DNA of 50,511 nucleotides. Source: Pseudobdellovibrionaceae bacterium. GTDB taxonomy: Bacteria > Bdellovibrionota > Bdellovibrionia > Bdellovibrionales > JAMPXM01. Position numbers and translations under genes: made by a program. The stretch is from the NCBI GenBank assembly GCA_947462815.1, contig CANHQR010000001.1, forward strand, positions 96,038-146,548, written 5' to 3'. The notes under the pieces are model-generated. The model saw only the letters and a program-made list of their open reading frames with translations, was not told where the DNA came from and did not search any database. Shown in pieces: positions 1-50,511 of this stretch (position 1 is the stretch's first letter; each line of letters starts with the position of its first letter).

Positions 1-2
1 AA

Positions 3-161
3 TCACCTCGTGAGAAGTTGCTGGGCGAGGATTTTCAGGTTCTTCAGGCCTACAACTATCTCAAGGCTTGGAAGGTGATGAAGAACTTCGGCCAGTCTCC
101 GGCAGGATCTACCTCAGGCTCTCCCTCGCAATCGGGCGACGAAGCGAAGACGGTTCAGTAG
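3..161 (+). CDS. C-terminal end of an unknown protein (partial)
   Basis: An open frame runs from base 3, the first full codon, to a TAG at 159-161 and gives 52 residues. The first half is amphipathic and helix-like (LQAYNYLKAWKVMKNF). The last 20 or so residues are rich in Ser, Gly and Pro and look like a disordered tail. The other two forward frames hit stops early. The start lies outside the window. No family can be named from this fragment. The bias toward G or C at third codon positions matches the neighbouring genes. Confidence 0.55.
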   Translation, partial: SPREKLLGEDFQVLQAYNYLKAWKVMKNFGQSPAGSTSGSPSQSGDEAKTVQ

Positions 162-604
162 GCTTTATAGGTCACGTCGCCCTAATTGATCTCTAAAAGA
201 GCATTCGGGGCAACCTGCGGGGGCGCCATCGGGGCCACAGCCCCGCATTTGCGTTTCGTGTGAACAGTGACAAGAATGGGCACCACCCGCCCTGAAGGGT
301 CCTTGCCTCCTTCATGAATTCGACCACATGAACATTCGAATTCTCGAAATCACTGATCAATTCCGTCTCAACTCAAATTGGGAATTGCGGTCTACGCTTT
401 GCTCGCTCCGGATGCTCTTAAGACGTCATCCGTTATGAGGATTCGGAGTTCTGCCTCTTGAGTCCTTCGGAATGAGAGGAAGAAGCCTCGGGATTTGGAC
501 TCTTTGAGGACAGCGTCTCACTCAGCTGTTGGCGCTCGGCCTGATCCGGAATTCGAGGCAGGCCGTGAGTGAGCAGAGCGTGAACGTTGGCGGTGGAGGG
601 TGAA
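162..604. other. 443-bp spacer with two inverted repeats
   Basis: No convincing gene lies here. Reading frames on the minus strand extend into the next gene and look like shadows of it. Two inverted repeats with related arms are visible: GAATTCG (316-322) with CGAATTC (337-343), and CAATTCC (358-364) with GGAATTG (381-387). They precede the three-gene exported operon, so this is its likely control region. I could not pick a clear -10/-35 pair. Confidence 0.4.
316..387. promoter_or_regulatory. Paired inverted repeats, possible operator
   Basis: Two imperfectly spaced dyads sit side by side. Arms GAATTCG/CGAATTC have a 14-bp spacer and arms CAATTCC/GGAATTG have a 16-bp spacer. All arms contain AATTC or its complement. 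They lie about 220-290 bp before the ATG at 605. They could be binding sites for a dimeric regulator or weak hairpins. They do not resemble a classical Fur box. Function is inferred from position only. Confidence 0.25.
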
Positions 605-2764
605 ATGGAAGAATTGCGACAATCAACTTCGACGACTGCCAAGTTGATGAAGCTTCTGAGTATTCCGTCGAGCTCATCGGGGGCAGACCTCGTCCGGCCG
701 CCTCGCTCCGCTTGGCGCCGAGCCTTGATGAGTTTGGCACTTCTCGCCAGCTTACAGTCGACTGTGGGTCCGTTGTCGACCGCCTTCGCCGAAGACCTTG
801 AGCCCCGACAGGTTCCCAAGACAGGTCCCGTCGATATTCCCCCCGGCATGCATTTGGTGACAGATCGGGCAGGTTTACGCTGGCTCTTGCCAGAAGGCAT
901 GGAGGCGCCGCCAGATCGCGAAGTTGAAATCCGTTACTTTAGGACTCGTGTTCAGCCCGAAGAGAAAGGTCGCATTCGCGGCCAAGTTGTTCTGGACGGT
1001 CCGCTCAGCGCGGAAGATACGGTCGTTACAGGCGATGTCAACGATCGACAAAATCTCATGTCGCGCCTACCTCGCGCTTTTGCCGAGGTCATGCGACTCG
1101 AGAAGGACGCAAATCTTCATGCTCAGACCTCCAATGATCTACGAAGTCTTGGCGTATTTGCGCCGGCAGAATTTACGACGTTTCGTTTGCCGTATATTCC
1201 GATTCCAGAATCACAAATGCAGTTCTCTCACATTTCAAGCTATGCAACTCAAGACACGCAAAGACTTGTGCGCTTTGAGCACAATGGTCAGACCTTTGTT
1301 CGCTTCTTCATCCATCCCAACCACGTCAATGCCTATGCAGATTTGATCCAGCGATATGGAATCGTCTACCACTACCATGCGATGACGACTTCCAGCCCAC
1401 GTTCTCTCATCGTGATGGAGCCTGGAAATTCCGATAAAGTTCATTGGGTGAAGGTCTCGATTCACCGTGAAATTGACGGTTCTGTGCGAATTAACACAGA
1501 TAAAAAAGCCCGCCGTGCGATCATCATGAGCGAGGCGATTCAAGCCGTTCCCCAAGAAGTAATGCGCAGCTATGGCGTTCAGTTCATGCTTGAGCCCGCG
1601 GCTTTCCAGCCGCCCGGGAAGCTGGCGTCGACGATTCACCGCGAGTTGGCTCCCGATCTGTTGAATCCGGCCCGCAACACACGGTGGATCCCTGCCTTCA
1701 TCTTGCAGAATACGGGTGAGCACGCCGTGCCCGGTCTGAACATTCGCGATATGTCGCGCCTTGCGGGTGAGCGTCCGATGGACTTTGTTCGAGAGCGGAT
1801 CATTCGCCCTTTGCTGCGAAGCTATCTGGCGATGGGCATTATGGAGGGTTTGCCGGGCGAGCTTCACACGCAGAACTTTTACTATCAGCTTCGTAAATCG
1901 GGTGATGGATGGTTGCCGACCGGCCAAGTCATGTTCAAGGACAACGACGGTTTCCGTTTCGACACGGAGATGGCGATTCGTCACGGACGCCCCTTGCGAA
2001 ACTTTGCTCATTTCCCCGAGCCCTTTGTATGGGGCAAGTTCTCCAACGCCATCGGCACAGGTGCTGAAGGAGTTCCCTTCCTTGGTAGCTGGTACTACAA
2101 GCTCATTCGAAACGTGAATGGCTTTGAGACCTTGTCTGCTTATTTGTTGCGAGCCGTGAATGAGATCGATCCTCGCTCCAATTTGGATAAAGACGGCATT
2201 CAAAGGCTTTTCGATACGGTCGCCAACGAGGAGGCTTTGAAACTGACGGGACTCTCGACTCCGGCTGAACATATGGGTTTCGGCAAAGACAAGGGACTCA
2301 ACTATGTTTTGAATCGCTGGCGCGCTTACCTGGCGAATACCAATGCACCCGAAGTGACGGGCCGGCTTGCGGAGGCTCAAGATCTACTCGCTCGAGAGTT
2401 TGCTCGATTGCGAGAGGCGGGACGTGTGTCGCCGATGCGAAGAACGCTTTCTCAGAGCACCGTCTACATTCCCTACAAGATGACAGACGGTCAGTTGGTT
2501 ATTGAGGCTCGAACATCCCGAACTACAACCGCGAACCCGGATCCCGTCATTGGCTTTGCGCTCATGGAGCCTGCGGGAGAAAATGCTCAGGTTCGTAGAG
2601 CTTATGATCGCATCACTCCGATCGCCATTCGGCCTCAGCACCCGGGCAGTGTCGAAGAGGTACAGGCACGTGCACGAGGAGCGGCCCCGACGACATCGCA
2701 GCTCCGAGCGGTTCCAGCCGGTCAGCGTTGCGAATTCATCTTCACGCCGGCGGCTGGACTATGA
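605..2764 (+). CDS. Exported IucA/IucC-like (NIS siderophore synthetase-fold) protein
   Basis: This 719-residue protein has a GGAGG Shine-Dalgarno at 595-599, 5 bp before the ATG; TTG 587 and GTG 593 are in-frame alternatives. Near residue 45 comes a signal-like stretch, RR then ALMSLALLASL, ending STAFA before EDLEP, which suggests export. The body carries motifs in the order found in IucA/IucC enzymes: IHPNH, TTSSPRS, WVKVS followed by a KARRAII arginine, GELHTQN, and KDNDGFR in place of the usual RD element. Known NIS synthetases couple citrate-type carboxylates to amines or alcohols with ATP in the cytosol, so an export signal is odd. The stop overlaps the next ATG (ATGA). It may be a divergent enzyme, a pseudo-enzyme or a fold relative. 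The family call is by eye only and the substrate is unknown. Confidence 0.6.
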   Translation: MEELRQSTSTTAKLMKLLSIPSSSSGADLVRPPRSAWRRALMSLALLASLQSTVGPLSTAFAEDLEPRQVPKTGPVDIPPGMHLVTDRAGLRWLLPEGMEAPPDREVEIRYFRTRVQPEEKGRIRGQVVLDGPLSAEDTVVTGDVNDRQNLMSRLPRAFAEVMRLEKDANLHAQTSNDLRSLGVFAPAEFTTFRLPYIPIPESQMQFSHISSYATQDTQRLVRFEHNGQTFVRFFIHPNHVNAYADLIQRYGIVYHYHAMTTSSPRSLIVMEPGNSDKVHWVKVSIHREIDGSVRINTDKKARRAIIMSEAIQAVPQEVMRSYGVQFMLEPAAFQPPGKLASTIHRELAPDLLNPARNTRWIPAFILQNTGEHAVPGLNIRDMSRLAGERPMDFVRERIIRPLLRSYLAMGIMEGLPGELHTQNFYYQLRKSGDGWLPTGQVMFKDNDGFRFDTEMAIRHGRPLRNFAHFPEPFVWGKFSNAIGTGAEGVPFLGSWYYKLIRNVNGFETLSAYLLRAVNEIDPRSNLDKDGIQRLFDTVANEEALKLTGLSTPAEHMGFGKDKGLNYVLNRWRAYLANTNAPEVTGRLAEAQDLLAREFARLREAGRVSPMRRTLSQSTVYIPYKMTDGQLVIEARTSRTTTANPDPVIGFALMEPAGENAQVRRAYDRITPIAIRPQHPGSVEEVQARARGAAPTTSQLRAVPAGQRCEFIFTPAAGL

Positions 2765-3825
2765 ATCCGAGAATCTCGCGTCGTGATTTTCTCGTCGTCG
2801 CTCCAATATGGGGATCGGCTATCCTCCTCGGTTCGACTTGGTCGGCTCGAAGCTGGGCCGCGCTTTGCGAGGACATCTTTCGTGGAAGTCGTGAGGTCCA
2901 TGTTACACCCAGCATGTTGGCCTCACCGGATCGCGTGCGGGTCGCGCAGTCTATGGTTGATCTCGGTCTTTCCCAAACGGCCTATGTGGTGCGGTGGCAG
3001 TCCACTTCGCCGACGGCGCGTGGACCTTTCCCCGAGCGAGGCGAGTTTCTCGTCAGCGGCGTACCCAAAGACAAAATCGAAGCGTGGATGGAAAAAGTCG
3101 GCAGCGAATCCGTCGGCCTGGTGATTAGCGGTTTGCCGGAACGAAACCCGGGCACAGCATCCTTGAGAATCGGCGACCGGTATTTCACATTTAGTGATAT
3201 TCAAAAAGATGAGGCCTCAGATGATGGAAGCTTCATCGCGAAGGTTCGACAGGCCTCATGGGGATACTCGGAGCTCACTCTTCCCATTTCCAAGGCGGAA
3301 CAGCAGCATATTCTCGACTTCATTCTGGCGCGGCAAGAGGGCCGAGTTCTCGCACGTCGAGATCTTCGCGGGGGGCCTCGTGCTGGTCAGCCCATTCGAC
3401 CGAGCTTCGACTCCGAAGCTTTTACGCTCCGAGAGGAAAGTTGCGCCGCAGCCTGTACGAGCTGGTTTGATCCGAAATGGTTGGCACATTACGAAGGCGC
3501 GGAGCCACTGCGCGCGATCGCAGAGCGCTTGAACTTGCGTCCAACTTATATCGCCAAACAAATGCTGTGGGGCCATGTGCGACAACCGGGACCCATTGGG
3601 CTCACAATGTTTGGTATTGATCGAGATCCCAATCAAGTGCGCCTACCGGGACGTGCCGGGGGTCCCCAGTTGATGGCCGATTTCATCCATCAAAACGAGT
3701 GGTTCAAGGTTCGCGGAATGCCAGCGCATGGCTACATTCCCGATCCGCTTCGGGGGCGAACCGGAACTATTCAATCCGAACGAATTCCATTGAATGACTA
3801 TCTTTTGGGTCGAGGTGAACCATGA
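2761..3825 (+). CDS. Tat-exported protein, paralogue of the next gene
   Basis: This 354-residue protein starts at the ATG inside the ATGA overlap with the preceding stop. The N-terminus is a twin-arginine signal: SRRDFLVV, a hydrophobic stretch, then SARSWA before ALCED. The mature part is clearly paralogous to the following protein. Shared blocks include GEFL near residue 95, RGGPRAG.PIRPSFD near 205-220, ESCAxACTS with Cys228 and Cys232, and a late HGYIPDP block. The Cys-x3-Cys pair is the best candidate for an active or metal-binding site. Tat export implies folding, perhaps with a cofactor, before transport. I do not recognise the family. The operon position suggests it works with the IucA/IucC-like protein outside the cytoplasm. 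Confidence 0.75.
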   Translation: MNPRISRRDFLVVAPIWGSAILLGSTWSARSWAALCEDIFRGSREVHVTPSMLASPDRVRVAQSMVDLGLSQTAYVVRWQSTSPTARGPFPERGEFLVSGVPKDKIEAWMEKVGSESVGLVISGLPERNPGTASLRIGDRYFTFSDIQKDEASDDGSFIAKVRQASWGYSELTLPISKAEQQHILDFILARQEGRVLARRDLRGGPRAGQPIRPSFDSEAFTLREESCAAACTSWFDPKWLAHYEGAEPLRAIAERLNLRPTYIAKQMLWGHVRQPGPIGLTMFGIDRDPNQVRLPGRAGGPQLMADFIHQNEWFKVRGMPAHGYIPDPLRGRTGTIQSERIPLNDYLLGRGEP

Positions 3826-4811
3826 ATTGGCGGAAGTGGCAGAGAAGCATAGGGCCAGTCGCCCTCGGGGTGTCGCTCATCAGCAGTGTGTTGGTTTCTC
3901 CGCAGAGCGAGGCCACCTCGCGTCAGTGCGGAGCTCTATTTCGAGGCGAAGTCTTTACGGCTGAAAACACGTCGGCGATCGAAGGCGTTGAGGGGCGTGT
4001 TCGCATGTCGCGCGCCTTGATTCGTGTGGGTCTGGAGGATTTTGCCTACATCGCTAAATGGCGCCTCAAGACAGGAGCTGACGCCGGTCCCTATCCTCGA
4101 CAGGGAGAGTTTCTTTCCGTTGGTGTGACGCGCGAAAAGTTTTCGGGTTGGATGCGTGAGATCGGGGAAAAAACCATCGGTATTGGCTTTGACGGCACGG
4201 CGGCTGACCCGGGAAGTGCGAGCCTTCGAGTGGGCAATCAGCACTATTCTTACTATGGGATTCAGAGCGGCACGGCGCCGACGACGTCAAACTTCGGCCA
4301 TCGAGTTGAAGCGACATTCTATGTGACGCCCGCCGAGATGCGAGCGGTCACCGAATTTCTTGAGGCCCGAGGTCGCGGCGAGATCGTAGCGGCACGGGAT
4401 ATTCGCGGTGGACCACGAGCTGGCGAACCTATTCGTCCCTCGTTCGACTACAACTCAGCAAACCTCGTCCAGGAATCCTGCGCGGGAGCCTGCACGAGTT
4501 TCGCAAGTCCTCTGTGGTTGCAGCATTATGCGGGCGCTCGAATTCTCGAGAACTTACGTGAGCGACTGGCTCTGTATTCTCAACAGGCGGCGCGCGGCAC
4601 GGTTTGGCGCCACGCGAGGGTACCGAATCTCATGGCGATCACGCAGTTTGGCATCGATGCGAACTCAGGAAGCTTCATTGAAACCAATCGCTGGGGAACT
4701 CTGCGAAGTATTCCAATCTATTCACATATCCCAGACCCACCGACGGGCACGAGTTCGGCCCTGACGGCTCGTCGCGTTCCCCTGGCTGACTACATTCAGT
4801 CGCATCGATAA
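3822..4811 (+). CDS. Sec-exported protein, paralogue of the preceding gene
   Basis: This 329-residue protein starts at an ATG overlapping the previous stop by 4 bp. The N-terminus, up to about SEATS, is an ordinary Sec signal without a twin arginine. It shares with the preceding protein GPYPRQGEFL, RGGPRAGEPIRPSFD, QESCAGACTS (Cys220, Cys224), LQHYAGA and HIPDP. The two probably arose by tandem duplication and then adopted different export routes. The stop TAA (4809-4811) abuts the stop of the convergent downstream gene with no spacer. No known family is recognised. The spacing of Cys and later His could suit a hydrolase, but that is speculation. Confidence 0.75.
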   Translation: MNWRKWQRSIGPVALGVSLISSVLVSPQSEATSRQCGALFRGEVFTAENTSAIEGVEGRVRMSRALIRVGLEDFAYIAKWRLKTGADAGPYPRQGEFLSVGVTREKFSGWMREIGEKTIGIGFDGTAADPGSASLRVGNQHYSYYGIQSGTAPTTSNFGHRVEATFYVTPAEMRAVTEFLEARGRGEIVAARDIRGGPRAGEPIRPSFDYNSANLVQESCAGACTSFASPLWLQHYAGARILENLRERLALYSQQAARGTVWRHARVPNLMAITQFGIDANSGSFIETNRWGTLRSIPIYSHIPDPPTGTSSALTARRVPLADYIQSHR

Positions 4812-5726
4812 TTAGGTATCTGCGAGACTGAGTAGGGAACCGACAGAAACTTGTGACGCCGCCTCTCGTATGAGGGGCGGCGTTTCGCGTTGTACGATCG
4901 CTGCTTGCCGTAAACTTGCAAGCGCAGCGGCCTGATCAAAACTTCGTTCGAAGTTCTGCAGGAGTTGTTCGGTCGAAATTTTCAACTCATCGAGGGTGAC
5001 ACCTTGCGACCGCTTTTCCAGTCGAGAACCATCGTTGTGCACGACGAGCGACGTGTGGAAGACCCGAATCTTGTCCCCCAACTCGGGGCTTCGCCATATA
5101 CGGATCGCCCGCTGAATCGCCTCAGCCGGCAACAGATCTATCGCTCGCACTAACAACTGATAGCCGCCGTCGGCATCATCAATCGCACAAGCCCAGTGGT
5201 AGGCGGGCTCGACCGCCGCCAAATCACCACGTGCAACCAGGGGATCACGGTGTCCCTCATCATCCGCCGATTTCCACCGCCATCCGACATGGCTATTGAG
5301 TTGTTGGGGAGGATGCTTGCGGCACTTGCCGTTGTAGACGGCCTCCGGTCCATGAGGTGCGGAGGCCAAGCCTTCCAAAACTTCACGTCGCGAGCATGTA
5401 CAAGGGTAGATGCGGCCCTCCTCGTAGGCCTGTTGCAAGCTCTGTTGATGAATCGGCAATCGCTGGCGTTGCCAAACGATGAGATCCGCTCGCAATCCCA
5501 ATCGCTCCAAATCCTGGTGTTGAGTTTTCCAAAAGTCGGCTTGAGATCGCAGCGGATCTAAGTCCTCAACCCGAACAACCCAGGTCTGACCGAGAAGACG
5601 TGCGAGTTTCTCTGAAATCCAAGCTGTACGAAGGTTGCCGATGTGAAATCGACCGGTCGGTGAAGGGGCAAAGCGAACTCCTTGCAGGAATCGATGAGCG
5701 GATCGATTCGACGACGTGTTCGGCAT
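4812..5726 (-). CDS. gluQ: Glutamyl-Q tRNA(Asp) synthetase
   Basis: This 304-residue protein matches the short GluRS paralogue that attaches glutamate to queuosine in the anticodon of tRNA-Asp. It lacks the anticodon-binding domain of full GluRS. Visible features are RFAPSPTGRFHIGN (the HIGH-type motif) near residue 18, RVEDLDPLR, a zinc site of type CxC (YPCTC) followed by YNGKC, and RLEKRSQG at the KMSKS position, in which the second lysine is kept. A GAGG lies 5-6 bp before the ATG. It follows the ASCH-like lipoprotein gene by 13 bp and is likely co-transcribed with it. No queuosine biosynthesis gene is in this window. Confidence 0.88.
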   Translation of the reverse strand: MPNTSSNRSAHRFLQGVRFAPSPTGRFHIGNLRTAWISEKLARLLGQTWVVRVEDLDPLRSQADFWKTQHQDLERLGLRADLIVWQRQRLPIHQQSLQQAYEEGRIYPCTCSRREVLEGLASAPHGPEAVYNGKCRKHPPQQLNSHVGWRWKSADDEGHRDPLVARGDLAAVEPAYHWACAIDDADGGYQLLVRAIDLLPAEAIQRAIRIWRSPELGDKIRVFHTSLVVHNDGSRLEKRSQGVTLDELKISTEQLLQNFERSFDQAAALASLRQAAIVQRETPPLIREAASQVSVGSLLSLADT

Positions 5727-5739
5727 TTGCGCCTCAATC

Positions 5740-6459
5740 TCAGGGCGCTGGGGGCTGTGAAAGTCGCTGGCGAATGGCGGAATTCAGGTTCGGGAAACGA
5801 TCGAGAAATAAATAGCCAGGCGGAGGACTAAAAGCGGCATCCAACTGTCGCGCTTCCGTCAGCGAAATCCTTTTCTGAAAGGGCGTCATGCTCAGCAATT
5901 TCGTCGCAAATCCCACGGGTCGATCGCCGTAATAGCCCAGCAAAGCATCGGCCGAGGTTCCACTCTCCGTCCAGGTGGTGTTGACGATCTCTGTTGGGGG
6001 GCCACCGAGAGTGTGGCTGATCTCCGCGATCCCAAACAGTTCGCGTGTTGTCGTATTGTAAAACACGATATGCGAAACGGGATCGGCGGGGTGACTTTTG
6101 CGATACTCCCAGGTTTTCGACCCGGAGACCAACCAGTCGATGATAACTTGAGGCACGCTCAAAACGATCGCGCAGAACTGACCGTCGGAACGCCCGGGAA
6201 TGCTCTGCAGGACTCCGGGCTGTGTTAAAGAAACGGGGCCTTGAGTTTCACACACACCGGACATGGCTTTCGGATCGGAGTTGTTCTGGCGAGTTCCAGA
6301 TCCCTCGTTCGGATTGCGACTTTCCTTCAGCGGCGCACAGGCGGTCACACCGACAACCAGTAAGGCCAACAGGCCCTTACGGGCCCGCGAGAACTTGGCG
6401 ATTTGTTTCCATTGGATGCCTGGACCTCGACGGAGGCCCTCCGTACCTTGATGCTGCAT
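5740..6459 (-). CDS. Lipoprotein with ASCH-like domain
   Basis: This is a 239-residue protein from the ATG at 6459, preceded by AGAGGGGG; an in-frame TTG at 6495 is an alternative. After a basic N-region comes GLLALLVVGVTAC, a lipobox with Cys as the lipidated residue. A low-complexity Ser/Asn/Gly linker follows. The C-terminal half resembles ASCH domains: an IIDWLVSGSKTWEYRK block (the GxKxxExR signature), IVFYNTTTRELFGIAEI, then a YYG...GFAT strand. ASCH proteins are typically cytosolic RNA-binding or hydrolase domains, so a lipid-anchored one is unusual. Its gene lies between tig and gluQ on the same strand. Function is unknown. The domain call is by eye, while the lipobox is clear. Confidence 0.65.
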   Translation of the reverse strand: MQHQGTEGLRRGPGIQWKQIAKFSRARKGLLALLVVGVTACAPLKESRNPNEGSGTRQNNSDPKAMSGVCETQGPVSLTQPGVLQSIPGRSDGQFCAIVLSVPQVIIDWLVSGSKTWEYRKSHPADPVSHIVFYNTTTRELFGIAEISHTLGGPPTEIVNTTWTESGTSADALLGYYGDRPVGFATKLLSMTPFQKRISLTEARQLDAAFSPPPGYLFLDRFPNLNSAIRQRLSQPPAP

Positions 6460-6541
6460 ACTGTGGCCCCCTCTGCCATCGCCATGAGCGCTCAAATTTG
6501 AAGATCAAGAATCGAAAACGTCAAACTCAAAACTCGAGAGT

Positions 6542-7870
6542 TCAGTTCGCGTCGGATTCTTTCTCAATTTCCTCGCGCGAAACTTCCTCGAGGTCTGCAA
6601 CAGACGTTAGCCAATCCATGACGCGTTCTTCGGTCAACTGATAGCGCAAGCGTGAACGACGATCCTCTTGGTTATAGAACTCCATCACGCGGGGCAACTC
6701 GATTCCGGTCTGCTGAGCGTACTCTTCGAGTTTCGCGTCCAGATCCTTTTCTGTCGCCTTCAAATTCTTCTCTGTGGCGACGCGGTCAATGAGGAAGCTC
6801 GAGCGAATCATATAGGAAGCGGTTTCGTTGAAGTCCGAGTCCCACTTCGTCTTGTAGTCTTCAAACTGCTCTTGGCTCATGCCTTGCTGGGACATGCGAT
6901 TCTTCAGATCTTCGATCAACGCCTGTTTCTGTTCGTTGAGCAGTGATTTGGGGACCTCGACGGGATTTGCATCGACCAAAGCGCGCACGAGGCGATTTTT
7001 GAGATCGTCCTTGATGCGCTTTTGTTCGCGCTTCTCGTAGTCCTCAGTGATGGCCTTCTTGAGATCTTCAAGAGATTCGTACTTTCCGCCCAAAGACTTC
7101 GCGAACTCGTCGTTCAATTCCGGCAGATCCTTCTTGAGCAATTTTTTGAGAGTGACTTTGAAAGTGACCGGCTTACCGGACAACTCTGCCGCATGATAAC
7201 CGTCGGGGAACTGCAGTTTGATCTCCGATGTCACGCCGACCGTCATACCGATGATGCCCTCTTCAAAGCCCGGAATGAAGCTGTTGGAGCCAAGCTCGAG
7301 CTGATGATCTTCGGCGGCGCCATTGGGAAGTTCGCCCTCCAAGAGGAAGCCCTTGAAATCGATGACGGCAATGTCGCCTTTTTGAGCGGGTCGCTCGATC
7401 AAGAGCGGCGCTGTGCTCGCACGGCTCTGGCGAATGTCTTCCAGAGTCGACTCGACGAAGCCGGGCTTCATGTCGAAGCGCTCGCGTTTCACTTTGAGTT
7501 TTTCGAGTTTTTTGAGCTGGACCTCAGGCCGCACTTCGAATTCAGCGGTGAACTCGAAATCTTTATTCTCATCGAGTGAGTCGAATTCGATGGTCGGGAA
7601 GCTGATCGGCTCAAGCGAGTGTTCGCGCAGGGCCGAGGCGTAGAACTTCTGCACGAGATCATTGACCACGTCTTGCTTCACGCGATCGCCGTACATCGAC
7701 TTGACGGCTTTCATCGGCGCTTTACCTTTGCGGAAGCCCTTAATCGCGACGTGCTTCTGGATCGACTGGAAGGCGGATTCAAAGGCTTTTGAAACTTCAT
7801 TGGCCGGAATCTGAATGTTGAGTTTGCGTTCGAGATTCGAGACTTTCTCCAAAGTGGCTTTCATGGACAT
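6542..7870 (-). CDS. tig: Trigger factor, ribosome-associated chaperone and prolyl isomerase
   Basis: At 442 residues this is the usual length for trigger factor. The ribosome-binding signature GFRKGKAPMKAV lies near residue 45. The central FKBP-type domain holds GDIAVIDFKGF and FIPGFEEGIIGM, and a long helical C-terminal domain follows. It binds nascent chains at the exit tunnel. In-frame ATGs at 7870 and 7864 are both possible; a GGGGA stretch favours either weakly. In many bacteria tig directly precedes clpP-clpX-lon. Here it is on the opposite strand and about 9 kb from clpP. Confidence 0.95.
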   Translation of the reverse strand: MSMKATLEKVSNLERKLNIQIPANEVSKAFESAFQSIQKHVAIKGFRKGKAPMKAVKSMYGDRVKQDVVNDLVQKFYASALREHSLEPISFPTIEFDSLDENKDFEFTAEFEVRPEVQLKKLEKLKVKRERFDMKPGFVESTLEDIRQSRASTAPLLIERPAQKGDIAVIDFKGFLLEGELPNGAAEDHQLELGSNSFIPGFEEGIIGMTVGVTSEIKLQFPDGYHAAELSGKPVTFKVTLKKLLKKDLPELNDEFAKSLGGKYESLEDLKKAITEDYEKREQKRIKDDLKNRLVRALVDANPVEVPKSLLNEQKQALIEDLKNRMSQQGMSQEQFEDYKTKWDSDFNETASYMIRSSFLIDRVATEKNLKATEKDLDAKLEEYAQQTGIELPRVMEFYNQEDRRSRLRYQLTEERVMDWLTSVADLEEVSREEIEKESDAN

Positions 7871-8136
7871 CCCCAGTCGTATGAGTTCACAGGTTCATTT
7901 GAGTCTCCCGTGCTGCCCGAGGTCATAGACGAGAGTCGACCTCGCGCGCCGGGTGAAAAACTGACTGAACCAGAAGCCCCGAAGTGATAGGAAAAAGAGA
8001 CGAATTAAGCAAGGAATCCGGCGGGGAATCGAGAATCAGGCCCGGCGTCGAAACTTCTTCGCAGAGACCGGGTCGATTTTGAGGCCTAAAAAGCCGAGTT
8101 GGACCAGGGTTGAACGCGGCTTGGGGAGATTTGTAC
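7871..8136. other. Divergent promoter region between tig and the ArsA-like operon
   Basis: This 266-bp spacer separates divergently transcribed genes and should hold promoters for both. I see no clear -10/-35 pair or strong dyad. A TTG at 8110 opens the frame of the downstream gene, but the better Shine-Dalgarno (GGGGAG, 8123-8128) serves the TTG at 8137. Confidence 0.3.
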
Positions 8137-9210
8137 TTGTCGAATCAAGTGAAGAGCCTGGAGAAGAATTTGGGCATGAATGTGGGGGCGAATCCCGCTC
8201 AGGCTGCGGATCTCGGTGGCGCTACGGGACCCTCGTTTTCAGGCCGGGCCGCTGATTTTTTGGGGGCCCATCAACCCCAAGATTTCCTTGATCGTCCCTA
8301 CGTCCTCGTCTCGGGTAAGGGCGGCGTCGGAAAGTCGTTTGTCGCCGCAGCCTTGGCGGCTCTCCAAGTGGATTTGGGTCGTTCGCCCCTCTTGGTGGAG
8401 ACGGGAGATCGCTCCTACTTTCAGGAACTTATGGGTCTCACTGAGGTTCATCAACAGCCGCAGCGAACACCTTTGGGCTTTGATTTGGTGTGCTGGTCGG
8501 GCGAGGGATGCCTGCGGGAATACGTGCTGCATTTGCTGAAGCTCGAAAAAATCTACCGCATGTTCTTCGAAAATCGAGTCATGCGGGCTTTGGTCAATGT
8601 CGCACCTGGACTCAACGAAATTGCGATTCTCGGCAAACTCACCTCGGGACTGCGGCGCGTTGGTCCGCGGATGGCCCACCAGCGCATGGTGGTCGACATG
8701 CCGGCCACAGGACACGCCCTGGCGATGTTGCGAGCACCGCTGGGTTTGCTCGAAGCGGTGCAGGTGGGGCCGATGGCCTCGAACTCCCGCGACGTACACG
8801 CCCTCCTTCGTGAACCACGTGCCACAGCGATGGTGGTGGTGACGCTACTGGAGGAGTTGCCGGTGACGGAAACCCTGGAATTCGTGGCGGCTGTGAAGCG
8901 CGAATTTGCGATGCCGATTTTCATCGTGGCGAATCGAACGCAAGCGGCGCCGGCCCCTCAGCCCGAGCTGCGCAGTTTGATCGCCTCGGAGAGTTTGAAC
9001 GAAGATGTACGCGAGTTCATACGCGGCATGATGGCTCGCGATCAGAGCGAAGCCCATGCGCGACAGGCTCTGCACGAAGGCTTGCGCCAGCTGGGACTTG
9101 AACCTGAAACTTGCGTGGCCGAAATTCCACGCTACTGGGCGGCGCCGCCTCTCGATATGATTCGTCGTGCAAAGGAGGAGTTACGGAAAAGCTTGATGAC
9201 CTCCTCATGA
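8137..9210 (+). CDS. ArsA/GET3-like ATPase, first of a pair
   Basis: This is a 357-residue P-loop protein from the TTG at 8137 (GGGGAG 8 bp upstream); TTG 8110 and ATG 8176 are alternatives. It holds the deviant Walker A SGKGGVGKS near residue 50 and a Walker B/switch region VVDMPATGHALAML like the ArsA DTAPTGH motif. It lacks a DPA-type motif after Walker A, having VETGDRS instead. ArsA/GET3 ATPases couple ATP hydrolysis to metalloid efflux or delivery of tail-anchored proteins. No ArsB or ArsR is nearby, so arsenite transport is doubtful. The stop overlaps the second ATPase by 4 bp. The two products may form a heterodimer. Confidence 0.8.
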   Translation: MSNQVKSLEKNLGMNVGANPAQAADLGGATGPSFSGRAADFLGAHQPQDFLDRPYVLVSGKGGVGKSFVAAALAALQVDLGRSPLLVETGDRSYFQELMGLTEVHQQPQRTPLGFDLVCWSGEGCLREYVLHLLKLEKIYRMFFENRVMRALVNVAPGLNEIAILGKLTSGLRRVGPRMAHQRMVVDMPATGHALAMLRAPLGLLEAVQVGPMASNSRDVHALLREPRATAMVVVTLLEELPVTETLEFVAAVKREFAMPIFIVANRTQAAPAPQPELRSLIASESLNEDVREFIRGMMARDQSEAHARQALHEGLRQLGLEPETCVAEIPRYWAAPPLDMIRRAKEELRKSLMTSS

Positions 9211-10400
9211 ATCGTCGCGTTCTCGTTGCTGTGGGCAGCGGGGGCGTCGGCAAAACGACGATGGCCGCAGCTCTCGGTGTGCGAGCTCGGCAGCTGGGGC
9301 GCCGGGCGCTGGTGCTAACGGTGGATCCCGCCAAACGCTTGGCCACCGCGATGGGTTTGGATCTATCGAACGATGAAGTGCGCGTCGTGCGTCGAATCGA
9401 GCGCGACACGACGGCCTCGTTGGGCGCGGCCGATTTTTCACCGGCCGGCGAGGTCTATGCTGCCGTCATCGACTCAAAAAAAACCTTTGATGATTTTGTC
9501 CGCCGCTATGCCAAAGATAAAGACTTGATCGAGCGGTTGATGCGCAATCAGCTTTATCGACAGCTTTCGACAACGCTGGCGGGTTCGCAAGAGTTCACAG
9601 CCCTGGAAAGACTGTTGGCGGCGAGTGAGGCGAAGGATTATGACCTCGTCATTCTCGATACGCCGCCCACACAGCACGCGTTGGACTTCTTGTCGGCTCC
9701 CGATCGAATTCGTTCGCTCTTTCAAGACTCCATCACCAAGTGGTTTATGAACCCCACAGAGAATAAATCTTGGGTGGGGAGCCTTTTGAGTGGTGAGCTT
9801 TTGGCGCGCGGCACGCGTTTGGCGTTGAGGTCCCTCGAGGCACTCACCGGAGCCAAGTTCATCGAGGAGCTGATCGATTTTTTTGCATCGGTTCGCTCGA
9901 TTCAAGGACAGCTACGGGACCGAAGCGAGGCCGTGCAGAAGCTTTTGCTCAGCCGCGATACGGGCTTTGTCTTGGTGACGTCATTCGATGAGGCCAAGCT
10001 CACTGAGGCGCAGCATCTGCAAGGCGAGCTTCGCAATCGGGGGTATCGGTTAGAGGTTTGCATTTTGAATCGCGCGTTTCCCGAGATCCTTCCGGAGGCC
10101 CTCGATTTTGAGAAGATCTCGGCATCCCTAGGTGAGAATACGCCACTTCGCGCGACAGCTCAGAAGGTGGCCGCGGCGTATGAGCTGCGCTATCGAGATC
10201 ATCAACAGCGCTTTGCAGCTCTTGCGAGCTTTGCTCAGCGATTGGACCCTAAAGTCGTGTTGCTTCGTGTGCCTGAGTATCGCCAAGATCTATATGGAAT
10301 CGAGGACTTGGAAGCCCTCGCCGAAAGCTTACCGCAAAGTGCGAAAGCTGGAGCGCAAGGTCGGCCGGCCGCCCCCCCCCGATCCACCACCGAAGCTTGA
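9207..10400 (+). CDS. ArsA/GET3-like ATPase, second of a pair
   Basis: This 397-residue protein starts at the ATG in an ATGA overlap with the previous gene. It holds GSGGVGKTT (deviant Walker A) near residue 10, LTVDPAKRLA (switch I DPA motif) and VILDTPPTQHALDFL (switch II). It is closer to canonical ArsA than its partner. The C-terminal tail is Ala/Pro-rich and probably disordered. A strong GGAGGAG lies about 28 bp upstream with no start codon at the right distance, so translation is probably coupled to the upstream gene. Likely role: an ATPase that forms a dimer with the first protein for membrane targeting or for an envelope process. The substrate is unknown. Confidence 0.85.
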   Translation: MNRRVLVAVGSGGVGKTTMAAALGVRARQLGRRALVLTVDPAKRLATAMGLDLSNDEVRVVRRIERDTTASLGAADFSPAGEVYAAVIDSKKTFDDFVRRYAKDKDLIERLMRNQLYRQLSTTLAGSQEFTALERLLAASEAKDYDLVILDTPPTQHALDFLSAPDRIRSLFQDSITKWFMNPTENKSWVGSLLSGELLARGTRLALRSLEALTGAKFIEELIDFFASVRSIQGQLRDRSEAVQKLLLSRDTGFVLVTSFDEAKLTEAQHLQGELRNRGYRLEVCILNRAFPEILPEALDFEKISASLGENTPLRATAQKVAAAYELRYRDHQQRFAALASFAQRLDPKVVLLRVPEYRQDLYGIEDLEALAESLPQSAKAGAQGRPAAPPRSTTEA

Positions 10401-10411
10401 GGAGTGACCGT

Positions 10412-11629
10412 ATGTCGGGCCTATTGAACATTCGAATTTCCAGCCGACAATTGGCAGCCGATAGCGGAGGCCCAGCGCGAAGGCTTCGGGTGCTGGGCTT
10501 GGTTGGCCTCGCACTTTGTATCAGTACGGCTTGCTCGTTGATGCCGGGTAAGTCCGCGGTATCGATCGCGCGCTCTTTAATCGGCCTCGATGATCCCTAC
10601 ACGGCATCGGCTCGACTTCCGCGCGAGGCTCCTGCGGCCTATCGCCAGGCCGTGGCGACGCTCGATCGCGGAGAGTTTGCGAAGGCGGTCGAGGACTTCT
10701 CGAAGTTTCTAACCGATCAACCCACCACGCCGTGGACGCTCTCGGCGATTTTCAACTTGGGTCGCGCCCACGAGGGCCTGCGACAGTGGCCTGAAGCCGA
10801 AGCGCGCTTCCGAAATGTTGCGGAGATCTCTTCCGACCGACCGCGTCTGCAGGGGCTGTCGCTCTTGCGACGAGCGATCGCTCTTGAAGCTCTCGGGGAA
10901 GAAGACCTGGTGCTCGCGACTTTGAAAGATGCCGAGGCTCGTTCAGCCCAACTTCCTCGTGAAGTCGCCGAGGCTGAGTTGCCCGCTCGGTTGGCGGCGG
11001 CCTACGCAAGCGCGGGAAACTTCGGGGAGGCCGATCGATATTTCTCAAAGAGCGAAAAGTCTCTCGCGCGACTGCGTGCGGAGCTCGGTAAAAATGTACG
11101 TCCCGAATGGTTGCCGCGAATCCTTTACTCGATGGGGCATCGCCCGCAGACACCTGTGTCATGGAGTCGATTTGAAGAGCACTTGCGTCCCCTTGAGCGC
11201 TCCCAGATTCATTTGCTCCAGGCGGCCGAGTATGGCGTTGAGCCCTGGGCGAGTCTTGCGGCCGAAGAGCTGATGAGTGCCTATCAGTCGCTTCGTCAAT
11301 CCATCGATGCTTTGCCTGCGCCCGCCTCAGCTGAACTTGTTGTGGGGCTACGCGAGCAACAAGTCGAGCGCTGGCGTCGACTCTCGCGCCTCAATGATGT
11401 GGCGTCGCAGTTGCGGTCACTCATTTTGGTGGATGATCTTCAAGCGGGCACGGTGCGTGAAGTGCGTGAACCGGTCTTGAAGATCGCACAGTTCATGGAT
11501 CAGCTCGATGAATCGATACAGAGTGCCGTGATGCTCGATCAACCGCCCCTCGAGATGCGGGCACCAGGTCAACGTGGTTCAGGCGGCCGAAGCCTTGAGG
11601 CACAACCCGCTTTCCCGGGTGAGGAGTGA
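10412..11629 (+). CDS. TPR-like lipoprotein
   Basis: This is a 405-residue protein from the ATG at 10412, with GAGGAG about 6 bp upstream. The signal ends in CISTAC, a lipobox. The mature part shows helical repeats of TPR type, for example EFAKAVEDFSKFL and WPEAEARFRNVAEI between residues about 85 and 135, then further helices. It probably sits in the outer membrane or faces the periplasm as a scaffold. It starts 11 bp after the second ArsA-like gene. An outer-membrane assembly role like that of other TPR lipoproteins is possible but unproven. Confidence 0.75.
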   Translation: MSGLLNIRISSRQLAADSGGPARRLRVLGLVGLALCISTACSLMPGKSAVSIARSLIGLDDPYTASARLPREAPAAYRQAVATLDRGEFAKAVEDFSKFLTDQPTTPWTLSAIFNLGRAHEGLRQWPEAEARFRNVAEISSDRPRLQGLSLLRRAIALEALGEEDLVLATLKDAEARSAQLPREVAEAELPARLAAAYASAGNFGEADRYFSKSEKSLARLRAELGKNVRPEWLPRILYSMGHRPQTPVSWSRFEEHLRPLERSQIHLLQAAEYGVEPWASLAAEELMSAYQSLRQSIDALPAPASAELVVGLREQQVERWRRLSRLNDVASQLRSLILVDDLQAGTVREVREPVLKIAQFMDQLDESIQSAVMLDQPPLEMRAPGQRGSGGRSLEAQPAFPGEE

Positions 11630-11631
11630 AC

Positions 11632-12438
11632 GTGAGGGCTTCTTCGCTCAATCTTTGGGCTCGATTTTGGTTAGGTGTGAGTTCGCCGTTTCGAGGCGTA
11701 CGTTGGATTTTCCAAAAGCGCGAATTGTTGATTTGGGCCCTCGCGCCACTTCTGGTTTCTTTCTTGGTGTTCATCTTCGGAATTGGTTGGGCGATCTCGA
11801 TCTTGTTCGCTCAAGTTCCCGCGTGGGCGACTTGGGGCGCATTGGCGGTCGGTGCAGCGGACGGCGGCTTGGTTTGGTGGCTTCTCGCGGTCGGCCTTTG
11901 GCCTATGGGATTAGTCGCTTCAGGTTTAGGACTTTATGTGATCGCCAAACTGATTTCGGCGCCGTTTTTGGCACTGCTCGCAGAACGCGCTCTGATTCAG
12001 TTTCACGCCAAAGCCGATTTGCCATTCGCCTTCGGTCGTTGGATGAGCCTGAGCGCGAGGATGTTGGCGGTTTCCCTCGTCAAGGCGCTGATCTTTGGGG
12101 CTTTGGCGGGCGTCTTGTTTGTTTGCTCATTCATTCCGGGCCTCAATATTCTCGCTGTGATGGGCTTTGCCCTCATTGTGGCGGTGGATTTGGTGGATTA
12201 CAGCTTTGAGGGCATGGAGTGGGGATTGGGCACTCGTTGGCAGTTTGTGTTGGAACATAAATCCCAAATGCTGGGGCTTGCCTTCTCGTTAGGTGGACTC
12301 ATGTTGATTCCTGGTTTGAACATGCTCATCGTTCCGGCGGCCGTTGTCGGGGGAGCCGAAATGCTGGCGCTGTCCGTAAGGGGACCAACAACCGGCGCAA
12401 CCGAAAACTCGTCATCCCTTCGAGGTCTAAAGTCATGA
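11632..12438 (+). CDS. EI24/CysZ-like integral membrane protein
   Basis: This is a 268-residue protein. GTG 11632 is preferred because GAGGAG lies 5 bp before it; GTG 11626 is the in-frame alternative. FWLGVSSPFRGVRWIF at the N-terminus and several hydrophobic segments (about residues 30-55, 75-110, 145-185, 215-245) match the EI24 domain family that includes the sulfate transporter CysZ. FVCSFIPGLNILAVMG and a later LIPGLNMLIVPAAVVGG are the typical paired P-G-N loops. It sits in the inner membrane. The following gene makes gamma-glutamylcysteine, so a link to sulfur supply is conceivable, but the family is functionally broad. Confidence 0.78.
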   Translation: MRASSLNLWARFWLGVSSPFRGVRWIFQKRELLIWALAPLLVSFLVFIFGIGWAISILFAQVPAWATWGALAVGAADGGLVWWLLAVGLWPMGLVASGLGLYVIAKLISAPFLALLAERALIQFHAKADLPFAFGRWMSLSARMLAVSLVKALIFGALAGVLFVCSFIPGLNILAVMGFALIVAVDLVDYSFEGMEWGLGTRWQFVLEHKSQMLGLAFSLGGLMLIPGLNMLIVPAAVVGGAEMLALSVRGPTTGATENSSSLRGLKS

Positions 12439-13808
12439 ACATCACGAAATCAGAAATGACGGGTTCCGGCACCTCGGCTCCGTGGACAGGCCGAGCGGCG
12501 ACGGCACAAAATGATCTTCTTCACCACGCCATCGTGAAGCATCACGATCAACTGATGCACTGGTATCAGAGCCAGAGAAATGCATCCGTGCTGCCTTTTT
12601 ATTCCAGCTTTGATATCCGCGACTCAGGATTCAAAGTCGCCAATGTCGACGGCAACATCTATCCCGCGGGTTTCAACAATATTTGCCCGACCGATCGCGA
12701 ATCCGCGCCTGAAGCTGTCCGCTACTACTTGGATCGTCACTACCGAAGTCGCGACGGCGGTCCGGTGAAGCGACTCTTGCTCATTACCGAGGAGCACACC
12801 AACAATCCTTACTACTGGGAAAACGTCTACCGATTGGTGGAAATCCTGAAGGGCGCGGACCTCGAAGTGAAGATCGGCATTCCACGACTCCAAGAAGGCG
12901 TCAAAGAAATGCAGTCGGCCAGTGGCTTTATTGTGCCGGTGTCTCGTGCCGAGTTTGAAGGCGGTGAGATCCGTTGTTGTGGTGTGGACTCGGGATTTTT
13001 TCCGGACCTCGTGGTTTCGAATAATGATTTTTCCGAGTTCTACTCTGAGTGGGGCGAGGCCTTGCAAATGCCACTCAATCCACCTCGCGAACTGGGTTGG
13101 TGGCAGCGAAAAAAGTCGAACTACTTTCGACATTACAACCGTCTCGCGACTGAGTTTGCGCAGATCATTCAGGTGGATCCGTGGCTTCTCAACGTGGAAA
13201 CGGAACTTTTTGAGGACTTTGATCTTTCGGACGACAACAGTCGTGAATCTCTCGCTCAGCGGACTCAGCAGATGTTGGATCGTCTACGGGTGAAGAATCG
13301 CGAGCACGGTGTGCACGAAGATCCTTTCTTGTTCGTCAAGAATAACGCGGGCACCTACGGTCTCGGCGTGATGCGCGTGAGTTCAGGCGAGGAGATCTTG
13401 CAACTCAACTACAAAACACGAAAGAAGATGAAAGCGGCCAAAGGCGGGCGTGAGGTCGAAGAGGTGATCTTGCAAGAGGGTATTCCTTCGATCGTTCGCG
13501 CGGATGATGTGACGGCGGAGCCGACCATCTACATGGTGGGCTGCCAGCTCATCGGCGGTTTCTTGCGTTCGCACTCAGAAAAGGGACCGACGGAGTCGTT
13601 GAATTCTCCCGGAGCCGTTTACAAACGCCTTTGTGTTTCTGATCTCAAAGTCTCAGTCGAAGGTCATCCCCTCGAGAACGTTTACGGCAGCGTCGCTCGA
13701 CTCGGTGTTTTGGCGATTGGCGCCGAGGCTGAAGAGATGCGCGTCGAGTATCGCGGCTACATCCGCGATGCCAACGGCAGCGGAGGCGCAAACGGCTGTG
13801 GCAGGTGA
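12435..13808 (+). CDS. gshA: Glutamate-cysteine ligase, Acidithiobacillus-type family
   Basis: This 457-residue protein starts at an ATG overlapping the previous stop by 4 bp. It resembles the non-E. coli glutamate-cysteine ligase family first named for Thiobacillus ferrooxidans. Visible blocks include DGNIYPAGFNNIC, LLITEEHTNNPYYWENV, LFVKNNAGTYGLGVM (an ATP-grasp-like loop) and late GGFLRSHSEKGP. It would condense glutamate and cysteine in the first step of glutathione synthesis. The C-terminal end is Gly/Asn-rich and unstructured. No gshB is present in the window. It is the last gene of the ArsA-like operon and faces a convergent gene. Confidence 0.85.
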   Translation: MNITKSEMTGSGTSAPWTGRAATAQNDLLHHAIVKHHDQLMHWYQSQRNASVLPFYSSFDIRDSGFKVANVDGNIYPAGFNNICPTDRESAPEAVRYYLDRHYRSRDGGPVKRLLLITEEHTNNPYYWENVYRLVEILKGADLEVKIGIPRLQEGVKEMQSASGFIVPVSRAEFEGGEIRCCGVDSGFFPDLVVSNNDFSEFYSEWGEALQMPLNPPRELGWWQRKKSNYFRHYNRLATEFAQIIQVDPWLLNVETELFEDFDLSDDNSRESLAQRTQQMLDRLRVKNREHGVHEDPFLFVKNNAGTYGLGVMRVSSGEEILQLNYKTRKKMKAAKGGREVEEVILQEGIPSIVRADDVTAEPTIYMVGCQLIGGFLRSHSEKGPTESLNSPGAVYKRLCVSDLKVSVEGHPLENVYGSVARLGVLAIGAEAEEMRVEYRGYIRDANGSGGANGCGR

Positions 13809-13861
13809 GGGACATCAGCGATTGATCGGTGCGGGGTTGATCAGTGTGGGGCGCTCTGACT

Positions 13862-14563
13862 TCAAAATCGGACAACCAGCGGCTGCATTTGCAGGTCACG
13901 CATATCGGCCATATCGACGACGATTTCTCGTCCAGGCTCATCGCGCTTAAACAAGCGGACGCCAGTGACAATCCAATTTCGTGGCCAAAAGTCCGGAAGT
14001 CCGCTCACGCGAAATTCAGACTCGGGGAAGTCGTTGAAGTTCAAATCCATGTCGGCGGGCCGCTCTTGAACAAAGCGTTGAAAAGGAATCCAGATCGGTT
14101 TGGTCAGTGATAGATCCTTGCCGCTCTGGCAGCTAGCGATGACTTCGAGCGTGGGCTTGACGCCGGCTTCGGCGACCCCGTCGGCTTCAAGCAGCAGAGC
14201 CACGCGATCATAGTAATCGCAAGCGAGTTGGCGATGTCCGTCCATGCTGCGGATGATGAACTGACCGAGCTCCACGCCGACGGCTTCGTTTCCAGGTTCA
14301 GTGATCACCCGGGCCGCGGTCAGTAAGCGGCGCTGCGAGGCCGCCATCAAGGCTTCGCCATCCAAGCGGGACAAATCCATATCGCGACGAACCGCCGCGG
14401 GACCGCGCCCCGTCTCTCCGAAACGCTTGAGATCCGAAACGAAGACCATGCCATCCCATCGCGAACGCGTAAACTGGAAGCCTGCGGCGACGGCGCTGAT
14501 GCCGCAGATCGCGGCCAGCGCGATCGCCCAGAGTTTCAGTTCGTGTTGCGAATTGGGCTGCAT
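13862..14563 (-). CDS. Membrane-anchored or exported protein of unknown function
   Basis: This 233-residue protein has AGAGGA before the ATG. LWAIALAAICGISAVAAGF at residues 10-28 is a signal anchor. The rest looks globular and periplasmic, with helical repeats (QRRLLTAARVI, DYYDRVALLLEADG) and a C-terminal beta-rich part ending MQPLVVRF. No family recognised. It lies 188 bp after pepA on the same strand, so it may have its own promoter. It converges on gshA with a 53-bp spacer. Confidence 0.7.
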   Translation of the reverse strand: MQPNSQHELKLWAIALAAICGISAVAAGFQFTRSRWDGMVFVSDLKRFGETGRGPAAVRRDMDLSRLDGEALMAASQRRLLTAARVITEPGNEAVGVELGQFIIRSMDGHRQLACDYYDRVALLLEADGVAEAGVKPTLEVIASCQSGKDLSLTKPIWIPFQRFVQERPADMDLNFNDFPESEFRVSGLPDFWPRNWIVTGVRLFKRDEPGREIVVDMADMRDLQMQPLVVRF

Positions 14564-14685
14564 GAGCTTGGTCCTCTCTGAGCTTGAAACCCCAATGAAA
14601 GATCAAAGGGGCTCAGGCCTTGCCTTCTTATCGGCGGCTTTTGCCCCAAAATGAAGCGGCGTCAGAGTGGTTCTCGTCGGATTCC

Positions 14686-14707
14686 CCGACGCCTTACGAA
14701 GCGTCGG
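14686..14707 (-). terminator. Strong hairpin 3' of pepA
   Basis: CCGACGC (14686-14692) pairs with GCGTCGG (14701-14707), a 7-bp GC-rich stem extended by a G-T and a T-A pair, with a short loop. It lies about 45 bp beyond the pepA stop in the transcription direction. No T-run follows, so it may be a Rho-assisted terminator or an RNA-stabilising hairpin. Confidence 0.35.
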
Positions 14708-14751
14708 ATCAGGGCGACGGATCAGAGCGATTGAATTGATGCCGGATGAAC

Positions 14752-16353
14752 CTACTCGTTCATTGCGAACTGGACGAAAGTCCGCACCATCACGCCCGAA
14801 GCGCCTTTACGCGGGTTGTAGGGCCAACGATCGCCTGTGTGCCATGCGGTGCCGGCGATGTCGAAGTGAGCCCACGGAATGTCCTTTTCCACGAACTGCT
14901 CCAAGAAAGCCGCTGCTGTCGCCGAGCCAGCGCCTTTGCCGGAAGAGATGTTGGAAAGATCCGCATAGGTGCCCTTCATGTCCTTGGCGTGGAAGTCGGT
15001 CAGCGGCATGCGCCAAACCCACTCGCCCGTCGCGCCCGCCGCCGTCGCAATCTTGGTCGCCAGCTTGTCGTGACGTGTGAAGTAACCCGTGTGCAGATTG
15101 CCCAGCGCCACGGCCATCGCGCCGGTGAGAGTCGCGGCATCCAAAATCACGGCCGGATCCAGTTCGCACGCGTAGCAGAGCGCGTCGTTTAAAATCAAGC
15201 GGCCTTCAGCATCGGTGTTGTTCACTTCAATGCTCTTGCCGTTGCGAGCGATCACGATGTCGCCCGGTTTGTTGGCCGATGGGCCCGGCATGTTCTCCGT
15301 CGCGGGAACCAAGCCGACGGCATTGATCTTAAGTTTCAACTTCGCAATTGCCGCGAGCGTCGCGATCACGGCTGCGCCCCCGCACATGTCGTATTTCATT
15401 TCTTCCATGCCCGCCGAGGGCTTGATCGAAATGCCGCCCGAGTCAAAGGTCAGGCCTTTACCGACAAACACAATGGGCTTTTTCGAAGTTGCGGCACCTT
15501 TGTACTCCATGACGATGAACTTCGGTTCTTGTGAAGATCCGAGAGACACCGACAAAAACGAACCCATCTTCTCTTGTTTGATCTTCGCTTTATCCCAAAC
15601 GCTGACTTTGAGTTTCGTGCCCTTGGCCACTTTCTGTGCATGCTCGCCCAGCAAGGTCGGTGTCATGCGATTACCCGGCATGTCGCCGAGAAAGCGTGCG
15701 AAATTGACCGCTTCGGCGATCACTTCTCCAGCTTGCAAGCCCTTTTCAAGCGACTTGTGTCGCGTGGTCGAGACCAGATGAATGTTTTCAACGGCTGTGG
15801 ACTTGTCGGCAGCTTTAAACTCAGCGAACTGATAAGCTGAGAGATGCAGGCCTTCGACCAGCGCTTGCATCCACGCATCGCCTGGAATCGCCGTGTGCGG
15901 GACGGTGTCCAAGTTCACAGCGGCCGCTTTACATTTCTGTGCTTTGAGTTGTCCCATGATATGGGCCGCGGCTTGGCGAAGAGTCTCGATTTCAAACGAC
16001 TTGGTCTCGCCGAGGCCGACCACCAAAAGATGTCGAGCCGCGCCCAAACCTTGCTGGCGGAAGAAGAGTGTCTCACCTGATCCGCCAGAAAAACTGCTGG
16101 CCGCGCCCTCGTCCGAGCCACCGATCAAGCGCATCACGTCGTGGGTGATTTCCGTGCGCAAACCTTCGACGACAGCTTTCGCGCTCGCCGCCGCTTTTTT
16201 GTCGGCCTTGCCGGACTTCTTATGCTCGACCTTCTTCGTTGCGAAGACGACCAAGACATCGGCCTTGGTATCTTCGGCGCGCCCTTTGCTCAACTCGAGT
16301 TTCAGTTCGGGTAAGGATTCGTGTTTGGATGAGGCACTCGATTCAGACTTCAC
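14752..16353 (-). CDS. pepA: Leucyl aminopeptidase (M17)
   Basis: This is a 533-residue cytosolic di-metal aminopeptidase. The metal and catalytic signature NTDAEGRLILND is clear, as is GKGLTFDSGGISIKPS with an MKYDMCGGAAV block. I chose the GTG at 16353 because AGGAG lies 6 bp upstream; the frame stays open to an ATG at 16434, but that extension runs into a degenerate repeat and adds residues unlike the family. The N-terminal non-catalytic domain has a Lys/Ala-rich stretch, which is variable in the family. The product trims N-terminal residues from peptides left by proteases such as ClpXP and Lon, encoded nearby. Confidence 0.93.
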   Translation of the reverse strand: MKSESSASSKHESLPELKLELSKGRAEDTKADVLVVFATKKVEHKKSGKADKKAAASAKAVVEGLRTEITHDVMRLIGGSDEGAASSFSGGSGETLFFRQQGLGAARHLLVVGLGETKSFEIETLRQAAAHIMGQLKAQKCKAAAVNLDTVPHTAIPGDAWMQALVEGLHLSAYQFAEFKAADKSTAVENIHLVSTTRHKSLEKGLQAGEVIAEAVNFARFLGDMPGNRMTPTLLGEHAQKVAKGTKLKVSVWDKAKIKQEKMGSFLSVSLGSSQEPKFIVMEYKGAATSKKPIVFVGKGLTFDSGGISIKPSAGMEEMKYDMCGGAAVIATLAAIAKLKLKINAVGLVPATENMPGPSANKPGDIVIARNGKSIEVNNTDAEGRLILNDALCYACELDPAVILDAATLTGAMAVALGNLHTGYFTRHDKLATKIATAAGATGEWVWRMPLTDFHAKDMKGTYADLSNISSGKGAGSATAAAFLEQFVEKDIPWAHFDIAGTAWHTGDRWPYNPRKGASGVMVRTFVQFAMNE

Positions 16354-16417
16354 GTTTAACTCCTGCCGAAGGTCGGCGGTTTGAAGATCGCCCGTTGTGA
16401 TCGTGTTGCGATTTAGT

Positions 16418-16519
16418 TGTTTCAAATGTTTCAACTGTTCAAATGTTTCAACTCTTCAAAAGTTTCAACAGTTTCATATTTCTCAAAAACTGGGCTCAAA
16501 AATTGGACTCAAAAATTGG
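16418..16519. repeat. Degenerate TTCAA-rich tandem array
   Basis: Read on the plus strand, three near-copies of a 17-bp unit (TGTTCAAATGTTTCAAC and variants) are followed, after about 25 bp, by 13-bp units of the type ATTGGACTCAAAA. On the minus strand every unit carries TTGAA or TTGAG. The array lies just upstream of the chosen pepA start and overlaps the open extension of that frame. It is too imperfect for a recent expansion. Confidence 0.6.
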
Positions 16520-16524
16520 GCCTG

Positions 16525-16837
16525 ATGAAACTTCACCTCGCGGACCACGATGCCCGCGTTTCGCATGGACTAAAATCCATGCCGAAAGAGTTCGCGCGCT
16601 TCATCGATCTGCAGAGCGCTGAGCAGTCTAAATCTGCAGCCAGCCGAGAGTCCAACTTCCTTCGACCTCGACCCGACGCAAGATGCCGACAAACACCTGA
16701 TCTGCGAACATGATTTTGGTTGGTTTGAGGCGGGGATCGAGCGTCGAATTCAGCGAGCGGCGAGTGAATGGCGAACGTCCGAACACTTCGCTCTCAACGA
16801 GCGGCTGCCTACGATCCGCATGAGGGGCTCGAACTGA
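16525..16837 (+). pseudogene. Possible frameshifted small gene
   Basis: The frame from ATG 16525 (MKLHLADHDARVSHGL, KEFARFIDLQSAEQ) ends at 16713. A second frame, open from 16574 and lacking any start codon, continues with protein-like sequence (LICEHDFGWFEAGIERRI, SEHFALNERLPTIR) to a TGA at 16835-16837. Joining the two by one frameshift between 16574 and 16713 would give about 100 residues. The composition looks coding, but there is no Shine-Dalgarno and no recognised family. It may be a decayed gene, a sequencing indel or chance. Confidence 0.22.
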
Positions 16838-17112
16838 GACGTTCCGTCTGCCTGAAGTGTCGAAGAATGCGACGTGGCGAAGGCGCGGCAAGGGTTCGGC
16901 GCGGGGTCGGCACCCGACAGAGGTCGGGAAGGCGTTCAAATTCAAGTGCCGGGGTCCTTTCGGCCGATGAGTAGGGGCCGGCATCCGGGTTGAGCTGCCT
17001 CATCCATCGCTGCGGGTGATGACGTGGAAACCTGAAAGTTCTCAGGTGCGTGGGGCTGGACCTGGTGGTCGTGGTTCGTGAGAGAAGGAAAAAGTAAAAG
17101 GGGATTAGCAAC

Positions 17113-17715
17113 GTGGCACTTATTCCGATCGTCGTAGAGAACACAGCACGCGGTGAACGCAGTTACGACATTTATTCTCGATTGCTCAAAGATCGAATCA
17201 TCATTCTCGGTACGCCGATCTCCGACGATGTCGCCAATGCCGTCATCGCCCAAATGCTCTTCTTGGAAGCGGATAATCCGGACAAAGATATTCAGCTTTA
17301 TATCAACTCACCCGGCGGATCGGTTTCCGCGGGCCTTGGAATTTACGACATTATGCAGTTTGTGAAGTGCGACGTAGCGACGACCTGCATCGGACTCGCG
17401 GCGAGCATGGCCTCCTTACTTTTGACAAGCGGCACGAAGGGCAAGCGTTTCATCTTGCCGAATGCCCGCGTGATGATGCATCAACCGCACATCATGGGTG
17501 GTATTTCGGGCCAGGCGAGCGATATCGAGATCGCGGCGAACGAGATGCTCAAAACGAAAAAGCGCATGACCGAGATCTACGCGACTCACACGGGCAAATC
17601 GCCTGAAGAGTTGGATGTGGCGATCGACCGAGACTTTTACCTGAGCGCCGACGACGCCATGAAATGGGGCCTTGTCGACCATGTGGTGAAGTTCCGCAAA
17701 GGTGCCAAGGCCTAA
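17113..17715 (+). CDS. clpP: ATP-dependent Clp protease proteolytic subunit
   Basis: This 200-residue protein starts at GTG 17113 with AGGGGA upstream. The serine protease triad is visible: Ser in [10 protein letters not shown], His in MMHQPH and an Asp further on near [23 protein letters not shown] is the oxyanion-hole loop. It assembles as a double heptamer that degrades substrates unfolded by ClpX, whose gene follows by 80 bp on the same strand. Confidence 0.97.
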
Positions 17716-17795
17716 GCGGAAGCTAGATTTTGAACTCGACCCATGGGGGTCAAAGGACTCGAGAGACATCAACTCGAAGTCACAGGAGATGAGGC

Positions 17796-19106
17796 GTGAA
17801 CAAGACCCAAGGTTCAGGTGTGCTGCGGTGTTCGTTCTGCAACAAGACGCAGAATGAGGTGAAGAAACTCATCGCGGGGCCAGGTGTGTACATCTGCGAT
17901 GAGTGTATCGAGCTCTGCAACGACATCATCGCCGAAGAGAAGGAGCGCGAGGAGGCGGTTAAGCCGCAACTCAAAGTTCCCAAGCCTATCGATATCAAAA
18001 GCTATCTCGATGATTATGTGATCGGCCAGGAGCGCGCGAAAAAAGCTCTCGCGGTTGCCGTTCACAATCACTATAAGCGCATCAACTCCACCGGCACTCG
18101 TAAGGATGAGGTCGAGTTGCAAAAGTCCAACATCTTGCTGATCGGCCCAACGGGTTCCGGCAAAACGTTGCTGGCGCAGACCATCGCGAAGATTTTGAAT
18201 GTTCCCTTTGCTATGGCCGACGCCACGACACTCACCGAGGCCGGTTATGTCGGTGAGGACGTCGAGAACGTTGTTCTCAATCTTCTGCAAGCCGCGGACT
18301 ACGATATCGAGAAGGCTCAGAAAGGTGTGATCTACATCGACGAGATCGATAAGATTTCACGAAAGTCAGAGAACCCCTCGATCACGCGCGACGTCTCTGG
18401 TGAAGGTGTGCAGCAGGCGCTCCTGAAAATTCTCGAAGGCACCGTCGCGAACTTACCACCTAAGGGCGGTCGAAAGCATCCTCAACAGGAGTTCATTCAA
18501 GTCGACACAACGAACATTCTGTTCATTGTCGGCGGAGCTTTTGTGGGCCTGGATAAAGTGATCGAACAGCGCCGCAACTCGAAGTCCCTTGGAATCGCTG
18601 CGGACATTCGCTCGCAGAGCGAGCGGGATCAGGGCGAGAATATCCTGCAATTTGTCGAGCCGGATGACTTGGTCCGCTTCGGTTTGATCCCCGAATTCAT
18701 CGGCCGGTTGCCGGTGGCCGCGGTGCTCGACCCCTTGTCGGAAGAGGCCCTCATCGACATCTTGGTGAAGCCGAAGAACGCGCTCACCAAGCAGTATGCG
18801 AAGCTGCTGAGCTTCGAAAAGGTCGATTTGAAGTTTACGGACGAAGCTTTGCGCGCGATCGCTCGCGAAGCCCTGATTCGTAAAACGGGCGCGCGAGGTC
18901 TTCGTGGTGTCATCGAAAACTCGATGCTCGACGTGATGTACGAGATTCCGTCTCGAACGAACGTGAAAGAGTGCATCATCGATGAAGAAGTGATCACCAA
19001 GAAGAAGCAGCCGACGTTGGTCTATCGCACCGACGATGAAATGCGAGCTCTCGAAGCTGAAAAGAAAGCGAACACGGGCGGCAACGGTTCGGCGGAAAGC
19101 GCCTGA
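17796..19106 (+). CDS. clpX: ATP-dependent Clp protease ATPase subunit ClpX
   Basis: This 436-residue protein starts at GTG 17796 with AGGAGATGAG upstream. The N-terminal zinc finger has CSFC and CDECIELC. The AAA+ core has Walker A GPTGSGKT, the GYVGEDVE pore loop and Walker B with sensor IYIDEIDKI. It unfolds tagged substrates and feeds ClpP. The gene is in the usual clpP-clpX order. The last 20 residues are a loose polar tail. Confidence 0.97.
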
Positions 19107-19161
19107 TCGAAGCGCAGCCGGCCGGGAGGTCGGCTTCGTCCCAAGTTCGGGAGTAAGCTCC

Positions 19162-19929
19162 ATGAATGCGCCAACACAAAAACTCTGTCGAAATCGATTT
19201 CGCCAAGTCGGTTCGTCAGGGATTGTCCGGCTCGGGCAGGGCCTCGTGGGGACGGCCATCATCATCTGCGGGTTGGCTGCACCTGCAGCCCTCGCTCAGG
19301 GGCGAAAAAACTCGGTCCCGGCTCAGGACAGCGTGATCATTGAGGTTGAGGCGGGGCCGCCCGCCAGACCTGCGACCGCCCCCTCGAAGAACCCCCCGCA
19401 TTCGCCGGCCCAAATCTCAAAGCGCGCTCAGCCTTCGGCGCGCAAGCTGACTTCGCCTCCACCCGCATTGCCCGCGTTGACCGACAAGGAGCAGCGCCTC
19501 TACGAGCATTGGGTGAAGTTCTTGGCGGATCCTGCTCAGAGCCAGGTTCAGGCGATCGCGGACACCTGCGGGGCGCCAATCCCGCTGAGCATAGCGCCCG
19601 ATTTCACGACTGAGTTTATGGCGGCCAATACTCATGCTGGACAACTGTGTGATCAGATTCGCGCGGCCTTGATCGAGGCCTGCCGGTCGGGTCGCGCTGA
19701 GGCGGTTCGTTCGCGGATCGCCTCTGTCCAGTGTCGAAGGGGTGCCCCGGGAACGCTGTCCATGCATCATCAGGATCGTCGCCTCATCGTGCACATCGGC
19801 CTCAATGCTTTGCGATTGCAAGAGTCATTGCGCGAGCGTCTACAGCTCGTCCTGACGGAGGGGGAGGGCGCCGCAAGCTCTGAGGTGTCTCCCAGTGACC
19901 AAAGCCTGAACAAGAGTGAAAATAAGTAA
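19162..19929 (+). CDS. Exported protein of unknown function
   Basis: This is a 255-residue protein from ATG 19162 (GGGAG 8 bp upstream), 55 bp after clpX. A signal peptide ends near APAALA before QGRKN. A Pro/Ala-rich linker (about residues 55-105) leads to a compact domain starting LTDKEQRLYEHWVKFLADP, with several Cys residues (near DTCGAPI, QLCDQI, EACRSG and VQCRRG) that could form disulfides. The end is acidic and Ser-rich. No family recognised. Its position suggests co-transcription with clpX, which does not imply a shared function. Confidence 0.7.
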   Translation: MNAPTQKLCRNRFRQVGSSGIVRLGQGLVGTAIIICGLAAPAALAQGRKNSVPAQDSVIIEVEAGPPARPATAPSKNPPHSPAQISKRAQPSARKLTSPPPALPALTDKEQRLYEHWVKFLADPAQSQVQAIADTCGAPIPLSIAPDFTTEFMAANTHAGQLCDQIRAALIEACRSGRAEAVRSRIASVQCRRGAPGTLSMHHQDRRLIVHIGLNALRLQESLRERLQLVLTEGEGAASSEVSPSDQSLNKSENK

Positions 19930-20024
19930 TTTCATCGCTCATTTTCCTAGCTATTCCGCACATTACCATTCAGATTCGGTCCTCCTGTGAGCCGACCGGC
20001 TCGCCTCGTTCTGAAAGGTATATC

Positions 20025-21854
20025 GTGTCCCATCCCAGCTCCCCGTCTCATGTGGAAACCGCGGCTGAATTCGAAGGCAACTCCGATTCATTTGAACTGA
20101 ACCCCCGAAACTCGATGACTCGTGATCGGCGCGAGAAAGTCTCCCTTGACGTCGGCTCCGATGATGAGATCGATGCGGATTTCGACCCTGCGGACGACAG
20201 CGACGTCGAAGTTGCTGAGCCTGTTTCAGCTTTCGGAAAGCTCGGCGTGTCGGAGTGGTTGTTACCGGCGATTGAGCGCTTGGGATGGACGGCGCCTACG
20301 GAAGTTCAAGCCAAGGTATTGCCGCTTCTTTTGGGCGAAGAGCCCAGGGATATCGTGGCTCTGGCGCAAACGGGAACAGGCAAGACGGGTGCGTTCGGCA
20401 TTCCGCTCGTTGAGCGCTGTGATTCGAAAACGCGACAAATTCAAGGTCTGGTCCTTTGCCCAACTCGCGAGTTGTGTATGCAAGTCGCCAAGGTGCTCGA
20501 AACCTTGGGTCGAGACCGACGGGTTCGCGTGCTCGCGGTGTATGGCGGCGACTCGTATCGCCGACAGTTTGAGGGCCTTGAGCGTGGACCGGCGATTGTC
20601 GTGGCCACTCCAGGCCGTCTCATTGATCTTCTCGACCGCAAGGCCTTGGATTTGAGTGCGATTCGCACTCTCGTTCTCGATGAAGCGGACGAAATGATCT
20701 CCGTGGGTTTCCGCGAAGCTGTGGAGACCATACTGGGTCACTTTCAGAGCGGCGAGACCAAGTCGCACAAAACTTGGTTGTTCTCGGCAACGATGAGCGC
20801 GGACGTCAAGCGCATGCAAACGCGCTTCATTCGCGATGCAGAGACAATTGATGCTCGCCGTGACGTCGAGCGCCCCAAGATCCGCCAAGAGTATATGTTG
20901 GTCTTTGAAGAGCAGCGAACTGAAGCGCTGGTGCGCTACGTCTTGGCTGCCGAAGATTTCTACGGCTTGATTTTTTGCCGCACGAAGGCCGAAACGCAGC
21001 AGCTCGAAGAGCAGCTCAAGCGCGAAGGCTTCACGGTCGAATCCCTCCATGGCGATCGTTCGCAACGTGAACGTGAAAAAGTCATGGCAGATTTCAAATC
21101 GAAGCGCGTAAAAATCGTTGTGGCCACAGACGTGGCCGCCCGCGGGATCGACGTGTCCAACATCACTCACGTGGTGAACTTTGGTCTTCCGGTCGAGCTG
21201 GAGTCCTACGTCCATCGAATTGGTCGTACGGGCCGGGCCGGCAAAGAGGGTGTCGCATGTTCGATTCTCTCACCGAAGCAAGTTGGCCTCTTGCGCCGTC
21301 TTGAACAGAAGACAGGTATTAAGCTTCAGCAGTTCAAGCCGCCGAGCGCGGAGTCTGTCGTGGCGCGAGCCATCGGTCGCGAAATTTTGGGCCTGATGCG
21401 AGCGGAAACCACAGAAGATTTTGTTCGCTGGGAAGGCGCTGTCCGCGAAGCTCTTCGGGGTGGCGGCATGGCCTCGCCCTCGCCGGAGCTCGTCAGCGTG
21501 CTGACGAAGGTGATGCGTGAAAAGCGTCCGGCGCTGTTTGAGCGTCAACCTTTGCGTGAACTCAGTGAAGATCGCCCTCAGCGACCCCAGCAGCGTGGTG
21601 GTGGGTTCGGGCGCTCGTCGTTTAATCGCGGTGGTGACCGTCCACGCGGTGGGGGAGGAGCTCAGTACTCCTCGCCACAAAAGAAGCGCTTTGGACCCCA
21701 AACCGATCGTCCGGAGCGCAAGGGCGCAGAGGCGAGCTCAGGACGCGATGGCGGGCGAAATTCAGGTGGCTATGGCCGACCTAAGTCCAAGTCTTCGAGT
21801 GGTGGTCCTCGACCGAAGTCGGGCTCGCGACCTCATTCGCGCTCGCACTCATAA
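20025..21854 (+). CDS. DEAD-box RNA helicase
   Basis: This 609-residue protein starts at GTG 20025 with GAAAGG upstream. After an acidic disordered N-terminus of about 65 residues come all the helicase motifs: Q motif (APTEVQ), I (AQTGTGKT), Ia (PTRELCMQ), TPGR, II (DEADEM), III (SAT), V (ATDVAARGID) and VI (HRIGRTGRAG). The C-terminal tail is Gly/Arg/Ser-rich with RGG-like segments and is probably an RNA-binding tail. It likely remodels RNA in ribosome assembly, decay or cold growth, as RhlE/CsdA relatives do. I do not assign a symbol because RhlE, RhlB and CsdA cannot be separated by eye. Confidence 0.93.
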   Translation: MSHPSSPSHVETAAEFEGNSDSFELNPRNSMTRDRREKVSLDVGSDDEIDADFDPADDSDVEVAEPVSAFGKLGVSEWLLPAIERLGWTAPTEVQAKVLPLLLGEEPRDIVALAQTGTGKTGAFGIPLVERCDSKTRQIQGLVLCPTRELCMQVAKVLETLGRDRRVRVLAVYGGDSYRRQFEGLERGPAIVVATPGRLIDLLDRKALDLSAIRTLVLDEADEMISVGFREAVETILGHFQSGETKSHKTWLFSATMSADVKRMQTRFIRDAETIDARRDVERPKIRQEYMLVFEEQRTEALVRYVLAAEDFYGLIFCRTKAETQQLEEQLKREGFTVESLHGDRSQREREKVMADFKSKRVKIVVATDVAARGIDVSNITHVVNFGLPVELESYVHRIGRTGRAGKEGVACSILSPKQVGLLRRLEQKTGIKLQQFKPPSAESVVARAIGREILGLMRAETTEDFVRWEGAVREALRGGGMASPSPELVSVLTKVMREKRPALFERQPLRELSEDRPQRPQQRGGGFGRSSFNRGGDRPRGGGGAQYSSPQKKRFGPQTDRPERKGAEASSGRDGGRNSGGYGRPKSKSSSGGPRPKSGSRPHSRSHS

Positions 21855-21880
21855 GTATTTTCTATACTCAGCCTGTTGAG

Positions 21881-21898
21881 CGGCCCTTTCGAGGGCCG
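21881..21898. terminator. TTCG-tetraloop hairpin between helicase gene and lon
   Basis: CGGCCCT (21881-21887), TTCG, AGGGCCG (21892-21898) make a perfect 7-bp stem closed by an extra-stable tetraloop, 26 bp past the helicase stop. No T-run follows, so termination would need Rho; it may instead protect the mRNA end. A second small dyad, GTCCG/CGGAC, lies just downstream. Confidence 0.4.
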
Positions 21899-22029
21899 GA
21901 CGAAGGTGTCCGTCATCCGGACGCGCCCCCGCTCATTTAAAATTCACCGATGCTTCCTCGAAATGGGTCTGTCATCATCGAAAGTGAGGGGCCGTGGGCG
22001 CCTCGCGACCACCATGAGGGGAGGCTTGC

Positions 22030-24552
22030 ATGTCGGGTAAAAAGGAAAACAAATCCGAGCTCAAACCGCGGGATGCGAAGGGCGGTGGCGAGACGGCCAC
22101 CTTGCCGCTGTTGCCGTTGCGGGATCTGATCATTTTTCCGCACATGATGATGCCGCTCTTTGTAGGGCGCGAAAAGTCGATCAACGCCTTGGAAGAGGCG
22201 ATGTCCAAACAAGTCGACATCGTCTTGTCTGCGCAAAAGGATGCGAAGACCAACAATCCTGAGCCCGGCGAGATCTACGAGATCGGCACGATGGGCACGA
22301 TCATTCAGCTGCTGCGTCTTCCGGACGGAACCGTCAAGGTTTTGGTCGAAGGCAAACGCCGCGTGAAGATTGAGCGCTTTGTACAAACCGAAGGCTTTTT
22401 CACAGTTGAGGTCACACCTCTCAACGAAGTGCCGGAGCAAGAGGTGGAAACGCAGGCTCTGACGAGGTCGGTGAAGTCGACGTTCGAGCAGTACGTGAAG
22501 CTCAACAAGCGTATTCCACCTGAGATCCTGATGAAGGTGACCAGTATCGACAACCCGAGCGAACTCGCCGACATCATAGCGGCGCAGTTGAATCTCAAGC
22601 TTGAAGACAAGCAAAAGATCTTGGAGATCAATGATCCCGCGCAGCGCCTCGAGCAACTTCTCGAGATGATGACCGGCGAAATCGAAATTCTTGAGGTCGA
22701 AAAGAAGATTCGCACCCGCGTCAAGAAACAAATGGAGCGCTCGCAGAAGGAATACTACCTGAACGAGCAGATGCAGGCGATTCAGAAGGAGCTGGGCGAG
22801 AAGGATGACTATCAAGCCGAACTCCAAGAGCTGGAAGATCAGACTAAGAAAAAGAAGATGACCAATGAGGCGCGCGAAAAGACGCTCAAGGAAATCAAGA
22901 AGCTCAAGATGATGTCGCCGATGTCAGCTGAAGCGACTGTGGTGCGAAACTACATCGATTGGATGTTGGGTTTGCCATGGCACAACTACTCCACAGATAA
23001 GCACGACATTCGCAAAGCTGAGGACATTTTGAATGATGATCACTGGGGACTGGAGCGTGTGAAGGAACGCATCCTCGAGCACCTCGCGGTTCAGGCGATT
23101 GCGCCGGATATGCGTGGGCCGATCCTGTGTCTTGTCGGACCTCCCGGCGTGGGTAAGACGTCTTTGGCCCGCTCGATCGCGAAGTCTTTGAATCGCAATT
23201 TCTCGCGTATTTCCTTGGGCGGCGTACGCGACGAAGCGGAGATCCGAGGTCACCGCAAAACTTATGTGGGAGCGATGCCGGGCAAAATCCTGCAAGCCCT
23301 CCGCAAAGTGGACACGGGAAATCCAGTGCTCTTGCTCGATGAGATCGACAAAATGTCGAACGACTTCCGCGGTGATCCGGCGTCAGCTCTTCTTGAAGTC
23401 TTGGATCCCGAACAAAATGCCACGTTCAACGATCACTACCTTGAAGTCGATTACGATCTCTCCAAGGTGATGTTTGTCACCACGGCGAATTCACTGCATC
23501 TGATTCCGCGGCCGCTTCTCGATCGTATGGAAGTTATCAATCTTGAAGGCTACATCGAGAGCGAGAAGTTCCATATCGCCAAGAAGTACTTGGTGCCGAA
23601 GCAGCTGAAGCAGCATGGATTGACGGACTACAAGGTCACGATTCCGGATGCGACGATCCGTGCTTTGATTCAGTTCTACACGCGCGAGGCTGGCGTACGA
23701 AATTTGGAACGCCAGGTGGCAAACGTTTGCCGCAAGGTTGCGACCGTGTTGATCAAAGAGCGCACAATGGAAGAAACCAAAGCGGGAGGCGCGACCAAAG
23801 AGCGTAAGGCGACAGGCAAGACCCCCAAAGCCTTCGCGAAAGGTTTTATCGTCACACCGAAGAAACTGGTGGAACTCCTTGGCCCGCATAAGTACAAACA
23901 CGGGAAGATCGAAGAAGAGAACGAGATCGGCCTCACCAACGGTATGGCCTACACGGAAGTCGGTGGCGACTTGTTACCCATCGAAGTCACGGTCGTACCT
24001 GGTAAGGGTAAGTTCACGATCACGGGCCAGTTGGGCGATGTGATGAAGGAATCTTGCTCGGCCGCGATGAGCTATGTGCGATCCCGTGGGCCGCTGTTCG
24101 GCTTGGATAAAGACTATTTCAATGAGATCGACGTGCACATCCACGTCCCGGAAGGCGCGATTCCAAAAGATGGTCCTTCCGCTGGCTGCGCGATCACGAC
24201 CTCCATCGTCTCGAGCGTGCTCAAAATCCCAGTTCGACGAATTGTGGCGATGACGGGTGAAGTGACACTTCGCGGCCGCGTGTTGGCGATCGGTGGCTTG
24301 AAAGAGAAGACGCTCGCGGCGCATCGCGGAGGCATTCGCACCGTGATTGTTCCCAAGGAGAACGAAAAGGACCTGAAGGATATTCCGAAAGAAGTTCTCA
24401 AGGACTTGAAGGTGATTTTGGTTGATCACGTGGATCAAGTCTTAGTGAATGCCCTGGACATCAAGAACCCGAAGGAACTCTTCAAGACGCGAGCGGAGCG
24501 TGGCTCGGGTCTTAAACCTCAATACATGGGGCACGAGCTGCAAACTCACTAA
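22030..24552 (+). CDS. lon: ATP-dependent protease Lon
   Basis: This is an 840-residue LonA-type protease. The N-terminal substrate-binding domain starts [15 protein letters not shown]. The AAA+ module has GPPGVGKT and LLLDEIDKM. The protease domain has the catalytic Ser in PKDGPSAG and the Lys in [11 protein letters not shown] Lys-rich insert lies before the protease domain. It degrades misfolded and regulatory proteins. GAGGGGAGG lies a few bases before the ATG. It has a strong terminator downstream. Its nearness to clpPX keeps part of the classic tig-clpP-clpX-lon order. Confidence 0.97.
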
Positions 24553-24577
24553 TTGGGTGAGTCTCTCAGTTGCTGAC

Positions 24578-24609
24578 AAGGGGTGGCTTTTGCCGCCCCT
24601 TTCTTTTTC
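24578..24609 (+). terminator. Rho-independent terminator of lon
   Basis: AAGGGGTGGC (24578-24587), loop TTTT, GCCGCCCCTT (24592-24601) form a 10-bp stem with one G-T pair, followed by TCTTTTT. Stem, loop and T-run are all of textbook form. Confidence 0.9.
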
Positions 24610-24723
24610 GGGGACGAAAGCTTGCTCATCACGAAGCTTCAAGCGCTACAGAAGTGTTTTAACGGCTCACTTTTTGTGCCCAAGCGTGGACACCCCAGTT
24701 GGTTCAAAGGTTAAGATGTAGCT

Positions 24724-26295
24724 ATGACAGCATCGCCGAGTCGCCTGCGCCCTCGACTACTTGCCTTGGCCATCGGCACGGCTTTTCTCGCTGTGGCCCT
24801 GGAGATCTCTCTGCGGATCTCAGCTTCACCAGGGGCTGAAGACCTGACGCCGATGAGTGGCGAATATGACTATGTTTGTGTTGGAAACTCACACACTGCG
24901 GGCGTGGGCGAAGCCGTGGGGCGAACTTACTGTGAGCAATTGAGTGAGATGCTTTGGATCGGGGATCGTCCCGCCCGAGGTCTCAATCTGGGGCGCATCA
25001 ATGGCGACACATGGCGGCTCAAGAATGTCATGAGACATCATGCGACCGCATTCAAGAATCGCGACGTCTTTCTGATGGTCGGTGAAGCCAACTTCTGGAA
25101 TGTCATTCCTCATCATGCCGAACCCGAGGGTCCTACGGAGTCTGTTTGGCGCCCGAGACTTTTCAAGTTTTGGGATCTTTTGGGACGTACGCTAGCAGGC
25201 GAGGCCCATTTTTCGAGCTTCGGTCAGTCGACCGTATTTGAGGGAGTGCCTCGCGATTCTGATGCGGCTCGCTTAAAATGGCTGGGCTTGGGTGTGGAGA
25301 TCGGCGGTCTCGCGCGTTTACTTCGCACGGATACGGGCCAGATGCCGGAGGGCCCTGTTCAAGAAGCACGTGAAGCCTTTCAAGTGCTCCTCAAGGATCC
25401 CCAGCGCAGTACCCTCGCTCAAATCGGCCTCGTCGAACTAGGTGGCGGAGGGTCCCACAATCGCGACCAAATCATCATCCGATATATCAGAGAGATCATC
25501 GACCGAGACATCGATTTGCAAGACGAGAAATGGTCTTACTTTATCGCGTATTTGTTTAAGTCGGGTCGAGCTCCCCGGGAACTCTGGCGGGCGATTCCGA
25601 AACTTCAGCGCGAAGAGATTGCGACCGCCATGCGGGCCCGCGGCACCTTTATGCTTTCTCTTCGAGCCGAACTGGAGCGCTGGCGCCCGGGTGATGATTT
25701 GGCACTCAAAAAGTACTGTGGCTACGATCCGCTCTGTATGGCTCGGGCCTTTGTGGTTCGCCACCGAGACAATCCTCAACTTCGACCCATCGATGTGTTT
25801 CGCGACGGCATGGCCCTCAACCCCTATCCTTCTCTGAGTTGGACGCAAGTCGCGAACTGGATCGAACGACAAATGGGCGTTCAGGGGGCCGTCGATGAAA
25901 TTCGCGGTGAGCTCACTCGGCTTGGCGTGAAGGTGGGCGACTTCGAGGACATCGAGGCTTGGATCAAGCGAGACACTCTCGAGATGTTACGGATCACGCA
26001 GGAAAACGGTGGGCGCCCCATCCTACATGGCTATCCGATTTCAACCTCGGGACAGAGCCGTCATATCGATTCGATCCTCAAAGACATCGCAGCTGAAACG
26101 GGTATCGAGTTTATTGATTCAGCGACGGATCTGCGTCGATCTGCTCGATACCTCGGCCTACCGATTTCTAAATTATTTCTCGAAGTTGGCGGCGATGTGG
26201 ATGCCCACCTCAATGTGGAAGGGAATAGGCTGATGGCGCGACAACTGTGTCATTGGTATCAACAGCGCGCCCCCCAACTTCACGCTTGTCGCTGA
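24724..26295 (+). CDS. Membrane-anchored SGNH-hydrolase-like protein (copy 1)
   Basis: This 523-residue protein has a hydrophobic signal anchor at residues 11-30 (LLALAIGTAFLAVALEISL). The ectodomain shows SGNH-type blocks: VCVGNSHTAG (Ser56), GRINGD, MVGEANFWN (Asn block) and, at the C-terminus, DAHLNVEGNRLM (Asp493, His495). These would form the Ser-Gly-Asn-His catalytic set of esterases or O-acetyl hydrolases and transferases. The long middle part (about 170-380) is helical and unlike short GDSL enzymes. The next gene is a close paralogue. A polysaccharide or peptidoglycan O-acetyl group is a reasonable but unproven substrate. Confidence 0.75.
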   Translation: MTASPSRLRPRLLALAIGTAFLAVALEISLRISASPGAEDLTPMSGEYDYVCVGNSHTAGVGEAVGRTYCEQLSEMLWIGDRPARGLNLGRINGDTWRLKNVMRHHATAFKNRDVFLMVGEANFWNVIPHHAEPEGPTESVWRPRLFKFWDLLGRTLAGEAHFSSFGQSTVFEGVPRDSDAARLKWLGLGVEIGGLARLLRTDTGQMPEGPVQEAREAFQVLLKDPQRSTLAQIGLVELGGGGSHNRDQIIIRYIREIIDRDIDLQDEKWSYFIAYLFKSGRAPRELWRAIPKLQREEIATAMRARGTFMLSLRAELERWRPGDDLALKKYCGYDPLCMARAFVVRHRDNPQLRPIDVFRDGMALNPYPSLSWTQVANWIERQMGVQGAVDEIRGELTRLGVKVGDFEDIEAWIKRDTLEMLRITQENGGRPILHGYPISTSGQSRHIDSILKDIAAETGIEFIDSATDLRRSARYLGLPISKLFLEVGGDVDAHLNVEGNRLMARQLCHWYQQRAPQLHACR

Positions 26296-26308
26296 GGCAA
26301 CATCATCC

Positions 26309-26325
26309 TGAATCGGCGCGATTCA
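26309..26325. promoter_or_regulatory. Perfect dyad TGAATCG-GCG-CGATTCA
   Basis: Seven-base arms with a 3-bp spacer lie 14 bp after the stop of SGNH copy 1 and 161 bp before copy 2. No T-run follows, so an intrinsic terminator is unlikely; a protein-binding site or small hairpin is possible. The half-site TGAATC also recurs in the 14-bp arrays near 46.3 and 47.8 kb. Confidence 0.3.
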
Positions 26326-26485
26326 TGGAGACGGTCCTTTGACCAGTGCCTTGATGATCTTCATCGGACCCAGAGGGCAGAGAGTCGAGGCTCGCTCAGG
26401 CCTCAATTCTATAATCCTTGGCCTCCCGACTGGACTGGTCTGTTGAGATCGACATTCTCGTTCATCTTTGAGTTATCATGATCGC

Positions 26486-28006
26486 ATGCTGACATTCTCG
26501 AGATCTGTACAAAGACGCTTGATTGCATTTTTGTTGGGTCTCGTGGCTCTGGGGATTTCTCTCGAAATTTCTCTGCGGGTTTCGGCTTTGGACCGAAGGC
26601 CCGCCGCAATCGGACCACAGGATGAGTATGACTTTGTTTGTGTGGGGAACTCTCACACCGCCGGCATTGCTCCAGTCGCCGGTCGCACCTACTGCGATCA
26701 ACTCAGCAAAATGCTTTGGGTGGGAGACCGTCCAGCTCGCGGGTTGAATCTCGGTCGACTGAATGGAGACACGTGGCGACTTAAGAGTGTTGTGAAGAAT
26801 CACTTGCCAGCTCTCGCCAACCGATACGTTTTTTTTATGGTCGGCGAAGCTAACCTCTGGAATCACATCCCGAGTGCCGACGAGTCGATCTTTGAAAATC
26901 CCAGTTGGAGTCCGCGGGCTTTTCGATTCTTCGATTTGATGAATCGGACTTTGTCGGGAAGAGCCCAGTTCGCGAGCTTCGGTCAATCCACGGCCTTTCC
27001 GGGCCTACCTCGTGATTCCGAAGCGGCGAGACTCAAGTGGCTCGGACTCGGCACAGAGATGGGCGGGATTCCGCGACTGCTGAAAAGCGAGACCGGCCGA
27101 ATGTTTGAAGAGCAAGTTCACGAGGCTCGCGCCGCTCTTCTCGCTCAGCTCGAGGATCCCCGGCGATCGGCCTTGGCTCAGATCGGACTGATCGAAATGG
27201 GAGATCCAGTCCCGACAGGCTTCGATTGGAAATCAGAAAAGTGGTCTTTTCTGGCGGCCTATCTTGTTTGGAAACAACAAGCTCCTCCGGAGCTGGTCGC
27301 AGAAATTTCTAAAGAAGAGCGGGAGCACATCCAGTTGGCGATGCAGGCGCGTAGCAGCGTCTTTCAATCCACTTGGAATGAGGTTCATACCTGGCAGAGT
27401 GTTGATACGAACGTGCTGAAAAAGTATTGCGGTTACGATCCGAACTGCATGGCGAGAGCATTTATCTCGGCCTATCGTTTTCAACCCATGCTGAGACCTG
27501 GCCCGTTCTTCCGGGAAAGCATTGAGCTCAATCCTTACCCTTCCTTCAGTTGGACCTATGTCGCAAAATGGCTCGAGACCCATCTTGCCGTGACCGGCGC
27601 TGAGAATGAGGTTCGCGAAGAGCTGGCGCGGGTCGGTGTTGCGATCGCCACCATGGAAGACACCCATGCGTGGATCAAGCGGGACACGATCGAGATGTTG
27701 AACATGACGAGAGAGGTCGGAGGTCACGTCGTTTTGCAGGGATATCCCTTCTCCATACAGGGCCAGATCCGGCATATTGATGCCGTGATTCAAGAAATCG
27801 CCGACGAAACCGGCGTTGAGTTCCTCAATTCAGCACTTTACCTCCAGCAGGCCGCGCGAGATCGAGGCCTAGCTCCGCAAAAGTTTTTCATCGAAATTGC
27901 CGGCGAACTCGACCCGCATCTCAACGAGTTCGGCAACCAAGTCCTGACCCAGCAACTCTGCGATTGGTTTGGGCGACGCGATCCCAGCGTCTACGTTTGC
28001 CGCTGA
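26486..28006 (+). CDS. Membrane-anchored SGNH-hydrolase-like protein (copy 2)
   Basis: This is a 506-residue protein from ATG 26486; a TTG at 26468 is in frame, and the Shine-Dalgarno is weak in both cases. It is collinear with copy 1: signal anchor at residues 12-31, VCVGNSHTAG with Ser56 at the same number, GRLNGDTWRLK, MVGEANLWNH, KKYCGYDPNCMARAF, LNPYPSFSWT, and C-terminal DPHLNEFGNQVL. It keeps all catalytic-type residues, so both copies look active. The middle is about 17 residues shorter than in copy 1. A terminator follows. The pair arose by tandem duplication and has diverged throughout. Confidence 0.75.
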   Translation: MLTFSRSVQRRLIAFLLGLVALGISLEISLRVSALDRRPAAIGPQDEYDFVCVGNSHTAGIAPVAGRTYCDQLSKMLWVGDRPARGLNLGRLNGDTWRLKSVVKNHLPALANRYVFFMVGEANLWNHIPSADESIFENPSWSPRAFRFFDLMNRTLSGRAQFASFGQSTAFPGLPRDSEAARLKWLGLGTEMGGIPRLLKSETGRMFEEQVHEARAALLAQLEDPRRSALAQIGLIEMGDPVPTGFDWKSEKWSFLAAYLVWKQQAPPELVAEISKEEREHIQLAMQARSSVFQSTWNEVHTWQSVDTNVLKKYCGYDPNCMARAFISAYRFQPMLRPGPFFRESIELNPYPSFSWTYVAKWLETHLAVTGAENEVREELARVGVAIATMEDTHAWIKRDTIEMLNMTREVGGHVVLQGYPFSIQGQIRHIDAVIQEIADETGVEFLNSALYLQQAARDRGLAPQKFFIEIAGELDPHLNEFGNQVLTQQLCDWFGRRDPSVYVCR

Positions 28007-28044
28007 CTCAGCGAGCCAAAGTCCATTCTAAAACTTACATGGTC

Positions 28045-28065
28045 CCGCGAATTTCGCGGTTTTTT
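28045..28065 (+). terminator. Rho-independent terminator of the SGNH pair
   Basis: CCGCGA (28045-28050), loop ATT, TCGCGG (28054-28059), then six T. It lies 38 bp past the stop of SGNH copy 2 and before the TPR regulator gene. Confidence 0.85.
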
Positions 28066-28192
28066 CGGGAAAATGGCGGCGCTTCACGGCCTGAGTTGAC
28101 GACAACTCGAGCGAGTGCCAGAACGTGGGCATCCGCCCGACAGATGTTTTAAGATCGAGCCCATCTCGGTCTGAAAGTTACGTCAGAAAGCT

Positions 28193-29377
28193 ATGTCAGA
28201 ATTAGATTCAGAACTCACAAATGATCTCTCCCCAACTGGGTCCTCACACGCGGGCCCCGATGCTGTCTTGGCGAGCGCGACATCGGGTATCGAAGCGCAA
28301 ATGGAGTTGGCAAAACTCTATTACGAGCGCTGCGATTTCGAAGTTGCGATTCAAAAGTATCGTGCGGCTGCGGACGAGGCATTTCGCCTTCGCGAATATG
28401 AAAAATACCTGAAGTGCCAGAATCATCTGCTGCGCATGTACGCGGAGCGCGAGGACGTCGCGGCCATCAATGCGACGAAAGAGGCCTTGCAGGATTTGGT
28501 TTTGAAAGAGGGCTTTGAGCTCAACGCGAAGACCTACTACACCCTCGGCATCTGCGCGTCCTACAAGGGGCAATTCGACGTGGCTCTGGACTATTTCCAG
28601 AAGTCCCTCGCGATTGCTCTGGCATCGGACTCGAAAGCCGACATTTGCTACGCGATCAACGGGTTGGCAGTGACTTACTACTCACTGGATCGCACAGCCG
28701 AAGCGCTCAAGGAAATCTATAATCTGCAGGTCTTTTTCCAGGTCTTGCCGCTCCGAGAAATCAAAATCTCGAGCCAGATGATCAACGGCAATATCTTGAG
28801 AAAGATGAAGAAGTTCGAGCAAGCGCTGGAAATTTTCTGGGATTGCTACGACCTGCTTCGCGAAGAAAAGAATCTCTATCTCTACTTGCAGCTTCTGTAT
28901 TCAACGGCCGCGACCTATCGCGATTCGGGCGAGCTCGATATGGCCCGCATGTACTTCAAGCTCGCCAAAAAGTCGGCGGACCCGGCCAACTTGAAGTATC
29001 TCAGTCGTCACATCGATCAGCAGCTGGCTGATTTGGGTGTGACGTCAAAAGAAGACTACGACCTGATTTTCGATGCGGGATCGCACTCGGTTCTGGAGCG
29101 CAAAAAGGGTCGCGTGGATTTCAAAAATCAGTTCATTTTGCTCGACATGCTTCGCTTGTTCATGCGGCATCCGGGCGAGGTCTATGCGAAAGAGCAACTC
29201 GTAAAGCAGGTCTGGAAGCAAGATTACGATCCGGCCATTCATGACAATAAAATCTACGTCACAATCAAACGACTGCGAAAGCTGATCGAGCCGGACTACG
29301 AAAAGCCGCGCTACATTTTCCGCGCAAAGAACGGCTACTACCTGAACAAGAACACGAAAGTGCTACTGGAGCAGTAA
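28193..29377 (+). CDS. TPR protein with C-terminal winged-helix DNA-binding domain
   Basis: This 394-residue protein has about five or six TPR-type helical repeats at roughly residues 35-290 (for example AKLYYERCDFEVAIQKYRAA and LGICASYKGQFDVALDYFQK). The last 90 residues form an OmpR/PhoB-type winged helix: LDMLRLFMRHPGEVYAKEQL, VWKQDYDPAIHDNKIYV, TIKRLRKLIEP and IFRAKNGYYL. There is no receiver domain. In SARP/AfsR-type regulators the winged helix is usually N-terminal, so this order is reversed. It probably binds a protein or peptide with the TPRs and regulates transcription. Its stop TAA overlaps the next gene's ATG, implying coupling. Confidence 0.85.
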   Translation: MSELDSELTNDLSPTGSSHAGPDAVLASATSGIEAQMELAKLYYERCDFEVAIQKYRAAADEAFRLREYEKYLKCQNHLLRMYAEREDVAAINATKEALQDLVLKEGFELNAKTYYTLGICASYKGQFDVALDYFQKSLAIALASDSKADICYAINGLAVTYYSLDRTAEALKEIYNLQVFFQVLPLREIKISSQMINGNILRKMKKFEQALEIFWDCYDLLREEKNLYLYLQLLYSTAATYRDSGELDMARMYFKLAKKSADPANLKYLSRHIDQQLADLGVTSKEDYDLIFDAGSHSVLERKKGRVDFKNQFILLDMLRLFMRHPGEVYAKEQLVKQVWKQDYDPAIHDNKIYVTIKRLRKLIEPDYEKPRYIFRAKNGYYLNKNTKVLLEQ

Positions 29378-30057
29378 TGAGGGAGGGGAACTTGAACGCC
29401 TCATCGACATTCAGTTTTAAAGTGGTGATGCAGACACTCTGCACTTTCGCCGTCGCGCTCCTCGTTTTTGATGCGGCGATGACCTCAGCGAACGCAGCGC
29501 CCCTTCTTCCTTGCGCGGCGGCTCCGGCTGTCTATCCGACGTCGCCGACTTCGAGTGCGTCACGGTTGGGTACAGATCCCGTGGGTCCTTTCCCGTTGGA
29601 CGCCTTGCAACCCTTCCCGTGGGCAACCATCGAAGGCATTTGGACAGGAACTCTGCCGGACGGCACGCAAATGTATTTCAGCTTTGAGGTGAAGACGGAC
29701 TGCCAAAGCAAGAAGTTGCTCGAGGTTCTGGCGTTCGATCAAAAGTCCATGCGCGTGACGGCCGAGGGCACGGGCCTGACGGCGTCCAACGATACAATGG
29801 TTCGCGCGGCGATGACATCTGGCTCGGTGAACTATATGGTCTTCATTCGTCAGTTTAAGACGAAGGTGTCGCCTAAAGTTCGTGCACGTACCGTGAATGT
29901 GATCACGATTCGTCCGTTCAACGGTACAGAAGCAGATGACATTCATCTGCAAATCCGTAGAATCTCGACTCTGTCGCTGCCGGCGATGATTCGCCAGCAG
30001 CAAGAAGCCGAGGCCGCCGCTCAAGCGGAAGCGGCACGACGTCGTACTCAGCAGTGA
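29377..30057 (+). CDS. Exported protein of unknown function
   Basis: This 226-residue protein starts at an ATG sharing one base with the TAA of the regulator gene; GGAG lies 7 bp upstream. The signal peptide runs through TFAVALLVFDAAMTSANA. The mature domain is beta-rich (IEGIWTGTLPDGTQMYFSFEV, NVITIRPFNGTE), with a C-terminal charged Gln/Glu/Ala/Arg-rich tail. No family recognised. The coupling suggests it may be functionally linked to the TPR-winged-helix protein or be controlled with it. Confidence 0.75.
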   Translation: MREGNLNASSTFSFKVVMQTLCTFAVALLVFDAAMTSANAAPLLPCAAAPAVYPTSPTSSASRLGTDPVGPFPLDALQPFPWATIEGIWTGTLPDGTQMYFSFEVKTDCQSKKLLEVLAFDQKSMRVTAEGTGLTASNDTMVRAAMTSGSVNYMVFIRQFKTKVSPKVRARTVNVITIRPFNGTEADDIHLQIRRISTLSLPAMIRQQQEAEAAAQAEAARRRTQQ

Positions 30058-30184
30058 TCCTGAGCGTGTCCTACGGGTCTCGCCCCAGGTGTGCCCAAGA
30101 GGCGCGCCAAAAGGTGCGCTCGGATGGTGTGACAAGAGTTACGGTGAGATGTCTTCGTCGATCAGTTTTTTGGATTGTTTTTAG

Positions 30185-30260
30185 AGGCGCTTAGCTCAGT
30201 TGGTAGAGCAATACCCTTACAAGGTATGGGTCAGGGGTTCGAGTCCCTTAGCGCCTACCA
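30185..30260 (+). tRNA. tRNA-Val (anticodon TAC)
   Basis: This 76-nt cloverleaf has acceptor stem AGGCGCT (30185-30191) pairing with AGCGCCT, D arm GCTCAGTTGGTAGAGC, an anticodon arm with loop CTTACAA (anticodon TAC, reading GTA and probably other valine codons), T arm with GTTCGAGTC, and an encoded 3' CCA. Five T follow at once, a probable terminator. Confidence 0.97.
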
Positions 30261-30349
30261 TTTTTCCTCAAGTTTCGGCGGATTCCGATCCCTGTGATCA
30301 CCGCGAATGATCGTGTTGTCACCCGTGAATCTCCTCACTCGAGGTGGCT

Positions 30350-30559
30350 ATGCAGAAAATGTTTGAGTTTGTGGCCCTCTACGCCGACCTGGCGCCTCGG
30401 CTATCACGTCGAGTTCGGTGGTCAGTTCTTTATCGAACCTTCCTTCGCCATGACCAGTTGGCCAATTCAGCGCGGTTTACCTCCATTTTTGAAGAGAAAG
30501 AGCGTGGTGCCGCCTCAGCGACTTTCGAGCCCGGGTTTCACTTTGGTGTGATTTTTTAA
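30350..30559 (+). CDS. Possible small protein downstream of tRNA-Val
   Basis: A 69-residue frame runs from ATG 30350 (GAGGTGG upstream; GTG 30344 also in frame) to TAA 30559. The sequence (MQKMFEFVALYADLAPRL, FTSIFEEKERGAASATF) has a natural composition and no obvious shadow relation to an opposite-strand gene. No signal peptide or known family is seen. It could be real or chance; it is isolated between the tRNA and a convergent lipoprotein gene. Confidence 0.35.
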   Translation: MQKMFEFVALYADLAPRLSRRVRWSVLYRTFLRHDQLANSARFTSIFEEKERGAASATFEPGFHFGVIF

Positions 30560-30602
30560 TTCGCAAGTGTGCCCGTTGAATGCCGTGTGCGACCGATTGC
30601 TC

Positions 30603-31373
30603 TCAGCTCGCCTTTTTGCAGATCGGTAGCTTGCGAGTTGTCGATTGGATTTGCGGAATTTTGTTGAAACGGCCGCCAATCTTCAGCACGGCCCAGTAAA
30701 CGCCGGACTCGAGGAGAATGCGATTTCGCCTCTCCAGTTGGCGATTCATGATGAGAAGACCGCATCGCAAGTTCTTCAGCGGATGGAAGATCGTTTTGCG
30801 TGGATCAGTCGGCGCAAGTCGACGATCCGAGGACCAATTGAATTCGTTGCAAAAGGGATAAGCTCGCACATCTTGGTAGGAGAGCTGCAGGAGGCCTTCG
30901 CTGTAGACAGGTTGGTCTGTGATGGGGTCTATGCCCATGCTGGATTCGTGAAAGCGTGTGGTCGTCCGCCAACCACTTTCGTAGTATGCAACCGCGGAAA
31001 TGAAATGGGCCCAAAAAGCTGCGCGATTTCGTTCATCGAGCCTGTTGTAATCAGGGCAAAGTTCAGTGATATCGGCCGAGCCTTCGAGGAGTTGCGGTGT
31101 GGACTCGCGCACAAACTTGGCCACGAAGAGTGACCAGTCTCGGGCCTCAGGTCGCGAGTTCTCCCAGGCCGGGGCTGGAACGCTTTGAGGCCATTCATCA
31201 GTCGGAATGGGCGGAAGATCTGGATAGTTCTCGATGGGTCCGGCGAGTGAGTCCTCGTTCTCAGAAATATAATTGGGGCTCTGCGAGCTGGGGCCGCAAG
31301 AGATTGAAGTCGAAAGCGTGATGAGCGCCACAAGGACGAAACAGGTCCTTGAGACAAGCTTTTCTCGAAGCAT
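30603..31373 (-). CDS. Lipoprotein with lytic-transglycosylase-like domain
   Basis: This is a 256-residue protein from ATG 31373 (GTG 31376 just before it). The signal ends LSTSISC, a lipobox. After an acidic Pro-rich linker the domain carries AYYESGWRTTT (Glu of the ESGW catalytic motif) and EGLLQLSYQD, matching the SLT/lysozyme-like fold used to cleave peptidoglycan glycan strands. FHPLKNLRCGLLIMNRQL fits the later helices of that fold. It is probably outer-membrane anchored and acts in the periplasm. It lies 82 bp after the TonB-like gene on the same strand. Confidence 0.78.
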   Translation of the reverse strand: MLREKLVSRTCFVLVALITLSTSISCGPSSQSPNYISENEDSLAGPIENYPDLPPIPTDEWPQSVPAPAWENSRPEARDWSLFVAKFVRESTPQLLEGSADITELCPDYNRLDERNRAAFWAHFISAVAYYESGWRTTTRFHESSMGIDPITDQPVYSEGLLQLSYQDVRAYPFCNEFNWSSDRRLAPTDPRKTIFHPLKNLRCGLLIMNRQLERRNRILLESGVYWAVLKIGGRFNKIPQIQSTTRKLPICKKAS

Positions 31374-31458
31374 CACCTTATCTTACGGAAGATCGTCGCC
31401 GGGAGTTTGGTGAGGTGCCAAGATCGCGACGAAATTCAGACTTAGGTCGGTGTTGGAC

Positions 31459-32541
31459 TCAGGACTCAGGTTGAGGTGTCGGCGACTCGCTTGGTCCGCG
31501 CTCACGGGATTGTCGGAGAGTTGAGCGCAAGCGTTCATGTAAATCTTCGATGCGGGCTTGTCGAGCGTCGGACTCGGTGGGGGCGCCCTCGATCAAATTG
31601 TTCACGTACTCGTAGGCCAAAACGAAGTCGATGTAGACGCCACCGGGGATGGGAATGACCGGTGGTATGTAGTGGGTGAAGACTTCGTGGATTTTGTCCT
31701 CGAGTTGCGAGGGGACTATGGCGTCGCGAGCAAAGCGAAGATGATTCTTCTGGGCGCCGCTGGGTGCCGGATTTTCCGGCATGCCGCGAAGACGGGTTCG
31801 AAAATCGAAATCGAAAGCAACATGAACGCGCGGGTTCGGCGCGTGTTCTTGGGGGCGAAGTGGCTTCTCCAAAACTTGCGTGAGCAGTGCCATGAGGTAA
31901 GCCGGCAGCACGCGATGTTCGGAGTTGAAGGATGTAAAGCGGAGCAGTCGACCGTCTTGCGTGAGCTCGGCCTCGATTCGCACTTGGCCTTCGATTCGAT
32001 GTCTTGCGAAGTCGTCAGGAAAAACGAGGTGACCGTCGATGCGTCGATGCAGCGCTTGGAAGAAGTGCAGTGACTCGAGAGTTTGTTGCAGGCCCATCGC
32101 ATTTCCGTACTGAACTGCGGAAGAATAACCGTGCCCGGCGGCCTCTACAGATTGCCAAGGATCAGCAGGTGCGGAGTTCGCAGCCGCCAACTCGTCGCTA
32201 ACGGCGAGGTCGCCGGTTCGAGCCGCTCGACTCCAAACAGCGCGGCGTTCATCGGCCGAACGCAATCCAAAGTTCGTTTGCGCCGATGAAGAGCCAGGAG
32301 CTTTCGGGGCGGACGGTCCGGGCGAAGCTGAGCTTGTTCTCGAGGGAGAAGAAGGCGACTCCGACTCCGAGAAGCTCAGTTCGATCAGCGAGGGGGTTGG
32401 CTTGAGTTCTTTGGCCGCTTCTTCGGGTCGGAGAAGAAACAGCAAAGCGGCGTGTAGAACAAGCGAGGCGACCCCGGCGGCGACTTGGGGTCGCGACTTG
32501 AAACTCCTCTTTAGAGTACGTCGGACCAACGGCTCGGCCAT
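31459..32541 (-). CDS. TonB-like protein
   Basis: This 360-residue protein has a short cytoplasmic N-terminus, one membrane helix (VAAGVASLVLHAALLFLL, residues about 20-37), a Ser/Pro-rich linker, and a domain resembling the TonB C-terminal region: HLVFPDDFARHRIEGQVRIE, LTQDGRLLRFTSF, then a helix ending LEKPLRP. A further alpha/beta tail of about 110 residues, with VYIDFVLAYEY, is not typical. The first 31 bp overlap the end of the reductase gene upstream, so the true start could be slightly internal. It may transmit proton-motive energy or span the periplasm. No ExbB/ExbD is in the window. Confidence 0.65.
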   Translation of the reverse strand: MAEPLVRRTLKRSFKSRPQVAAGVASLVLHAALLFLLRPEEAAKELKPTPSLIELSFSESESPSSPSRTSSASPGPSAPKAPGSSSAQTNFGLRSADERRAVWSRAARTGDLAVSDELAAANSAPADPWQSVEAAGHGYSSAVQYGNAMGLQQTLESLHFFQALHRRIDGHLVFPDDFARHRIEGQVRIEAELTQDGRLLRFTSFNSEHRVLPAYLMALLTQVLEKPLRPQEHAPNPRVHVAFDFDFRTRLRGMPENPAPSGAQKNHLRFARDAIVPSQLEDKIHEVFTHYIPPVIPIPGGVYIDFVLAYEYVNNLIEGAPTESDARQARIEDLHERLRSTLRQSRERGPSESPTPQPES

Positions 32542-33047
32542 TTTGATTTCTCCACGAGAACATCGATGAGCAACTGCAGGCCTTCAGCATCCATATTATC
32601 AAAGCGATTGGGAAGGGGCGAGTCGAGGTCCAAGACGCCGAGAAGTTTTTCATTGGTGCGGCCTCGATGGAGAAGGATCGGCAAGACGATTTCACTTCGC
32701 GATCTCGCGTCACACGCAATATGACCAGGGAACTGCTCCACATCTGGAACGATCTGGATTTCACGCGTTCGCGCGGCGGCCCCGCAGACGCCCCGAGAGA
32801 TGGGAATATCCAGGCAGGCGGGGAGTCCATGAAATGGACCGAGCCGAAGATGCGAAGACTCGTCGGCCAAGTAGAATCCCGCCCAGTTCAAATCGGGCAA
32901 GTGTTGATAGAGGAGACTCGACAAGTTGGCACAATTGGCAAGCCAGCGGGTCCCCACAAGACCGGTGAACTCCGTATGCAGTTCGCGATAAAGCGAGGCC
33001 TTGGGTAGACCTCGCCGATCTGTGAACTGATAGGGCGTCTCGCTCAC
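32511..33047 (-). CDS. msrC: Free methionine-(R)-sulfoxide reductase (GAF type)
   Basis: This is a 178-residue GAF-fold enzyme. The family blocks are obvious: LNWAGFYL, LGPFHGLPAC (Cys78), GVCGAA (Cys88) and FPGHIACDARSRSEIVLPI (Cys112). The three cysteines form the catalytic and resolving set that reduces free Met-R-sulfoxide in the cytosol with thioredoxin. GTG 33047 overlaps the upstream protease stop (GTGA). E. coli msrC/yebR is the best-known member. Confidence 0.9.
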   Translation of the reverse strand: MSETPYQFTDRRGLPKASLYRELHTEFTGLVGTRWLANCANLSSLLYQHLPDLNWAGFYLADESSHLRLGPFHGLPACLDIPISRGVCGAAARTREIQIVPDVEQFPGHIACDARSRSEIVLPILLHRGRTNEKLLGVLDLDSPLPNRFDNMDAEGLQLLIDVLVEKSKWPSRWSDVL

Positions 33048-35596
33048 TCCAGATCCTTCGCGAGCTGACGGAGAGCTTCGCGTTGGGCAGCGTCGGTCGC
33101 GAGTCGCGCATCCGCGATGGCTTTAGCTCGAGCCTCTTGGGCCGCGAGCTGACCTTCCGGCAGATCCATAAAGCTGCGCAAAGCATTTGCCGCATTTTGG
33201 CGTTCGAACAAGCTGGCCGGTTGGCCCAGAATGAGGCCGCCGGTGAGGGCCGATTTCAAATGACCCAACAGCTGAGCTTCGAAGTCTACCGCGCGACCTT
33301 GAATCGTTCCGAGATAAAACGGCGCCTCAGGTGTGCGTTGCAGACTGCCGAGCACGCGACCGCGAACCCGCGTGAGTAAATTCTGTTCGGTGTTCTCAAG
33401 CGCCTCGTGAGCGACTTTCAAGAATGAGAAGATGCGTTGCTGCTGTTGGTTTGAGTCTTGAGCTTGGAACCAGGCGGTTTGCTTGAGCCAGTTGGCTGTT
33501 GCTTCACCTGCGACGAAGAAGGCCTTCTTCGTTGCGGGCGAAAGCTCGCGAAGTTGAAGGAATTGGTGGAGCGTGGTTTCCACGCGCTGGCGAACCTCCG
33601 CTTCATCATAGGCGGGCGAGAGGCTCCCAGGTCGGAAGACTTTCAGCACGCGAATGTTCTCGCGCAAGGTTGCGCCGAGGCCTTGCGCAACATAATAGCT
33701 CGTGAGCGCGGCGAAACGGTTGCGAAGTTTGTACTCGCTCATCAGGATGTCGAACTCTGTTGCCACCTCGGCGGGATCGCCGAGATCAGTCACAAGTTCA
33801 GACAACGCTGTGGCCAAACTGTGCGTGCGGCCCATTTTTGCGGCGGGGTCTTGGATGAGCTGCATCCAGCGCTGCAAGATTTGGGTGGGGTCTCGACCAA
33901 CATCATAACGAACACAGAAGGGATCGACGCCACCTTGTTCGGCGTCGGCCATGCCGTCGTCGCAGAAGGGGACCTGCGGATCTGTGACTTTTACGTCGGC
34001 GCCGTTATTGTACAGCACGGAGATGATCTGACGGTCGTACTCGAGCAGCGGACCTTGCGCGACCCCATGGGTGTCGAAGGCCCCATCTTCCAGCGCGTAA
34101 GAGTTGTACTCCATAATGGAGTTCGAAAACACCGGCTTGGCGGCATCTGGGTCGTAGCTGAGCGAGCCTTTGAAGTTGTGGGCCAGGCCCAAGACATGGC
34201 CGACTTCGTGGAACAGCACACCCTTGAGAAGTTCTTTAGCGAGAACTTCGGGAGATGATTTCATACCTAAAGTGATGGCGCGTTCGCCTTCAAAGAAGCA
34301 GGGGAGAGAGTGACGTTCGCCCATCCAATGCAAACGATCGAGAGCGGCCTTCAGAGCTGCTGTCCGAGTTTGTGTGAGCGAACCGGTTTCCCAGAACTCG
34401 CGTCCGATTTCGATCCATGCGTAGGGTAGATAGATCACGCCATGCGAAGTGATACCGGTTTCGGGGTCTGAAGCTTGCGACGCGTAGGCGCTCGAAGCAT
34501 TCATCACCGAATCCCAGTTAATCACGTTGAAGCGCGGGTCGCCCAGCTTTACGCCTTGGGGTAATACGCCCATGAAGCGCACCATGTCTTTACCCCACAT
34601 GGCTTGCGAGTAGCGGTTCCAAGCTTCGACGCCGTGACGGACAGGTTCGACGAAATCTTGGGGGATGTTCGGTGTGACCCACCACTCGATCGGTTTGTTG
34701 CCACCTTGAACATCGAAGCGCTTCGCAGTGGCCGTACGCATGCGACCAAGTCCTGCCGGAAGATCCAGCCACACGGGCTGGCTGAGGAAACCGTAGCGAG
34801 CGGCTTGCGGGTTTAAGCGTGGATCATCCAACAAAGGATCAGTGCCCGCCGGGACCAGAGTATCGCGCGGGAAGCTCGACTCCATGAATTCGACAATCGA
34901 GCCGTCCGCCATTTCGACCGTGGATTCGATGAGCAGATAGTTGCCTTGGGGTACGAACTCGATGCTGCGGATCCAGCTGACGCGCTCCGAAGACCCAGGT
35001 CCGAAGAGTGCGCCGAGCATGCTTGCAGCGCGATGAATTTCGACGGTGATGGTCGCCGGTGTTTCCGCCACGATCGGGTATTCGGCGATCAGTTGCTCGG
35101 GTTGGTTGATATCGGATTCGAAGCGATATCGCTCGGTGGCGCGCAACTGCAAGCGGTCGCCTTGTACGACGAAGCGAGACAACACGTGGCCGATCGCGAT
35201 GCTCTGGAGGAGCATGCCGTCCTCTTCGCCGATCGTGGAGTACTGCAAGTCCGAACCAAACAAGAAGTCTCGGTTGAGGAGAGTGGCCTTATCGAACGTC
35301 ACACGGCTCGCAATGGCGGCCGCGGGATTCGAAGTGAGCGCGCGTGAAAATTCCCGACCCTTTTGTCGAGCCCGCTGGGCGAGTTGCATCTTCACATCGG
35401 CGAGACGCTTCGCACTCGGACTCACGGAGGGTAGAAGTTGTGTGTCGATGCGGAGTACCGTCGGCGCCTCTGTGTCGATGACCTGAGCGCCGTAACGCGA
35501 ACAAGCCGACAGGCCGAGTGCCGTGATGCTGATTGCAGCGACGGCCAGCAAGGAGCAGCGATACAGCTGAGTGGTCTTCAGAAAAGTTCGCGACAT
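33044..35596 (-). CDS. Lipoprotein zinc metalloprotease (metzincin)
   Basis: This 850-residue protein has AGAGGGA before the ATG. The signal ends ALGLSAC, a lipobox. The zinc motif FHEVGHVLGLAHN (HExxHxxGxxH) lies near residue 455, followed by NSIMEYNSY as the Met-turn, so it is a metzincin. The arrangement resembles the large zinc-dependent proteases with DUF5117/DUF4953 regions. The N-terminal 300 residues are beta-rich, and the C-terminal part is helical with several charged coiled stretches. It would sit on the outer membrane and cut proteins in the periplasm or outside, which would suit a predator or scavenger, although that is inference. Confidence 0.85.
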   Translation of the reverse strand: MSRTFLKTTQLYRCSLLAVAAISITALGLSACSRYGAQVIDTEAPTVLRIDTQLLPSVSPSAKRLADVKMQLAQRARQKGREFSRALTSNPAAAIASRVTFDKATLLNRDFLFGSDLQYSTIGEEDGMLLQSIAIGHVLSRFVVQGDRLQLRATERYRFESDINQPEQLIAEYPIVAETPATITVEIHRAASMLGALFGPGSSERVSWIRSIEFVPQGNYLLIESTVEMADGSIVEFMESSFPRDTLVPAGTDPLLDDPRLNPQAARYGFLSQPVWLDLPAGLGRMRTATAKRFDVQGGNKPIEWWVTPNIPQDFVEPVRHGVEAWNRYSQAMWGKDMVRFMGVLPQGVKLGDPRFNVINWDSVMNASSAYASQASDPETGITSHGVIYLPYAWIEIGREFWETGSLTQTRTAALKAALDRLHWMGERHSLPCFFEGERAITLGMKSSPEVLAKELLKGVLFHEVGHVLGLAHNFKGSLSYDPDAAKPVFSNSIMEYNSYALEDGAFDTHGVAQGPLLEYDRQIISVLYNNGADVKVTDPQVPFCDDGMADAEQGGVDPFCVRYDVGRDPTQILQRWMQLIQDPAAKMGRTHSLATALSELVTDLGDPAEVATEFDILMSEYKLRNRFAALTSYYVAQGLGATLRENIRVLKVFRPGSLSPAYDEAEVRQRVETTLHQFLQLRELSPATKKAFFVAGEATANWLKQTAWFQAQDSNQQQQRIFSFLKVAHEALENTEQNLLTRVRGRVLGSLQRTPEAPFYLGTIQGRAVDFEAQLLGHLKSALTGGLILGQPASLFERQNAANALRSFMDLPEGQLAAQEARAKAIADARLATDAAQREALRQLAKDLE

Positions 35597-35646
35597 GAAT
35601 CCCTCTTCCCCTAACGTCCTCTTTTGACCCTCTGTAGTGAGAGCGT

Positions 35647-35698
35647 GTGAGGCTCGCTTGGCAGGCCCGTTGGTCAGGCCCGCTTGTCAGGCCCCTCT
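35647..35698. repeat. Four 13-bp degenerate tandem units
   Basis: GTGAGGCTCGCTT, GGCAGGCCCGTTG, GTCAGGCCCGCTT and GTCAGGCCCCTCT lie head to tail. They are in the divergent spacer between the metzincin gene and the gene at 35798. Confidence 0.6.
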
Positions 35699-35797
35699 TC
35701 GGGGGGCGCGATCCGTGCTGGGCCTGCACGAGGGCCGACAAATTTTGAGGCTCAGAACATGCACTTTTTTTCAGGCTTTGGCTAATAAAGAGAGACA

Positions 35798-36556
35798 ATG
35801 CCGAGGATTAGTTTCAACCGAGGATCGGCATGTCGCAGCGCGCTTCAGAGTAGAAAACTGGGGCACCTCTTCGGTGTGGAGTTGCGGAGGCCTCGGGATG
35901 CGTTTAACTTGCGGGCCGCTATGGCACTCGACACAATTCCGACCTTACTGAAAGTGAAATTGCAGGATCGCGATCCCGACTGGGAGGTGCAGTTCCTTTC
36001 TGCGCTCTGTCATGAGCGAATGAGTTTGGTGCAAGATCAGCCCGTGCAAGGGCCCGACTCCTGGCCCTACATGATGTTACGTACGGGCGGCGATGAGCCG
36101 ATGATGAACTTGGTGCGCTGGGCCTCCACGCGCGGCATCGGATTTGTTGTGAATCCGGATCAAGCGATGCCCGACTATGTCCTCACGTACGGCATGATTT
36201 GGAACTGCCGAGAGCGAGGCGAGTTTTTGACCCCGGCACCCGAGAAGTCTTCCGAGTTGATCATTCGCGACGGCGAACAACTCTTTGCGGGTCCGCCGAG
36301 CACGACGTATTTGCCGGAGGATGTTCGTCAAGTCTTGCGCGACTTCTTGAAACGGCAGCGCGTTTCAGCTCCGCGCGTGTTGATGCTCAGTCGCGATGAG
36401 AAAGACTGGGATCTGGCGTTCAGTATCGAAAGCTTGAATTCGCCTCCGGCGACAGAGCATGCAGGAATCGCCGAGGCCGTCAGCTGGTTCCTGCCGGCCC
36501 ACTACTCTGTGGCTTTGGTCAGTGAGCGAGTGGTGCCTGGCTTTGTCGCTCTTTAG
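35798..36556 (+). CDS. Cytosolic protein of unknown function, possibly SseB-like
   Basis: This is a 252-residue frame from ATG 35798 (GAGAG upstream); ATG 35921 would drop 41 basic residues and fits the well-structured part (MALDTIPTLLKVKLQDRD) better. There is no signal peptide. The C-terminal half (LPEDVRQVLRDFLKRQRV, APRVLMLSRDEKDWDL) faintly recalls the SseB C-terminal domain; the first half has IGFVVNPDQAMPDYVLTYG. I treat the family as unknown. Confidence 0.6.
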   Translation: MPRISFNRGSACRSALQSRKLGHLFGVELRRPRDAFNLRAAMALDTIPTLLKVKLQDRDPDWEVQFLSALCHERMSLVQDQPVQGPDSWPYMMLRTGGDEPMMNLVRWASTRGIGFVVNPDQAMPDYVLTYGMIWNCRERGEFLTPAPEKSSELIIRDGEQLFAGPPSTTYLPEDVRQVLRDFLKRQRVSAPRVLMLSRDEKDWDLAFSIESLNSPPATEHAGIAEAVSWFLPAHYSVALVSERVVPGFVAL

Positions 36557-36565
36557 GCCTGCGCT

Positions 36566-37714
36566 TTAGATTTCTTCGCTCAGGGCTCGCAGCAGTTTTT
36601 CAACGTCGGATGCGGAGATGTTGAGATGCGGAGAAAGTCTCAATACCTCGCCTCGCTGACTGACGTAAATTCCTTGCGCTTCTAATCGCTCGAGTAAACC
36701 GGGTCGCCATCCTTGGGGCTGGCGAATACCCAGCATGTGGGGTGATCTCTGCTCAGGTGGCGGAAGCTGGAATCCCATTTTACCGAGTTGATGCGCGAGC
36801 AGTTCCGTCCAGGTGGAGAGCTCGTCGGCGATTCTCTCGGGCTTGATTTCGCGGATCACTCGAAGGGCTTCGATCGCCATCGGGAGCAACTGCAAATTCG
36901 CTCGTTCACCGACATCGAATCGTCGCGCGCCCGCTTGGTAGTTGTCGAGATCGCGCACGAGCGCTGCGAAGTCCTGTGCGCCTTCGCGCGAGGCCCAGTA
37001 TTCCTCGAGGGGCTCGGTCGCCTTCAGCGGCGAATTCGGATCGACGTACATGAACGAAAATGAATACGGTCCGAGCAGCCACTTGTAAGTCGGGGCGACG
37101 ATGAAGTCCGCTTGCCATTCGCGTGCGTTCAAGGGCACGGCGCCGGCGGATTGGCAGGCATCGACGATGACAATGGCGTCGCGTTGGCGTGCTTCGTGAG
37201 CGAGCGAACCCACATCGATCCGCGCGCCGTCCGTCCAATGGCAGGGTGTCAGTGCCACAACGCGAGTTCGCGAGTTGATGGCCTCGTGGATGGCGCGTGT
37301 CCAGTTTTGGTCGCGGGGTCGGGGAACGCGCACAAGACGCGCTCCGATTTGTTTTGCGAGCCGAGCCAAAGGATAGCGAAGCGCCGGAAACTCCTCGTCG
37401 GGCATCAGAATCTCATCGCCGGACTGAAGCCAGTTTTGGGTGAGCAAATTGCGAACGCTTGTTTCCACTCCGTAAGTGGCGGAGGGATGAAGGGCAATGT
37501 CTTCAAGTTGAGCGCCGATCAGGCCGGCGAACTCCGCGCGGGCGAGATCAGTTTCCGCAAAAAAATGATAGTCGATGGGAAGAGTCCACGGCTGCGCTTT
37601 CCGCTCAACCGCCTCACGGCCCGCCATCAGCACGCGCTGCGGGAGCGCGGACATACCCGCAAAGTTCCAATAGACGATGTCATCGGGGATTGAAAAGTCC
37701 GCACGTGAAAGCAT
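36566..37714 (-). CDS. Class V aminotransferase / cysteine-desulfurase-like PLP enzyme
   Basis: This 382-residue PLP enzyme of fold type I has DIALHPSATYGVETSV, VVALTPCHWTDG, IVIVDACQSAGAVPLN (PLP-binding Asp) and the Schiff-base Lys in APTYKWLLGPY. RFDVGERANLQLL is the usual late block. Members include cysteine desulfurases, kynureninase-like and epimerase-like enzymes, and the substrate cannot be read from motifs. No SufU, IscU or similar partner is close, so an iron-sulfur role is not supported. The PilZ-like gene ends 31 bp upstream and may share its transcript. Confidence 0.83.
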   Translation of the reverse strand: MLSRADFSIPDDIVYWNFAGMSALPQRVLMAGREAVERKAQPWTLPIDYHFFAETDLARAEFAGLIGAQLEDIALHPSATYGVETSVRNLLTQNWLQSGDEILMPDEEFPALRYPLARLAKQIGARLVRVPRPRDQNWTRAIHEAINSRTRVVALTPCHWTDGARIDVGSLAHEARQRDAIVIVDACQSAGAVPLNAREWQADFIVAPTYKWLLGPYSFSFMYVDPNSPLKATEPLEEYWASREGAQDFAALVRDLDNYQAGARRFDVGERANLQLLPMAIEALRVIREIKPERIADELSTWTELLAHQLGKMGFQLPPPEQRSPHMLGIRQPQGWRPGLLERLEAQGIYVSQRGEVLRLSPHLNISASDVEKLLRALSEEI

Positions 37715-37745
37715 TCACGACAGAAAGCGAACTTCGTCGCGTTTG

Positions 37746-38138
37746 TCAAAAGCCGCCCGGACGCGGCAGAAGCTCGAGCAGACATTCCCGCCAATATTCC
37801 GGAGCATCCTCGGAGAAGTCGATGGCGATCTGCCAGCGGTCCTTGGTGAGGCGCTTCGTGCGGGCAATCGTTCCGCCGATTTCGAGATTCATCGCATCGA
37901 TTGTCAGATAGACGCGATCGCCTTCGAGCTCTTGAAGCGACAGTGAGTCGCGAAAGACTTTGGGTGCGAGATCTTTGCGATCCACTTCGAGCAGAAATCC
38001 GCGCGTCGAGGCTTCGACCAACCAACCCTTTCGCGAAAGCTGCGTCATATGATCCAGTGAAGTGAAGCCTCGGATCTCGAGGGGTTCGACGACTTCTCGT
38101 TGCGAACCTCGGCGTTCGCGCGTGCTCTTTTCTGACAT
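37746..38138 (-). CDS. PilZ-like domain protein
   Basis: This is a 130-residue protein from ATG 38138, chosen for GGGGGA 4 bp upstream; the frame is open to 38261 but the extension is Arg/Ser-rich filler. Basic TRERRGSQR precedes a beta-barrel-like domain with EASTRGFLLEV in place of the (D/N)xSxxG motif and a C-terminus AIDFSEDAPEYWRECLLEL. PilZ domains bind cyclic di-GMP, but the RxxxR and DxSxxG residues are only partly matched, so binding is uncertain. Confidence 0.6.
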   Translation of the reverse strand: MSEKSTRERRGSQREVVEPLEIRGFTSLDHMTQLSRKGWLVEASTRGFLLEVDRKDLAPKVFRDSLSLQELEGDRVYLTIDAMNLEIGGTIARTKRLTKDRWQIAIDFSEDAPEYWRECLLELLPRPGGF

Positions 38139-38626
38139 CAAATCCCCCTTCACTTCACCGATCGTCTGGTGCTCCGTCCCGGATCCTCTGCGACGGCGGC
38201 TGCTTTTTCCTCTTACAAACTCTTCGGTGAGGCCCGGACCTAAGTTGAGCCTCAGTCGCACTCTCCATGTCTCAGTTCGAGATGAGGCCCAGAACCACTG
38301 AGGAATTCGCCGCAGATTTTGCTGTCTAACTTTTTTTACTCAAGTTCCTCCTTGGCCCTCAGGTGAAATTCGCGTGCGGAGTGCGTTCCGGGCGCGACGG
38401 CGAGTCGACGAAGAATGTATCTTTGCTGCGAGGTTTGGCGCGGAGGCTTGCTGGAGAACAGATCGCGGAGTTCTGGAATTTGTGCGCGAGTCGCCCGGAC
38501 CAGGAAGCAGAGCCCTATTCCGGCTCGTACGGGTGAACATGGGTGAACGCCGAGGCGACGGCCCTCGTTTTGCTGTTCCCGCAAGACGCTGAGGGACGAA
38601 ATGACCAGGGATCTGAGGAGGTTCGT
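38139..38626. other. 488-bp spacer, no clear gene
   Basis: Frames on both strands here are Arg/Ser-rich and lack start signals. A T7 run at about 38330-38337 is the only low-GC landmark. It should hold promoters for the divergent PilZ-like gene and for the exported protein at 38627, but I cannot place them. Confidence 0.35.
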
Positions 38627-39124
38627 ATGCGGATGGGTTTAATGGTTTTGGCGTTGTGTATGATCGGTCTGGCTCCAAATCGATTTCTGTCGATTGCCTC
38701 CGCTGACACTCCGGGTGCCAGCATCCAGGTGACTCTTGAAGACGGTCGCGTCGACAGTGATGGCTTCGCTGCGGCTCTCCGGAGCAATAGTCCCGCACCT
38801 GACATTCAGAGTGAAGAAGGCAGGGCGTACTGGGACTTTTATTACAGCTTTATCAATGAGGTGGTGCCGAAAGCGAATGTGCGTTCGTCCTCGGACTCAA
38901 TCGCCTGTTTTGTAGGATCTCCGCAAGCCGTGGCCGCAATTCTGGAGGGTCTAACCTCTTATGCAGAATTCGACGGTCAAGAAGTGCCGTCGCTGCGTAA
39001 TTTTAGAATCAATTCCGATGCTTCGGTCAGCGTCGAAGCTCGCAACACACGGGGCGAGACTGAAGACGAGCAAAAGTCATTTCGGATGATCGAGATTCCT
39101 CGATGTCAGGACTTGATCTCCTGA
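38627..39124 (+). CDS. Small exported protein of unknown function
   Basis: This is a 165-residue protein from ATG 38627 with GAGGAGG 5-6 bp upstream, an excellent site. The signal peptide (residues 1 to about 25) ends near SIASA before DTPGA. The mature part has a helix AYWDFYYSFINEV and one Cys in SIACFVG, with PRCQDLIS at the end; a disulfide is possible. No family recognised. Its 3' end overlaps the histidine kinase gene on the other strand by 19 bp. Confidence 0.75.
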   Translation: MRMGLMVLALCMIGLAPNRFLSIASADTPGASIQVTLEDGRVDSDGFAAALRSNSPAPDIQSEEGRAYWDFYYSFINEVVPKANVRSSSDSIACFVGSPQAVAAILEGLTSYAEFDGQEVPSLRNFRINSDASVSVEARNTRGETEDEQKSFRMIEIPRCQDLIS

Positions 39125-40410
39125 GTTCGAGGTACGGGCTTCGGTAAGAAAATCTGAAAGCAGGTTTCGCGGCGGTCGACATCCAGTGCGAGTCGGCCGC
39201 CATGGCGTTCGACGATTCGCCGTGAAATGCTAAGACCCAAGCCGGTGCCGACGCCGGGTGGCTTCGTCGTAAAAAACGGCTGGGTCAGCTTTTGCTTCGC
39301 TTCCGCGCTGATGGCAGGTCCTGAATCCATGACCTCAATCAACCAATCCTCGCCGCGGTCATGAGTTTGAATTCGAATCCATCGATCTTGCTGACCTCGC
39401 GTCGCGTACTCGGCATTGTGAATGAGGTTGATAAGGACTTGGGAGATCTGCACGGGGCGACAGTCGATCGGGCCCTCAGCGTCGACGATCAGCTCAAAGT
39501 GCAGATCGCGCCACTGGTCTTGGGTGATTTCGAGCGTCTGTTCGATGATCAATCGAAGAGAAACGCTCTCGAGATCTTCAGAGAAATCCGCACGAGAAAT
39601 CACTCTTAGGCCATTAATGATTTTTGCGATTCGCTGGCAGACCGACACGATTTTACTGGTATCGCGCAGAATCTCGTCGCGGAACTCTTGAGGTAGATGG
39701 GGAGTTTCCTCGATTCGATCCAGGATCTTCTGACTCTTCAGCGAGATGATGGCCAACGGGTTGTTCACCTCATGGGCGATATCGCCGGAGAGTTCGCCTA
39801 TCGCGGCGAGTCGGCTTTTTTGCATAGACTCCGCTTTGGCTGTTTCGCTTTCGATCAAAAGCCGAGCGAACTCGCGAAAGCCCAAGTAGAAGAACGCGGC
39901 CAAGATACTCGCGACGCCGACGGCGGGGATCATGGGTGAGAGCTGCATCAAGCCGTCGACGGGCGGATAGATCAACTGCGCGGGGTAATAGAGTTGAATA
40001 AACCAAAGCGTGGCGGACAGTATGCTAAGCGCAATTCCATAAACGTATTGGGCTCTTGGAAAGCACGCGAGGGGTAATAGAAGGGCAGGAATATAGAACA
40101 TATGCACACCGGTCGATATCTCTGCGCTATCGGCGAAGGCAAAGATGGTGAGATTGGCAGGAATCAGGAACATGAGTTTGGCGAGTCGTGAGTAGCCGCG
40201 TTCAAGGAGGAATAGTGCGGTGATCGTCAGCGCCATAAAGACGACATTGTTTGCCGTGAGCACCAAGCTTTTAAACCAAGCCGCGAGTAGCAGAAAGACG
40301 AGTATGGAAGGTAGTGTGGCGAGAAAGAGAATTCGCGATCGGTGATTGGCGAGTCGATGCTCAATGGCGGCGTAGTCGAAATTTGAACCATGCATGAGGG
40401 AGTCGGTCAT
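39106..40410 (-). CDS. Membrane sensor histidine kinase (orphan)
   Basis: This 434-residue protein has about six membrane helices at roughly residues 28-185 with short loops and no large sensor domain. Then come the H box GDIAHEVNNPLAII (phospho-accepting His), N box LINLIHNAEYA, G1 MDSGPAISAEA and G2 GVGTGLGLSISRRI. No response regulator is adjacent. It starts 6 bp after nadA and is likely co-transcribed, which is unusual for a kinase. Signals in or near the membrane are likely, but the partner is unknown. Confidence 0.93.
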   Translation of the reverse strand: MTDSLMHGSNFDYAAIEHRLANHRSRILFLATLPSILVFLLLAAWFKSLVLTANNVVFMALTITALFLLERGYSRLAKLMFLIPANLTIFAFADSAEISTGVHMFYIPALLLPLACFPRAQYVYGIALSILSATLWFIQLYYPAQLIYPPVDGLMQLSPMIPAVGVASILAAFFYLGFREFARLLIESETAKAESMQKSRLAAIGELSGDIAHEVNNPLAIISLKSQKILDRIEETPHLPQEFRDEILRDTSKIVSVCQRIAKIINGLRVISRADFSEDLESVSLRLIIEQTLEITQDQWRDLHFELIVDAEGPIDCRPVQISQVLINLIHNAEYATRGQQDRWIRIQTHDRGEDWLIEVMDSGPAISAEAKQKLTQPFFTTKPPGVGTGLGLSISRRIVERHGGRLALDVDRRETCFQIFLPKPVPRTQEIKS

Positions 40411-40416
40411 CGGGGC

Positions 40417-41457
40417 TCAAGCCTCAAGCGTGAAGCGCGGGATGAGGCCGCGCTCGGCTCGGTAGGGAGGTTCAGCCGGCAATCGAGGATCGACAAAGTG
40501 CTCGGGCCAAGACACGCTTTCACCATCTGTAATTCGCATCATCCGATCGAGGCTGGTACGAGCCTGGGTTGCGACCTCAAAAGGAATCTCAATTTGCGGG
40601 GAAAGATCGCGCAGAGAATTACGAATCTTCTCGAGAGTGTTGAGCTTCATATAAGGACATTCCGCACAAGCGCAACTGCCTTCCGGAGGTGATTGAATCA
40701 GTTCGGCGTCGGGCCGGGCCAAGCGCATTTGATGGAAGATCCCGAGCTCGGTGGCGACGATGAACTGCTGCACTTCGCGATTCTCTTTCACTTCTTGGAG
40801 CAAGCGCGATGTCGAGCCGACGACGTCGGCTTGTCGGAGGATGCCTTCGTCGCACTCCGGATGAGCGAGGACTCGCGCTTTCGGGTAACGAGCCCGGAGT
40901 TGTTCGAGACGACGCGCGCTGAACAGCAGGTGCACATCGCAATTGCCAGCCCAGAGCTGCATGGGCCGATTGAGTTTTTTCATCAAGTAGCGGCCTAAGT
41001 TTTGATCGGGTCCGAATAAAATCTCCCGGTCGCTTGGGATGGCCGCCAAGACTTTTTCGGCATTGGATGAGGTCACGCAGACGTCCGTAATGGCCTTCAC
41101 GTGAGCGCTCGAATTCACATAGGTCACCATGAGGGCTTGCGGATGGCGAAGGCGCCATTCGAGCATTTTTTGATAGGGTGAGTTTTCGACCAGGGAACAT
41201 CCGGCATTGAGATCCGGTGCAATCACAATTTTTTGAGGCGACAAAAGCTTCACGCTCTCCGCCATAAATGTGACCCCAGCCAACAACACGATTTGCTGTT
41301 CCGAACGAGCTCCCCATTGCGCCAACGCCAGCGAGTCGCCGACGTGGTCGGCGAGATCCTGAATGGCTCCGTCCTCGTAATAGTGAGCGAGAAGGAGCAC
41401 TTGTTTCTGCGCTTTCAGTTTCAGAATTTCATCGCGCAATTGGAGGGAGTTGCTCAT
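40417..41457 (-). CDS. nadA: Quinolinate synthase A
   Basis: This is a 346-residue protein from ATG 41457; the frame is open to 41493 but MSNSLQLRDEIL fits the family start. It condenses iminoaspartate with dihydroxyacetone phosphate to give quinolinate for NAD synthesis, using a 4Fe-4S cluster. Visible blocks are LLAHYYEDGAIQDLAD, LAGVTFMAESVKLLSP, DLNAGCSL (cluster Cys), HPECDE, GSTSRLL and CACAECPYMKLNTLEKI with the last cluster Cys. nadB and nadC are not in the window. Confidence 0.95.
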   Translation of the reverse strand: MSNSLQLRDEILKLKAQKQVLLLAHYYEDGAIQDLADHVGDSLALAQWGARSEQQIVLLAGVTFMAESVKLLSPQKIVIAPDLNAGCSLVENSPYQKMLEWRLRHPQALMVTYVNSSAHVKAITDVCVTSSNAEKVLAAIPSDREILFGPDQNLGRYLMKKLNRPMQLWAGNCDVHLLFSARRLEQLRARYPKARVLAHPECDEGILRQADVVGSTSRLLQEVKENREVQQFIVATELGIFHQMRLARPDAELIQSPPEGSCACAECPYMKLNTLEKIRNSLRDLSPQIEIPFEVATQARTSLDRMMRITDGESVSWPEHFVDPRLPAEPPYRAERGLIPRFTLEA

Positions 41458-41538
41458 GCGCGAAGTTATCCCTCTGTGAGGTGAGCTCGGCAAGGTCTAT
41501 CCCAAAAAAGGGTTGAGACGCGTGGACGCCGAACCCGG

Positions 41539-42648
41539 CTAGGCGCGTGGTACAGCGAGCGTCCAACCCCAGAGGTCCTCGCTGCGCCCGTATTGGAGGT
41601 CGGTGAGCTGTTGGAGAAGTCGCCGAGAAAGAGGGCCGACCTGACCACTGCCGACGCTCATCTGCTGCCCATCGATACCGAGCGTGGAGACCGGCGAAAT
41701 GCTCGCGGCTGTCCCTGTTCCGAAAATTTCGCTGAGCTGTCCGGACTTGAGGCCTTCGCGAATCTCAGCCAGGCTGAGCGCGCGCTGTACGACCTCGACA
41801 CCCTGCGAGTTGAGCAACTGGATCACCGAGTCGCGGGTCACGCCGGGCAAAATGCTGTCGTTCAGAGGCGGTGTAAAGACCTTGTCTCCAAGTTTGAAGA
41901 AGACGTTCATCGTCCCCACTTCTTCAACAACTTCCTTACGAGCGCCGTCCAGCCACAGCACTTGTGCGTAACCCTCTTGCTTGGCCACCAGTGCCGCCTT
42001 CAAACTGGCGGCATAGTTGCCGCCCGTCTTGGCTGCGCCAATTCCGCCAGGTGCGGCACGGATAAACTTTTGCTCGACCTTGATTTTCACGCTGTCAGCA
42101 CCCTCGCCATAGTAAGCGCCAACGGGTGAACCGATCAGATAGAACAAGTACTCCTTCGAGGGCCGAACGCCGAGAAAAGCGCCCACGCCGATGAGAGTGG
42201 GACGTAAATAGAATGCAGTGCCCGGTGCGGTGGGGATCCATCGATCCTCGATCTGGCAAAAGCGAATCAGTGAATCGAGGAAGACCTCCAAAGGCGGAGC
42301 CTTCATGCAAAGGCGGTCCGCGCCCGCCTGCAGGCGCTTCCAATTCATTTCGGGACGAAAGAGTCGGACGAGGCCGTCGTCCCCACGATAGGCCTTGAGG
42401 CCTTCAAACAAAGCCTGTCCGTAATGCAGCACCGAGGCCGCGGGATCGAGACCCAAGGGCCCATAGGGCAGAACGCGCGGAGAATGCCAGGCGCAGCCCT
42501 CGGCGTCGGTCGCGCTGACTCCGTGAGCGATGGTCGATGAGCAGTCCACCAAGAGCATGTGATCTGAAAAATGTTTTCCAAAACCCAAATCTTGAGGGGG
42601 TGGTAAGACTTTGGGCTGCGGATTGGGCTCCCAATGGAAGGCGATCAA
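41539..42648 (-). CDS. ilvE: Branched-chain amino acid aminotransferase
   Basis: This is a 369-residue protein of the longer (type II) BCAT group. The PLP lysine lies in GAAKTGGNYAASL. Other blocks are LHYGQALFEGLKAYR, FRPEMNWKRLQAGADRLCM, WLDG followed by VVEEVGTMNVFF, and IFGTGTAASISPVS. It makes or breaks down Leu, Ile and Val with glutamate/2-oxoglutarate in the cytosol. The start is TTG 42648, overlapping the mglA stop (TTGA), so translation is probably coupled to mglA. No other ilv or leu gene is in the window. Confidence 0.93.
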   Translation of the reverse strand: MIAFHWEPNPQPKVLPPPQDLGFGKHFSDHMLLVDCSSTIAHGVSATDAEGCAWHSPRVLPYGPLGLDPAASVLHYGQALFEGLKAYRGDDGLVRLFRPEMNWKRLQAGADRLCMKAPPLEVFLDSLIRFCQIEDRWIPTAPGTAFYLRPTLIGVGAFLGVRPSKEYLFYLIGSPVGAYYGEGADSVKIKVEQKFIRAAPGGIGAAKTGGNYAASLKAALVAKQEGYAQVLWLDGARKEVVEEVGTMNVFFKLGDKVFTPPLNDSILPGVTRDSVIQLLNSQGVEVVQRALSLAEIREGLKSGQLSEIFGTGTAASISPVSTLGIDGQQMSVGSGQVGPLSRRLLQQLTDLQYGRSEDLWGWTLAVPRA

Positions 42649-43235
42649 AGTTCGCCGCCTTTCAACGTGGTGACGATCGTTCGCGAAATGGTTTTCAAGG
42701 TTTCCATGACGCCTTGGCCTTGAGAGGCTACGGCTTCAAAGTCTGGTGCGTTGACTCGATTGAGGGCTGCCCGCATTTCAGCGATCGGTATGGCGTTGGG
42801 TAGGTCGCGCTTGTTGTATTGAATCACAAAGGGAATGCGGCGAATGTCGTATCCCTTTTGCTCTAGATTTTTTTCGAGGTTGCGCATCGACTCGAGATTC
42901 TCTTCCATGCGCTCGGCTTGTGAGTCCGCAACGAAAACCACGCCATCGATATTGCCCATGATGAGTCGGCGACTCGCGTCGTACACCACTTGCCCCGGAA
43001 CCGTGTATAGGTGAAAGCGAGTCTTCCAGCCGCGGATATCGCCGACGTCCATGGGCAAAAAGTCAAAAAAGCGTGTGCGCTCCGGTCCGACGCCGAACTC
43101 CAGCATCTCGGAGGCACCCAAACCCGCTGTTCGCGAATAAGCCCACTGTACATTCGTGGTTTTCCCTCCGAGTGAAGGTCCGTAATAGACGAGCTTGCAG
43201 TGAATTTCTTTGGCTTCGTTGTTGATGAACGCCAT
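42645..43235 (-). CDS. mglA: MglA-type small Ras-like GTPase
   Basis: This 196-residue protein has a P-loop GPSLGGKTTN at residues 19-28, switch region GPERTRFFDFLPMDVGDI, TVPGQVVYD near 79 and NKRDLP near 141. This matches bacterial MglA, which sets cell polarity and motility in Myxococcus and affects prey invasion in Bdellovibrio. No MglB (roadblock) gene is adjacent. It lies 3 bp after recR and overlaps ilvE by 4 bp, so it sits in the dnaX-ybaB-recR operon. Role in this organism: probably polarity, gliding or type IV pilus control. Confidence 0.93.
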   Translation of the reverse strand: MAFINNEAKEIHCKLVYYGPSLGGKTTNVQWAYSRTAGLGASEMLEFGVGPERTRFFDFLPMDVGDIRGWKTRFHLYTVPGQVVYDASRRLIMGNIDGVVFVADSQAERMEENLESMRNLEKNLEQKGYDIRRIPFVIQYNKRDLPNAIPIAEMRAALNRVNAPDFEAVASQGQGVMETLKTISRTIVTTLKGGEL

Positions 43236-43238
43236 AGC

Positions 43239-43850
43239 TTACAACTCCACCCGGTTTTCGAGCGCTCGCCCGAGCGTGCGGTCGTCGACGAAATCGATAT
43301 CGCTTCCCAATGGCACACCGCTGGCGATTCGCGTGGCCTTGATGCCGCGCTCGTGAAGAACTTTTGCGAGATACAACACGGTGGTGTCACCTTCGAGGTC
43401 GGGATCGAGAGCGAGAATCACCTCTTCGATGGGCTGTCCAGAGGCCTTGGCTCGATCGATGCGCTGCCACAGCTCCGAGATTTTGAGATCATCCGGACCG
43501 ATGCTATCGAGGGGTGAGATCGCCCCATGCAAAACGTGAAAGCGGCCTCGAAAGACACCTGAGCCATCGACACGCACAATATCCGAAGGCTCTTCCACCA
43601 CACACAACACATCGTCGCGTCGGGAGCGATCGGCGCAGTAGCGACAAATCGCAGCCTCATCTGTATAGGAAAAGCACTGCTCACACAGATGCACTTGCTC
43701 GCGCACGCTGACCAGCGCTTCTTGCAGGCTCTGCGACAACTCGGGTTGTCGCAAAATTTGATAGGCCAGGCGCTGGGCCGTCTTCGGACCGATGCCCGGC
43801 AGGCGACTCAGTTGGTGGACCAGTTTCTCGAGGGAAGTAATGCGAAGCAT
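43239..43850 (-). CDS. recR: Recombination protein RecR
   Basis: This 203-residue protein has an N-terminal helix-hairpin-helix LPGIGPKTAQRLAY, a zinc finger CEQCFSYTDEAAICRYC and a Toprim domain (LCVVEEPSDI and later ILALDPDLEGDTT). With RecF and RecO it loads RecA at gaps. It is in the common dnaX-ybaB-recR order. Confidence 0.96.
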   Translation of the reverse strand: MLRITSLEKLVHQLSRLPGIGPKTAQRLAYQILRQPELSQSLQEALVSVREQVHLCEQCFSYTDEAAICRYCADRSRRDDVLCVVEEPSDIVRVDGSGVFRGRFHVLHGAISPLDSIGPDDLKISELWQRIDRAKASGQPIEEVILALDPDLEGDTTVLYLAKVLHERGIKATRIASGVPLGSDIDFVDDRTLGRALENRVEL

Positions 43851-43875
43851 GATGTCCTAGTGAAGTGAACGAACT

Positions 43876-44208
43876 TCAGAATGGCAATCCAAAACCGCCC
43901 GTCACGGCCTGCATTTCTTTGGCGTTCACGTCTTTGGCTTTGCGTAGACCATCATTGACTGCGGTGATCACCAAATCTTGAAGCATTTCGACGTCGCCAC
44001 TTTGCAGGACTTCAGGCTTAATCTGAACGGCGATGATCTCATGATCACCGCGGAACTTCACTGTGACCGCTCCGCCGCCGGCGGAGCCTTCGTGCTCTCG
44101 CTGTGCGAGTTCCTCTTGCAACGCCTTCATTTTGTTCTGCATTTGATTCGCTTGGCGCATAATGTTGGCCATTCCGCCTCCACCGCCAAATCCGCCACGT
44201 CCCTTCAT
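43876..44208 (-). CDS. ybaB: YbaB/EbfC nucleoid-associated protein
   Basis: This is a 110-residue protein from ATG 44208 with AAGGAG 7 bp upstream. Gly/Met-rich N-terminus, then NIMRQANQMQNKMKALQEEL and GAVTVKFRGDHEIIAVQI, the family core. It binds DNA as a dimer and is usually encoded between dnaX and recR, as here. Confidence 0.93.
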   Translation of the reverse strand: MKGRGGFGGGGGMANIMRQANQMQNKMKALQEELAQREHEGSAGGGAVTVKFRGDHEIIAVQIKPEVLQSGDVEMLQDLVITAVNDGLRKAKDVNAKEMQAVTGGFGLPF

Positions 44209-44255
44209 GCTGATCTCCTTCAATCGACTTAAGTTTGAACCTTCAGCTGCGCGAC

Positions 44256-46130
44256 TTACTCGACGTCGCGAATGCCTTTGACTTGGGTTTTGAATACATT
44301 CTTTGCATTTCTCACAATGGGGTTCTGTTCAATCGCTTGTTCGATCGTCTTGGCCCGCTCGGCTTTGGTCGCTGTTTGCTGATCCTTAGGGGTTTGGACC
44401 TGACCACTGGCCTCAGCCATACGCACACTGACTTTCAAACGTTTGCTCCACAGAGTTTCGATGAAATTCTCAACTCGTTTGATGTTTTCCGGGTCGGAGA
44501 TCTTATCGAAAATGATGGAGACCTTCTTGGGTACGCCAACTACAAGGTGCTCCGCGGATTGCTCGACAATGTGCGTGTTTTCCAAGAGAGCCCCGAGCAG
44601 TCCGTTGGATTTTCTCACGCGATGGACGAACTGATGCCAAGGATCATCGCTGGTTGACTCATCATCGACAGTGGCCGTCGGTGGCGCACTCTCGGCCTGA
44701 GGAGCTTCAGCCTTGGGCTCGTGAAGAGGCGGTGCGATGTTGACCTTCTGCCCGCCAGGTTTCGCCGGCTTGGTGAAATCATCGACGCTGAATTTGCGTG
44801 CCTCGCCGCTGGGCGAGGCCACGGAAGGAGCCGTCGGAGCCGGTCCGGGCATAGCCTGCGGGGCCGCGCTGGGAGAGCTGGCGCGCGGTGATGGCGTCGT
44901 TTGCGACGGCGTTAACTTGGGCCGCGCTGCGCTTGAGCTCACGTTCGTGCTGGCCAAGATCTCGCTGAGCTGGGCGAGTCGCGGCGAGCCCGCCATACGC
45001 AGCAGGCCCATCTCGAGAACCAAGCGTGGGTCGGGTGACCGGAGGATGTCGTTGACAGTTTTCAAGCTCATATCGAAGAGCATGTGGAGGTCTTCATTGC
45101 TCGCCTCTTGGGCGAGGGCTTGCAGCGCTTGAATTTCGCTATCGGGCAAATCGACCACGCGAGTCGGATCGTCTTGGCAGAGGCGAACCATCAGCAGGTT
45201 GCGGACTTCCTCGAGCAGATCTTGAGCGTAGAGTTTTGGGTCGACACCGCTTTTACCGACGGACTCGGCGACTTGCAGAGCGCGAGATAAATCTCGCTGG
45301 ACGAGTGCCGCGAGCCCATCGATCACCAATTGTCGATCTGTGAGACCGAGAACCTCAATCACCTTGCTGAGCGTGATTTCGAGATTTGAGAATGTGATGA
45401 CTTGGTCGAGCAAACTTTGAGCGTCGCGCATTGAGCCGTCGCCTTGGCGAGCAATGGCCCAGATCGCCTCGGACTCGGCCTGCACGTTTTCGGCATCGAT
45501 GATTTTTTGCAGATGCGAAGCGATCACTCGCGAAGGGATACGGCGGAAGTCAAAGCGCTGACAGCGGGAGAGAATCGTGTTGGGAATTTTCTGCGCTTCC
45601 GTGGTCGCGAGCACAAAGACCACGTGTGCAGGGGGCTCTTCGAGCGTCTTCAGCAGCGCATTGAAAGCGGCTGTCGAAAGCATGTGAACTTCGTCGATGA
45701 TATAGATCTTGTAGCGTCCTGATGACGGCATGTAGCCGACGGTGTCGCGAAGTTCGCGAATCGCGTCGACGCCGTTATTGGAGGCGCCGTCGATCTCGAT
45801 CACATCGATGGCTCGAGATGTGGCGATGTCCTGGCAGTCTCGACAAGTTCCACAGGGAACAAAGTCTTGCGCATTGGCGCAGCGAAGAGACTTGGCGAGA
45901 ATTCGTGCGGTCGAGGTTTTTCCTGTTCCACGCACTCCGGTGAACAGCAGCGCTTGAGGTAAGCGATCGCCTCGCAAGGCATTGAGCAAAGTTTGCGAGA
46001 TGTGTTCTTGGCCGACGAGATCTTGAAAGCTCTGCGGGCGATACTTGCGCGCGATCACCTGATAGCGGGATGAGCCCACTTTGTTCTCGGCGTCCGCTGC
46101 ATCTAAACCAAATCCAAGCTCTTGGCTCAT
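44256..46130 (-). CDS. dnaX: DNA polymerase III subunit gamma/tau
   Basis: This 624-residue clamp-loader ATPase has VIARKYRPQSFQDLVGQ, Walker A GVRGTGKTST, zinc cysteines in VPCGTCRDC, IYIIDEVHMLS and SRCQRFDFRRIP. After residue about 370 a Pro/Ser/Ala-rich linker leads to a C-terminal tau-like domain that binds polymerase or helicase. I see no clear programmed-frameshift signal, so a separate gamma product is not supported. It is the first gene of the operon and lies downstream of the SRP RNA gene. Confidence 0.95.
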   Translation of the reverse strand: MSQELGFGLDAADAENKVGSSRYQVIARKYRPQSFQDLVGQEHISQTLLNALRGDRLPQALLFTGVRGTGKTSTARILAKSLRCANAQDFVPCGTCRDCQDIATSRAIDVIEIDGASNNGVDAIRELRDTVGYMPSSGRYKIYIIDEVHMLSTAAFNALLKTLEEPPAHVVFVLATTEAQKIPNTILSRCQRFDFRRIPSRVIASHLQKIIDAENVQAESEAIWAIARQGDGSMRDAQSLLDQVITFSNLEITLSKVIEVLGLTDRQLVIDGLAALVQRDLSRALQVAESVGKSGVDPKLYAQDLLEEVRNLLMVRLCQDDPTRVVDLPDSEIQALQALAQEASNEDLHMLFDMSLKTVNDILRSPDPRLVLEMGLLRMAGSPRLAQLSEILASTNVSSSAARPKLTPSQTTPSPRASSPSAAPQAMPGPAPTAPSVASPSGEARKFSVDDFTKPAKPGGQKVNIAPPLHEPKAEAPQAESAPPTATVDDESTSDDPWHQFVHRVRKSNGLLGALLENTHIVEQSAEHLVVGVPKKVSIIFDKISDPENIKRVENFIETLWSKRLKVSVRMAEASGQVQTPKDQQTATKAERAKTIEQAIEQNPIVRNAKNVFKTQVKGIRDVE

Positions 46131-46155
46131 GAGTCTTTGCCCTGCTGTCGTATGC

Positions 46156-46347
46156 TTCGGTTGGCGATCCGAAGGTTCTGAATCCGGAGGTTCGGCATCC
46201 GAAGATTGTGGATCCGGCGGATGACAATCCCCTCGTCTTCAGCCCCAAAAGTTTAAATCTAAAAGTTCAAATCGAAGAGTCTAAATCCAAGAATCTGAAT
46301 CCAAGAATCTGAATCCAAGAGTCTGAATCCAAGATTTCAAGTCTAAG
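46156..46347. repeat. 15-bp and 14-bp degenerate tandem arrays upstream of dnaX
   Basis: About four 15-bp units of the type GAATCCGGAGGTTC lie at about 46162-46230. Seven 14-bp units occupy 46250-46347: the best are AATCTGAATCCAAG (twice in a row, 46092-bp scale aside, at 46292-46319) and AGTCTGAATCCAAG (46320-46333). Divergence rises at the flanks. The arrays fill the space between the SRP RNA gene and dnaX. Confidence 0.75.
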
Positions 46348-46388
46348 AGATCGCCTCCGAATGATCCGTTTCTTCGGCGGAGAAAAAA

Positions 46389-46488
46389 TGGTGACCGGGC
46401 ACCCCACGTCGCACGCGGCTTCCGTTACCGTTGCTTCCTTTCGGACCTGGCGGGGTTAGCGGTGCCTCGTCGCGTGGGACCCGGCCAT
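46389..46488 (-). ncRNA. ffs: Signal recognition particle RNA, small bacterial type
   Basis: On the minus strand the conserved domain IV is plain: CCAGGTCC, GAAA tetraloop, GGAAGCA. It is closed by a long hairpin in which CCGGG (46395-46399) pairs with CCCGG (46480-46484) and CCCACG with CGTGGG. The RNA is about 100 nt and ends at a run of six T (46388-46383), a likely terminator. It binds Ffh for co-translational targeting. Ends are approximate. Confidence 0.9.
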
Positions 46489-46675
46489 ACGCCTCGGCGA
46501 AGAAACCGCCGGAGACTAGCAGGGAGTGGCCGTGGGCGCATCCCGTAAGTCGATGTCGCGGCGAGTAACGCAATGCGGGGTGCAGGAGGTGCTCCCTAGG
46601 AGCTTGTGGAAAACTTGTGCTGCTGAAGATTTGAGCGCTGTGCGTCTCTGTGAGGAATGCGTCAAGACCGGGGCC

Positions 46676-47659
46676 TTAGGTTGAACGCCCTGCAATCTGT
46701 TCGAGTCTGAGGCATTCATCCAGCCACCAAGCCTCGCCGGTGAACCCGGGGAAAAGGGTGGGGAAAAACCGATCCGACCAGCGTGAGGCGATCCAACCCG
46801 CGTAGTTGATGATGCGAAGTCCCCGGAGCGGTTCAATCAAAGCAAAATCCGGCGGTGCTTCGCGCAACTCTTCATAGCCGCTGACAAGCTCTTCCAATTC
46901 CGCTGCGGCCTGGTCGTCGGTTTCAACGCTTCCGGAGAGCAGCATCCAAAAGTCTTGGACGACGGGGCCGTTTACGAAATCGTCGAAATCGACAAAGTAG
47001 AAGCCCACCCCATCATGCCGGTCATCTTTGAGCAGATTACCCTTGTGGCAATCGCCGTGAATGCGGATGTGCGCCTTCACATCCATATTTTCCTCGAGAA
47101 AGTCGAGAATGCTCTCGGCGGCCTCTCGATAGCGAGGCCAAACGGCCGGAGAAGCAAAACGCTCGAGCATGGCGAGCGGAACTCGGCCGTAATTGTCAGT
47201 GGTCAGGGTCACGCGATGACGCGCGGGCCGGCGAGCGCCGACATTGTGCAAGCGTGCGAGTAAGCGACCTGCGGCACGGAGCTCGCCCTCTAAAAACTCT
47301 TGAGGCATGCGGCCAGCGCGTTTGGGAAAAATCGCGGTGACAAAATCGCCGTGCTTCTTGGTGAAACCTCCACGCGGATGTGTGAGGGGTGCAACGGCGG
47401 GTACGCCTTCCGTCGCGAGCTCGGCCAAAAACTCGTGTTCATCCTGAATTGCGTCGGGTGTCCAGCGACCCGGTCTGTAGAACTTGGCGATCACGCTGCT
47501 GGGTGAGCTCGGTTCTTGAGACTCACGCTCAAGGCGAATGTCAAAGACACGGTTCTCATACGAGTTGAGTTGCACCAATTCGCCAGTGGGCCGGAATCCC
47601 CATTCTTCTGCGGCGCCCAAAATAATTTCCGGGGAAAGTCGGTCGTAGGGTGAACTCAT
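46676..47659 (-). CDS. srkA: Stress response kinase A (YihE family)
   Basis: This 327-residue protein kinase-like phosphotransferase has LNSYENRVFDIRL, VIAKFYRPGRW (the ATP-binding Lys), IHGDCHKGNLL (the catalytic Asp and Asn) and YFVDFDD (the metal Asp). Late IINYAGWIASRW is also typical. E. coli SrkA counters the MazEF and Cpx stress death pathway. It is in the same orientation as the SRP RNA and dnaX but separated by about 190 bp. Confidence 0.9.
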   Translation of the reverse strand: MSSPYDRLSPEIILGAAEEWGFRPTGELVQLNSYENRVFDIRLERESQEPSSPSSVIAKFYRPGRWTPDAIQDEHEFLAELATEGVPAVAPLTHPRGGFTKKHGDFVTAIFPKRAGRMPQEFLEGELRAAGRLLARLHNVGARRPARHRVTLTTDNYGRVPLAMLERFASPAVWPRYREAAESILDFLEENMDVKAHIRIHGDCHKGNLLKDDRHDGVGFYFVDFDDFVNGPVVQDFWMLLSGSVETDDQAAAELEELVSGYEELREAPPDFALIEPLRGLRIINYAGWIASRWSDRFFPTLFPGFTGEAWWLDECLRLEQIAGRST

Positions 47660-47764
47660 GAGCTGGTCTTAACAAGTTGTCTAGACTTTGGGTATCGTCG
47701 AGGTTGAATTGATGACGACACGGGCGTCCAAGCTTTGGCCTTCGCGACCTTGGAGCGCCCGCCA

Positions 47765-47876
47765 ATTGAATCGGACAAATTGAATCGGATAAATTGAACC
47801 GAACAGTTTGAATCAGACAACGTGACTCGAACAAAGTGAACGCAAAAAACTGAACGTGAAAAATTGAACCCGAAGA
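47765..47876. repeat. Eight degenerate 14-bp tandem units
   Basis: Units start every 14 bp from 47765: ATTGAATCGGACAA, ATTGAATCGGATAA, ATTGAACCGAACAG, TTTGAATCAGACAA, then four more diverged ones ending ATTGAACCCGAAGA. The register never slips. The array lies between divergent srkA and the YgjP-like gene and ends 22 bp before the ATG of the latter, so it overlaps that gene's control region. Confidence 0.85.
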
Positions 47877-47898
47877 GAGAATTGACCTTGGAACCTCG

Positions 47899-48723
47899 AT
47901 GAAACGAAGCAAGCGTGCGGACATTCATCAAATCGAGACGGCCTTGCAGGCACCGCTGTGTCTCGTGCGTCGCCGCGGGTTGAAGCGCTTGGGTCTATTG
48001 ATCAATCGTCGCGGCCAAGTCCAGCTGACCGTGCCTTGGCAGCATAGCGATGAATTTGCCCTTCAGTTTGCGATTGAGAATCTTGATTGGCTTCGGCAGC
48101 AGCTGGAAAAATTCCGCACTCGGCCCTCGCACCGCCTTCCCATCTTGAAAGTGGATGGGCAGGTCCCCTTTTTGGGACAGGAGTTTCGCTTGCGCTGGAT
48201 CCCTTTTCAGGGTCGCGCTCGCGCGGAGTTTGCCGAGCGCGAGCTCCAGATCTTCTGCAGTGAACCCGACGCAGAGTTGTGGAAGAAATTGATTCGCCGC
48301 CAATATGAAGCTCAAGCTCGATGGCTCATCACCGAACGCGTCGCCCACTGGGCTGGGAGAATGCAAGAAACTTACGGGAGAGTTTCTTTTCGGGCCCAGC
48401 GCACTCGCTGGGGGAGTTGCACGCTTTCAGGGAATCTCAGCTTCAATTGGAAATTGATGTTCGCGCCGCCCGAAGTGATCGACTACGTGGTCATTCATGA
48501 ATTGGCGCATCGAGCCCACCTCGATCATTCCGCGAAGTTCTGGAGTCGAGTGGCCGAGTTCGATCCCAATTACGATGAACATCGAAAGTACTTACAAAAG
48601 CATCAAGAATGCGTGCGCTTTCTCGATGGTTTTGAGCTTCATGCGAGCGAGGAACCTGGGACGGCTCAGCTCAAATCGCCGTGGCCTGAGTCAATGAGCG
48701 AGGAAGTGGACGAGCTATGTTGA
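47899..48723 (+). CDS. YgjP/DUF45-type metallopeptidase
   Basis: This 274-residue protein has the family signature RTRWGSC, then LSFNWKLMFAPPEVIDYVV and the zinc motif VIHELAHRAHLDHSAKFW (HELAH with a later His). N-terminal LINRRGQVQLTVPW is the usual beta start of this family. It is a probable cytosolic zinc peptidase of unknown substrate. The 14-bp array lies just upstream. Confidence 0.88.
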   Translation: MKRSKRADIHQIETALQAPLCLVRRRGLKRLGLLINRRGQVQLTVPWQHSDEFALQFAIENLDWLRQQLEKFRTRPSHRLPILKVDGQVPFLGQEFRLRWIPFQGRARAEFAERELQIFCSEPDAELWKKLIRRQYEAQARWLITERVAHWAGRMQETYGRVSFRAQRTRWGSCTLSGNLSFNWKLMFAPPEVIDYVVIHELAHRAHLDHSAKFWSRVAEFDPNYDEHRKYLQKHQECVRFLDGFELHASEEPGTAQLKSPWPESMSEEVDELC

Positions 48724-49056
48724 TGCGGCAGTTGGTCAGTCTCGCTGGAGGCTCTGGCTCGGGTCGGGCGCTCCAAAGGATCTGCTCCAGCGACCCTTGA
48801 GGGCTCGACGTGCTCGCCGACACAAGTCGCCCCTCGAGTGCCCCGAATTGTCACCTGCAATATGTGAAATCCACAAAATTCGAATTGAGCCGCAGCTCTC
48901 TGAGTCCCGGCTTTGCAGCCTCCCCGAGCCGCAACCAACTTAATTTGGCCAACGACATGGCCGAGTTCAGGTGGCCAGCTTGCGGTGAGCTTCGAAATTT
49001 TAGGAGATGTGGATGTCGTCGGCATCGCACCTCAAATCGGAATGTGGAGGCAGAAC
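48724..49056. other. 333-bp spacer, no gene seen
   Basis: No frame here has both a start site and convincing composition. A frame open from 48913 joins the next gene, but the strong GGAGG before GTG 49057 marks the real start. No strong hairpin or repeat noted. Confidence 0.35.
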
Positions 49057-50265
49057 GTGACGCACAAAAATCTTTGGCGAAGTTTGATGATGGTGATGCT
49101 GCTTTCGACGTCACTTTCTGCCGGCTGCACGAAAAAGAACTCATCACCTTCGGCACCACCGGCCGCCGGTCCGTCGGTACCCAAAGAACCGACTGAGCTC
49201 GACGCTCAGGGTGGGACTCCCGCGCAAGAGCCCGTGACGGAAGCTGGGGTGGCCCGCGACAAGGCGCCTCGCGACGTCGTGGTCTATTATGATCCTTCCG
49301 GTCTCACTCCCGAACAGCTCTTTGAGGCTTCGCAAAAGCTCGGAATTCCCGCGTTGGATGTGGAGAGCGACATTCGTGGCGCCGATGCGCAACCACTCTT
49401 CTATACAGGAGCGAGTGTGGATCAACTGCGCGAGCTATTGCGAGTTCGAATGGCGGCCGAAGAGGCTCAGTCGACTCCTGAGCAGCGCGAAGCCAATCGC
49501 CAGCTTGCGCGTGACATCGGGGTCGCGGGATTCGATGTCGACTGGAATCGTCGGCGGGCCTCCTTGCGCTTTCATCTCCAAGGGCAAAATGGACCCATCG
49601 AAATGCGCGGTCGCGTCGATGCGAACATGAGTTTCCGAGTGGGTCGTGCCGAGGTGTGGCCGCATATCGAGGCCGAGGCTCAGTGTGTGGATCTCAGTGG
49701 TGGCTGTCGCAATGTGGTCGTCAAGGTTCGCGAGGCGATGCAGGGCGGAGCGGTGCGAACGGCCTACATCATTGCGCGCCAAACCAAGGCGGTACTCACC
49801 TTTGAAGGCCAGACTCCTCACGCGACCCGACAGACGGGAGCAGATCGTTGGATGAGAATGGCGATTCACTCCGAACAAGGCTCGGGCGATGAGCGCATGA
49901 TTCAGGCTAACTTGGCGACTTCTGAAACCGTCGGTGGAGCTTCGAGCTTCGGCTTGTCGATGCGAGTTCGACGCGCGGGATCTGATGAACTCATTGGTAT
50001 TTCAGGACCTCTGGTCGCACCTCGTGGATCGATGGATCTCAACATCGGTCTCAATTTGTCTCCGACCGTGACCACGATTGATGGACGCGTGGTGCAGGTT
50101 GAAGGGCGCTTGGTCGACACCTTGCGCGAAGTGCGGTTGGTTCGCAATGACTCGCGCGGAAACTTGCAGCTCGTGATCGTACCTCAAGGTGCCGATGCGC
50201 AGGTCGCTGCGGAAGTGATTCGCGTGACGGTCGCTCGTCAACAAGTTCCGACGCGGGGCTTGTGA
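49057..50265 (+). CDS. Lipoprotein of unknown function
   Basis: This is a 402-residue protein from GTG 49057, chosen because GGAGG lies 6 bp upstream; ATG 49042 and an earlier frame to 48913 are alternatives. The signal ends TSLSAGC, a lipobox, followed by a Ser/Pro/Ala linker. The rest is beta-rich with a repeated short-strand pattern (LRFHLQGQNGPIEMRGRVDA, MDLNIGLNLSP, VVQVEGRLVDTL) and one Cys pair in AQCVDLSGGC. No family recognised. It is probably an envelope structural or binding protein. Confidence 0.78.
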   Translation: MTHKNLWRSLMMVMLLSTSLSAGCTKKNSSPSAPPAAGPSVPKEPTELDAQGGTPAQEPVTEAGVARDKAPRDVVVYYDPSGLTPEQLFEASQKLGIPALDVESDIRGADAQPLFYTGASVDQLRELLRVRMAAEEAQSTPEQREANRQLARDIGVAGFDVDWNRRRASLRFHLQGQNGPIEMRGRVDANMSFRVGRAEVWPHIEAEAQCVDLSGGCRNVVVKVREAMQGGAVRTAYIIARQTKAVLTFEGQTPHATRQTGADRWMRMAIHSEQGSGDERMIQANLATSETVGGASSFGLSMRVRRAGSDELIGISGPLVAPRGSMDLNIGLNLSPTVTTIDGRVVQVEGRLVDTLREVRLVRNDSRGNLQLVIVPQGADAQVAAEVIRVTVARQQVPTRGL

Positions 50266-50365
50266 TTTCGAGCTCGGCGCGGAGGGTCACGTTGCGGGTG
50301 AATCCAATCTGGGATTCACCTCAATGAGAGCGGTGCCGAGCGCCGTGATGCGTGCGACATCATCT

Positions 50366-50500
50366 GGCTCGAGGTTGCATGGCTCGAGGTTGCATGGCTC
50401 GAGGTTGCATGGCTCGAGGTTGCATGGCTCGAGGTTGCATGGCTCGAGGTTGCATGGCTCGAGGTTGCATGGCTCGAGGTTGCATGGCTCGAGGTTGCAG
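50366..50500 (+). repeat. Nine 15-bp tandem repeats
   Basis: GGCTCGAGGTTGCAT is repeated without change eight times, and the ninth copy ends GCAG instead of GCAT. The unit length is a multiple of three, so a frame opening at 50324 would read Gly-Ser-Arg-Leu-His repeats, but there is no Shine-Dalgarno and the frame is short, so I treat it as intergenic. It lies 100 bp beyond the last gene and close to the window edge. Confidence 0.97.
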
Positions 50501-50511
50501 CTGATGTGAAA

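Follow-up and report, generated by a model that had tools for sequence, protein, structure and literature searches.

Introduction

To our knowledge, the characterised NIS synthetases are cytosolic, ATP-dependent enzymes, most of which make siderophores. In a structural survey, the IucA/IucC superfamily was placed in the protein-kinase fold, with SelO aligned most closely (PMC13397572), and protein polyglutamylation was described for SidJ, which has a kinase-like fold (PMC6858067). SelO, an AMPylator, and SidJ, a glutamylase, are both cases of a kinase-related fold that uses ATP for a non-kinase transfer (PMC13397572, PMC6858067). In the open-access literature, no description of NIS-like proteins exported by Bdellovibrio was encountered.

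Here, a three-gene operon of a Pseudobdellovibrionaceae bacterium is described, the first product of which, P0001, is supported as a new exported variant of this known enzyme superfamily. If true, an exported clade with an intact active site would imply that ATP drives ligation outside the cytoplasm or that an ATP fold has been repurposed there, and it would make it possible to test directly whether intracellular predators draw on the ATP of their prey by means of exported enzymes.

Organization of the locus

The window, i.e. the whole stretch of DNA that was analysed, comprises 50,511 nucleotides, and all features of the operon lie on its + strand. P0001 (719 aa, 605–2764) was assigned as an exported NIS-synthetase (IucA/IucC)-like protein using Pfam, a family profile, AlphaFold and Foldseek; a Shine–Dalgarno-like GGAGG (595–599), read from the sequence, is located 5 nt ahead of its ATG at 605. 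The gene is followed by those of the exported partner 1, P0002 (354 aa, 2761–3825), and the exported partner 2, P0003 (329 aa, 3822–4811), and the P0001/P0002 and P0002/P0003 junctions are both 4 bp ATGA overlaps, so that the layout of three overlapping reading frames proposed in the first-pass annotation was borne out. The ordered motifs that it had listed were likewise found in P0001, namely IHPNH (residues 236–240), SSPRS (263–267), KVS (283–285), ELHTQN (419–424) and KDNDG (445–449), and were aligned with active-site segments of AcsD, AsbB and IucA.

P0001 belongs to the IucA/IucC superfamily

P0001 alone matched Pfam PF04183 (IucA_IucC) over residues 185–335 (1157–1609) with 27.0 bits at a cut-off of 25 (E 4e-6), a marginal match that is insufficient by itself, and a PDB search with the single sequence (phmmer) gave no match, so that a family profile was required. 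Homologues were gathered from 99 relatives and 291 Bdellovibrionota genomes, and 33 of them were aligned (alignment A1). Searched against the PDB, the A1 profile matched AsbB (8.8e-16), AcsD (7.2e-10) and IucA (2.6e-9), furthermore AlcC, IucC, SbnC, DfoC and DesD, and no non-NIS protein under 0.001. At E ≤ 1, PF04183 was matched by 28 of the 33 members and PF06276 (FhuF-like C-terminal region) by 20, the latter being undetected in P0001 itself.

The AlphaFold model of P0001 (pLDDT 86.1, pTM 0.81) was subjected to a Foldseek search, in which all 30 matches at E ≤ 0.001 were NIS synthetases, headed by IucC (1.8e-10); LxmK, RIO2 and a rhoptry kinase appeared below significance. Both the profile search and the structure comparison that had been suggested as checks thus came out in favour of the family, and P0001 genuinely belongs, on well-supported computational grounds, to the IucA/IucC (NIS synthetase) superfamily. 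It is about 15% identical to NIS enzymes of solved structure, with TM-scores of 0.31–0.46 over the whole chain, from which it follows that the core fold matches and the domain arrangement differs. With AsbB, AcsD, IucA, IucC and DesD, P0001 has the fold, the motif order and the ATP/adenylate residues in common; it differs from them in its signal peptide, its N-terminal extension, the low identity and a single C-terminal cysteine, and in that its gene is accompanied by exported partners, theirs by siderophore genes.

A likeness to aconitase A (SCTNTS region) in residues 567–654 (window 2303–2566; E about 2e-4 per genome) was judged to be chance, since the stretch is best kept in the home family and decays in the orthologues of genomes G013 and G273.

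Active site and two classes of exported relatives

In AcsD, K293, S279, R281, N447 and D464 are presumed here to have adenylation-site roles. R305 of the same enzyme is crucial for adenylate formation, E442 contacts the acceptor and H444 is among the mutated residues (PMC3323832). In the calculated alignment, S264, R266, K283, R295, E419, H421, N424 and D446 of P0001 correspond to S279, R281, K293, R305, E442, H444, N447 and D464 of AcsD, within an active-site stretch (1313–1942) that also includes H237 and R346. The adenylation-site residues S264, R266, K283, R295, H421, N424 and D446 are thus retained in P0001; K283, R266, H421, N424 and D446 are taken by us to be of the phosphate/Mg type.

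Among the 31 sampled members of class I, to which P0001 belongs, R266, K283, E330, R346, H421, N424 and D446 are invariant, S264 is conserved in 29, and R295 in 27, with K in its place in three others. The 17 class II members, exported proteins of Bdellovibrionota of 440–490 aa with Sec or lipoprotein signals, resemble P0001 in their export, the core and the C-terminal cysteine(s) and keep R266, K283, R346, H421, N424 and D446; unlike P0001, they carry D at position 295 (14 members), A at 264 (16) and N at 237 (16), and no P0002/P0003-type partner adjoins. Since the adenylation arginine is lost in most of class II, not every exported member can work in the manner of AcsD. The class labels do not coincide exactly with clades: without L097 and with L019, class II forms one branch (support 100) that is nested among class I rows.

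Genes for conserved exported proteins of about 311–330 aa (L101:3583-4518, L103:11707-12648 and L104:3586-4578; ATKLVDFIVSSSG) are located 19–36 bp from three class II lipoprotein genes and are perhaps those genes' own partner. In Bdellovibrio-like genomes, a glutamine-amidotransferase-like gene, named by eye, adjoins the class II gene on the opposite strand (L106:4429-5094, L110:6127-6786 and L112:2919-3593), and matches to this neighbour were also obtained in L100 and L105.

Export signals

A Sec signal peptide with a long n-region was predicted for residues 1–62 of P0001 (605–790) from a hydrophobic segment and an AxA site, with cleavage between STAFA and EDLEP. The signal-like stretch ending in STAFA that had been noted earlier is conserved among the orthologues by position, not by sequence. 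A hydrophobic N-terminus was present in all five orthologues whose start lies on the contig, with leader sequences that are unlike each other, and following the P0001-type cleavage site a conserved mature start, E-D/N/S-L-x-PRQV-P/A-K, was found behind these differing leaders. An alternative start does not abolish the signal: initiation as late as Met42 (nt 728), the last of the in-frame starts considered, would still keep the hydrophobic stretch and the AFA site.

Export was scored across the phylum by a simple hydrophobicity rule on 48 exported-branch and eight cytosolic NIS sequences of Bdellovibrionota, and a hydrophobic N-terminal segment above threshold was obtained for 38 of the former versus none of the latter. 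Three of the ten members below threshold (L037, L044 and L107) seem to have miscalled or cut starts; the other seven lie narrowly under it, with lipobox or signal-like sequences visible. Several exported-branch members are lipoproteins, as judged by their lipoboxes. In a tree of 285 core columns, with all rows from Bdellovibrionota, the exported rows were separated from the eight cytosolic NIS proteins, which derive from four paired gene clusters, with an SH-aLRT of 98. The predicted export of P0001 is well supported computationally.

The partners had also been proposed to be exported, which agrees with a Tat-like signal peptide in P0002 (SRRDFL…SARSWA, 2761–2859), TatC being present in the same genome, and a Sec-type signal peptide in P0003 (3822–3914), both recognised from the sequence.

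Partner proteins, genomic context and distribution

P0002 and P0003 are paralogues with 36% identity; in their family, C36 just past the signal peptide is invariant, as are the two cysteines of the motif ESCAxAC (C220 and C224 in P0003). No match was obtained for either protein in Pfam, NCBIfam or the PDB, for the partner fold (AlphaFold model of P0003, pLDDT 80.7) in the PDB and viral structure libraries, or for the partners against the YiiX-like protein P0004. A comparison with the periplasmic domain Lnb_N/DUF4105 (PF13387) gave a weak hhalign result (P 0.014; control 0.37): GHTFLR is in register with PGTASLR of the partners, followed by a strand and a helix, and the ENC and ESC motifs stand in the same order by eye, but the histidine is Ser/Thr in the partners and homology is not demonstrated.

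In the 291 genomes, the partner family was confined to the four that have a close P0001 orthologue, and its gene adjoined the NIS-like gene in each (4/4), which is the outcome of the Bdellovibrionota survey proposed earlier. The pair of enzyme and partner is also carried by G010, and in G011 the enzyme gene is split over two contig ends, with two partners present. The flanks of the home family are conserved, with FtsE, FtsX, an M23 peptidase and an S41 peptidase upstream and a glutamyl-tRNA-synthetase-like protein and trigger factor downstream. The surroundings are different in G013 and G273, yet the pair persists, in G273 with the partner upstream of the enzyme; since the flanks vary between families and the pair is constant, P0001 and its partner are regarded as the unit. 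The FtsE, FtsX, M23 and S41 peptidase genes directly upstream (L117:11721-16196) constitute a cell-wall division context, which is absent in G013 and G273. A 203-aa exported protein neighbouring the pair in G004, G010 and G011 was rejected as a component, its family occurring in 80 of the 291 genomes, mostly elsewhere; the copy of the home genome sits on another contig.

A scan of named genomes (alignment A3) returned three close P0001 orthologues, all from Bdellovibrionota MAGs. The A1 profile matched 94 of the 291 Bdellovibrionota genomes, a mixed total that includes cytosolic NIS pairs. The P0001 operon thus belongs to a set of exported NIS-like proteins that extends across the phylum, which suggests that a normally cytosolic chemistry, or at least its ATP-binding fold, is used outside the cell's own cytoplasm.

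A lone C-terminal cysteine

P0001 contains a single cysteine in 719 residues, C709 (codon 2729–2731), in the C-terminal tail CEFIF. Exactly one mature-chain cysteine, at most 40 residues from the C-terminus, was counted in 32 of the 48 exported members versus none of the eight cytosolic NIS proteins; as the rows are related, these counts weigh less than independent evidence, the branches nevertheless spanning the phylum. Among 200 other exported ORFs of the P0001 genome and a relative, a lone cysteine in the last 25 residues was present in two, and the idea that CxxxF at the C-terminus tags exported proteins in general was rejected on this count. Hypothetically, C709 could form a disulfide that links P0001 either to a partner or to a second copy of itself.

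The same genome encodes, on contig C4 (L126:9737-11329), P0004, an exported permuted papain-like protein of the YiiX/C92 type (PF05708). It ends in SPRCESLFTPG, which closely resembles the tail of P0001, QRCEFIFTPAAGL.

Proposed function

The first-pass annotation had stated that siderophore transporter and pathway genes are absent, which holds for the operon, for the syntenic flanks, where no siderophore gene is conserved among P0001 orthologues, and for the FecCD permease, which was not found in the home genome by a search that was positive in 13 of 14 controls. P0001 is the only PF04183 protein of this 96%-complete assembly, in which two TonB plug domains and only two oxygenase matches, weak and partial, were detected. 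Given this completeness, the lack of a second NIS enzyme and of FecCD makes NIS siderophore synthesis unlikely. Superfamily membership and the conserved active site would suit an ordinary cytosolic siderophore synthetase with an N-terminus misread as a signal, but the clade-wide signal-type N-termini, some with lipoboxes, which are missing from the eight cytosolic NIS sequences of Bdellovibrionota, the hydrophobic segment kept by the in-frame starts considered, and the absence of siderophore genes in the flanks, of FecCD and of a second NIS enzyme render this explanation very improbable. The ordinary siderophore-synthetase reading is not supported, and the use of the fold outside the cytoplasm, as originally proposed, is favoured by the fold and active site, the recurrent export signals and the lack of FecCD, of another PF04183 protein and of siderophore genes conserved in the flanks.

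We tentatively favour, at somewhat below an even chance, an exported ATP-using acyl-adenylate ligase that acts outside the predator's cytoplasm and forms one functional unit with its two partners. The superfamily, the retained site, the export signals of the clade, the partner linkage and the lack of an NIS siderophore pathway were computed, and from there we infer catalysis, ATP source, substrate and disulfide link. P0001 would leave the cytoplasm through Sec and would draw ATP from outside its own cytosol, for which prey, whether the ATP is released by it or reached inside it, is the most plausible source in view of the phylum. It may activate a carboxylate to an acyl-adenylate and then couple this to an amine or a hydroxyl group, with P0002 and P0003 serving as putative adaptor or acceptor and the lone C-terminal cysteine, together with the N-terminal cysteine of the partner, possibly holding the complex together. 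ATP-dependent acyl-adenylation is argued from the full site retained in class I, and outside ATP from the export of P0001-type proteins. This ligase is at odds with a periplasm normally devoid of ATP, with the low identity and TM-scores and differing domain arrangement, and with the class II branch, in which the adenylation arginine is lost. As no ATP is expected in the periplasm, a non-catalytic extracellular nucleotide- or carboxylate-binding module, e.g. one capturing prey nucleotides or chelates, has to be weighed; class II, keeping K283, R266, H421, N424 and D446 without R295, S264 and H237, appears to have kept binding and lost adenylation, at least there, which keeps this rival alive. 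In class I, however, the adenylation residues are conserved with hardly any exceptions, and binding alone would not call for this, so that for P0001 a pure binding module is considered unlikely.

Because the fold of the IucA/IucC superfamily has been related to that of protein kinases and of SelO (PMC13397572), protein modification is a serious rival: P0001 might be an exported effector, i.e. an adenylyltransferase or ligase of kinase-like fold acting on prey or envelope proteins with ATP from the prey cytosol. SidJ, which polyglutamylates proteins (PMC6858067), the Foldseek entries LxmK, RIO2 and rhoptry kinase and the predatory phylum of the host are consistent with such an effector. Nevertheless, the significant fold matches are NIS synthetases only, SelO and SidJ gave no significant structural or sequence match to P0001, the partner fold is unmatched, and P0001 has no delivery-system or prey-target support, so that this role is regarded as improbable, slightly more so than binding alone. 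Extended to the phylum, the ligase reading becomes a set of extracytoplasmic ATP-using ligases or adenylyltransferases on the NIS fold, with branch-specific partners, a lone C-terminal cysteine tail and prey-derived ATP, with which predatory bacteria would modify molecules beyond their own cytoplasm; this generalization is doubtful.

Two exported reading frames depart from the usual architecture: a 2118-aa ORF (L098:916-7272) opens with a class II NIS-like domain, and a class I NIS-like ORF (L053:7533-9695; GFYSGTFDPPHKGH) has an apparent C-terminal cytidylyltransferase-like stretch. PF01467 was matched by one member of the A1 family.

Follow-up and report, generated by a model that had tools for sequence, protein, structure and literature searches.

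PUA-like domains, ASCH among them, are regarded as modules that handle nucleic acids or nucleosides inside the cell. The Zymomonas protein ZmASCH is described as a Mg-dependent ssRNase, in which Tyr47, Lys53 and Ser128 are needed for RNA binding or cleavage (PMC5615036), and YqfB as an N4-acylcytidine amidohydrolase that requires Lys21, Thr24, Arg26 and Glu74 (PMC6972931). Binding of modified bases is known for EVE domains and predicted for some ASCH domains, and ASCH is found with (PIN)-GNAT-EVE operons (PMC7641849). Among the literature matches listed, no title or opening of an abstract reported an exported or lipoprotein ASCH. Here we analysed a stretch of 50,511 bases (the window, contig 1 of genome G000) together with relatives that are Bdellovibrionota MAGs, and studied a gene in it that encodes an ASCH protein with a predicted lipid anchor. 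The gene and its parts are as follows.

5740–6459, minus strand: ASCH-domain lipoprotein gene, 239 aa (open reading frame and translation)
6340–6459, minus strand: predicted lipoprotein signal peptide, residues 1–40 (hydrophobic stretch GLLALLVVGVTA behind a basic n-region; 5/5 orthologs)
6337–6348, minus strand: lipobox V38-T-A-C41 with Cys41 as predicted lipidation site, then Ala-Pro (C41 and P43 invariant, 5/5)
6190–6336, minus strand: linker and N-terminal extension, residues 42–90 (alignment, model)
6250–6252, minus strand: Cys70, invariant in 5/5 (ortholog alignment)
6172–6174, minus strand: Cys96, invariant in 5/5 (ortholog alignment)
5791–6177, minus strand: ASCH domain, about residues 95–223 (ortholog profile, phrog_3136, predicted structure)
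6097–6123, minus strand: GSKTWEYRK motif (GxKxxExR), residues 113–121 (alignment)

An earlier note, made from the sequence of the window, had proposed an ASCH domain with a GSKTWEYRK signature, and this assignment holds, as the motif is in place and the predicted fold matches ASCH. The Pfam part of the profile evidence stayed below its cut-off: the window protein scored 15.1 bits against PF04266, whose gathering cut-off of 21.2 is a detection threshold and not a structural feature. Only two of the five orthologs (the window protein and four others at 38–45% identity, in genomes G004, G010, G011 and G012) matched PF04266 at E up to 1, and an NCBIfam scan of the protein gave no match. The profile built from the five orthologs, on the other hand, reached ZmASCH with an E-value of 4.5e-7 over 119 positions, and all five matched phrog_3136 (E 6.7e-12 for the window protein), a family to which Pfam-positive ASCH proteins from elsewhere in the phylum also belong. 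In the predicted structure, residues 1–67 have pLDDT below 50 and the C-terminal domain is confident. The beta-barrel expected for ASCH was recovered there, with ZmASCH as the best solved match (Foldseek E 4e-10; VIA Z 16.4, rmsd 2.6, 140 aligned), well above the YTH, EVE and TRIP4-ASCH rows (VIA Z about 9–10). Lectin rows that appeared in the ortholog-profile search were rejected as chance-level repeats. By sequence comparison and structure prediction, then, the C-terminal domain is an ASCH domain of the ZmASCH or phage type. Within the motif, G113, K115, Y119 and R120 are invariant in the five orthologs and E118 is kept in four, with Asp in G012. D126, H130, T162, T168, D171, Y176 and R180 are likewise invariant, and we argue from these residues, together with K115 and R120, that the domain is under constraint. 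A search of genome contigs for close homologues with the single window protein gave no match; with the ortholog alignment it returned three records (L010–L012), which appear to repeat genomes already in our set (two Bdellovibrionaceae MAGs and one Bdellovibrionota MAG).

The orthologs also bear out the lipobox (VTAC) that the note had read as joined by a linker to the domain: all five proteins keep both parts, with C41 and P43 invariant, and none of the four others starts past the lipobox. The window protein begins with RKGLLALLVVGVTA-C41 (Cys41 codon at 6337–6339), and the residues after the Cys are Ala-Pro or Gly-Pro in all five. A relaxed lipobox behind a hydrophobic stretch was found in 5/5 orthologs and the strict pattern [LVI][ASTVI][GAS]C in 2/5, while of shuffled versions of the five N-termini 0.08% to 1.5% passed the relaxed pattern. 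The window gene starts with the ATG at 6459, just after an SD-like GAGGGGG, and SD-like sites precede the signal-peptide starts in four of the five genes, the fifth (G004) having no clear start. An accidental lipobox on a cytosolic protein that really starts downstream would be compatible with the in-frame ATG66 of the window gene and with the situation in G004. However, the invariance of C41 and P43, the hydrophobic stretch in all five and the SD-like sites at four signal-peptide starts, with none at ATG66, speak against it, and we regard it as extremely improbable. Taken together, alignment and model confirm a conserved ASCH protein with a predicted lipid anchor. The Ala that follows Cys41 suggests outer-membrane sorting according to the E. 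coli rule. Cys70 and Cys96 probably form a disulfide that would stabilise the barrel; a Cys at the position of C96 also occurs in an [Eubacterium] eligens relative that has no lipobox.

The remark that a lipid-anchored ASCH is unexpected agrees with a survey of the phylum. Searching 368 genomes with PF04266 gave 88 frames in 69 genomes, all of which were read. The five lipoprotein genes are absent from these frames, while the ASCH encoded within a gene cassette of G178, a genome of another family of the phylum, passes at 26.2 bits. None of the 88 other ASCH frames passed the lipobox test, and a single one, G178:C63:202793–203113, carries a clear signal peptide as judged by hydropathy and by eye. 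Exported ASCH is therefore rare within this phylum sample. Hydrophobic flags raised in ASCH frames of L093 and L098 were not signal peptides by eye.

We read the residues needed by the two described enzymes off the alignment. Tyr47 of ZmASCH corresponds to Tyr134 in the window protein and to Phe in the other four orthologs. Lys53 has no counterpart, and all five have Gly in place of Ser128. By motif spacing, the position of YqfB Thr24 is occupied by Glu118 (Asp in G012). As the set of key residues is complete for neither enzyme, both known ASCH chemistries are unlikely. This bears directly on the idea of an envelope ribonuclease that cuts RNA outside the cytoplasm, for example that of lysed neighbours or prey. 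The idea draws on the nearest solved structure being that of a Mg-dependent ssRNase (PMC5615036), but the state of the three positions noted above makes it quite improbable. We favour a binding module over an enzyme, because residues that ZmASCH and YqfB need are lost, and the many invariant polar residues point to a kept pocket.

We then turned to the genes around the ASCH gene.

4812–5726, minus strand: GluQ-RS-like gene, 13 bases downstream of the ASCH stop codon
6542–7870, minus strand: tig (trigger factor), upstream of the ASCH gene (TIGR00115)
587–2764, plus strand: exported IucA/IucC-like (NIS-synthetase-like) protein, exact start uncertain (PF04183; signal-peptide-like N-termini of relatives)
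2728–3825, plus strand: protein X, first copy, with an N-terminal SRRDFLV that is Tat-signal-like by eye
3822–4811, plus strand: protein X, second copy, with a Sec-like signal peptide and a conserved ESCAxAC

Of the two neighbours named earlier, tig is identified clearly, with 424 bits for TIGR00115 (cut-off 180), but the tRNA-modifying synthetase gene reached 147 bits where 276.7 are required and is therefore called only GluQ-RS-like. Each of the five lipoprotein genes is flanked by tig and the GluQ-RS-like gene, in the order tig-ASCH-gluQ. However, among the eight genomes of the family that lack the lipoprotein, tig directly adjoins the GluQ-RS-like gene in six, so that the ASCH gene looks inserted there and the link to tRNA is weak. 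In the other two (G003 and G007) neither an ASCH lipoprotein nor a GluQ-RS-like gene was seen after tig. In G178 the cassette ASCH and tig are on different contigs. These observations do not support the meaning that had been attached to the tig and tRNA-synthetase neighbourhood, which is probably incidental. Upstream of tig, at 8110–10400 on the plus strand, the window has two consecutive P-loop ATPase-like genes, the first an ArsA_ATPase match, and relatives show a comparable pair next to tig.

The exported IucA/IucC-like and X genes are more constant partners of the ASCH than tig and gluQ. The IucA/IucC-like protein of the window scores 26.9 bits against PF04183 (cut-off 25), a cut-off that was passed by all five cassette genes tested, and a PDB sequence search with it gave no match. 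The cassette proteins have signal-peptide-like N-termini and, in the alignment, conserved HP, S-x-R, K-x-S, E-x-H-x-Q-N and K/R-D motifs. We take these to be the catalytic motifs of NIS synthetases. Matches to the IucA/IucC-like family occur in 41 of the 368 genomes, many of the aligned ones with signal-peptide-like N-termini, and an exported enzyme of an ATP-using fold would be odd. Protein X was found in six of the 368 genomes (G000, G004, G010, G011, G013 and G178), its family comprising the two window copies, 39% identical to each other, and homologues in L006, L007, L008, L024 and L077; ESCAxAC is invariant across their alignment. It belongs to no Pfam family (a single row, at 0.22) and had no match in a PDB sequence search. 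For its predicted model (mean pLDDT 83), Foldseek gave nothing at E 0.001, and just two VIA rows reach a Z of 5, TseH (6v98, Z 5.9) and YiiX (2if6, Z 5.1), both below a discriminating level. TseH and YiiX are relatives of each other. Helped by the invariant ESCAxAC, these rows offer a weak lead to a permuted papain-like (NlpC/P60-like) fold for X.

Strong IucA-like matches (E < 1e-60) were found in the same six genomes as X; the one in G011 is split in two by contig ends. A lipoprotein or cassette ASCH was also found in six genomes (G000, G004, G010, G011, G012 and G178, the last copy without a signal peptide), and weaker matches to the ASCH profile (E 2e-8 to 2e-4) in four further genomes, with one more in G010. 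ASCH, X and the IucA-like gene thus occur together in five of the six ASCH genomes. Fisher's test of ASCH against X gave p = 6.6e-10, uncorrected for kinship and inflated, since a single family, at a single locus, accounts for four of the five co-occurrences. In G013, X and the IucA-like gene occur with no ASCH found, and G012 (76% complete) has the lipoprotein without the cassette, which is absent from the stretch past the GluQ-RS-like gene although that stretch is present; hence neither ASCH nor cassette requires the other.

The fifth co-occurrence is in G178, where the stop codon of X is followed at once by the start of the ASCH gene (TAA-ATG) and the IucA-like gene comes next, with two N's between ASCH and IucA-like gene. 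This ASCH has no signal peptide and would be cytosolic, so that export is not essential to the association of ASCH and cassette. It is the top profile match outside the lipoproteins (60.7 bits; the next has 34.7), and in a tree it groups with them at 95/98, on a long branch (length 3) that leaves its placement unsure. The signal-peptide-bearing ASCH of G178 (L024:10788–11264, minus strand; the same gene is in L158) is convergent with the IucA-like gene, lying on the opposite strand 10 bases beyond its end, and matches phrog_32075 without a match to phrog_3136; there are thus two kinds of ASCH at the cassette. Its signal peptide is of the Sec type, and it has the motif GQKTATVR. With the K, T and R of this motif present, it is possible by sequence that it is a periplasmic amidohydrolase of the YqfB type; no YqfB structure was matched.

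These arrangements bear on two further explanations. The ASCH gene could be a hitchhiker, a phage-type ASCH that landed between tig and gluQ and gained a signal peptide without any link to the cassette. Its cytosolic relatives on phages, plasmids and PIN-GNAT-EVE-like loci would fit such an origin, as would the solitary lipoprotein of G012 and the ASCH-less cassette of G013, but the G178 cassette holds the ASCH of the nearest type and has a second, exported one beside it, and we judge this explanation improbable. A further possibility is that the ASCH assists X or confers immunity to it, should X be a toxic hydrolase. The start of the G178 ASCH right at the X stop codon and the weak likeness of X to TseH and YiiX hint in this direction; against it, G013 has X without ASCH, the match of X is weak (the Z scores given above) and its toxicity is a guess, which renders this explanation very improbable. 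Altogether, the tie of the ASCH to the exported gene set is suggestive but incomplete.

The reading that we tentatively put first is that of an outer-membrane-anchored ASCH module that binds a nucleoside- or nucleic-acid-like ligand, is not an enzyme, and serves the exported cassette. The precursor would be made, exported, cut before Cys41 and lipidated, and the Ala at the position after Cys41 would direct it to the outer membrane. There the barrel, probably stabilised by the disulfide, would be displayed on the flexible linker and would hold, outside the cytoplasm, a ligand resembling a nucleoside, a modified base or a nucleic acid, for the co-inherited IucA/IucC-like and X proteins. The gene may have originated as a captured copy of an ASCH of the phage or toxin-antitoxin type. 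Ruby and colleagues (1985; cited in PMC7529429) are reported to have described nucleoside monophosphate uptake in Bdellovibrio. Close behind the nucleoside-binding explanation ranks the possibility, in itself somewhat unlikely, that the exported ASCH binds a peptide or whatever small molecule the IucA/IucC-like enzyme makes, and nothing nucleic. The loss of the ZmASCH nucleic-acid residues is consistent with this, and so is the constant partner being a synthetase homologue and not a nuclease; yet the GxKxxExR pocket motif, which is common to cytosolic relatives, and the wide set of polar residues are invariant.

A wider picture, which we consider rather unlikely, is that some Bdellovibrionota carry out nucleoside- or RNA-linked chemistry outside the cytoplasm. 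The exported IucA/IucC-like synthetase homologue, an exported protein of papain-like fold and the ASCH as a reader on the outer membrane would then make up one system, whose targets would be modified nucleosides or nucleic acids from other cells, or else a self-made product bearing such a group, with two ASCH subfamilies recruited independently. A conserved lipid-anchored ASCH that recurs next to exported, enzyme-like proteins would widen the range of the superfamily to include the cell envelope, and it marks a small, testable set of exported genes in a phylum that includes bacterial predators.

The comparison with known systems gives the following picture. Phage-type ASCH proteins as defined by phrog_3136, which are encoded on phages, on plasmids and in (PIN)-GNAT-EVE loci, share the sequence family of the window protein but differ from it in gene neighbourhood and N-terminus. 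No PIN, GNAT or EVE genes are beside the window ASCH, whose neighbours are tig and the GluQ-RS-like gene, and nine sampled proteins of the phrog_3136 type start near the domain or have an HTH-type N-terminal part, with no lipobox by eye. Searches matched 1 of 50,697 phage records and 6 of 72,556 plasmid records; none of these matches covers 80% of the query and all start at residue 83 or later, and viral contigs gave no match to the ASCH lipoprotein. Elsewhere, at L018:1061–1914 and L021:3–1863, phage-type ASCH genes lie beside PIN-like and GNAT genes, where L021 combines GNAT with an EVE match under the threshold, an arrangement that agrees with the published (PIN)-GNAT-EVE loci. The neighbouring IucA/IucC-like gene shares with the NIS synthetases (IucA/IucC, PF04183) a family score over the cut-off, but the cassette proteins differ from them by their signal-peptide-like N-termini and the company of X and ASCH. 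With the YqfB-type amidohydrolases the window protein has in common the ASCH superfamily and the Lys and Arg of the motif, while the Thr nucleophile is replaced. With ZmASCH (5guq, 5gus, 5y6b, 5y6c) it shares the fold and the GxKxxExR motif region; however, the solved ZmASCH chain has no signal peptide, whereas the window protein has a predicted one, a linker and two invariant Cys.
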